DNA of 33,060 nt from Desulfocapsa sulfexigens (GTDB lineage Bacteria; Desulfobacterota; Desulfobulbia; Desulfobulbales; Desulfocapsaceae): the NCBI GenBank assembly GCA_015662865.1, contig DQTH01000219.1, forward strand, positions 1-33,060, in the 5' to 3' direction. The position numbers were made by a program, and so were the translations under genes. A model generated the notes under the pieces. The model worked only from the letters and a program-made list of their open reading frames with translations. It was not told the origin of the DNA and made no database searches. Positions 1 to 33,060 of this stretch are shown piece by piece. Numbering within the stretch: the first letter of the stretch is position 1; every line of letters starts with the position of its first letter.

Positions 1-61
1 CACTACTATTTTGAGCTATTTTCTTTTTATATCAGTATCTTGGTCCTTTTCTCAGGGCCGA

Positions 62-157
62 CTAAGTAGTAATAAAAACCAAACTTTTATGGATTTTGCT
101 TTAAATCAGGATGTTACAAGCACCCACAAGGCATGTATACCCATCGCGGGGTGTTAG
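62..157 (-). repeat. Palindromic intergenic element, copy 1
   Basis: Read on the minus strand, this begins with CTAACACCCC, which contains the TAA stop of glucokinase, followed by a short ACCC/GGGT hairpin, a TATA stretch, then GCCTTGTGGGTG and an AT-rich tail. Over about 95 bases it aligns with the copy at 25842-25956; both share, on the plus strand, AAATCAG, TGTTACAA and CACCCACAAGGCA in the same order and spacing. The far end (the GCCTTACTCC part of the other copies) has diverged here. I infer an old member of a dispersed element family. Whether it acts as RNA or DNA is unknown. Confidence 0.75.
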
Positions 158-1173
158 TTGTTTTGACTGAATCTGAACAGATGAAAGCCGTAGGCTGCAG
201 TGCCCAGCAAGGCTGCGTCCTGTTTCATGATGAGTTGGACTGGGATGGAATTCATGAGATCTGCCATTTTTTCTTTTTGTCGAAAGCTTTCCAGAAAAGA
301 ATCAAAAGAAATACGATGAACAATTCTTGGCAGGATGCCTCCTCCTATGAATAATCCACCGGTTGCAAAGCTCTTGAGGGCCAGATTTCCAGCCTCAGCA
401 CCAAGGATTTCAAGAAAAAGAGATAAGGCTTTTTCGCAGAGAGGGCAAGGAGTTTCGGCCAGTGCTCCTTCAACAATGAGTGGGGTCCTGTCACTGATAT
501 GTTCTATTTCTTTGAAATGGCGAGTGTCTTTTGCGATTGCTGTGGTGGCAAGAAAATCGAAAATATTCGGGAGTCCTTTTCCTGAACAGAGCAGTTCATA
601 ACTCACAGCGATATGTTTCTTCTGCAGGTAGGACAACAACTCTGCCTGTTCCTGATTCAGTGGAGCAAAGTCACAATGACCGCCTTCTGAGCCTTGGGGG
701 AAAAAACAGGACTCCCTGGCAATAAGAAAGCCTTCACCAAGACCGGTTCCGGGAGCAATCACTGCCCGTACCCCATCTTTTTCGATCTGGCCATGTTGAA
801 TCAGAAAGAGATCTTTATCTTTCAGAAAAGGGAGCGCACTGCAGACAGCGGTGAGGTCGTTGATCAGGGCTATTTTTTTGAAACCAAATTTGTCCTGCAG
901 TTTGTTTACATTAAGAGACCAGTCCAGATTGGTAAGTTTTGCAGTAGTCTGGTGTATAACGGCAGCTACTCCAAAACACCCATATACCGGAGTTTCGGAG
1001 TCTGCCAGGAAATCAGTCAGGATTTCGTCAAAGTTTGAGAAATCTTTGTTGTGGTAACGGTGGCGGCGAACGGGCAGGGCATCAGGTTTTTGTGACAGAT
1101 CAAAGATCGCCACATCACTTTTTGTTCCTCCAATATCCGCTGCCAGCAGAAGTTTTGTATTTAAGCCTGTCAT
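154..1173 (-). CDS. glk: Glucokinase (Glk, bacterial ROK-independent type)
   Basis: This 339-residue cytoplasmic kinase should phosphorylate glucose to glucose 6-phosphate with ATP. The N-terminal phosphate-binding motif DIGGTK is at residues 13-18. The catalytic Asp is in LINDLTA (about 106), a PGTGLGEGF loop lies at 141-149, SEGGHCDF at 162-169, and FIGGG near the C-terminus. The length fits the E. coli-type Glk family (about 320 residues). The ATG at 1173 is the only sensible start, because an upstream ATG runs into a stop at once; the ribosome-binding site is weak. The gene lies 51 bases behind the rhodanese on the same strand and its stop codon lies inside a palindromic element. Product goes naturally to the zwf and pyk products encoded further on. 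Confidence 0.93.
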   Translation of the reverse strand: MTGLNTKLLLAADIGGTKSDVAIFDLSQKPDALPVRRHRYHNKDFSNFDEILTDFLADSETPVYGCFGVAAVIHQTTAKLTNLDWSLNVNKLQDKFGFKKIALINDLTAVCSALPFLKDKDLFLIQHGQIEKDGVRAVIAPGTGLGEGFLIARESCFFPQGSEGGHCDFAPLNQEQAELLSYLQKKHIAVSYELLCSGKGLPNIFDFLATTAIAKDTRHFKEIEHISDRTPLIVEGALAETPCPLCEKALSLFLEILGAEAGNLALKSFATGGLFIGGGILPRIVHRISFDSFLESFRQKEKMADLMNSIPVQLIMKQDAALLGTAAYGFHLFRFSQNN

Positions 1174-1224
1174 AATTTACCAGTCATAAATGCCTCTGCT
1201 GAGAATAATAGATGCTAGTACTTG

Positions 1225-1617
1225 TTATTTTTCTTCCACTGGATATTGGGACCTGAACCAGTTCCTCCATCCGCCTTTTAATACCCAAACATCAGTATAA
1301 CCCATGGAAATCAGCTTCCGTGCCAGACTGGCACTGGTGGCTTCGTTAGGTCAGGCGCAGTAGAGGACAAGTTTTTGGTCTTTTTTATAGTCTGCAGACA
1401 ATTTGGCCAGATCACTCGCTGCTGCCCGTACAGCCCCTTTGATCTTAAATTCACTGGAACTCCAGTCTCTTCCCGAACGGACATCGAGTATGGCAAGCTT
1501 TTCAGAAGTCATTTGAGCTTTGAGCTCATCTTTGTTCATGGTTGGTGCTTCTCCGGCGAAAACCGGAAGCGTTGTAAAAAGTAGAACCAGTGATAGCAGA
1601 AATAATATTTTTTTCAT
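1225..1617 (-). CDS. Exported rhodanese-like protein, likely selenoprotein (in-frame UGA = Sec89)
   Basis: The frame runs 130 codons if the TGA at 1351-1353 is read through. Residues 1-21 are a signal peptide (MKKILFLLSL..., ending VFA), so the protein is probably periplasmic. LDVRSGRDW (44-52) is the usual rhodanese strand/loop. The TGA falls at codon 89 in LYCA-TGA-PNEATSA, where rhodaneses of this type normally carry a second cysteine (CxCPNEA), and the rest of the fold (ARKLISMGYTDVWVLKGGW) follows in frame up to TAA at 1225. A GU-loop hairpin lies 16 bases after the TGA. The likely role is sulfane-sulfur or selenium transfer; the preceding Cys87 is retained. Its ATG overlaps the stop of the upstream membrane protein as ATGA, suggesting coupled translation. 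The alternative is a nonsense mutation giving an 88-residue fragment that would lack the active-site loop. Confidence 0.82.
1318..1353 (-). promoter_or_regulatory. Candidate bacterial SECIS element
   Basis: On the minus strand the UGA (1353-1351) is followed by 16 bases and then the perfect hairpin GUGCCA-GUC-UGGCAC (1334-1320). Two further C-G pairs extend it if one A bulges. The triloop starts with GU, as in bacterial SECIS hairpins bound by SelB, and the loop lies 22 bases after the UGA, inside the spacing range known for these elements. The folding was done by eye, not by computation. Confidence 0.7.
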
Positions 1618-2861
1618 GCTGTTACCTCCATTTGTTTATTGGTTTTTTTATGGATTGAAAACCAGCCAGCTGCAATTATGCTGCTGATTCCCAAAGCTGA
1701 AAAGATAAATATATAGATACTGGTTTTATGAGGATTGCTTATCATAAGCGTACACAGACTGATCAGGAGAAACAGTGTGCTGAGCAAAGCCTGCAGGGGA
1801 ATGGGGTGCTCTGATTTGTTTATCCATACCAGAGCTGAGAGGCAGAGAAATGAGTAGTAGAGGAGCCAGAGAATAAGGGCGCTACGCAGGAGCACTTCCA
1901 GCAGTTCATCACCTGCAAGACCTGTTGCCAGTAGAACAGCTGTGATGATGGCAATCAGTGGCGGGAAAAACCATCGAAGCACTTTTGTGCCCAGTAACTT
2001 TTTATCTGTTTCTTTCTTTACAAAAATATTGGCGAGCATGTGCCTGCTGAGCAACATAAGACCAGTAACCGCAGCGCTAGTTCCACTGATGATGACGATT
2101 CCCATTATTTGTCGTCCCGGGTCTCCCAGGATCTTCCTGGCAGCTGTCATATATGGAATGGTGGAAGAAGCCAGCCGTTCAGGATTTACATAGTTAAGAG
2201 AGGCGAAAGTCCAGAGAAAAAAGATCACAAAACCTGCAAGGGGCACAAGAAAAGATGGTGTCTGCTTCTTCCCTGAAAAAGTGCTGCCTGCAAAGATAAA
2301 GAGCAGAACAGCCGGGGATGCTGAAGCAAAGCTGAAAGGCTGTTGGGCAATTTCAGTTGCAGGTCGTTCCCCGCCAGTCATACCAGACAGAGCCAGAATA
2401 ATGAGTCCACCTGCTGCAAGAGCTGTAAAACAGATTTGGGCTCTGAATATTATTTTTTCAGGGAACAACTGGAGGATTGTCAGCAGAGCCAGAAGCAGAA
2501 AAGAAAAACCGAAGTTGGGAAACCAGTAAAGAAATACCTCATTGAAAGTATAACCAGCTGTGACAAGCAGTGCAGTGGCTGCAAGTACAGTTAGTGGAAC
2601 ACATGCAGCAATGGTGATGCCTGCTGCAGGGATGGTTCCTGTCAGATTTTGTATGATTTGAAATTCTTTACTATCCGTGGCAGGAAGTGACTGGTTGTTC
2701 AAAAGTTTGCCACAACCGGTGAAAAGAAGAGCTACAGCCGCTAACAGCGGGAGAATCAAAAAGCCAAGCTGGCCGGCACTGTTTCCTGCAATAACAAGCG
2801 ATTCAGGGCTGAGCAGCCAGCCTGATCCCAGCGCCAGCGAAAGGAGAATAGAAGGATTCAT
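1614..2861 (-). CDS. Multi-pass inner-membrane protein, possible APC-type transporter
   Basis: The 415-residue protein is very hydrophobic, with about 11 predicted membrane segments spread over its full length and short polar loops. The start (MNPSILLSLALGSGWLLSPE) recalls amino-acid/polyamine permeases of the APC superfamily, with a glycine-rich first helix. I do not recognise a specific substrate motif, so the transporter call is an inference. The ATG at 2861 is preceded directly by an in-frame stop, so it is the earliest possible start; no strong ribosome-binding site is visible. Its stop overlaps the ATG of the rhodanese (ATGA), so the two are probably made together, which makes a sulfur or selenium compound a reasonable but untested guess for the substrate. 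Confidence 0.6.
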   Translation of the reverse strand: MNPSILLSLALGSGWLLSPESLVIAGNSAGQLGFLILPLLAAVALLFTGCGKLLNNQSLPATDSKEFQIIQNLTGTIPAAGITIAACVPLTVLAATALLVTAGYTFNEVFLYWFPNFGFSFLLLALLTILQLFPEKIIFRAQICFTALAAGGLIILALSGMTGGERPATEIAQQPFSFASASPAVLLFIFAGSTFSGKKQTPSFLVPLAGFVIFFLWTFASLNYVNPERLASSTIPYMTAARKILGDPGRQIMGIVIISGTSAAVTGLMLLSRHMLANIFVKKETDKKLLGTKVLRWFFPPLIAIITAVLLATGLAGDELLEVLLRSALILWLLYYSFLCLSALVWINKSEHPIPLQALLSTLFLLISLCTLMISNPHKTSIYIFIFSALGISSIIAAGWFSIHKKTNKQMEVTA

Positions 2862-3115
2862 TAATTTTGTTCACATGATGGAAGAAGTTTTAAGATGAAT
2901 ACTTATTACTGTCTGTACCACAACGTGGTTTTTTCGGCGAAGGAAAAGATGAGAAAAATGTGCAGGAGTCTGTTCGAGAATAGGCATTTTGGTCAAAATC
3001 GAGGAATTTTTCAAAAGTGAGTGCGCCATATGTCTGATATTGCTATCATTATTTTTTTGAAAATTCTGAAGAGTTTGGGCTAAAGGGCTTTCTCGGACAG
3101 GCTGCCAGGGAAAAT

Positions 3116-3301
3116 CTATTTGTCTTCAACTGTAATGGCATCCTCTTCACACAGCTCCATGCAGGTAAAACAGCCATGGCATTCTTCACTGTTCACAGGA
3201 GTTGCCTTGTCTTCAATCAGTTCGTAAACTTCGCCCGGACAGCCGTCAACGCACTCTCCGCAGCCTTTGCATTCTTTTTTGTCAACACTGATATGCCACA
3301 T
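3116..3301 (-). CDS. 2x[4Fe-4S] ferredoxin
   Basis: A 61-residue acidic protein with two cluster motifs, CKGCGECVDGCP (about 11-22) and CHGCFTCMELC (about 42-52). Each has the CxxCxxCxxxC spacing of a [4Fe-4S] site; the second lacks the usual following proline. It should carry low-potential electrons in the cytoplasm. I chose the ATG at 3301 (MWHISVDKK) because AGGAG lies seven bases before it; the frame is open nine codons further upstream without a good ribosome-binding site. The gene stands alone, with more than 100 bases on either side, so the partner enzyme cannot be told from context. Related small ferredoxins are common in sulfate reducers and methanogens. Confidence 0.88.
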   Translation of the reverse strand: MWHISVDKKECKGCGECVDGCPGEVYELIEDKATPVNSEECHGCFTCMELCEEDAITVEDK

Positions 3302-3423
3302 GTGAATTCTCCTGATTGAAGTTGGCAAATATCTTTGGGGAATTACTCAAAGTATATGGGGAGGTATTATGAAAATCAAGGAGTATTCCTTTCTTATGGC
3401 TTCTGTTCTTGAAAATAAGGGTG

Positions 3424-3804
3424 TTATTTTAGGTCGTTAAGTGTCTGTTGGAGGTTCTTTCCGTTAACGAAACGGATTTTTCCTGGCGCAGACCGGGAGG
3501 AAACAGCGGAAAAACTACCGAAGCCCCTTAGCTGAATGCTGTCTCCTTTGACAAGAGCTGTAGAAAGAATTTGTGCCAGTACGTTAAGGAATTGTTTTAC
3601 TTTTTTGGGGGAGAGTCCAGTGCAGGTTATCTGTCCGGCGGTAATAACAGAGTTTTGTTCAGCAGGTATCAAAAAGCCGAAACCATTACATTCCGGGCAG
3701 TCTTCATAGGAGAATTGAAAACGGCTCACACCGCCGAACCAGGTCATTTGCCCTGTACCGTTACATCCGGGGCAGGGCGGTGGTTGCTGTTTGCTATGTT
3801 TCAT
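3424..3804 (-). CDS. Zinc-motif protein fused to a shortened HU/IHF-like domain
   Basis: A 126-residue basic protein with two parts. The N-terminus holds two CxxCxGxG motifs of the DnaJ zinc-binding type, CPGCNGTG (11-18) and CPECNGFG (36-43), likely binding one zinc. The C-terminus (about 67-126) resembles an HU/IHF subunit: GLSPKKVKQFL, then VKGDSIQLRGFGSF, which is the hallmark LrGFGsF turn, then IRFVNGKNLQQTL. The segment that normally forms the DNA-wrapping beta-arm, with its PKTG motif, is missing between FGSF and IRF. I infer a nucleoid-associated or regulatory DNA-binding protein; the function is unknown. ATG at 3804 is used; no strong ribosome-binding site is visible. Compare the full-length IHF/HU subunit at 20706-20984. 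Confidence 0.7.
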   Translation of the reverse strand: MKHSKQQPPPCPGCNGTGQMTWFGGVSRFQFSYEDCPECNGFGFLIPAEQNSVITAGQITCTGLSPKKVKQFLNVLAQILSTALVKGDSIQLRGFGSFSAVSSRSAPGKIRFVNGKNLQQTLNDLK

Positions 3805-3890
3805 TAAAGAAGCGTTTTATATTGGGAACAGATACAACTCTATCAATTATGAATAATTACGGGATAAATTGAACGAGTAACCAGTTACTA

Positions 3891-4787
3891 TCAGACACCG
3901 GAATATATTATTTCTATCCACCGATCAGTCTCAAAAAGCCCATCACTCCATGTTTCATCCAGATCTTCCAGGGGATCTAGCTCTGCAGCTTCTTGGGCAG
4001 TTTTTCCCTCAGCCTTCAGCTTTCTTAAGCGTTCAAAAGCAGTTTTCAGCATCTTCCGGTAGTTGATCAGCTGTGCTTTGTCTGCCAGAGGGCCATGTCC
4101 GGGGATAATTTTAGTGCTGTCATCGGCAAGTAACAGAACCTCGTCCACAGCCTCTATCATTCCCTTCAGTGAACCGTCATGTTGAACATCAATAAATGGA
4201 TAAAATCCATTGAAAAAAATATCTCCTGTGTGGATTACGTTGGCCTTTTTAAAATGGATAAAACTGTCACCATCGGTGTGGGCTACCGGTACATGTGTGG
4301 CTTGAATGGTGTCATTATTCAGATGAAAACTGATATCTTCGGAAAATGTTACTACCGGTAATCCTTCGGGAGTCAGACCCGGTCTTTTTTTCTTGAACTC
4401 CTGGATAAAAGAGCCTGCATTCAGGCGTTCACGCACATTATTGTGAGAAAAGATCAGGGTTCCCTCCTTACCCAGATTTTCATTTCCTCCGGTATGATCA
4501 CCGTGGTAATGGGTATTTATTAAAAATCTTGGATGTTCTCCGCCAACTGATTTAATTGCCGCCAGAATTTTTGGTGTTAAGGGAGCAAACTGGTAATCAA
4601 TTAAAAATGTTCCATCTTCACCAATACATAAACCGATATTGCCACCTTTACCGGTAAGCATGTAAATCTGATCAGTTAATTTAATGGGAGTGATTTTTAC
4701 GGTATCACTTTCAGCCTGTGCAAAACCAGACATTGAGAGCAGGCCTGTAGTGAGAATACAAAATATCATTAGTATATTCTTACGCAT
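3891..4787 (-). CDS. Exported metallo-beta-lactamase-fold hydrolase
   Basis: A protein of about 298 residues with a signal peptide (MRKNILMIFCILTTGLLSMS, cut after FAQA), so it acts in the periplasm. The zinc site is clear: THYHGDHTGG (residues about 92-101) gives the HxHxDH motif. The later ligands are in VAHTDGDS, HTGDIFF and PGHGPL. This is the general MBL fold, close to the secreted hydrolases often called cyclase-like or beta-lactamase-like; the substrate cannot be read from the sequence. Two ATGs lie in tandem at 4790 and 4787 behind GAAGAGGTG; the second has the better spacing, and a TTG at 4802 is less likely. The gene stands alone, with a 371-base gap upstream. Confidence 0.88.
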   Translation of the reverse strand: MRKNILMIFCILTTGLLSMSGFAQAESDTVKITPIKLTDQIYMLTGKGGNIGLCIGEDGTFLIDYQFAPLTPKILAAIKSVGGEHPRFLINTHYHGDHTGGNENLGKEGTLIFSHNNVRERLNAGSFIQEFKKKRPGLTPEGLPVVTFSEDISFHLNNDTIQATHVPVAHTDGDSFIHFKKANVIHTGDIFFNGFYPFIDVQHDGSLKGMIEAVDEVLLLADDSTKIIPGHGPLADKAQLINYRKMLKTAFERLRKLKAEGKTAQEAAELDPLEDLDETWSDGLFETDRWIEIIYSGV

Positions 4788-4802
4788 CATACACCTCTTC
4801 AA

Positions 4803-5173
4803 AGATTGAATAATTTAGTAATTATTTCCCTGAGTCCATGCAAACACTGGAATAAAATAACAGAATTCTTTCTACTTGGACACTGGCCATAACAGATAGG
4901 GCCAGATCGTAGACCGGCAATCACCTTGGAATGGTGATCATAACTCACCAGAACCGAGCCGCTTTCCTTTGTATGTGCTGAAATCGACGCATCATTGTTG
5001 GGAAGGGGGGTGCCGTTTTTTATAACTGACTTTTTACCTCCACAAATTCATTGTTAGCCATATTATAATTCACGAATGGATGGTACACAACCCGCCTCCA
5101 AACTTTCAACGAGAGAAAGAAGTGTTTACCCCGTCTGAGAAGCACAAAACAAAGAAAAGAGGCAGAAAACTGT
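4803..5173. other. Intergenic gap without a recognised gene
   Basis: Between the MBL-fold hydrolase and the lectin-fold protein I see no recognisable gene. An open frame runs on the minus strand from about 5040 to 4801 with a GGAGGT near its beginning, but it lacks a standard start codon and resembles no family I know. A small inverted repeat (ATCACC/GGTGAT) lies at about 4920-4938. The stretch could hold a decayed gene or an untranslated leader. Confidence 0.4.
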
Positions 5174-6028
5174 TCAGCGGCCATTCACCTGATAATCATC
5201 AAAGTAAACAACACTGTCAGCCTTGGTCCATAATCCCACTTTGCCAGAGACCGGGGCGGGTAAGCGCTCAGCCATAAACTGCTTGTTGTTCACATAACCT
5301 TTGATCCGGCTGCCATTGACCGTCAACTTTAAGGTATGCCATTTACGGCTGGGGGTTTTCACGTTGCGCGCCCAGTTAACAGAACTTCTTCTTCCATGTT
5401 TATAGCGCCAGAGCACCAGATTGTTTTCAAGCGGGTTGGCACGCAGGGCGTAGTAATCGCCATTGGGTTTCAAATCAAAGAGAATACCGGCACCCTGATC
5501 TATTTTTCCTGCGATTGCTTTAAAACGAACGCTGATTTCCCCTCCGTTAAAATTTTCAACATTTTTGGCGACGGCAAAGGGATAATAGGCATAGGCTGTG
5601 ACATTATCGAGGAACTCAGCATAGCGTTCACCGTAAAGGGCCTTTGCTTTGTCGGCAAGGCCGGCTGAAGCTACGCCGCGTCGCCATTTGCGGCCATCCA
5701 CCACCAGGACAGTATTTTTATTATCACTGCCCACTATCCAGTTCCCCACTGCAGGAGTGAATGTTTTTGGCTGCGCACCCACAGTTTCTGTGGAGAAGTC
5801 GAAAAATGCCTGACCGTTTTTATTTTTGCCGATATCAGACTTATTGTGCTTTTCCGGTTCTCCGGCCATTGCCTCTGAGACCATATTGAATCCTGAAGAT
5901 TGTCCGGAAGACAGGTATTCCAGCTGCTCCGGTGCCTTGGCCCTGAGAAATGTATTGCGGTAGGTATAAAGACCGAGGAGAGCTAGAGTCAGCGCGAACA
6001 AGGTAATAAGTGTTTTTTTACGTTTCAT
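5174..6028 (-). CDS. Membrane-anchored protein with concanavalin-like lectin/glucanase fold
   Basis: A 284-residue protein that starts MKRKKTLITLFALTLALLG, a single anchor or signal segment (about 5-22), then a linker and a beta-rich domain. The C-terminal 170 residues (GGEISVRFKAIAG, GAGILFDLKPNGDYYALRAN, WHTLKLTVNGSRIKGYVN, GKVGLWTKADSVVYFDDYQV) look like the DUF1080/LamG sandwich that binds or cleaves glycans; no catalytic residues can be pinned down. The ATG at 6028 follows GAGGAA at eight bases, so the longer frame to 6121 is not used. The gene begins 23 bases after the ABC permease ends, so it likely belongs to the ABC operon and acts at the outer face of the inner membrane. The functional link is inferred from order only. 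Confidence 0.72.
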   Translation of the reverse strand: MKRKKTLITLFALTLALLGLYTYRNTFLRAKAPEQLEYLSSGQSSGFNMVSEAMAGEPEKHNKSDIGKNKNGQAFFDFSTETVGAQPKTFTPAVGNWIVGSDNKNTVLVVDGRKWRRGVASAGLADKAKALYGERYAEFLDNVTAYAYYPFAVAKNVENFNGGEISVRFKAIAGKIDQGAGILFDLKPNGDYYALRANPLENNLVLWRYKHGRRSSVNWARNVKTPSRKWHTLKLTVNGSRIKGYVNNKQFMAERLPAPVSGKVGLWTKADSVVYFDDYQVNGR

Positions 6029-6051
6029 AGCATTGGTTCCTCTTTTGATTA

Positions 6052-7395
6052 TTACAGTTTTCCTCTGTGAGCCAGTAGTGCTCCGCATAAAAAAAGTAAG
6101 GGCAGAAAAATATGAAACCACAATCTGCTGCCTGTGGCATCGGCCACCAGTGGATGGCCGCCGTAAACCGCTACAGAATCAGGGGTTACCTGCAATCCTG
6201 CAAGATTGTAAATGATCGGCAGAATTTCATTTTGGCTGTTCGAATAGTTCTTATCATGGTGTCCATTGTATTCATACTCAATGAGGCCATAGTTGTCGTC
6301 CTCAGAGGCGCTGAACAGGCCTGTTGATTGAGTCTGAGCATATTTTACATGCATTGTTGGCACACTGCGAGCCAGTTTGGCAAGCAGATCATGTTTTAGG
6401 TCAAGCAAGCGGCTGTCCTGCGGGTCCAGATGAATGGTGATTGTCAGTGGTTTGTCCAGTTTCTGTAAAGCACGACTGTCTGCAGGATTCAATGAATGTC
6501 TTTTGTTTTCAGTTACATCCATAAATTGTGGAACTTTTTGTGTTGCTGAAACAACAAGTGCTAATACAAGAAGTGCAGCAAGTGACTTGCCTGATTTCAG
6601 GAGCGAGCGCTTCCCCGGATGCAGCCAGATTACGGTCAACAGGAAAAACAGCAGGCCAAGAGAAAAGAACGATATCACATGAGTCATTGACAGCAGTCCG
6701 CTTTCAAACTGGCGCAGCATATTGGTAAGGGACAAGCTGCCGAGTGTGCCCAGCAGGCCGTTTTGACTGCTGGCAGCAAAATCAAGAACCCATGACCCCA
6801 GAGTGGCAGCCAGGCAAAACATGGCTGCTGTGGGCAGGGAATCGCTGATGGTGGCTGCAAACATGGCAATACAGATAACAGTGAGAGAATAAAGTCCGTG
6901 TCCCGCAAGCAGGGTGATAATTTCAGGCGGATAGATATGACCGCCCAGATTATTCCATACTATGAGAGCCAGGGCTGCAGGAAGCAGACTGGCCAGCCAG
7001 ACAATTCCCATGGCCACTAGTTTTAATCCGCACAAGGCAAAAGGTGACAGCGGCAATTGCAGCAGCAGCTTGAGTGCTCCGCTCTGTTTATCAAGGCCGA
7101 TCAGTCGGATGGCGACAAAGGGTAATAACAGTGTCTGGCTGAGATAATAGGCGCCAAAAGTGGGCACGAATATCCCTTCCAGAGGATTCATGCCGCTTGC
7201 CATTTCCGGAAAAGACAGGGCTGTCCGGCTGGCCTGACTGAAAAGATCCACGGCCTGAATAAAGCTGTAGCCCACCAGCAGTGACACAATGATGAGCATA
7301 ATCCACAGCGCGGGCGAGAGCAGCAGGCTTCGTATTTCCTGATTCAAGACAAGCCAGGCAAGTTGCTTTTTTGATGGTGTTTCAGGTAATGGCAA
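6052..7395 (-). CDS. ABC-2 type permease with GldG-like periplasmic tail
   Basis: A 447-residue membrane protein. Residues 1-275 have about six membrane segments of the ABC-2/GldF kind, including the conserved cytoplasmic stretch LDKQSGALKLLLQLPLSP. The following part, up to about 415, is soluble (DVTENKRHSLNPADSRALQK, then LTITIHLDPQD) and resembles the start of GldG-type auxiliary proteins. A last hydrophobic helix (FHIFLPLLFLCGALLA) closes it. The start is a TTG at 7395 behind GGAGG at six bases, overlapping the stop region of the ABC ATPase by about 14 bases; the longer ATG frame to 7524 would overlap it much further and is rejected. It should form the channel for the ATPase encoded just before it. 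The substrate is unknown. Confidence 0.8.
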   Translation of the reverse strand: MPLPETPSKKQLAWLVLNQEIRSLLLSPALWIMLIIVSLLVGYSFIQAVDLFSQASRTALSFPEMASGMNPLEGIFVPTFGAYYLSQTLLLPFVAIRLIGLDKQSGALKLLLQLPLSPFALCGLKLVAMGIVWLASLLPAALALIVWNNLGGHIYPPEIITLLAGHGLYSLTVICIAMFAATISDSLPTAAMFCLAATLGSWVLDFAASSQNGLLGTLGSLSLTNMLRQFESGLLSMTHVISFFSLGLLFFLLTVIWLHPGKRSLLKSGKSLAALLVLALVVSATQKVPQFMDVTENKRHSLNPADSRALQKLDKPLTITIHLDPQDSRLLDLKHDLLAKLARSVPTMHVKYAQTQSTGLFSASEDDNYGLIEYEYNGHHDKNYSNSQNEILPIIYNLAGLQVTPDSVAVYGGHPLVADATGSRLWFHIFLPLLFLCGALLAHRGKL

Positions 7396-8086
7396 GGAAA
7401 ACCTCCTCGAGTCCTTCCCTGGTGCTGAGGCCACTCTGTTTACGCAGTTCGTCCAATGTACCGATTCCAAGTACACAGCTCTGATCCAGCAGTAGGAAAC
7501 GATCGCAGATTTTTTCCGCTTCACTCAGCTGATGAATGGAAAGAATTATAGTGCGGCCTGTTCTGCAGTCACGCAGCAGATCCATGACAGCCAGGGACTG
7601 GCGAAGATCAAAACCGTCAAACGGTTCATCAAGCATCAGTAATGGTTGCGGGCTTAAAAGGGCAAGGGCAAGAAGAACCCTGCGTCTGTATCCTTTGGAA
7701 AGGTCTTTAAGAGGTTTGGCGAGCATGGGAGGCAATTCCAGCTCGTCAACAAGTTGAGCAAGATCTTTACTGCTTACACCATGGATCTGCCGGAAGAAAG
7801 ACAGGGTGGCTGCAACCCGTTGTTCGGCAAATGGCAGGATGTTATCAGGCTGATACCAAAGGATCTGTTTTCTTTCTTCAAGGGAAAGCGGCCTGTCCTG
7901 CCACTTAATGGTGCCGGAGTCAGCTGGTAACAATCCGGCAATGCACTCAAGAAGAGTTGATTTTCCAGCACCATTGGGGCCAATAAGGCCAAGGATTTCA
8001 CCGGGCGCAACAGTAAATGAGACATTGGATAATGCCTGATATGTCCCAAATCTTTTATTGATGCCGATGACGCGTAATTCGGGCAT
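7382..8086 (-). CDS. ABC transporter ATP-binding protein
   Basis: A 234-residue nucleotide-binding subunit. Walker A is GPNGAGKS (36-43), the signature is LSKGYRRR (129-136), Walker B is LLMLDEP (149-155), and the switch His lies in LSIHQLSEAEK. The signature has K in place of the usual G of LSGGQ, as is common in export-type ATPases of the CcmA/GldA group. It acts on the cytoplasmic face with the permease that overlaps its 3' end. The ATG at 8086 lies 17 bases after the stop of the HerA-like ATPase; the ribosome-binding site is weak, so it may be coupled to the upstream gene. Confidence 0.92.
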   Translation of the reverse strand: MPELRVIGINKRFGTYQALSNVSFTVAPGEILGLIGPNGAGKSTLLECIAGLLPADSGTIKWQDRPLSLEERKQILWYQPDNILPFAEQRVAATLSFFRQIHGVSSKDLAQLVDELELPPMLAKPLKDLSKGYRRRVLLALALLSPQPLLMLDEPFDGFDLRQSLAVMDLLRDCRTGRTIILSIHQLSEAEKICDRFLLLDQSCVLGIGTLDELRKQSGLSTREGLEEVFLAIT

Positions 8087-8103
8087 TTGTTGTTCTGTAA
8101 GTT

Positions 8104-9603
8104 TTATCGCCGCTTGCCGATAATAGAACCTAAAATTCCTCGTATGATGGTACGGCCGAGCTGGGAGCCGATGGAACGTGCAACAGACTTGAACATGGCC
8201 TCACCCACTGTCTGACGCCGTCTGCCGGAACCTTTGCTTTTCTGCTTTGCAATTTTGGCGGCAAGCTTCTCTCTTTCCAGTTCGGCTGCGGCTTCCTGCC
8301 GCCTTTTTTCCAGTTCTTCTTCACGTTTTATGAGTAATTCATAGGCTGATTCCCGGTCAACCAGAGTGTCATAACGGCCTTTGATGGGAGAACGATCCAT
8401 GAGCCTGGTTTTTTCGTCAGCAGTTATGGGGCCGATCTGCGAATGGGGTGGGGCCATGAGGCACCAGTCTACCACAGTAGGCCGGCCTTTTGGGTCAAGG
8501 GTGGAAACCAGAGCCTCCCCCACACCAAGCTCTGTGATTGTTTTTACAGTATCGATTTCAGGGTTCTGGCGAAATGTTTGAGCAGCTACTTTGACTGCCT
8601 TCTGATCTTTTGGTGTAAAGGCACGCAATGCATGCTGGACGCGGCAGCCAAGCTGGCCCAGAACCTCATCAGGGATATCATTGGGATACTGGCTGACAAA
8701 AAATATGCCCACTCCTTTGGAACGGATCAATCGCACAACCTGCGTAATCCGATTAATCAGGTTTTTGGGCGAATTGTTAAAAAGAAGATGGGCCTCATCA
8801 AAGAAAAAAACCAGTTTGGGTAGCGGGGCATCCCCGCGCTCCGGCAACTCTTCCATCAGTTCAGAGAGCAGCCACAGCAGAAAAGTGGAATAGATCCTGG
8901 GGTTGGAATAGAGGGATGATGCGTCCAGCAGGGAAACCACGCCGCGACCTGAGAAGTCAGCATGCATCAGGTCTTCAATATTCAAGGCCGGTTCACCAAA
9001 GAAAACATCGCCTCCGGATTCCTTGAGTACCAGAAGTTTTCTCTGAATGGCAGACACGCTCTGGCTGGCAATGTTACCGTATTCACGTGAAAGTTCTTTG
9101 CGGTTTTCAGAGAGCCAGTTGAGGGCGGAACTTAAATCTTTCAGGTCAAGGAGGAGCAGGCCTTCATCGTCGGCCACGGAGAATGCCACATGAAGGATGC
9201 CGCTCTGGGTGTCGTTGAGTTCCAGGATGTTGGCCAGAAGAACAGGTCCCATTTCTGAAACTGTGGTTCGCACCGGATGGCCGGTTTTTCCTTCAATGTC
9301 CCAGAAAAGAGTCGGGCAGCCTGCAAAAGGGTGATCGGTCACACCCATGTGATCGAGACGTTCTGTGATTTTGGGATGATCTTTTCCAGGGTTGGCAATA
9401 CCTGAGAGGTCGCCTTTAACGTCAGCAGAAAAAACAGGCACACCAAGGCTGGAAAATGCCTCAGCCAGCAGTTGCAGGGTGACTGTTTTACCGGTACCTG
9501 TGGCACCGGTGATGAGACCATGTCGATTTGCCATGGCCGGATTGAGAAGGATGTGTTTGCCTGCTCTGTTGCCGCCGATGAGAACCTGCTGCTCGTCAGT
9601 CAT
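8104..9603 (-). CDS. HerA-like ATPase (DUF853/YjgR family)
   Basis: A 499-residue cytoplasmic P-loop ATPase of the HerA/FtsK clade. Walker A is GATGTGKT (33-40), Walker B is LVFFFDEAH (264-272), and the arginine-finger region is near RLIRSKGVGIFFVSQYP, followed by the typical PNDIPDEVLGQLGCRVQHALRA pattern (cited in part). The C-terminus (about 420-500) is a charged helix followed by a basic glycine-rich tail ending in GKRR. Length and motifs match the DUF853 family; the cellular role of that family is not settled. ATG at 9603 has AGGAG seven bases before it. It is the first gene of a minus-strand run with the ABC ATPase, permease and lectin-fold protein. Confidence 0.9.
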   Translation of the reverse strand: MTDEQQVLIGGNRAGKHILLNPAMANRHGLITGATGTGKTVTLQLLAEAFSSLGVPVFSADVKGDLSGIANPGKDHPKITERLDHMGVTDHPFAGCPTLFWDIEGKTGHPVRTTVSEMGPVLLANILELNDTQSGILHVAFSVADDEGLLLLDLKDLSSALNWLSENRKELSREYGNIASQSVSAIQRKLLVLKESGGDVFFGEPALNIEDLMHADFSGRGVVSLLDASSLYSNPRIYSTFLLWLLSELMEELPERGDAPLPKLVFFFDEAHLLFNNSPKNLINRITQVVRLIRSKGVGIFFVSQYPNDIPDEVLGQLGCRVQHALRAFTPKDQKAVKVAAQTFRQNPEIDTVKTITELGVGEALVSTLDPKGRPTVVDWCLMAPPHSQIGPITADEKTRLMDRSPIKGRYDTLVDRESAYELLIKREEELEKRRQEAAAELEREKLAAKIAKQKSKGSGRRRQTVGEAMFKSVARSIGSQLGRTIIRGILGSIIGKRR

Positions 9604-9905
9604 TTCTGGCTCCTGTCAGATGGGATGGATGAAAGGAATTGTTACCTAAACCCTGCACTTCAAAAATGAAAAAAACCTTAATTTCAAATCAGATGTTATT
9701 GCGATATGAACCGGTTGGGCAACGCATGGTTTGGGCAAAGTACTTTTTTCTCATTTTCTTTGCCCTTCAGGATCGGCAATTTCACCAAATCTGCTTCGTT
9801 ATCTATGGCTTGAGGTATGCAAGTACGTCTGCACCATTGATGCCTTGCATCTCCGGCGAACTTGCCAATTGCAGGATCTAGGTGTTACATTTTTTTCACT
9901 ATAAT
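9604..9905. repeat. Gene-free stretch with imperfect palindromes
   Basis: I find no gene here. Two inverted repeats are visible: GGGCAAAG (9733-9740) with CTTTGCCC (9758-9765), and ATGCAAG (9817-9823) with CTTGCAT (9844-9850), the latter inside a longer imperfect palindrome from about 9771 to 9877 (GATCGGCAATT against AATTGCAGGATC). This arrangement suggests an old palindromic repeat between genes rather than a terminator, as no T-tract follows on the minus strand. Confidence 0.4.
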
Positions 9906-10538
9906 CTATCGGGAAGGATAGTCAAATGCAAGAGCAGGACGCACTCGATTATTTTTATCTTTGACATTGCAGTTGACAAAGGTGGTTTTGCCAATGGTCT
10001 GTATTCCGTTGTGGTTGTGGATATGCCCAAAAATATGAAACCGGGGAGATATGTGTTGTACTGTTTCCAGCAGATCGGAACAGCCATGACTGACACCGCC
10101 ATCTTCATCCATGATTCCGGCCGGAGGGCAGTGGGTAACGAGAATATCAGTATGTTCAGGAATCATGGCCCATTTTTCACGCATCACCTTGCCGCGCGGC
10201 AGGGCAAAGGCATCGCAGGCATTGGTGTTAAAGATGGGCTGCCACGGGGAACCGTAGATTCTGATTCCTTCAATGACAATTTCCTCATCCTGAAGATAGA
10301 TTACATCCTGCAGCAGTTCGCGTCCAAGGTCCGGTGACGAAGCCAGCAGGTGGTCATGATTTCCGCCGATAACTATTTTATACTGGTGAGGAAAGGTTTT
10401 AAGAAACTCATTAAATCCTGCCACATCCTGCAGAGTTCTGCACACGGACATGTCGCCTGCAAAAACAACAAGATCTCCATCCGGGATTTCCACTCGGCTG
10501 TGGAGCATATGGGTATCACTGAATGCTACAATTTTCAT
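9906..10538 (-). CDS. Calcineurin-like metallophosphoesterase (MPPED-type)
   Basis: A 210-residue hydrolase with the full set of two-metal ligands: SDTH (7-10), FAGDM (26-30), GGNHDH (58-63), VTHCPP and GHIHNHNG near the C-terminus. The length and the SDTHMLH opening match the UPF0046/MPPED family, whose natural substrates are uncertain (2',3'-cyclic nucleotides in vitro). It is cytoplasmic, with no signal peptide. The gene ends the long minus-strand run that starts at guaB, 86 bases behind the NYN-domain gene, and may be read from the same transcript or from its own promoter in that gap. Together with the NYN protein it could serve RNA or nucleotide turnover; that link is only inferred from position. 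Confidence 0.88.
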   Translation of the reverse strand: MKIVAFSDTHMLHSRVEIPDGDLVVFAGDMSVCRTLQDVAGFNEFLKTFPHQYKIVIGGNHDHLLASSPDLGRELLQDVIYLQDEEIVIEGIRIYGSPWQPIFNTNACDAFALPRGKVMREKWAMIPEHTDILVTHCPPAGIMDEDGGVSHGCSDLLETVQHISPRFHIFGHIHNHNGIQTIGKTTFVNCNVKDKNNRVRPALAFDYPSR

Positions 10539-10624
10539 AGGTTTATTATATATGATATGTCGTCTGTGGTTGCGGCGATTGTGACTGAGGTAGGATTGGC
10601 TGTAAGGTACGAAGACAGAAAAAA

Positions 10625-11398
10625 TCAGGATTGAATTTCTTCTATGGAACGAATGGCTATGGCCTCGGTTTTGTTCTTGTTGTCAGGGTTTGCAACAATT
10701 TTGAACTCAAAAATATTATCCGAATCGAGGAAAACAGAGTCTGACGCAACATTTGATTTTGAGCAGTGAAAAAATACACTTTCAGCCTTGAGGCCGTCTG
10801 GTTGCAATGAATAGTAGCGCATGAAACCAAAGCCGCGGTCCGCATTATAATTGATGGGAAAGCCTCTATACCATTCGCTTCCATCGTGGGGAATGGGGAG
10901 AAGCCCTGGGATAAGAAAACCGGACAGAAAACTGTCAGCCTCTTCTTTTAGCTCACCGCTCACATTGTTAAAGGCAATAACTTCCACCCGGCAGCCCATA
11001 TTCTGCAGAGCCTGAACCAGCCGGATAAAGTCGCCGTCTCCGGTGAGCAGGATGATACGGTCCAGGTTTCTGGCCTGGAGCAGGGCATCAATAGCCAGAT
11101 CCATGTCTGCGTTGGCCTTTGTGGTGAGAATGCCTTCGTCATCCACAAAGTGTTTCACAAATTTTTTGATCACCTTGAATCCGCACTGACGCAGGATATT
11201 GTGGTAACGATACAGTTTCAGCCGATAATCCCGGTCTTCCTTGGTTCGTTCCCGGTTCTCGGCAAGATAGCAGTTGGCACGCAGCATGACTGATCCGCCA
11301 CGGTTTGCCAGCTCCACCAGCACATCATAGCGCATTCCATATCCACCGCAGAGCCTGATGTTCTCTGCATCTACGTATATTCCTGTTTTTAATGTCAT
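10625..11398 (-). CDS. NYN-domain (LabA-like PIN) protein with cold-shock-like tail
   Basis: A 257-residue protein. The first 165 residues form a NYN domain: TGIYVDAENIRL with the first acidic residues, NADMDLAIDAL in the middle, and ILLTGDGDF with the acidic cluster for Mg2+, then CRVEVIAF. This is the PIN-like nuclease fold found in RNases and LabA proteins. The C-terminal 85 residues (RGFPINYNADRGFGFMRYY, then SVFFHCSK) resemble a cold-shock/OB fold that binds single-stranded RNA. I infer an RNA-binding nuclease. I prefer ATG at 11398 (MTLKTGIYVDAEN), eight bases after the zwf stop; a GTG at 11419 would add seven residues and overlap zwf. No strong ribosome-binding site is visible, so coupling to zwf is likely. 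Confidence 0.82.
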   Translation of the reverse strand: MTLKTGIYVDAENIRLCGGYGMRYDVLVELANRGGSVMLRANCYLAENRERTKEDRDYRLKLYRYHNILRQCGFKVIKKFVKHFVDDEGILTTKANADMDLAIDALLQARNLDRIILLTGDGDFIRLVQALQNMGCRVEVIAFNNVSGELKEEADSFLSGFLIPGLLPIPHDGSEWYRGFPINYNADRGFGFMRYYSLQPDGLKAESVFFHCSKSNVASDSVFLDSDNIFEFKIVANPDNKNKTEAIAIRSIEEIQS

Positions 11399-11406
11399 AT
11401 TTTCAG

Positions 11407-12870
11407 TTATTCTTCCCACTCTCTGCCATCACGGGCAAGCAGGGCCACGGATGCCACCGGCCCAAGGGTTCCGGCCGGGTAGGATTTGGGTGGTTCGTTG
11501 GAGCCTGCCCAGGCTTCCTGAATGGTGTCAATCCAGGCCCAGGAGCGTTCCACTTCGTCACGACGGATGAAGAGAGATTGATTGCCAAGCATGGTTTCCA
11601 GGATCAGCCGTTCATAGGCGTCCGCAACATGACCGTCCCGAAAAGCCTCGCAGAAAGAGAGGTCGAGCATGGTTTTCTGCAGCCTGATTCCTTTACCGAT
11701 TCCCGGAACTTTGTTCAGCATTTCAATTTCCACACCTTCATCGGGCTGCAGGCGGATAATCAGCTTATTCTGTGGAAGGTTTTTATAACTGTCCTTAAAA
11801 ATATTATGGGGCAGCTGTCTGAAATAGATGACCACTTCGGAGCGTTTGGTGGTCATGCGTTTTCCGGTGCGCAGATAGAATGGTACTCCGGCCCAGCGCC
11901 AGTTGTCAATGTCTACCTTTATGGCCACAAAACTCTCGGTGGTTGATTTGGGATTGCCGTCTGTTTCTTCAGTATAGCCAGGAACGGCGGCACCTTTGAT
12001 ATACCCCGCAGTGTATTGCCCACGAACGGTGGTTTCCATGACATTCTCACTGGTAATGGGCCGCAGTGCCTTGAGAACTTTGAGCTTTTCGTTACGGATG
12101 GAATCTCCATCCATGTTCACCGGCGGCTCCATGGCAACCAGGGTAAGGATCTGCATGAGATGGTTCTGCACCATATCCCGCATCTGTCCGGATGCATCAA
12201 AATACCCCCATCGTCCCTCTATTCCCACCTCTTCAGCAACGGTGATCTGCACATGATCAATGGTGTTGTGATCCCAGTTGGTTGTGAATATGGAATTGGC
12301 AAAACGCAGTGCCAGAAGGTTCATTACTGTTTCTTTGCCAAGGTAATGGTCTATGCGATAGATCTGTTCTTCCGCAAATACCCGGGAGACCACATCGTTG
12401 ATTTCCTGTGAGGATGCCAGGTCGTGCCCAATGGGTTTCTCAAGTACCACTCTGGTGCCTTCTCCGGTGAGTCCGGCATGTTCCAGACCCCTGCAGATAT
12501 CATCAAAGAGGAAAGGGGCAACGGAGAAATAATTCACCAGGGTACGTTTGTCCTGATCAGCAACATAAGCGAGATTTTTATATTCGTCAGGCTTATCAAT
12601 ATTAAGGGGTACATATTGGAGGCGACCAAGGAGGCGTTCCTGGACTTCCGGCAGCAGCTCATTTTTGCAAAATGTGGTAAGTGCCTCAGCCATCTTTGCA
12701 ACAAACTCTTTCTGGCTGATATCATGGCGGGCCACCCCGAGGATACGGGTTTCAGGGTGGAGGTGGCCTTCCTTGTCGAGCTCATACAGGGAGGGAAGCA
12801 GTTTTCGTCTGGAAAGATCTCCAAGAACACCAAATATGGTAAAATAACATGGTTTATTCTGGTCTTGCAT
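11407..12870 (-). CDS. zwf: Glucose-6-phosphate 1-dehydrogenase
   Basis: A 487-residue enzyme that oxidises glucose 6-phosphate to 6-phosphogluconolactone with NAD(P)+, the entry to the oxidative pentose phosphate path. The nucleotide-binding loop is FGVLGDLSRRKLLPSLY (13-29), here GVLGDLS where most relatives have GASGDLA. EKPIGHD (144-150) and the substrate-binding RIDHYLGKE (172-180) are intact. Length is normal. ATG at 12870 follows AAGGAG at seven bases. It lies 39 bases after pyk and eight bases before the NYN gene. No 6-phosphogluconolactonase (pgl) or gnd gene is present nearby, so the rest of the pathway must be elsewhere. Confidence 0.97.
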   Translation of the reverse strand: MQDQNKPCYFTIFGVLGDLSRRKLLPSLYELDKEGHLHPETRILGVARHDISQKEFVAKMAEALTTFCKNELLPEVQERLLGRLQYVPLNIDKPDEYKNLAYVADQDKRTLVNYFSVAPFLFDDICRGLEHAGLTGEGTRVVLEKPIGHDLASSQEINDVVSRVFAEEQIYRIDHYLGKETVMNLLALRFANSIFTTNWDHNTIDHVQITVAEEVGIEGRWGYFDASGQMRDMVQNHLMQILTLVAMEPPVNMDGDSIRNEKLKVLKALRPITSENVMETTVRGQYTAGYIKGAAVPGYTEETDGNPKSTTESFVAIKVDIDNWRWAGVPFYLRTGKRMTTKRSEVVIYFRQLPHNIFKDSYKNLPQNKLIIRLQPDEGVEIEMLNKVPGIGKGIRLQKTMLDLSFCEAFRDGHVADAYERLILETMLGNQSLFIRRDEVERSWAWIDTIQEAWAGSNEPPKSYPAGTLGPVASVALLARDGREWEE

Positions 12871-12909
12871 ATCAGGCTCCTTGGAAAAATGAGAAGGCCA
12901 AAGGGGTTT

Positions 12910-14358
12910 TCAGTTCAGGGTTATGATTTCAATTTTATGGTTTGCAGTCGGGTGATCTGGAGAAGGCCCTTCCGTCTGCAGAATGCATTTTCCCTGAATG
13001 TTGTGACTCTTTGCAAATTCGCGTGCATACTCTGTCCAGTCTCCGGGGTGAGCCTTTTCCTTGATGGGCCAGATACCATAGGAAAACTGGAGTTCCTGAC
13101 ATGTACTGCTGCGTGGACTGACAGCCAGGATCCACACGGGCAGGCGAAAACGGGTAATAGATCTAGCCGTATAACCGCTTGCCGTCGGGGTCAGAACAGC
13201 AGCCGGGGAGTCAACTTTCTCAAGAAGATTTTCAATGGACTGTGCAATAAAATCTACGGTGTCCTGCTGGTACTCTGTGAAAGAATTTCTGGGTTTCAGG
13301 GTGCTCTCCATGTGACGCAGGATACGGGCAGGCTCTATGGCTATTGCTATTTTAACCAGCATCTCCACAGACTCCAGCGGGTAGTCTCCCATGGCAGACT
13401 CTTCAGAAAGCATGACAGCATCGGTGCCGTCCAGAATGGCATTAGCCACATCAGTGGATTCAGCCCTTGTGGGGCGGCGGTTTCTGGTCATGGATTCCAG
13501 CATCTGGGTTGCTGTGATGACAGGCCTGCCAAAGAGGTTGGCCCGGGCCGTGATGGATTTCTGGATCACAGCGATCTCTTCTATGGGGATCTCAACGCCA
13601 AGATCACCTCTTGCCACCATGATTCCGTCAGTGACAGCGAGAATTTCATCAATCCTGTCCTGAATGGATGCCCGTTCAATTTTCGCGATGATAAACGGGT
13701 CAAAGCCCATTTCAGCGGCAGCATTTCGTACATCTTCCACATCGCGTGTCGAGTTGACAAAGGACTGGCTCACAGCATCTACCCCCTGCTCCAGGGCAAA
13801 TTGCATGCATTCTCTGTCTCGGGGTGTGAATGCGCTGGTACCAAGGTTGATTCCCGGGATATTGAGGCCCTTGCGGGAGCGCAGTGCGCCACCCATGACC
13901 ACAGTGCACTTGATATCTGTATCTGTGGAATCTACTACCCGGAGCTGAATCAGACCGTCATTGAGGTAAAGAATGTCATCCGGTTTTACTGCTGCCGGGA
14001 GTTCCATCATAGAAATGGAGACCCGCTCACTGTTGCCTGAAATGGCGTTGGTGGTGAGGGTAAAGGAATTATCTTTTATAAGCTGCACAGGGTCCTGCTC
14101 AAAGTTCCCGATACGCATTTTGGGGCCTGGAAGATCGGCCATGATGGCCACCCGTCTGCCGGTATCTTCAGATGCTGCCCTGATTTTTTTGATTATTTCT
14201 TTGTGGCCTGCAAAATCACCATGGGAAAAGTTGAGGCGTGCCACATTCATTCCGGCCAGCAGCATCTTTTTGATCATTTCTGAAGAATCGGAAGCCGGGC
14301 CAATGGTACAGACAATTTTTGTTTTATTTTTCGGTAGATTCTTCAAGGTATCTTTCAT
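12910..14358 (-). CDS. pyk: Pyruvate kinase
   Basis: A 482-residue glycolytic enzyme that makes ATP and pyruvate from phosphoenolpyruvate and ADP. The family motifs are KTKIVCTIGPASDS (12-25), the catalytic-lysine region IIAKIERA, MVARGDLGVEIP with metal-binding residues, and ATQMLESM. It is of usual length and appears complete, with a normal C-terminal domain. Its ATG overlaps the stop of pta as ATGA, and no separate ribosome-binding site is seen, so translation is probably coupled to pta. The zwf gene follows after 39 bases. The position links acetyl-phosphate formation, pyruvate formation and the pentose path in one transcript. Confidence 0.97.
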   Translation of the reverse strand: MKDTLKNLPKNKTKIVCTIGPASDSSEMIKKMLLAGMNVARLNFSHGDFAGHKEIIKKIRAASEDTGRRVAIMADLPGPKMRIGNFEQDPVQLIKDNSFTLTTNAISGNSERVSISMMELPAAVKPDDILYLNDGLIQLRVVDSTDTDIKCTVVMGGALRSRKGLNIPGINLGTSAFTPRDRECMQFALEQGVDAVSQSFVNSTRDVEDVRNAAAEMGFDPFIIAKIERASIQDRIDEILAVTDGIMVARGDLGVEIPIEEIAVIQKSITARANLFGRPVITATQMLESMTRNRRPTRAESTDVANAILDGTDAVMLSEESAMGDYPLESVEMLVKIAIAIEPARILRHMESTLKPRNSFTEYQQDTVDFIAQSIENLLEKVDSPAAVLTPTASGYTARSITRFRLPVWILAVSPRSSTCQELQFSYGIWPIKEKAHPGDWTEYAREFAKSHNIQGKCILQTEGPSPDHPTANHKIEIITLN

Positions 14359-16454
14359 GTTTGAACTGACTGGGCCTGAATGGCCGTTATTGCCACTGTG
14401 TTAATGATATCAGGTACAAGGCAGCCGCGACTGAGATCATTTACCGGTTTTTTCAAACCCTGTAGAACCGGGCCGATTGCAACCGCACCGGAGGATCGCT
14501 GCACAGCTTTGTAGGTGTTGTTGCCGGTGTTGAGATCCGGGAAAATAAAGACTGTGGCGCGTCCTGCCACCTGGCTGTCCGGCATTTTGGTTCTGGCAAC
14601 TGAAGGTTCAATAGCAGCGTCGTACTGTATGGGCCCTTCAATGAGCAGATCTGGACGTTTTTCTCTGGCAATTTTCGTGGCTTTCCTGACCTTTTCCACA
14701 TCTGCTCCTTTTCCGGATGCTCCGGTGGAATATGAGAGCATGGCCACCCGCGGTTCTATACCAAATGTTGCGGCAGTGTCAGCTGATGATATTGCAATTT
14801 CAGCAAGTTGTGCAGCATCCGGGTCAGGATTCACTGCACAATCGCCATACACCAGAACACGGGTATCCAGACACATGAGAAAAACAGAGGATACCACTGA
14901 AATGCCAGGAATTGTTTTGATGACCTGCAATGCAGGACGGATGGTGTCAGCCGTGGTGTGAATGGCACCTGAAACCATACCGTCTGCCAGTCCCTGGTAC
15001 ACCATCATGGTTCCAAAATAGGAGGGATTGGTCAAGGCATCCCGTGCACCATCCGGAGTCATATTTTTGTGCCTGCGCAGTTCGTAAAATGTTTGGATGA
15101 AATTTTCGGTGAGTTCAGAACTTGACGGGTCAATGAGCGTTGCATTACCAAGATCCAGGCCAAGGGAGGCCGCACGGGACCTAATCTCGTCTTTGTTACC
15201 CAGCAGGGTGATGTCAACCACATTGCGACGTAGCAGGATTTCTGTGGCGCGTAGAATCCGTTCATCACTGGATTCCGGCAGCACGATATGTTTTTTTTCT
15301 GCGCGGGCTCGTTCAAAGAGGCCGTATTCAAACATCACGGGAGTTACAGTATCCGGCGTGGTGCTGAGTGCTGCCATTTTCCTGATCTGTTCTCCTTCAA
15401 CATGGGTTTCAAAAAGACCAAGAGCCAGGGCGATTTTCCGTTCATCCCCGGGATTGATAAGAGCAGGTACTGCCGCAACATTTCCGGTTGTGGTGTAGGT
15501 ATCAGTTTTAACGCTGAGCAGCGGGATGGACTGTCCCCGGCCTGAAAGCAGGCGCATGGTATTTGGGCCCGGCAGGAACCCTCCGGAGAGCAGAATTCCA
15601 GCAACATTCGGGTAATTGACTGAAAGAAGGGTGGAAAGGGATGCCAGAATAATGTCATTGCGATCACCCGGGACAATGATGAGGTCGCCATCTTCGACAT
15701 GGTCGAGAAAGTGCTCCATGGTCATGGCCGCAATCTTGAACTGTTTGACAATACGGTCCATTCCTTCGTTATGATCCAGTACATTGGTACAGTTCAGCGC
15801 TTCGCTGATATCTGCAAGTGATGGTTTGTCCAGCTCTGTGTTTTCAGGAAGCAGAAAAACAGGTACTCCGCCTGAGTCATCAGGATCATCAAGCTCCACC
15901 TCCAGCACTCCAAAGGTGTCTTCTGGCATGCGATTGACAAAGGTGGCAAAGTGGGCACAACCTGTTTCAACAATGGCGTCTTCGGTGATTTTTACCTCTT
16001 TGGCAATGTCCCGTGGTGTCTGATCCATGCCATTTATAACACCGATGAACGGGCAGCCAAGATTTTTGGCAATTTCCATATTGATATCCACATCAAAGGC
16101 AGAAAGAAAGGATGTGGAGTTCAGACCCTCACAGAGAACAAAGTCATACTTCTCCTTGAGGCTGTTGAGGCGGTTGATCAGTTCTTCGAGAAAGAATTTA
16201 ATCCGGTCTTCAGCCACAAAGGTTTTCACCTCTGAGGCCTGAAAACAGTAGCAGTCATCATAGCTCATGGAGGGGCAGTACCGCCCACGGATGAGTTCGA
16301 TGTCCGGATCCGGATTCTTATCTGTATCAATAACCGGACGAAAGAATGCAACATTTCCCATGGAGCGGGATAGGATCTCCATGATCCCCATGGTAACGAC
16401 CAGTTTTCCAGCCTCAGGTTCAAGGGAGGCGATGTAAAGAGTGTTCGACTGCAT
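14355..16454 (-). CDS. pta: Phosphate acetyltransferase, long form
   Basis: A 699-residue enzyme that interconverts acetyl-CoA and acetyl phosphate. It has the three-part long form. The N-terminal BioD-like P-loop domain has EPEAGKL at 12-18, where related proteins have a P-loop such as EPxSGK. A central DRTGG-type domain covers about 215-330. The C-terminal catalytic PTA domain begins near ARAEKKHIVLPE and contains VMVYQGLADGMVSGA-like and PDSQVAGRATVFIFPDLN motifs. The N-terminal part serves regulation and assembly in known homologues. ATG at 16454 follows AAGGA at about nine bases. It lies 39 bases after guaA and overlaps pyk by four bases. No acetate kinase gene is visible, which is unusual as ackA often sits beside pta. 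Confidence 0.96.
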   Translation of the reverse strand: MQSNTLYIASLEPEAGKLVVTMGIMEILSRSMGNVAFFRPVIDTDKNPDPDIELIRGRYCPSMSYDDCYCFQASEVKTFVAEDRIKFFLEELINRLNSLKEKYDFVLCEGLNSTSFLSAFDVDINMEIAKNLGCPFIGVINGMDQTPRDIAKEVKITEDAIVETGCAHFATFVNRMPEDTFGVLEVELDDPDDSGGVPVFLLPENTELDKPSLADISEALNCTNVLDHNEGMDRIVKQFKIAAMTMEHFLDHVEDGDLIIVPGDRNDIILASLSTLLSVNYPNVAGILLSGGFLPGPNTMRLLSGRGQSIPLLSVKTDTYTTTGNVAAVPALINPGDERKIALALGLFETHVEGEQIRKMAALSTTPDTVTPVMFEYGLFERARAEKKHIVLPESSDERILRATEILLRRNVVDITLLGNKDEIRSRAASLGLDLGNATLIDPSSSELTENFIQTFYELRRHKNMTPDGARDALTNPSYFGTMMVYQGLADGMVSGAIHTTADTIRPALQVIKTIPGISVVSSVFLMCLDTRVLVYGDCAVNPDPDAAQLAEIAISSADTAATFGIEPRVAMLSYSTGASGKGADVEKVRKATKIAREKRPDLLIEGPIQYDAAIEPSVARTKMPDSQVAGRATVFIFPDLNTGNNTYKAVQRSSGAVAIGPVLQGLKKPVNDLSRGCLVPDIINTVAITAIQAQSVQT

Positions 16455-16493
16455 TACAGAATATCCTTGTGAGGCTGAGGGCTGTGTATCGGC

Positions 16494-18044
16494 TTATTCC
16501 CACTCGATGGTGGAAGGTGGTTTTGAGGAAATATCAAAAACCACACGATTGACACCGCGAACCTCATTGATAACCCGGCTTGAGATGGTGCCCAGAAGAT
16601 CATAGGGCAGTTTGGACCAGTCAGCAGTCATGGCATCCCTCGAATCAACTGAGCGCAGGGCAATAACATTTTCATAGGTTCGGCCATCTCCCATGACGCC
16701 CACGGTCTGGATGGGAAGAAGCACGGCAAAGGATTGCCACACTTTACGGTACCAGCCGCTTTTTTTCATTTCTTCAAGCACTATGACATCGGCCTGACGG
16801 AGAATATCAAGGCGTTCTCTGTTCACTTCGCCCATGATTCGGATACCCAGTCCCGGACCGGGGAAAGGCTGGCGATAAATGGCTTCTTCGGGAAGGCCCA
16901 GTTCCAGACCCAGAACCCTAACTTCGTCCTTAAAGAGCTCACGCAATGGTTCGATGAGATCAAGCTTCATGACTTCCGGAAGTCCGCCCACATTGTGATG
17001 GGACTTGATTGGGGCTTCTCCCATGAAAGAAACAGATTCGATGACATCCGGGTACAGGGTCCCCTGTGCCAGGTAGTTGACTTCACCAAGTTTTGTGGCT
17101 TCTTCCTCAAAGATTTTGATAAATCCAAGGCCGATCCGTTTTCTTTTAATTTCAGGGTCAAGGACACCATCCAGTTCACCAAGGAAAAAGTCGACACCAT
17201 CCACGGCAATAACCTTCAAATGGCTTTTCTCCCTGAAGAAACGGAGGATGGACTCGCTCTCTCCAATGCGCATGAGTCCATTGTCCACATATATACAGGT
17301 GAGTTGATCGCCAATGGCCTTGTGCACCAGTGCGGCAGTCACCGACGAGTCAACGCCGCCTGAAAGCGCGCAGATTACCTTGGCGTCCCCTACTTTTTCG
17401 CGGATTCCCTGAACTGTGGACTCAATAAAAGATGCCATGGTCCAGGAAGGGCTGCATTTACAGATTCCAAAAATGAAGTTGCGCAGAATATCTGTGCCGA
17501 TGAGTGTGTGGGCAACTTCAGGGTGAAACTGCACAGCAACAAGGGGTTTTGATGTGTGACGAAGGGCAGCATAGGGAGAATGGTCACTGCTTGCTGTTAC
17601 TTCAAAGCCATCGGCAAGAACTTCGATGCGATCACCGTGGCTCATCCATACCTGGTGGCTGATGGGGCTTGTTTCAAGTCCGGCAAACAATCCTTCCGTG
17701 TACTGGATTGTCAGGTCAGTCTTGCCAAATTCATGTTTATCACTGTTTTCCACCTTGCCGCCAAGCTGCTGCATCATGAGTTGCGCACCGTAGCAGATTC
17801 CAAGAATCGGCAGATCAAGGTCAAAGACAGCCGGGTCTGAGTGAGGCGCATCGGTGTCGTAGACCGAACGCGGACCGCCGGAAAGAATGAGACCTGTGGG
17901 GTTCAAGGCCTTGATTTTTTCCAGGGGTGTGGAAAATGGGTGGATCTCGCAATAGACTTTCTGCTCACGGATACGTCTCGCGATGAGCTGGGTGGTCTGG
18001 GAACCAAAATCAAGGATTATTATTTTTTCGTCATGTATACTCAT
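16494..18044 (-). CDS. guaA: GMP synthase (glutamine-hydrolysing)
   Basis: A 516-residue enzyme that converts XMP to GMP using ATP and glutamine. The class I glutamine amidotransferase has its nucleophile in GICYGAQ (C84) with His174 and Glu176 in FHPEVAHT. The ATP pyrophosphatase domain has its P-loop SGGVDSS at 228-234, and the C-terminal dimerisation domain ends in the canonical PPSTIEWE. It is complete and of normal length. ATG at 18044 lies only ten bases after the guaB stop, with AGAGAAAG as the ribosome-binding site. The guaB-guaA order is the classical one. Here pta follows 39 bases later, so GMP synthesis and acetyl-phosphate metabolism probably share a transcript. Confidence 0.98.
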
Positions 18045-18054
18045 TTTTCTTTCT

Positions 18055-19518
18055 CTATGCAGTGCGATAATTTGGAGCTTCTTTTGTGATTATAACGTCA
18101 TGGACATGGGATTCACGCAGTCCGGAAGAGGAAATCTTGACAAATTTTGCCTTTTCCCGCAATTCTTCAATGGTGCCAGCCCCCACATATCCCATACCAG
18201 ACCTGAGCCCGCCCAGCAGCTGATAAATAACATTGGCAAGGGGGCCCCGATAGGGAACTTTACCTTCAATACCTTCGGGAACAAGCTTTGACTGGCTGGA
18301 AATTTCAGACTGGAAATAACGGTCTGATGATCCTTTACGCATGGCCCCAAGAGAACCCATTCCGCGGTAGCCTTTGTAGGTTCGTCCCTGGTAGAGGAAT
18401 GTTTCACCAGGAGTTTCATCTGTTCCGGCAAAGAGAGAGCCGATCATGATTGCATGTGCGCCGCCGCCAATGGCTTTGGCCAGTTCTCCGGAATGTTTGA
18501 TGCCGCCATCCGAGATGATTGGTACATCGTATTTTGAGGCAACCTCAACAGCTTTTTGGATGGCTGTCATCTGCGGGACTCCCACACCTGCAACAATGCG
18601 TGTTGTACAGATCGAACCCGGACCCACACCGACTTTAACGCAGTTGGCTCCTGCTTTAATGAGAGCCTCAGTGCCTTCACCAGTTGCGACATTGCCGGCA
18701 ATAACCGGAAGATCGGGAAATGCACCTTTGATTTTTTCCACAGCCAGCAGTACTCCCTGGGAATGGCCGTGTGCAGAGTCAACGACCACAATATCAACAC
18801 CGGCATCAACCAGTTTCTGACCATTTTCCTCAATATCATTGCCGACTCCAAGGGCAGCTCCAACCAGGAGTCTTCCCATGTCATCCTTGGCAGCCAGAGG
18901 ATATTTTTTAATTTTTTCCAGGTCTTTTATGGTGATCAGGCCGCTGAGATTTCCGTTATCATCAACAATCAGCAATTTTTCGATTCGATGTTCATGAAGT
19001 AATGCTTTGGAATGTTCAAGGTCAATTCCCACTTTGGCGGTTACCAGGTTCTTACTGGTCATCACATCACCCACCCGCAGGTCATCATCTGAAACAAAAC
19101 GAAGGTCACGGTTGGTGACAATTCCCACAAGTTTGCAATTCCGTAGAACAGGCAGCCCGGAAATCTTATACCTGGCCATTATTTTTTCCACTTCGGCCAC
19201 AGAGTGGGTTTCTGTCACCGTAATCGGGTCGATAATCATGCCGGACTCTGATTTCTTAACTCGTTCCACCTCTTTTGCCTGCTGCTCAATGGACATATTT
19301 TTGTGGATGATCCCAAGACCGCCTTCACGGGCCATGGCAATTGCCGTGCGGTGTTCGGTCACCGAATCCATTGCAGCACTTATGAGTGGTGCATTCAGAT
19401 CTATGGTGTTTGTGAGCCTTGTGGAAAGGGAGACTTCGCTGGGCAGGATTTTGGATGCTGCAGGGCAGAGAAGCAAATCATCAAAGGTAAAAGCAATTTC
19501 TATATTGTCAGGTAACAT
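18055..19518 (-). CDS. guaB: Inosine-5'-monophosphate dehydrogenase
   Basis: A 487-residue enzyme that oxidises IMP to XMP with NAD+, the committed step to GMP. The TIM barrel carries the catalytic cysteine in GPGSICTTR (C304), with KVGVGP before and [13 protein letters not shown], the IMP-binding loop, after. Residues about 97-205 form an inserted pair of CBS domains, which bind regulatory nucleotides in many relatives. ATG at 19518 has AGGAG six bases before it. It is the first gene of the run guaB-guaA-pta-pyk-zwf-NYN-phosphoesterase. Its upstream region holds the large double palindrome at 19625-19853, placed 105-335 bases ahead of the start, so that element could affect transcription. 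Confidence 0.98.
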
Positions 19519-19624
19519 GAGAGCTCCTTTTTTTCAGAATTCAAATGAAAAGTAGGGTAGATAATAGTAATAATATATTGCTGTTAAATTTATCTGACCG
19601 ATACAGTTGTATGGAGCGGGTAAA

Positions 19625-19853
19625 ACTAACACCCCGAAAGGGGGTATAAGTACCTTGTGAGAATATTTTCTTTGAAAAGATTCAGTAAATATTCTGTAAG
19701 GTACTAAAGGGGCCATTTTAGCATTGAACAGGAAAAGATCAAAACATTATTAGTACCTTATAAATTCTTTAGAAGTCCACGCTTATCTAGTGGTTTTGAA
19801 AAGAATTTGGTGAAGGTACTTATACCCCTTTGTGGGGTGCTAGCTTTGCCTTT
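19625..19853. repeat. Double palindromic element (copies 2 and 3, inverted)
   Basis: The two ends are inverted copies of the same motif: CTAACACCCC-GAAA-GGGGGTATAA on the left and, read on the minus strand, CTAGCACCCC-ACAAA-GGGGTATAA on the right. Between them are two tandem large hairpins of the same design. The first has GTACCTT (19650-19656) then AGAATATTT, pairing with AAATATTCT and AAGGTAC. The second has GTACCTT (19753-19759) then AAATTCTTT, pairing with AAAGAATTT and AAGGTAC near 19814-19820. All four stem parts pair without mismatch by eye. The element fills most of the gap between divergent guaB and the YciO-family gene. I infer a composite of two family members in opposite orientation. 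Confidence 0.8.
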
Positions 19854-19894
19854 CCAGTACATGCCAAGCTCTACTGCAAGAAAGGAGAATAGTA

Positions 19895-20506
19895 ATGTTG
19901 CTTGCAATAAATCCGGACAACCCTCAGCAGAGGTTAATTCAACAGGTCGTAGATCGATTAAAGCGCGGGGCGGTTATCTGTTATCCCACAGATACCGGTT
20001 ATGGGATCGGTTGTGATTTCTCATGCCAGAAAGCTGTCAAAAGAATTATTCAGATCAAGAACAGGCCGAAAGGAAAACCATTTTCTTTTATGTGTTCAGA
20101 TCTAAAACATATCAGCAACTATGCCCATGTCTCCAACGTCGCTTACCGGCTCCTGAAAAAGAACCTTCCCGGTCCGTATACATTTGTCCTTCCAGGGACC
20201 AAGCTGGTTCCAAAGGCCATGTTCACCAAACAGAAAACCGTGGGTATAAGAGTGCCGGAAAATCCAATTTGCCGGATGTTACTCGAAACCCTGGGTAATC
20301 CAATGGTTAATACTTCTCTTCCCTGTAACCATGACGAATTTACAACATCAGACCCTTATGATATCGACTGTCTCTATGCAAAACAGATGGATCTCATTGT
20401 TGATGGAGGGGATGTGTATCCTGATCCGTCAACGCTAATAGATCTTACCGGAGATTATCCGGTGGTTCTGAGGGAGGGCAAGGGAGACGTTACCCCTTTC
20501 CTGTAA
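19895..20506 (+). CDS. YciO/Sua5/TsaC-family protein (threonylcarbamoyl-AMP synthase-like)
   Basis: A 203-residue protein of the YrdC-like fold that binds ATP and RNA in related enzymes. The early motif AVICYPTDTGYGIGCD (26-41), the basic IIQIKNRPKGKPFSFMCSD (about 51-69), the LPGPYTFVLPGT turn (about 90-101) and VGIRVPENPICRMLLE are typical. TsaC and Sua5 make threonylcarbamoyl-AMP for tRNA t6A37. The wording of the motifs looks nearer to the YciO branch, whose role is less certain, so I leave out a gene symbol. ATG at 19895 has AGGAG eight bases before it. It is transcribed away from guaB, alone on the plus strand, with a palindromic element just upstream. Confidence 0.85.
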   Translation: MLLAINPDNPQQRLIQQVVDRLKRGAVICYPTDTGYGIGCDFSCQKAVKRIIQIKNRPKGKPFSFMCSDLKHISNYAHVSNVAYRLLKKNLPGPYTFVLPGTKLVPKAMFTKQKTVGIRVPENPICRMLLETLGNPMVNTSLPCNHDEFTTSDPYDIDCLYAKQMDLIVDGGDVYPDPSTLIDLTGDYPVVLREGKGDVTPFL

Positions 20507-20705
20507 CTGTTCAAAAGTAAACGATCACCGGGGCGCCGGCTCGGATGTACGCGTTCGCAACCTGTAATATAGGCTAGCTATCATTGCGGGATTCGATCAC
20601 GTGCACCCAGACCATCCTGAGACCGCTTACAGGACTGTTGTTTCTTTCAGGATGTTGTATGCCCTGTGACTGATTACGTTCACAACTATTTCAGACTTCG
20701 TCCGT

Positions 20706-20984
20706 TTATTCTTTAATGAGCGCTTCTTTCAGGGATTTGCTCATGGTAAAATGAATAGTTTTACGTTCCGGAATATTCATTATGGTTCCGGTTTTAGGGT
20801 TTTTTGTGGAACGTGCTTTGCGCTTTCGGACAGCAAAACTACCAAAACCCCTGAGTTCTATTCTACGCTCTTCTTTCAAGGCACCTTCCATGGTTGCAAG
20901 CATGATGTCGAGGGCAGTTGTCACATCATTTTTATGGAGGGAAAGTTCACTACTTACTTCATTAACGAGTTCTTTTTTTAGCAT
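20706..20984 (-). CDS. ihfB: Integration host factor/HU family DNA-binding protein, beta-like
   Basis: A 92-residue basic protein with the complete HU/IHF layout: helices up to about residue 40, ERRIELRGFGSF (about 39-50), the DNA-wrapping arm with KNPKTG (about 61-66) and proline in NIPERK, and the closing helix SKSLKEAL. IHF binds and bends DNA as a heterodimer. Its position directly downstream of rpsA is the order known for ihfB in other proteobacteria, which favours the beta-subunit reading, although HU cannot be excluded on sequence alone. ATG at 20984 has no clear ribosome-binding site. The strong terminator after rpsA at 21087-21131 implies a separate promoter in the 100 bases between. 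Confidence 0.83.
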   Translation of the reverse strand: MLKKELVNEVSSELSLHKNDVTTALDIMLATMEGALKEERRIELRGFGSFAVRKRKARSTKNPKTGTIMNIPERKTIHFTMSKSLKEALIKE

Positions 20985-21086
20985 GGCTATGGCTGATTAC
21001 CTGTAAAGGCAGCAAAAATAAATAAAGTTTACACCGCAGACCCTGTATATGTACCTTTTGGGTAGATAAACGCAGAAAGCAGGTAT

Positions 21087-21131
21087 AAAAAAAGTTGTTT
21101 TACCGGACATAATCATTGCCGGTAAAACAAC
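21087..21131 (-). terminator. Rho-independent terminator of rpsA
   Basis: On the minus strand, 30 bases after the rpsA stop, a perfect 13-bp stem (GTTGTTTTACCGG pairing with CCGGTAAAACAAC, arms at 21119-21131 and 21094-21106) is followed by seven T residues. This is a textbook intrinsic terminator. Confidence 0.95.
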
Positions 21132-21160
21132 CTGTTAGACACGTGTGACTTATGGGGGAT

Positions 21161-22903
21161 TTACTTCTCTTCGGAAGATTCTTCTCCTTTATCGTCACCG
21201 GCAGCAGCTTTGAGCAAATCACCGAAGGTTGAAGGTGCAGCAGCTTCTGCCTCTTCCTTTTTCTTGGCGTAGTTTTCAGCAGCTCCCTCTTCTCCATCCT
21301 CTTCCAGAGTCTTAATGGAAAGGCCTATCTTTCTGTCTTTGGCGGACACATTGATAACAATGGCTTTCAATGTGTCACCCACCTCGTACATGCCGATTGG
21401 AGTTTTAACTTTGTCTTTGGAGATCTCAGAGACATGAACAAGTCCTTCGATTCCTTCTTCAAGCTGAACAAAAACACCAAAGTCAGTGACATTGGTGATC
21501 TTTCCTTCAATGATGGTACCTGAAGGATAGTTATTGTATGCTGCCTGCCATGGATCAGGCTCAAGCTGTTTGATACCAAGTGAGAAGCGTTCATGCTCTT
21601 TGTCAATCTTAAGAACAGCAGCCTGGATGGTCTCTCCCTTGGAGAATTTCTCGGATGGATGCTTGATACGCTCAGTCCAGGAAAGATCGGAAACATGAAT
21701 CAGCCCGTCAATACCTTCCTCGATTCCGATGAATATACCAAAATCAGTAATGTTTTTGACTTTTCCTTCGATAACAGAACCAACAGGATAGTTATCGGTA
21801 ACCAGATCCCAGGGATTGGGAAGAAGCTGTTTCATACCAAGAGAAATACGTTTGGTCTCAGGCTCAATGTTGAGAACCATGATTTCCACTTCATCACCAA
21901 CAGTAACCATTTTGGATGGGTGGCGAGGTTTCTTGGACCAGGTCATCTCGGAAACGTGAATCAGGCCTTCAACGCCTTCTTCAAGTTCCACAAAGACGCC
22001 GTAATCGGTAATGGAAACAACCTTACCCATGGTTTTCTCACCAACGGGGAATCGCTCTGCAACTGTTGCCCATGGATCAGCTTTCAGCTGTTTAACACCA
22101 AGGGATACTCTGTCATGCTCTTTATCATACTTAAGAACTTTAACTTCCAGTTCCTGACCAACTTTGTACAGTTTGGCAGGATGGGAAACGCGACCCCAGG
22201 AGAGATCGGTGATATGACAGAGACCGTCCATACCGCCCATGTCGATAAAGAGACCGTAATCGGTGATATTGGTGATTGCTCCCTTGATGATTTGCCCTTC
22301 TTCAAGGACTGAACGCATTTTCTCGCGAAGTTTAGCGCGGGCCTCTTCGAGTATTGCACGACGGGAGATAACCACATTGTTGCGTTTACGGTTGAACTTG
22401 AGAATTTTGAACTCAAAGTTTTCACCGATAAGCGCATCGAGATCTTTGACAGGGCGCAGATCGATCTGAGAATAGGGGAGGAAAGCGGGTACGCCGATGT
22501 TGACGGACATGCCGCCTTTGACGCGATTTTCCACTTTTCCTTCGATAGTACCGTCTGCTTCCTGAATTTTGGCAATATCTTCCCATACTTTGATAGCTAT
22601 GGCTTTGTCCCGTGACAGCAGGAGACCGCCTTCATCTTTACGGCGTTCTACAAATACTTCAAATGTGTCTCCGACGTTGAATTCAGCGCCTTCGTCCAGC
22701 TGGAATTCGGATTTGGCAATATAGCTTTCTGCCTTGTCTCCGACATCTACAAGGACGTAATCGTCCACAGTACCGATAATGGTACCGATGGCCACGTCAC
22801 CGACGTTAACCACTGTATTGTTTTCTTCCATTTCGAAGAGTTCAGCAAAGCTCATCTCTTCATCGTTGTTATCCTGGGTTGTTTGTTTAAGTTCCTCTGT
22901 CAT
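21161..22903 (-). CDS. rpsA: 30S ribosomal protein S1
   Basis: A 580-residue acidic protein with six S1 (OB-fold) repeats, four of which share the recognisable pattern GVFVxLEEGxEGLxHVSE or close forms (for example ITDYGVFVELEEGVEGLIHV, VTDFGVFVQLEEGIEGLVHV). S1 brings mRNA to the small ribosomal subunit. Length matches the six-repeat S1 of proteobacteria, with a short acidic N-terminal extension and a charged low-complexity tail (KKKEEAEAAAP ... KGEESSEEK). ATG at 22903 is preceded by AAGAAGAG at about ten bases. The 5' leader of about 120 bases holds a small hairpin (CGGTG-AACAA-CACCG), which may matter because S1 controls its own leader in some bacteria. A strong terminator follows. Confidence 0.97.
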   Translation of the reverse strand: MTEELKQTTQDNNDEEMSFAELFEMEENNTVVNVGDVAIGTIIGTVDDYVLVDVGDKAESYIAKSEFQLDEGAEFNVGDTFEVFVERRKDEGGLLLSRDKAIAIKVWEDIAKIQEADGTIEGKVENRVKGGMSVNIGVPAFLPYSQIDLRPVKDLDALIGENFEFKILKFNRKRNNVVISRRAILEEARAKLREKMRSVLEEGQIIKGAITNITDYGLFIDMGGMDGLCHITDLSWGRVSHPAKLYKVGQELEVKVLKYDKEHDRVSLGVKQLKADPWATVAERFPVGEKTMGKVVSITDYGVFVELEEGVEGLIHVSEMTWSKKPRHPSKMVTVGDEVEIMVLNIEPETKRISLGMKQLLPNPWDLVTDNYPVGSVIEGKVKNITDFGIFIGIEEGIDGLIHVSDLSWTERIKHPSEKFSKGETIQAAVLKIDKEHERFSLGIKQLEPDPWQAAYNNYPSGTIIEGKITNVTDFGVFVQLEEGIEGLVHVSEISKDKVKTPIGMYEVGDTLKAIVINVSAKDRKIGLSIKTLEEDGEEGAAENYAKKKEEAEAAAPSTFGDLLKAAAGDDKGEESSEEK

Positions 22904-23088
22904 GGGTTTCTGCTCTTCTTGCGGCCAGTCGTTCGGCCAGGTGTTATGGTTGTTGGTTTACCGGTGTTGTTCACCGACCCTTAAAAGAAGAAAGGCTACA
23001 GTCTTTTAACCGTAACCTCCTATCTAGTAAAACCTCACTTTATAACAAAAGAAAAATGGAAAGACAAGAACTTCTTAAGGGATGTGTG

Positions 23089-23129
23089 AAAAAAATACCC
23101 ACCTGTTTCAGGTCAAAACAGGTGGGTAT
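23089..23129 (-). terminator. Rho-independent terminator behind the CBS-domain gene
   Basis: On the minus strand a perfect 14-bp stem (ATACCCACCTGTTT pairing with AAACAGGTGGGTAT) with a seven-base loop is followed by seven T residues. It lies 50 bases after the stop of the CBS-domain gene and closes that unit before rpsA. Confidence 0.93.
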
Positions 23130-23178
23130 GGAGGTATTATTCAGTCTCGGACATATCGAGCTCCGGACTGTCTTTGAT

Positions 23179-23628
23179 TTAACTGATTAGAGTCTTGATA
23201 ATATCTTTTTTGCCAATAATACCGACCAGCTTTTCATCATCCAGCACCGGGATAGTGTGGATATTTCCTTCGGCCATTATGGTTGCGATTTCATCAAGGC
23301 CGGTATCAGGGGAGACGGTTCTGGGTGGTCCGCTGCAGATCTCTTCTACTTTAGATCCGGCAATCTTTTTCATTTCAGCTTCCATTTTGTCCGGATTTTC
23401 AAGATAGAAAACTGAGTCAAGGATGCTTATGACAGTGGGTATATGCAGTTTTTTGGATTGATCGATGAGGTCACTTTCAGTGACCACTGCAACTACTTTT
23501 CCTTCCTCATCCAGGACCGGAGTCCCGCTGATGTTATTACTGGTGAGAAGTTTTGCCAGTTCTGCAACCGGAGTCTGCATCTGGACAGAGAGAATGTCCC
23601 GGGTCATTATATCTTTGGCTGTGAGCAT
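23179..23628 (-). CDS. Two-CBS-domain protein
   Basis: A 149-residue cytoplasmic protein made only of a CBS pair (Bateman module). The first domain runs from AKDIMTRDILSV to VVTESDLI, the second from VEEICSGPPRTVSPDTGL to VGIIGKKDIIKTL. Such proteins bind adenine nucleotides and act as sensors or partners of enzymes and transporters; the partner is not encoded next to it. ATG at 23628 follows AAGGAG at five bases, so the frame that is open to 23658 is not used. The gene forms its own unit: a sigma70-like promoter can be drawn upstream and a strong terminator lies behind it. Confidence 0.9.
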   Translation of the reverse strand: MLTAKDIMTRDILSVQMQTPVAELAKLLTSNNISGTPVLDEEGKVVAVVTESDLIDQSKKLHIPTVISILDSVFYLENPDKMEAEMKKIAGSKVEEICSGPPRTVSPDTGLDEIATIMAEGNIHTIPVLDDEKLVGIIGKKDIIKTLIS

Positions 23629-23676
23629 GGTTTCTCCTTTTTCCACCAATTGGGTCATGGTGGTAATTGATTAGTT

Positions 23677-23706
23677 CTTTATGTAAATATAAACCATATT
23701 CCAGAG
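23677..23706 (-). promoter_or_regulatory. Possible sigma70-type promoter of the CBS-domain gene
   Basis: On the minus strand TTGTGG and TTTATA stand 17 bases apart, about 50 bases ahead of the ATG at 23628. The match to the consensus is partial (four of six at best in each box), and position is the main support. Confidence 0.35.
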
Positions 23707-23738
23707 CGGGCCACAAAATTCAGAAGGTGAGACAGGCG

Positions 23739-25838
23739 CTACCTGGGGAAAGCTGCGGCTACTCCTCCGTCAACGGGCAACGTGGCGCCGGTGGTTGGAG
23801 TAAGCGATGATGCAAAAAAGACCACAGCATTGCCCACATGGTCTGCGAGAACCTCGGTTTTCAGCAGATTTCTCTGTTGGTAATAATTTTTGAGCCCTTC
23901 CGGATCAAGGTTTCTTGATCGCATCCTGTCCGGTCCAATCACATCCCAGAGACCTGAGGAAACACCGTGGTCATCGAAGATTGCATCAGCATTGATCATG
24001 TTGACCCGAACATTTAAGGGGGCAAGCTCCATGGCCGCGATTTTTCCGAGTTGATGGGCTCCTGCCTTGGATGAGGAGTATGCGCCAAAAGCAGCACCCG
24101 GTGCAAAGACATTTTTGGAACTGTTAATGATAATGTGGGCGGCAGCATTGCCAAGTCTGGCCTGTCTGCGAAAGACTGGAATTGCGGCCTGAATGACCTG
24201 GAATACACCCATGGTGTTTACTTCAGTCACCTGACGGAATTTTTCTTCATCCAGTTCTTCCAGTGTGGCCACATGGGCAAGACCGGCATTGGGTACCAGA
24301 ATATCCAGTCCACCACATTCTCTGACAATTGTTTGCAGCCCTTTTGTCACAGATTTTTGATCAGTGACATCCATGACCAGTGAACCGATTCTATCAACCG
24401 GAAATTCCTGGCTGAGCAGCGTACAAACCTGATCCAGGCGCCCGGCATTGAGATCGGACAAATAAACATGTGCTCCTGCTGCCAGCAGCTGCCTGCCAAT
24501 ACCACAGGCAATGGCACCGCCTCCGCCTGTGACCAGGGCTACCTGACCCTGGAGGGGAAGGGTCGATCCCTTGCCCAGTTTCACCTGTTCCAGGCTCCAG
24601 TATTCCATATCAAAAATAAGGGACTGGGCCAGTTCTCTGTAGGGGGCGATTACCTGTCCTTTTTGCTTGGCAAGAAGGGTGTGCCGGGCAATATCGCCGG
24701 CTATTTTTGCGGCTTTTTCCGTGTGTCCGCAGGTGATCAGACCAAGCCCGGGGATTAAAATAACTCTTGGTTTTGTATCCAGACAGATACGTTCCACACC
24801 CTTGTTGCTCATCTGTTGATTGAAATATTCAAGATAAGCTGACTCATAGTCGGCAAGAGCTTTTGTGATGCTGTCAATAATATTTTCTTCACTGTTGTCT
24901 TCTATATCCAGCCACAGGGGATAGTTTTTTGTGCGGATCACATGATCGGGAGTAAGAACTCCTGAGTCATAACGCGACCGGGCATCTTCCTCCTGCAGAC
25001 AATCAAGAATATTCTGATCATCCTGAAGAAGCAGATAAAACGGTTTGGATGATGTTTCTCCTGTGATGGTCAAGGCACCCCGTAGAACCGGCAGAATTAT
25101 TTCCGCAGGTAAATTCTGCCGACTGGATTTGGCAGCCTTTTCACTCTTTGCCTGGCAAGATGCGATGTACTCTTCAGCAAGGGTGACATAATGAATCATT
25201 CGGCTGTAAGCCTTTTCTCCTGTTTCTGCAAAGGTAAAGATACCATGGTTGAGCAGGATAATGGCCTCTATGTCCGGTTGCTGCTCGTAGAGTTCGACAA
25301 CTTTTTTTGAGAGTGGAAAACCGGGCATAATCCAGGGAAGAATACCGATTTTATTACCAAGCACTTCTTTCAGTCGTTCTTCCGGCTGATCCATATTGGT
25401 CAGTGTGACAATGGCGTCTGCGTGAGTGTGGTCGATGAATTTATGGGGCAGAAAGGCATGAACCAGTGTTTCGATTGATGGATTGGGGGCAGTGGATTCC
25501 AGCATATGGGTTCTGAACTGGTTGACCATCTCCTCATCTGTCAAGTTTTCAAGAGGGCGAAGACGCTGTAGATAATTCAGATCAAGCGCCGGAAATCCCT
25601 GTGGCTCAATGGAACCGAGATCCCAGCCACTGCCTTTTATAAAGAGTACATCGCATGAATCACCAAGCAGGTTGCGGATGTTTGATTTAACGGATGTATT
25701 TCCGCCACCATGTAGAACAAGATCCTCTTCCTGGCCGATGAGGCGGGAAGTGTAGGTGCGCATGGCAAGATCCGGGTTGCAGTTTTTCTTATCTTCTGCA
25801 AAAGACGCTGCCGAAGCAGCAGAATAATTGTTGTTCAT
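23739..25838 (-). CDS. Bifunctional class II aldolase / short-chain dehydrogenase
   Basis: A 699-residue cytoplasmic fusion. The N-terminal part (about 1-410) is a class II aldolase: LVLHGGGNTSVKS, the zinc ligands in HTHADAIV, and ILLNHGIFTF. The C-terminal part (about 430-699) is a short-chain dehydrogenase with the dinucleotide loop VTGGGGAIACGIG, NAG in VPNAGLA, and the catalytic YSSSK. Relatives are annotated as rhamnulose-1-phosphate aldolase/lactaldehyde dehydrogenase fusions. They handle short hydroxyaldehydes; the substrate here is uncertain, and no rhamnose genes are near. ATG at 25838 lies three bases behind a palindromic element whose end supplies GTAAGG at about ten bases, so the element forms the ribosome-binding region. 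Confidence 0.88.
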   Translation of the reverse strand: MNNNYSAASAASFAEDKKNCNPDLAMRTYTSRLIGQEEDLVLHGGGNTSVKSNIRNLLGDSCDVLFIKGSGWDLGSIEPQGFPALDLNYLQRLRPLENLTDEEMVNQFRTHMLESTAPNPSIETLVHAFLPHKFIDHTHADAIVTLTNMDQPEERLKEVLGNKIGILPWIMPGFPLSKKVVELYEQQPDIEAIILLNHGIFTFAETGEKAYSRMIHYVTLAEEYIASCQAKSEKAAKSSRQNLPAEIILPVLRGALTITGETSSKPFYLLLQDDQNILDCLQEEDARSRYDSGVLTPDHVIRTKNYPLWLDIEDNSEENIIDSITKALADYESAYLEYFNQQMSNKGVERICLDTKPRVILIPGLGLITCGHTEKAAKIAGDIARHTLLAKQKGQVIAPYRELAQSLIFDMEYWSLEQVKLGKGSTLPLQGQVALVTGGGGAIACGIGRQLLAAGAHVYLSDLNAGRLDQVCTLLSQEFPVDRIGSLVMDVTDQKSVTKGLQTIVRECGGLDILVPNAGLAHVATLEELDEEKFRQVTEVNTMGVFQVIQAAIPVFRRQARLGNAAAHIIINSSKNVFAPGAAFGAYSSSKAGAHQLGKIAAMELAPLNVRVNMINADAIFDDHGVSSGLWDVIGPDRMRSRNLDPEGLKNYYQQRNLLKTEVLADHVGNAVVFFASSLTPTTGATLPVDGGVAAAFPR

Positions 25839-25841
25839 CTT

Positions 25842-25956
25842 GTTAGTGCCTTACTCCATATAAGCAGAAATAAAAAACAAGCTTTTTGGGATTTAATTTT
25901 AAATCAGATTGTTACAAACACCCACAAGGCACTTATACCCCTTGTGTGGGGTGTTG
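25842..25956 (-). repeat. Palindromic intergenic element, copy 4
   Basis: Read on the minus strand: AACACCCC-ACACAA-GGGGTATAA, then GTGCCTTGTGGGTGTTTGTAAC, an AT-rich middle, and TATATGGAGTAAGGCACTAAC at the far end (sequence parts abridged). GTGCCTT and AAGGCAC can pair and close the element. It starts two bases after the stop of the zinc-ribbon/receiver-like gene and ends three bases before the ATG of the aldolase/dehydrogenase. It matches copy 5 at 31651-31763 along its whole length. Confidence 0.85.
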
Positions 25957-25958
25957 TT

Positions 25959-26636
25959 TTATCCACCATAGGCACTGATTTCTGCCATGAGTGATCCAAA
26001 GAGTTCTTCATATCTTGGGATGGCTTTTCGAAGGATTGTGAGGAGTTCCGGAACTTCTCGGTCATTGACCACCAGATTGGCTGAACGGGCCAGCGCTTCA
26101 AGATCATAGAGAGTGGAAAAGTCAGGCCCTATGAGGATGTAAAAAATGAATCGACGTTTCAGCATGGACATGTTGCGCATGAACGTATGAAATGTTGATT
26201 TTTCCAGGCTTTCCCCGCTGAATTCGGTATGGAGAATAACGGATGCAAAATTTTCAAACTGCATTTTTTCCATGGCTTCTTCGTCTGAGTCGGCGAAACT
26301 TGCCTGGTAACCGATACTCTCAATGGCCTTGGTGATGATGTCTCTTTCCCTGCCGGGTGGTACAAGAATCAGGGTCTGGGGAATGTCCTCGATGACCTCT
26401 TCCTCTTCAAAGGTTCCTTCTTTAAGCCACGTAATATCAGGGGGGGGAGGAGGCTTTACAGATGATGTCGGCTGTTTTGAGCTAGACTTCAGGCTGTTAC
26501 TGTCAAGGATTATGGGTTCTTTGCACTGAGGACACGGGAGGCGAAGTGTCCGTCCCGGGGCAAGTCGTTCGATACCCTTTATGATTTTACTGCTGGGTTT
26601 CAGTTTTTTAGAACAGTTTTGGCAGATTATTGTCAT
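25959..26636 (-). CDS. Zinc-ribbon protein with degenerate receiver-like domain
   Basis: A 225-residue cytoplasmic protein. The N-terminus is a zinc ribbon with ligands C5, C8, C35 and C38 (CQNC ... CPQC), like those of MJ0042-type domains. A proline-rich linker (PPPPPDITW, encoded partly by a run of eight C) leads to an alpha/beta domain from about residue 85 (TLILVPPGRERDIITKAIES) that looks like a response-regulator receiver without a clear phosphoacceptor Asp. ATG at 26636 has AAGGAGG nine bases before it, 13 bases after the PilT-like gene, so the two are one operon. Such proteins are found with type IV pilus or gliding functions in delta-proteobacterial genomes; the role here is inferred from neighbourhood. 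Confidence 0.72.
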   Translation of the reverse strand: MTIICQNCSKKLKPSSKIIKGIERLAPGRTLRLPCPQCKEPIILDSNSLKSSSKQPTSSVKPPPPPDITWLKEGTFEEEEVIEDIPQTLILVPPGRERDIITKAIESIGYQASFADSDEEAMEKMQFENFASVILHTEFSGESLEKSTFHTFMRNMSMLKRRFIFYILIGPDFSTLYDLEALARSANLVVNDREVPELLTILRKAIPRYEELFGSLMAEISAYGG

Positions 26637-26649
26637 CGTAAGGTCCTCC

Positions 26650-27816
26650 TTACCAGCGGGTTTGCTCTTCTTCTTCCATGGCCAGATCGGAGAGAGTTGA
26701 TGTTGCCTCTCCACGTGAGGATTTGATAGTATCCATACCTCGGGCAACTTCATTCCTGTGTGAACTGTAACGGAGTGCGGTTTTTTCGGTAATCAGCTCA
26801 GACTCATAAAGTTCAAGTATATGCTGGTCAAAGGTGCGCATATCTATTGCTGATCCCTGACTGATGATGTTGTAGAATGTTTTTTCATCATCTTCACCGT
26901 TCAAAATCAGGTCTTTAACACGCAGGCTGGTATAGAGAATTTCCATGGCAGCTATTCGTCCGCCCCCAATTTTTGGCAGGAGACGCTGACCAACGATCCA
27001 GCGGACAGTGTCTGCAAGACGGTTACGGATCTGGGGTTGTTCTTCCTGTTCAAACATACCGAGGATACGGTTGATGGTCTGGCCGGCATCAATGGTATGT
27101 AAGGTGGAAAGTACCAGGTGGCCTGTTTCTGCCGCAGTAAGGCCAATTTCCATGGTTTCCCTGTCCCTCATCTCACCAACCAGAATGACTTTTGGTGCCT
27201 GACGAAGCGCTGCACGCATACCTGATGCAAAGCTTTTGAAATCGTTTCCGAGTTCCCGCTGGTTGAATGTTGCCTTAATATGCGGATGCACGTATTCGAT
27301 GGGGTCTTCAAGAGTTACAATATGAGCAGATCGATCAAGATTGATTTTATGGAGAAGTGCTGCAAGTGAAGTTGTTTTACCGCTTCCGGTGGCTCCGGTA
27401 AAGAGAACCAGGCCGTTCATCTCACCCGCCATTTTATTAAAAGCTGTCGGGAAATTCATCCCTTTGATGGTGGGGATGGTTGTTTCCAGTTTACGAAGAA
27501 CTGTGGAAAAATGGCCTTTCTGAGTGAAGATGTTTACCCTGAACCGTACTTTGTTATCGAGCGTGTAGGAGAGATCGCAGGAACCGTTTTCTACCAGATC
27601 CCTGAGCAGTCGTTTATTGTTGCCGATTAGGTTCAGGGCAAAGACTTCTGTCTGAAATGGAGTGAGTTCCTGCACCGGAGGGGTCACACCCACTGGCATC
27701 AGGACTCCTGCGGACTCAGCCTGCAGAGTCTTACCCACGGTAATGTTTAAATCCGAAACATTTTCGTAGGATGCAAACATTGATGTTATCCAGTAATCAA
27801 TTTCTGTCTGTTTCAT
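26650..27816 (-). CDS. PilT-like type IV pilus retraction ATPase
   Basis: A 388-residue hexameric ATPase of the secretion-ATPase family. It has the N-terminal PAS-like domain (SDLNITVGKTLQAESAGVLM), Walker A GATGSGKT (about 141-148), the Asp box VTLEDPIEY, Walker B ILVGEMRDRETME and the His box LVLSTLHT. PilT-type proteins pull type IV pili in; PilU-like paralogues share these motifs, and the sequence cannot decide between them. ATG at 27816 follows GGAGAG at five bases, so the longer frame to 27891 is not needed. The zinc-ribbon/receiver-like gene follows 13 bases later. Upstream is the divergent ilvD with a large palindrome between. Confidence 0.9.
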   Translation of the reverse strand: MKQTEIDYWITSMFASYENVSDLNITVGKTLQAESAGVLMPVGVTPPVQELTPFQTEVFALNLIGNNKRLLRDLVENGSCDLSYTLDNKVRFRVNIFTQKGHFSTVLRKLETTIPTIKGMNFPTAFNKMAGEMNGLVLFTGATGSGKTTSLAALLHKINLDRSAHIVTLEDPIEYVHPHIKATFNQRELGNDFKSFASGMRAALRQAPKVILVGEMRDRETMEIGLTAAETGHLVLSTLHTIDAGQTINRILGMFEQEEQPQIRNRLADTVRWIVGQRLLPKIGGGRIAAMEILYTSLRVKDLILNGEDDEKTFYNIISQGSAIDMRTFDQHILELYESELITEKTALRYSSHRNEVARGMDTIKSSRGEATSTLSDLAMEEEEQTRW

Positions 27817-27899
27817 CCATTCTCTCCGAAATTTTTTGTACACACCTTTACATTTCATAGTATATTGCCATGAAACAGACAAGAAATTCAAATTGTTTT

Positions 27900-28040
27900 A
27901 TTATTTTCCTGAATCGGTGCATACTCGATGGTCGTGTAGCCTGATTCTTTTGAACACTTTGATAATAGTGTACTAAATCAAGGTGTTCAAAAGAATGCAG
28001 GATGCATTGCCAGCAGGCACTCACGGATTCAGAAATTTGT
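27900..28040. repeat. Long imperfect palindrome upstream of ilvD (hairpin, MITE-like)
   Basis: The centre has arms of 20 bases, ATTCTTTTGAACACTTTGAT (27944-27963) and its near-perfect inverted copy (27977-27996; one T-G wobble), with a 13-base loop. Outside this the two sides still match imperfectly, with TTTCCTGAATCGGTG at about 27906-27920 against CACGGATTCAGAAA at about 28023-28036. The whole is about 140 bases and ends about 30 bases before the ilvD ATG. It has no T-tract as a terminator would. It could be a small hairpin-type mobile element or an operator/attenuator for ilvD. Confidence 0.75.
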
Positions 28041-28067
28041 TATTAAAGAAAGATAAGGTGAAATTCC

Positions 28068-29906
28068 ATGACCATCCCTTTACGTAGCGATACAACGACC
28101 ACAGGAAGAAAAATGGCTGGAGCCCGAAGTCTCTGGCGTGCCAACGGAATGAAGGAGGAACAGTTCGGTAAACCGATTATTGCCCTCGTTAATTCCTTTA
28201 CCCAGTTTGTGCCCGGGCATGTGCATCTCCATGAAATTGGGCAACATCTTAAAAAACGGATTGCTGAGCTTGGTTGTTTTGCTGCTGAGTTTAATACCAT
28301 TGCCATAGATGATGGCATTGCCATGGGACACTCAGGCATGTTGTATTCTCTCCCTTCACGTGAGCTTATTGCAGACAGTGTGGAATATATGTGCAATGCC
28401 CACACAGTGGATGCCATGATCTGTATCAGTAACTGCGATAAGATTACACCGGGAATGCTGATGGCTGCCATGCGGCTGAATATCCCGACAATCTTTGTTT
28501 CCGGCGGACCGATGGAGGCAGGGGTTGACGGTGAAAAACGTTATGACCTTGTGGATGCCATGATAATGGGTGCTGACAGGGAAGTGAGCGATGAAGAGGT
28601 AAGCATAGTGGAGCGTTGTGCCTGCCCCACCTGCGGCTCATGTTCCGGAATGTTTACCGCCAATTCCATGAATTCCCTGAATGAGGCACTGGGAATGGCT
28701 CTACCGGGTAACGGTACAGTGGTGGCTACCCACGAAAACAGGTTGCAGCTCTTTGAGCGTGCGGCAAAACGAATTGTTGAGATGAGTGATGCCTGGTACA
28801 ACCGGGAGGATTCCTCAGTGCTGCCAAGAAATATTGCAACACGCTCAGCCTTTTTAAATGCCATGACTCTTGATATAGCAATGGGCGGATCCACGAATAC
28901 GGTGCTGCATCTGCTCGCCATCGCCCACGCAGCGGAAGTGGAATTCAGCATGACGGATATTGATGAACTGTCCCGTAAGATACCAAACCTCTGCAAGGTC
29001 GCGCCCTCATCCCACTATCATATGGAAGATGTGAATCGAGCAGGCGGTATTATGGCCATCCTTGCAGAACTTGACCGGGCAGGAATGATAGACAGCAGCG
29101 TCAGTCGTATTGAAGGAGAATCATTAAAAGAAATATTGAAAAGCTGGGATGTTGCAGGGGACAGTTGTAAAGACAGTGCCCGCAAATTGTATCTCAGCGC
29201 CCCGGCTCAAAGCGGGCGTAATCTGGTCATGGGCTCGCAGCAGAGTATGTACCGGGAGGTGGATCTTGACCGGGCGGAGGGATGTATTCGTGATGTAGAG
29301 CATGCTTACAGTAAGGATGGCGGTCTGGCTGTTCTATGTGGAAATATTGCACTTGATGGTTGTATTGTGAAAACTGCGGGTGTTGATCCGTCAGTTTTTA
29401 ATTTTCAGGGAACAGCCAGAGTGTATTCTTCCCAGGATGCGGCCTGTGATGCAATTCTTGATGGAAGTGTCAAGGCAGGAGATGTTGTTATTATTCGTTA
29501 TGAAGGTCCTAAAGGCGGACCGGGCATGCAGGAGATGCTGTACCCCACTTCATATTTGAAATCCGTGCATCTGGGTAAAGAGTGTGCGCTTATCACTGAC
29601 GGTCGTTTTTCCGGCGGTACTTCAGGGCTTTCCATTGGTCATGTCTCACCGGAAGCAGCTGCAGGGGGAGCCATTGGCCTTGTGCAGGACGGTGACAGGA
29701 TCTCCATTGATATTCCCAGGCGAAAGATTGATGTTCTGATCTCAGACGAGGAGCTTGCAGAGAGAAGAGCAAAGGAAATGGAAAAGGGACGTGAAGCGTT
29801 TCGCCCCGTTGATCGTGATCGGTATGTATCGGAGGCTCTTAAGGCCTATGCGATGTTGGCTGCTTCTGCTGATAAGGGTGCTGTCAGGGTTGTTCCTGAG
29901 GGTTGA
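28068..29906 (+). CDS. ilvD: Dihydroxy-acid dehydratase
   Basis: A 612-residue iron-sulfur enzyme that dehydrates 2,3-dihydroxy-isovalerate and its homologue in valine, leucine and isoleucine synthesis. The cluster cysteines are in [10 protein letters not shown] (C123) and [11 protein letters not shown] (186-196), metal-binding acids in [14 protein letters not shown] (79-92), and the C-terminal part has [14 protein letters not shown] and TDGRFSGG. It belongs to the larger, [4Fe-4S]-type IlvD group by length and motifs, which would be oxygen-sensitive. ATG at 28068 has AAGGTGA as ribosome-binding site. It is not followed by other branched-chain genes; the next gene, an anchored coiled-coil protein, has its own promoter. 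Confidence 0.97.
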
Positions 29907-29934
29907 GAAGATAGTGATTTTTTCATCTATATGA

Positions 29935-29963
29935 TTGACACTTGTTCATATCTTCTGTAGATT
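29935..29963 (+). promoter_or_regulatory. Probable sigma70 promoter of the coiled-coil gene
   Basis: A perfect -35 box TTGACA (29935-29940) and TAGATT (29958-29963) stand 17 bases apart, 70 bases ahead of the ATG at 30033. The -10 box overlaps the small palindrome AGATTAATCT. Confidence 0.55.
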
Positions 29964-30032
29964 AATCTATTTTCGTGATAGTATTGTTACCGATGTTTTT
30001 CTTTTTTAATATATTTTTGTGAGGGTAAGGTT

Positions 30033-30836
30033 ATGAATAAGAATTATGTTATCATTGCCTTGGTAGTTCTTGCTCTATTGGGGACGATCTGGGGTTCGGT
30101 TAAGGACAAAAAAGCTGATAATCTTGAGAGACAGCTGGTTGCCATGAGACAAGGTGGTGACGCTGCTGTTGCACCTGCTGCACATGATACTGGAGTGCAG
30201 GAGGATGCACATGCTGTTGCCGCCGCTGATGAGCCAACTGCTGCCAGTGAAGAGCTCAGTGCTCAAAATCAGGCACTTCTGGAAGAAACGGCTACCTTGA
30301 AGGGAACCATTGCAAGCCAGAAGGAAGAGCTTGCCGCCCTTGAATCACTGCAGGCAGAGTTAGACAGTCGGACTGCAGAAGTTGCAAAACTTGAAGAAGC
30401 TGTTGCCGCTGCTAAAACAGAGCTTGCCGCTGCAGAAGAATCTGTCAAAGGCTTTGAAGAGCTTAAAGCAACTCTGGCTAATGATGTTGATGCCTACAGC
30501 GCTAAAAGTCAGGAACTTGCGATGGAAGTTGAAGAGTATCAGGCACAGGTTGCTGAGCTTGAGAAAGCCTTGGAAGATCGTACAAAACTGCTTGTTGCCG
30601 GTGGAGAAGAACTGGCGCGGACAAAATTGAATATGAATGTTTTACTCTCCAAGATTGCAGCCCAGAACAATTCTTTGAGTATTCTTGAAGAGACTCGAGT
30701 AGCCCTTGAGAAAGAGCTTGCCGAAAAGATTGATGCTGTTGAAGAACTTCAGCATCAGCTGAGTGCTCAGGTTATTGTTGATGCAGTTATTGTAGAAGAA
30801 GCGGCTCCTGTAGAGGAAGCTGCTCCAGCCAACTGA
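30033..30836 (+). CDS. Membrane-anchored periplasmic coiled-coil protein
   Basis: A 267-residue protein with one N-terminal membrane segment (about 5-20, YVIIALVVLALLGTIWG), an Ala-rich linker (about 40-75), and a long coiled coil (about 75-245) rich in Ala, Glu, Leu and Lys with clear heptads such as ELAALESLQAELDSR. It ends in an Ala/Glu/Val-rich tail (VEEAAPVEEAAPAN). I do not recognise a family. It probably stands in the inner membrane with the coil in the periplasm and could act as a spacer or scaffold. ATG at 30033 has GAGGGTAAGG ahead of it. It is a single-gene unit, with its own promoter and a clear terminator. Confidence 0.78.
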   Translation: MNKNYVIIALVVLALLGTIWGSVKDKKADNLERQLVAMRQGGDAAVAPAAHDTGVQEDAHAVAAADEPTAASEELSAQNQALLEETATLKGTIASQKEELAALESLQAELDSRTAEVAKLEEAVAAAKTELAAAEESVKGFEELKATLANDVDAYSAKSQELAMEVEEYQAQVAELEKALEDRTKLLVAGGEELARTKLNMNVLLSKIAAQNNSLSILEETRVALEKELAEKIDAVEELQHQLSAQVIVDAVIVEEAAPVEEAAPAN

Positions 30837-30870
30837 TTGTTGTAAGTCTTTTACATTTTATCTGTAGTTT

Positions 30871-30912
30871 AAAACTGCCTTTGTCCTGTATTGGATGAAG
30901 GCAGTTTTTTTT
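30871..30912 (+). terminator. Rho-independent terminator behind the coiled-coil gene
   Basis: An 11-bp stem (AAAACTGCCTT pairing with AAGGCAGTTTT) with a 16-base loop is followed by a run of eight T residues, 35 bases after the stop codon. Confidence 0.9.
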
Positions 30913-31024
30913 ATTGGAACTTGCCAGCAGTCTGGCCGATGCATAGATTGAGCTTTGATAAGCTGTTATCTTAATGATCTGTAAGGTGTGATCATTTAAT
31001 ATCATGAGTAATAAAGGATTTGTC

Positions 31025-31639
31025 ATGGAAACACTTGATTGCAGGGGAATGAATTGTCCCAAACCGGTATTACAGACAAAAGCTCATCTTGAAAAATCGG
31101 AAAAAGAACCATTCAGAGTTCTTGTGGATAATGAGGCATCACGGGAAAATGTACTTCGCTTTGGCAGGAGCCAGGGTTGTCAGGTGAGTGCTGTTGATGG
31201 AGAGGATGGAGATTTTCAAATTACTCTGGTACCTGGTGACAGCACTGCAGAGAAAGATACTTTTCAGGAAGAGGATTACCGCTGTGATCTGCCTGGTAAC
31301 AACAATCTTATCTATGTGATTTCATCCAATACAATGGGTAGGGGTTCTGAGGATCTGGGCTGGGCCTTGCTGCAAACCTATGTGACAACTATTGCTGAGA
31401 TTTCGCCTCTTCCCTCTCATGTCCTTTTGTATAACGGGGGTGTCAAGCTTGTGACAACGGAAGGTAAAGCACTCGAAGCGTTACAGGCTCTGGAAAAGAA
31501 GGGTGTCACAATCTGGGTTTGCGGAACCTGTCTTGAATTTTTCAAGCTCGAGGAAAAGCGCAAAGCAGGCAGCATAACCAATATGTATGATATTATGAAT
31601 ACCATGGCCTCAGCAGCCAGGGTCGTCAGCCCTTTCTAA
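31025..31639 (+). CDS. yedF: YedF-type sulfurtransferase-like selenium metabolism protein
   Basis: A 204-residue cytoplasmic protein. The N-terminal 70 residues are a TusA/SirA domain (METLDCRGMNCPKPVLQTK) with the CPxP motif at 11-14 that carries the persulfide cysteine. The C-terminal part (about 95-204) is a DsrE-like domain with VISSNTMGRGSEDLGWAL and the cysteine pair in VCGTCLEFF. This two-domain form is the one linked with selenium use, and is found near selD-type genes in other genomes. I chose ATG at 31025, with AAGGA six bases before it, over ATG at 31004, which lacks such a site. A palindromic element starts 11 bases after its stop, and the HdrD/GlcF-like gene follows. Confidence 0.87.
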   Translation: METLDCRGMNCPKPVLQTKAHLEKSEKEPFRVLVDNEASRENVLRFGRSQGCQVSAVDGEDGDFQITLVPGDSTAEKDTFQEEDYRCDLPGNNNLIYVISSNTMGRGSEDLGWALLQTYVTTIAEISPLPSHVLLYNGGVKLVTTEGKALEALQALEKKGVTIWVCGTCLEFFKLEEKRKAGSITNMYDIMNTMASAARVVSPF

Positions 31640-31650
31640 GAAATGGTGCT

Positions 31651-31763
31651 CTAACACCCCACAAGGGGGTATAAATGCCTTGTGGGTGTTTGTAACATTT
31701 TGAGTTCAAATTCAATCCACAAAATCTTGTTTTATATTGCTGTTTATATGGAGTAAGGCTCTA
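31651..31763 (+). repeat. Palindromic intergenic element, copy 5
   Basis: It begins with CTAACACCCC-ACAA-GGGGGTATAA, then ATGCCTTGTGGGTGTTTGTAAC, an AT-rich middle with AAATCTTGTTTTATATTGCTG, and ends TATATGGAGTAAGGCTCTA (parts abridged). A long alternative stem, AACACCCCACAAGG against CCTTGTGGGTGTT, competes with the short ACCCC/GGGGT hairpin. It starts 11 bases after the yedF stop and ends at the ATG of the next gene, whose GGAG ribosome-binding site lies inside the element. Confidence 0.85.
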
Positions 31764-32879
31764 ATGTCCTCCCATCTGTTCGAACGTATTGCCTTGGATT
31801 GTTTTAACTGTGGCATTTGCGTTAAAGAATGTGCTTTCCTGCAGGAATACGGTACACCACAGAAAATTGCGGTCGACTGGCTGGCAGGCAGGGGAAGGAA
31901 AAACAGACAGGTTCCATTTGAATGCAGCCTGTGTGGGTTGTGCCGCGCAGTGTGCCCTAAAGATCTTGATCCTTCAGCCATGTTTCTTGACATGCGTCGG
32001 GAGCTGGTAGCAAAAGGTGATGGTGATTTTAGGGAGCATAACACCATTCGTTCATATGAAAAAAGGGGAAGTTCCCCACTTCTGTCCTGGTTTCATTTTC
32101 CGGAAAATTGTCACACTGTACTTTTTCCCGGCTGCGCTCTGCCGGGAAGCCGACCGTTGACGCTTACCCGTTTGTTTTCTTTTCTGCAGGAGTCCATCCC
32201 GGATATTGGCGTGGCACTTGACTGCTGCACCAAACCATCACATGACCTTGGCAACAGTGTTCATTTTCAGACGATGTTCAGGGAGCTTTGCCGGATTCTT
32301 ACTTCCCACTCCGTAAAAACAGTTCTTACGGTCTGCCCAAATTGTTATCGTATTTTTAAGGAATATGGCACAGACCTGGAAGTCCGATCTGTTTATGAAG
32401 ATCTTGCCCGGTCTGGAAATTTTTCAGAAAATCTTCAGACTGAAATAACTGTACATGACCCTTGTGGCGTACGTTTTTCTGAAGAAGTACAGCAGAGCAC
32501 AAGGGATCTTTTACAGCTCCAGGGCCTGAAAATAAGAGAAATGAAACATAATCGGACAAAATCCTATTGTTGCGGTGAAGGCGGGGCCGCAGGTTTTATA
32601 AGACCTGATTTTGCTGAGAAATGGACCCGGAAAAGAGTGAATGAGGCAGGGCCGGACCAGATAGTCAGCTATTGCGCGGGTTGTACACATTACCTGGGAA
32701 AGGAGGCAAAGACCCATCATCTTCTTGACCTTCTTTTTTTTCCGCAGGCAGTGATGCAGGGAAGGCAGAAGGTGAGCAAGTCACCATTTACCTACTGGAA
32801 CAGGTATCGTTTGAAACAAACCCTCAAAAAACAATTGCCTGATGGCATTTCCGGTACCCGGCTGGAGCTTCGCAATTGA
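31764..32879 (+). CDS. HdrD/GlcF-like iron-sulfur oxidoreductase subunit
   Basis: A 371-residue cytoplasmic protein. Two [4Fe-4S] ferredoxin motifs come first, CFNCGICVKEC (13-23) and CSLCGLCRAVCP (about 54-65), then two cysteine-rich CCG domains: GCALPG ... DCCTKP ... VCPNC, and DPCGVR ... YCCGEGG ... CAGC. This layout is shared by heterodisulfide reductase HdrD, glycolate oxidase GlcF, GlpC and LutA/LldE-type proteins. It probably passes electrons between a flavoprotein and a thiol or quinone partner; no flavoprotein gene follows within the window. ATG at 31764 has GGAG ten bases before it, in the palindromic element; a TTG nine codons upstream is unlikely. It stands directly behind yedF on the same strand. 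Confidence 0.88.
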   Translation: MSSHLFERIALDCFNCGICVKECAFLQEYGTPQKIAVDWLAGRGRKNRQVPFECSLCGLCRAVCPKDLDPSAMFLDMRRELVAKGDGDFREHNTIRSYEKRGSSPLLSWFHFPENCHTVLFPGCALPGSRPLTLTRLFSFLQESIPDIGVALDCCTKPSHDLGNSVHFQTMFRELCRILTSHSVKTVLTVCPNCYRIFKEYGTDLEVRSVYEDLARSGNFSENLQTEITVHDPCGVRFSEEVQQSTRDLLQLQGLKIREMKHNRTKSYCCGEGGAAGFIRPDFAEKWTRKRVNEAGPDQIVSYCAGCTHYLGKEAKTHHLLDLLFFPQAVMQGRQKVSKSPFTYWNRYRLKQTLKKQLPDGISGTRLELRN

Positions 32880-33000
32880 TGGATTCGTAAAAAAATCTTC
32901 ATCTTCTTCGTTGTGTACCCGAAGGAAGTGCCCTGGGGTACACAAATCTGATTATTTCAACGTACCCTAGTACAATGTAAAACATAATACTTCGCATTAA
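32880..33000. repeat. Palindromic intergenic segment at the window end
   Basis: Directly after the stop codon of the HdrD/GlcF-like gene, a 10-bp perfect stem, TTGTGTACCC (32911-32920) with GGGTACACAA (32936-32945), is flanked by AT-rich sequence. No T-tract follows, so it is not a typical terminator. The opening part (AAATCTTCATCTTCTTCGTT) is faintly like 9786-9800. No gene is visible to the window edge at 33060. Confidence 0.4.
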
Positions 33001-33060
33001 TGGCGGGACGTGTTATAATTGTTCCAAAACCATGGGAATAATTATGGCACCGAGATACCG

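Follow-up and report, generated by a model that had tools for sequence, protein, structure and literature searches.

Does the in-frame TGA of a short rhodanese-like gene in Desulfocapsa sulfexigens terminate the protein or is it read as selenocysteine (Sec), and what would such a residue do at this site? The gene is part of a stretch of 33,060 nucleotides (assembly GCA_015662865.1, contig DQTH01000219.1), which is called the window throughout. A preliminary description had reported a frame of 130 codons with a single TGA at codon 89, leaving the strand unstated. This frame was recovered on the minus strand, while ORF inspection of the plus strand found no open frame at 1225-1617. Read from 1617 to 1225, the only internal TGA is codon 89 (1353-1351), embedded in LYCA-U-PNEATSA, and a TAA at 1227-1225 closes the frame. 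The earlier warning that automatic callers would stop at 88 residues and miss the active-site loop holds for plain ORF finders, with the ORF list giving 88 amino acids. From its sequence the N-terminus resembles a signal peptide and the protein an exported one; a hydrophobic N-terminus was common to the orthologues compared within the genus. A scan of the window for frames with a single TGA yielded no second convincing candidate besides the rhodanese, the others being ordinary stops between genes or shadows of genes read in another frame. The features of the locus are summarized in Table 1.

Table 1. Predicted features of the rhodanese locus, given in window positions.
Feature	Position	Strand	Basis and remarks
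Putative Sec-containing rhodanese gene	1225..1617	minus	130 codons + TAA stop; 130 residues with Sec89
Signal-peptide-like N-terminus MKKILFLLSLVLLFTTLPVFA, putative export	1552..1617	minus	sequence inspection
Codon 87, TGC, rhodanese active-site Cys, end of core strand	1357..1359	minus	alignment and model
UGA codon 89, read as Sec (predicted)	1351..1353	minus	conserved TGA; Cys in Pseudomonadota relatives
Predicted bSECIS hairpin GTGCCA-GTC-TGGCAC	1320..1334	minus	comparative pairing; apical loop ~21-22 nt after UGA
APC-superfamily permease-like membrane protein, 415 aa	1614..2861	minus	upstream of the rhodanese; PF13520 via homologues

First, the fate of the codon was followed across relatives. 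A search of 395 genomes of the phylum showed a TGA at the aligned codon in all of the 30 best loci. Within the genus an orthologue was present in 16 of 20 genomes, among them all genomes at least 90% complete, and each of the 16 carried TGA at codon 89. The pN/pS ratio between the genus orthologues was 0.28 ahead of the UGA and 0.23 behind it; the latter value indicates that the codons beyond the UGA are selected for the protein they encode. Judged by these ratios, purifying selection is acting on both halves of the gene. The aligned relatives from Pseudomonadota, with VYCACPNEASAA, carry Cys instead of Sec at position 89. Sampling of 94 loci gave 50 loops of the type CxU, 11 UxU, 27 CxC, 4 CxS and 2 CxA, a sample which is biased, because one of the peptide search patterns contained CAC. 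The preliminary description had proposed to ask homologues for Cys or Sec at position 89, and one of the two was found at the second loop position in 88 of these 94 loci.

Second, the hairpin behind the codon was analyzed. The perfect 6-bp hairpin with a GU-starting loop announced for the region 16 bases past the TGA was found at 1334-1320 of the minus strand, with GTGCCA (1334-1329) pairing to TGGCAC (1325-1320) around the loop GTC (1328-1326) and a spacer of 16 nt (1350-1335). Perfect 6-bp hairpins at a suitable distance follow 40 of the 1395 TGA triplets of the window, but only 3 (0.2%) when a GT-starting loop is demanded as well. The single-sequence fold energy of the region was not significant (z = -1.0), and the hairpin is convincing due to comparative evidence, not due to fold energy. 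For the pairing test 43 distinct sequences were aligned without gaps, anchored on the UGA, and a 5-bp stem was scored. In all 43 the stem was paired; 4 of its 5 pairs showed compensatory changes, and there were 10 double-change cells. None of 2000 column shuffles, which do not correct for relatedness, matched either the observed pairing or the double-change count; slid controls, in which the partners were moved by 1-3 columns and relatedness is retained, left 22-52% of the cells paired. All 43 sequences had G as the second nucleotide of the 5-nt loop. Over the five hairpin codons, synonymous differences within the genus amounted to 0.10, versus an average of 0.49 elsewhere, and these codons (6-10 after the UGA) form the five-codon run with the lowest synonymous variation of the gene. 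A 2026 review (PMC13188914) gives as constraints for a bSECIS a loop of 3-9 nt, a stem of 4-16 bp, a G within the first two loop positions and a distance of the loop of 16-37 nt from the UGA. The window hairpin agrees with the constraints given there and, moreover, covaries. An Rfam scan of the window at the gathering threshold gave zero matches.

The protein is not without known relatives. Database searches were run with Cys substituted for U. The protein scored 173.8 bits against the NCBIfam model NF041203 (rhodanese_LYCAU, "rhodanese-related (seleno)protein"), whose curated equivalog cut-off is 115, and matched Pfam PF00581 (Rhodanese) at 4e-15. The review lists NF041203 as 'Rhodanese-like domain-containing protein form 3' with the motif CxU and one Sec (PMC13188914); the CxU form also appears as 'COG0607 form 2, CxU' in PMC9312934. 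The score above the cut-off and the listing of the CxU form in the literature settle the identity: the rhodanese belongs to the already described selenoprotein family NF041203, and the finding as such is not new. The existence of this curated family also bears out the more general statement in the preliminary description that Sec-containing rhodanese relatives had been reported. Length, LYCAU loop and Sec position are the same in the family, and no difference was found in the protein itself; what the family literature, as far as accessible, leaves without mention are the overlapping permease gene and the UxU relatives treated below. Pseudomonadota rhodaneses with a CACPNEASAA loop (e.g., L136-L161) share the loop, with Cys replacing Sec, but are only ~30-43% identical to the window protein, and the single one scored (L138) remained below the NF041203 cut-off with 76.5 bits. 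The rhodanese-like form 1 (UxxS) shares the rhodanese fold with the window protein and likewise has its in-frame UGA within the loop of the active site. A likely second Sec-rhodanese of the same genome (G000:C172; L105 714-2135, minus), with one in-frame TGA, resembles this form; it differs from the window protein by three rhodanese domains, the loop MYCGGPTUGMSTK and a different place of the Sec. TsoB (NF045694, rhodanese/DsbD fusion-like selenoprotein) is likewise a selenoprotein with a rhodanese domain, but represents a fusion of 572 positions with UxxxxU, against which the window protein scores 30 bits (cut-off 805).

Decoding of UGA as Sec calls for the corresponding machinery, and the preliminary description had named selA, selB, selC and selD as the genes to look for. 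Three of them were present in the genome: selA (604 bits), selC, the tRNA-Sec with anticodon TCA (73.5 bits), and selD (371 bits), which carries an in-frame TGA of its own. The fourth, selB, was not found in the draft assembly of 307 contigs by a TIGR00475 profile search, nor was the C-terminal (wing) domain of SelB (PF09107). The best TIGR00475 matches were EF-Tu and further GTPases: the top one, an apparent selB on C233 (188 bits), turned out to be EF-Tu, and a protein of 605 aa on C286 was LepA-like; both were rejected as SelB. All 16 relatives searched possess selB above the cut-off. L063 and L064 have the gene order Mrp-type ATPase, metallo-hydrolase, selB, and a third relative (L065) agrees up to its contig end. 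The Mrp-type ATPase of the genome studied here is located at C115:161-1126 (minus strand). One side of it shows the neighbour expected; on the other, contig C115 ends 160 nt beyond the gene, where L063 and L064 carry selB. The metallo-hydrolase preceding selB in the relatives is also missing from this assembly. Since the contig ends at the selB site of the relatives and the metallo-hydrolase is missing too, the absent selB likely reflects an assembly gap and not a loss. The window itself holds a yedF-type selenium metabolism gene at 31004-31639 on the plus strand (TIGR03527, 205 bits versus 110). It is followed at 31737-32879 (plus strand) by a gene for an Fe-S protein, which matches positions 308-665 of NF045663 'diclust_near_Sec' below the cut-off.

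These data allow the possible readings of the TGA to be weighed. Plain ORF finding terminates the gene at this codon, and the draft genome with its 307 contigs lacks selB, as would suit a genuine stop codon or a sequencing error leaving a pseudogene or a truncated protein of 88 residues. All 16 genus assemblies compared share the TGA, as do the 30 best homologues from the phylum; selection is at least as strong beyond the TGA as ahead of it, and the hairpin is conserved and covaries. These three points oppose such a reading. The first two of them refute it, and we give it practically no credit. Hardly better placed is a selenium-free reading of the UGA, in which an altered code or a suppressor would insert Trp or Cys. 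A Cys-inserting suppressor would yield a working protein, as relatives have Cys at this position, but UGA terminates other genes of the window, for example the permease gene (TGA 1616-1614) and a pyruvate kinase-like frame (TGA 12912), the genome possesses tRNA-Sec, selA and selD, and the hairpin conforms to the bSECIS model. Consequently, the gene almost certainly encodes a selenoprotein, a putatively exported single-domain rhodanese, in which the UGA at codon 89 would be decoded as Sec via SelA, SelB, SelC and SelD with the hairpin 1334-1320 as bSECIS. The Cys-Ala-Sec-Pro loop of the preliminary description thereby gains support from the conserved TGA, the covarying hairpin and NF041203.

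What does the Sec residue contribute? An AlphaFold model based on 29 sequences adopts a rhodanese fold (pLDDT 88.4) with a strand at 82-86, a loop at 87-92 and a helix at 93-104, placing residues 87 and 89 within the active-site loop. Its best PDB match was 6mxv (E-value 1.1e-8), with GlpE and others matching too. PF00581 and the model both point to a rhodanese fold, and in the model a core strand leads into the active-site Cys. We tentatively favor a redox chemistry of Cys87 and Sec89 via a selenenylsulfide. Cys87 would take sulfane sulfur as a persulfide or attack a disulfide-type substrate, Sec89, two residues further in the same loop, would resolve the intermediate by a Cys87-Sec89 selenenylsulfide, and a thiol reductant would re-open this bond. 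The UxU relatives are consistent with a redox pair at the loop. A serious rival, which we regard as possible, is a selenoprotein acting as plain sulfurtransferase, with Cys87 alone carrying the sulfur and Sec89 tuning the loop or guarding against overoxidation without any Cys-Sec bond. The ordinary rhodanese fold suits such an enzyme, as do the CxS and CxA paralogues of some relatives, in which the first Cys is retained and the second loop position lost. The canonical rhodanese loop follows the pattern C-x-x-G-x-R, which inspection of the loop CAUPNE did not reveal. This speaks against the plain sulfurtransferase, as does the Cys or Sec at the second position in 88 of the 94 loci of the biased sample; in addition, the first position is Sec as well in 11 loci, as expected for a redox pair.

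These 11 loci come from several families of the phylum and share the motif [LF]YUxU, in which TGA also replaces the codon of the catalytic Cys (L029, L032, L037, L039, L123-L129). The two UGAs are six bases apart, and one conserved hairpin is found 3' of both. Four of the encoded proteins (L126 and three other L0xx/L12x examples) were scanned, and all four exceeded the NF041203 cut-off. A literature text search of partial coverage found no mention of UxU rhodaneses. As the review assigns one Sec to the family and the literature searched contained no UxU rhodanese, UxU may represent an undescribed variant of the NF041203 family. In other genomes of the phylum (L114-L116, L118 and L119) paralogues were observed that carry Ser as the second residue of the pair (CxS); some of these genomes also hold CxU or UxU copies. 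In L119 a TAA stands where the loop Tyr codon is expected.

A second lead is provided by the gene neighbourhood. The stop of the upstream permease gene and the start of the rhodanese gene overlap as ATGA, and both genes are probably part of the same operon. The permease itself had no match in Pfam, NCBIfam or PDB sequences, while its homologues from other loci match PF13520 (AA_permease_2). Such a homologue was located 5' of the rhodanese in at least 27 of 46 loci, distant families included; the number is a lower bound, because several of the loci are short. Downstream of the rhodanese a glucokinase gene was found in 13 genus loci. The pairing suggests a shared extracytoplasmic substrate. A coupling of the rhodanese to the permease-like protein, for instance by handling a sulfur compound which the latter carries, is conceivable but doubtful. 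Comparably speculative is the wider proposal that the permease and the exported rhodanese with its Cys-x-Sec loop act together as a dedicated two-part module on a sulfur or selenium compound outside the cytoplasm, and that some relatives advanced to Sec-x-Sec with one hairpin decoding two UGAs six bases apart. Further upstream, between 2861 and 3424, a small ferredoxin-like frame KKECKGCGECVDGCPG...ECHGCFTCMELCEEDAI (~3000-3270, minus strand) was missed at the ORF threshold of 80 aa. Next to it, 3424-3804 (minus strand) encodes a protein of 126 aa, in which a DnaJ-type Cys-rich stretch (below the Pfam cut-off) is joined to an HU/IHF-like DNA-binding part.

Overall, a gene cut to 88 residues by a plain caller is confirmed as a full selenoprotein gene by comparative evidence. 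The loops CxC, CxU, UxU, CxS and CxA constitute a natural series at one active site, which is useful for asking what Sec contributes to rhodanese chemistry. The UxU relatives offer a case for asking how a single bSECIS serves two UGAs, and the conserved adjoining permease is a lead to the substrate of the rhodanese.

Follow-up and report, generated by a model that had tools for sequence, protein, structure and literature searches.

A double hairpin ahead of guaB in Desulfocapsa sulfexigens: two probable insertions of a small, structure-defined element

The double hairpin found between guaB and a YciO-family gene of Desulfocapsa sulfexigens, within the 33,060-nt stretch of DNA that we analyzed (the window), almost certainly arose when a small non-autonomous mobile element inserted twice, independently and in opposite orientations. 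The units are most likely a non-autonomous, structure-defined transposable element of the REP/MITE type, and perhaps move through single-stranded DNA by the action of an HUH enzyme supplied in trans. We consider the explanation as a whole, two insertions of a mobile element together with HUH-like mobilization, to be probable.

The units share one plan (Table 1): a short head hairpin, then ATAA, a long tail hairpin with GTRCCTT/AAGGYAC as its closing stem, and CTAA, the whole being placed 3' of a (C/T)TAA-like target. Unit 1 reads, on the plus strand, CTAA flank, head ACCCC-GAAAG-GGGGT, ATAA, tail hairpin GTACCTT/AAGGTAC with a 9-bp inner stem, and CTAA; unit 2, on the minus strand, has the same order but a different inner stem and an additional loop module. 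The inner stems of the two tail hairpins are AGAATATTT/AAATATTCT and AAATTCTTT/AAAGAATTT, with the internal loop at the identical position. The original prediction of two such hairpins, alike in GTACCTT and internal loop and unlike in their 9-bp stems, is borne out: both are present and their folds beat chance. Each unit folded alone as DNA, on either strand, reaches -15.7 to -17.1 kcal/mol (z = -5.5 to -6.1), a value equaled by none of 200 shuffles, and the RNA fold of the 281-nt region has a z of -6.4. The latter, joint fold comes largely from the shared, inverted heads of units 1 and 2; a large cruciform forms at the guaB gap because two copies with the same head meet there in opposite directions, and the inverted ACCCC/GGGGTATAA ends noticed earlier correspond to a 38-nt arm pair that is 84% complementary. 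The hairpins do lie in the interval first proposed (19625-19853), with slightly shifted coordinates for units and flanks, and both neighboring genes are confirmed; the description of the structure as filling the gap between them was loose, about 218 of 376 nt being occupied.

Table 1. Features of the guaB-yciO gap and further units in the window
Feature	Position	Strand	Basis
guaB, IMP dehydrogenase	18055..19518	-	PF00478, E 3.9e-160
Sua5/YciO/YrdC-family gene	19895..20506	+	PF01300, E 6e-52
CTAA, left flank (target) of unit 1	19626..19629	+	sequence; left flanks of 153 units are CTAA-like
unit 1, subtype A, 3' end CTAA	19630..19707	+	family member; no copy in the 14 orthologous gaps that are intact
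head hairpin of unit 1, ACCCC/GGGGT	19631..19645	+	fold
tail hairpin of unit 1, closing stem GTACCTT/AAGGTAC and 9-bp inner stem	19649..19705	+	fold; order-wide covariation of stem
ancestral host spacer between units 1 and 2	19708..19749	.	core kept, with at most one substitution, in 8/17 relatives
promoter-like TTGATC-16-TAAAAT in spacer, directed at guaB	19742-19715	-	consensus match
unit 2, subtype B with loop module, ends CTAA on minus strand	19750..19839	-	family member; site empty in relatives
tail hairpin of unit 2	19752..19820	-	fold
head hairpin of unit 2	19824..19838	-	fold
CTAG, left flank (target) of unit 2; relatives with an empty site read CTAA, TTAA or GTAA	19840..19843	-	sequence
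further unit, subtype C	25843..25953	-	pattern match; no unit in orthologous stretches fetched
further unit, subtype C	31655..31764	+	pattern match; no unit in orthologous stretches fetched
probable worn unit, subtype C	32..160	-	pattern match alone

The evidence for insertion comes from relatives. Among 19 relatives of the same genus, the guaB-yciO gap was intact in 14, broken by contig ends in three (G004, G012 and G014), and left out in two (G016 and G019); no unit was found in the 14 intact gaps, either by head or by general pattern, so that empty sites do exist in close relatives. Conservation confined to the region upstream of guaB is not what we see, since these relatives lack the units there and units are present at other places. 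The core of the spacer, TTTTAGCATTGAA, was recovered with no more than one substitution from 8 of the 17 same-genus genomes fetched. At the site of unit 2, the empty relatives G008, G017, G003 and G015 carry CTAA, TTAA or GTAA, and the right flank that comes next is similar, as judged by eye. The gap of G004 holds a unit with another head type, elsewhere in the gap and likewise beside CTAA. Two further units of the window show the same pattern: the orthologous stretches had no unit in 12 cases for the first subtype C unit on the minus strand (nine of these placeable on both sides) and in eight cases for that on the plus strand. A different repeat family was also observed in guaB-yciO gaps and in another gap of several same-genus genomes (L293 in G015; L285 in G009; L288 and L289 in G012; L302 in G011): a long inverted repeat, some 150-200 bp in length, with a GTACG center and GTAAAAACTCTTCAT-like ends.

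The hairpins are inverted members of one interspersed and evidently mobile family, as had been proposed; the further suggestion, that they form a BIME-like composite or transposition unit, did not hold. A composite moving as one would account for two inverted members lying near each other with matching outer arms, and REP dimers are described as frequent in other bacteria (PMC3733652), but the two units differ in subtype (A and B), the 42-nt spacer between them is ancestral host DNA, and by eye no inverted pair within 300 bp other than that at guaB was seen among the 63 core matches in the D. sulfexigens genome. We therefore regard such a composite as very improbable; the double hairpin is a coincidence of two insertions. 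The pair at C208 is a palindromic end overlapping the tail of a preceding unit.

If the promoter-like site in the spacer is the guaB promoter, unit 1 would lie wholly in the guaB leader and unit 2 upstream, toward the YciO-family gene. Two promoter-like sites were found in the region where 1.6 were expected, and because this count is near expectation, the spacer promoter is supported by being conserved in relatives. The insertion of unit 1 has probably given the guaB 5' leader an extra hairpin without disturbing the promoter core. It is nevertheless extremely unlikely that the structure serves guaB or the YciO-family gene as a conserved regulator or cis-acting RNA: its stable fold and the probable position of unit 1 in the leader would suit that role, but it is missing from all 14 intact orthologous gaps, units occur at dozens of other loci, and an Rfam scan of the window gave no match above a family's gathering threshold. 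The units may still have a secondary effect at the guaB locus. Integron attC sites and simple terminators were set aside from the sequence; there is one terminator-like match in unit 1, on the minus strand, versus 0.3 expected.

Within the 3.53-Mb D. sulfexigens genome, the core GGGGTATAAGTACCTT has 63 matches with at most two mismatches, versus 7 for the reversed control, and three tail subtypes can be distinguished: A, B and a longer C with GTGCCTT/AAGGCAC. The units are mostly intergenic; the heads of only nine of 55 placeable units (from this genome and G187) fell inside a stop-to-stop frame of at least 150 codons, versus 79% of random positions in the same loci. The units also appear modular. 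A loop core, TTCTTGTTTTTT (at most one mismatch), occurs forward in 92 and reversed in 25 of 169 units, versus one of 169 shuffled inserts, and the 21-nt head is repeated in tandem three to five times in two copies (L077 and L078). Several side observations concern these loops. At one position of the tail loop, subtypes A and B either have or lack the module CAGGTAAGCGTAGACTCCG or a relative (L010, L011, L014, L021 and L027); unit 2 carries it at 19762-19808, and in L161 it forms a tandem repeat. A second hairpin module, TACCCCTCAAGGGGGTACTAAAAAGAG, is found in the tail loop of many units (L086, L110, L115, L120, L127 and L179 among them), directly 3' of TTTCTTGTTTTTTA, as if inserted.

The tail hairpin is maintained by pairing, not by sequence, which supports the selection for pairing proposed in the original prediction. 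Because the search pattern fixes the tail ends, it is the third closing pair and the inner stem that carry the covariation evidence. Of 166 units, 70 have A.T as the third pair of this stem and 77 have G.C, the remaining 19 being eight A/C, seven G/T and four others. Across the order, 18 short tails from 18 genomes (18 of 19, L447 having been excluded) paired in 93.0% of cells, versus 84.1% when shuffled (none of 500 as high) and 41 to 51% when slid; it should be noted that the shuffles do not remove relatedness, whereas the slid control keeps it. In the same set, 32 cells had changed on both sides, versus 9.3 in shuffled tails, and the covariation score was 0.291 versus 0.122. For a mixed alignment of subtypes A and B, RNAalifold returned a meaningless 4-pair structure; for subtype C it showed no doubly changed pair. 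The heads vary between genomes and are mostly still hairpins, a weaker case than that of the tail: exact head hairpins of at least 4 bp stood directly 5' of ATAAGT in 19 of 30 units (one per genome), versus seven of 30 shuffled upstream stretches, with stems that include ACCCC/GGGGT, CCAGC/GCTGG, CCCGG/CCGGG and CCCCG/CGGGG.

Copies are dispersed over many genomes of sulfate reducers in the order Desulfobulbales. An exact-match scan with one genome per species gave at least 111 stretches, and the titles among the 80 matches listed name Desulforhopalus, Desulfocapsaceae, Desulfobulbaceae, Desulfobulbus, Desulfurivibrionaceae and a few broader labels. The form with the CACCCC head was found, with up to two mismatches, in 27 of 242 genomes of the order; with up to one mismatch, it was found in none of the 379 genomes outside the order in a phylum scan of 395 genomes, 16 of which lie inside the order and of these D. 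sulfexigens alone matched. The general form, ATAAGTRCCWT-N(40-70)-AAGGYACTAA, searched for in the same 242 Desulfobulbales genomes, occurs in 48, with no match to the reversed control in any genome. The same-genus genomes G003 and G005 combine the same tail with different heads. Annotated plasmids and phages gave no match to unit 1, and no viral contig had the head pattern; two contigs of a viral collection (L482 and L483) carry the general unit pattern once each.

The ends of the units point to a defined target. In 153 units the left flank has the consensus C (0.71), T (0.76), A (0.88), A (0.86), in a set that was picked with the tail pattern and is thus biased for the right end. Among 67 units with an exactly complementary closing stem, 65 have CTAA at the right end but only 32 have it as left flank, which argues against plain target duplication. 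Of the 35 units with a left flank other than CTAA, 34 end in CTAA and one has identical letters on both sides. These end counts would suit an element that inserts 3' of a loosely defined YTAA and carries a CTAA of its own, and they speak strongly against plain target duplication. In 17 of 169 cases a unit abuts another one, whose right end forms its left flank, as expected if the CTAA of a unit serves as a target. A DDE-type MITE with short target duplications would also be small, non-coding and multi-copy, with CTAA often on both sides, but the units lack terminal inverted repeats, their two ends being unlike, and only the single unit mentioned above has the same letters on both sides; we hold that reading to be highly unlikely.

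The mechanism that we favor for the inserted units would be one in which a trans-acting enzyme recognizes their ends as folded single strands, cleaves the target 3' of YTAA and the right end of the element 3' of CTAA, and joins the element in without target duplication, as in IS200/IS605-type (HUH, Y1) transposition. Judged from anatomy alone, an HUH-like mechanism has in our view an even chance of being correct. Y1_Tnp genes are found in 32 of 36 genomes of relatives, and no CACCCC head lay within 1.5 kb of a Y1_Tnp gene at 26 loci in element-bearing genomes, early scans of these neighborhoods having used the CACCCC head and single tail motifs alone. With the general pattern, units were present at two of 69 Y1_Tnp loci (215 kb), about what the density of units would lead one to expect by rough, uncomputed estimate. 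No autonomous Y1 element sharing the ends of the units was found among the Y1_Tnp loci scanned, in genomes that are incomplete; the ends of the IS200-like copies of D. sulfexigens differ from those of the units. In G029, a head stands some 145 nt 5' to a Y1 domain; it was rejected as a linked case, having a different tail and the opposite direction. By eye, the numbers of Y1 genes and of units do not agree across genomes, and G084 (84% complete) has ten heads and no Y1_Tnp match at E 0.001. Among the proteins that recur beside units at 201 loci, no transposase was recognized by reading the sequences of the 25 clusters listed, the largest being of PAS/sensor type. No bias of orientation relative to replication was seen in one genome, of a single contig (G187; 13 leading and 18 lagging, p = 0.47, or 11 leading to 10 lagging without the sites near the GC skew switches at about 3.63 and 1.65 Mb).

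Two Y1 loci were noted in their own right. In G015 (L232:640-2190), a TIRYT-like transposase gene is bracketed by two direct copies, about 190 bp long and almost identical, each of which contains a unit tail. On contig C249 of D. sulfexigens (L073:522-1563), a Y1 transposase read as two open frames is flanked by 26-nt inverted repeats with GGGGTCAAG, which is close to the TIRYT motif GGGGWSAS of PMC3733652.

A true REP system, with the units as REPs spread by a host TnpAREP/RAYT enzyme, is in our opinion unlikely. The units are palindromic, mostly intergenic and multi-copy, they occur as dimers, Y1_Tnp genes are common in the genomes as noted above, and the reverse-strand TTAG at the foot of the tail hairpin is one letter off GTAG. 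However, there is no GTAG or CGTC tag, no unit ends flank Y1_Tnp genes at the loci scanned, the TIRYT-like gene of D. sulfexigens has AAAGGGGTCAAGTCCGCTTTTGACTT ends that are unlike those of the units, and the counts of Y1 genes and units do not match. A further idea, likewise tentative and rather unlikely, is that of a separate class of structure-defined mobile element across the whole order, in which the hairpins would be rewritten repeatedly while the hinges (ATAA-GTRCC and GGYAC-TAA) and the CTAA junction stay constant; the agent that moves it might be a host replication process or an enzyme other than a linked or known Y1 transposase, and the loops would be landing sites for further hairpin modules.

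Palindrome-associated elements of haloarchaea are IS200/IS605-derived non-autonomous elements, and the BOX elements of Streptococcus pneumoniae are modular, with one module that can be repeated. The units resemble BOX elements in this modularity, with a head repeated in two copies, and differ in architecture and host. Compared with known systems, the units look like a new cousin of the bacterial palindromic repeats. As described in PMC3733652, PMC8266576 and PMC6006769, REPs and BIMEs with their RAYT (TnpAREP) or TIRYT enzymes are likewise small, palindromic, mostly intergenic and multi-copy, form dimers in both arrangements, and differ in stem sequence by species. In contrast to those descriptions, the units have no GTAG/GTGG or CGTC tag, their feet being CTAA and ATAA forward and TTAG and TTAT reversed; they consist of two different hairpins whose order is fixed, separated by ATAA, with CTAA as both flank and end; and they have one architecture common to an order, with no linked Y1 gene found. 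IS200/IS605-derived elements, as described in PMC6006769, have several traits in common with the units: ends that are asymmetric, have hairpins close by and form no terminal inverted repeats, insertion without duplication 3' of a fixed short target whose tetranucleotide is carried at the end of the element, and head-to-tail insertion at an existing end. They differ in that no autonomous partner with the ends of the units was found among the loci scanned, perhaps in orientation, no bias having been seen in one genome, and in that the head hairpin begins 1-2 nt past the junction, which leaves no room there for the internal guide described for IS200/IS605 (guides and TnpAREP are treated in PMC6006769 and PMC8266576). 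REP dimers, CGTC repeats and TIRYTs are covered by PMC3733652, according to which CGTC repeats are also palindromic and without a dedicated linked transposase, and have another tag and shorter single stems than the units. In sum, the family resembles REPs and IS200/IS605-derived elements, fails the REP tag and linkage tests, and is without a known autonomous IS200/IS605 partner. A search of open-licence papers gave no account of this repeat family; for Desulfotalea psychrophila, PMC12306157 tabulates a REP count, with no sequence beside it, that may or may not concern the same family.

The conspicuous structure ahead of a gene for purine synthesis is thus explained by two insertions, and the reading as a conserved regulator is unneeded. 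With defined ends, a defined target and strong covariation, this family may serve as a system for asking how palindromic repeats spread without an adjacent transposase, a question that is open for CGTC repeats as well (PMC3733652).
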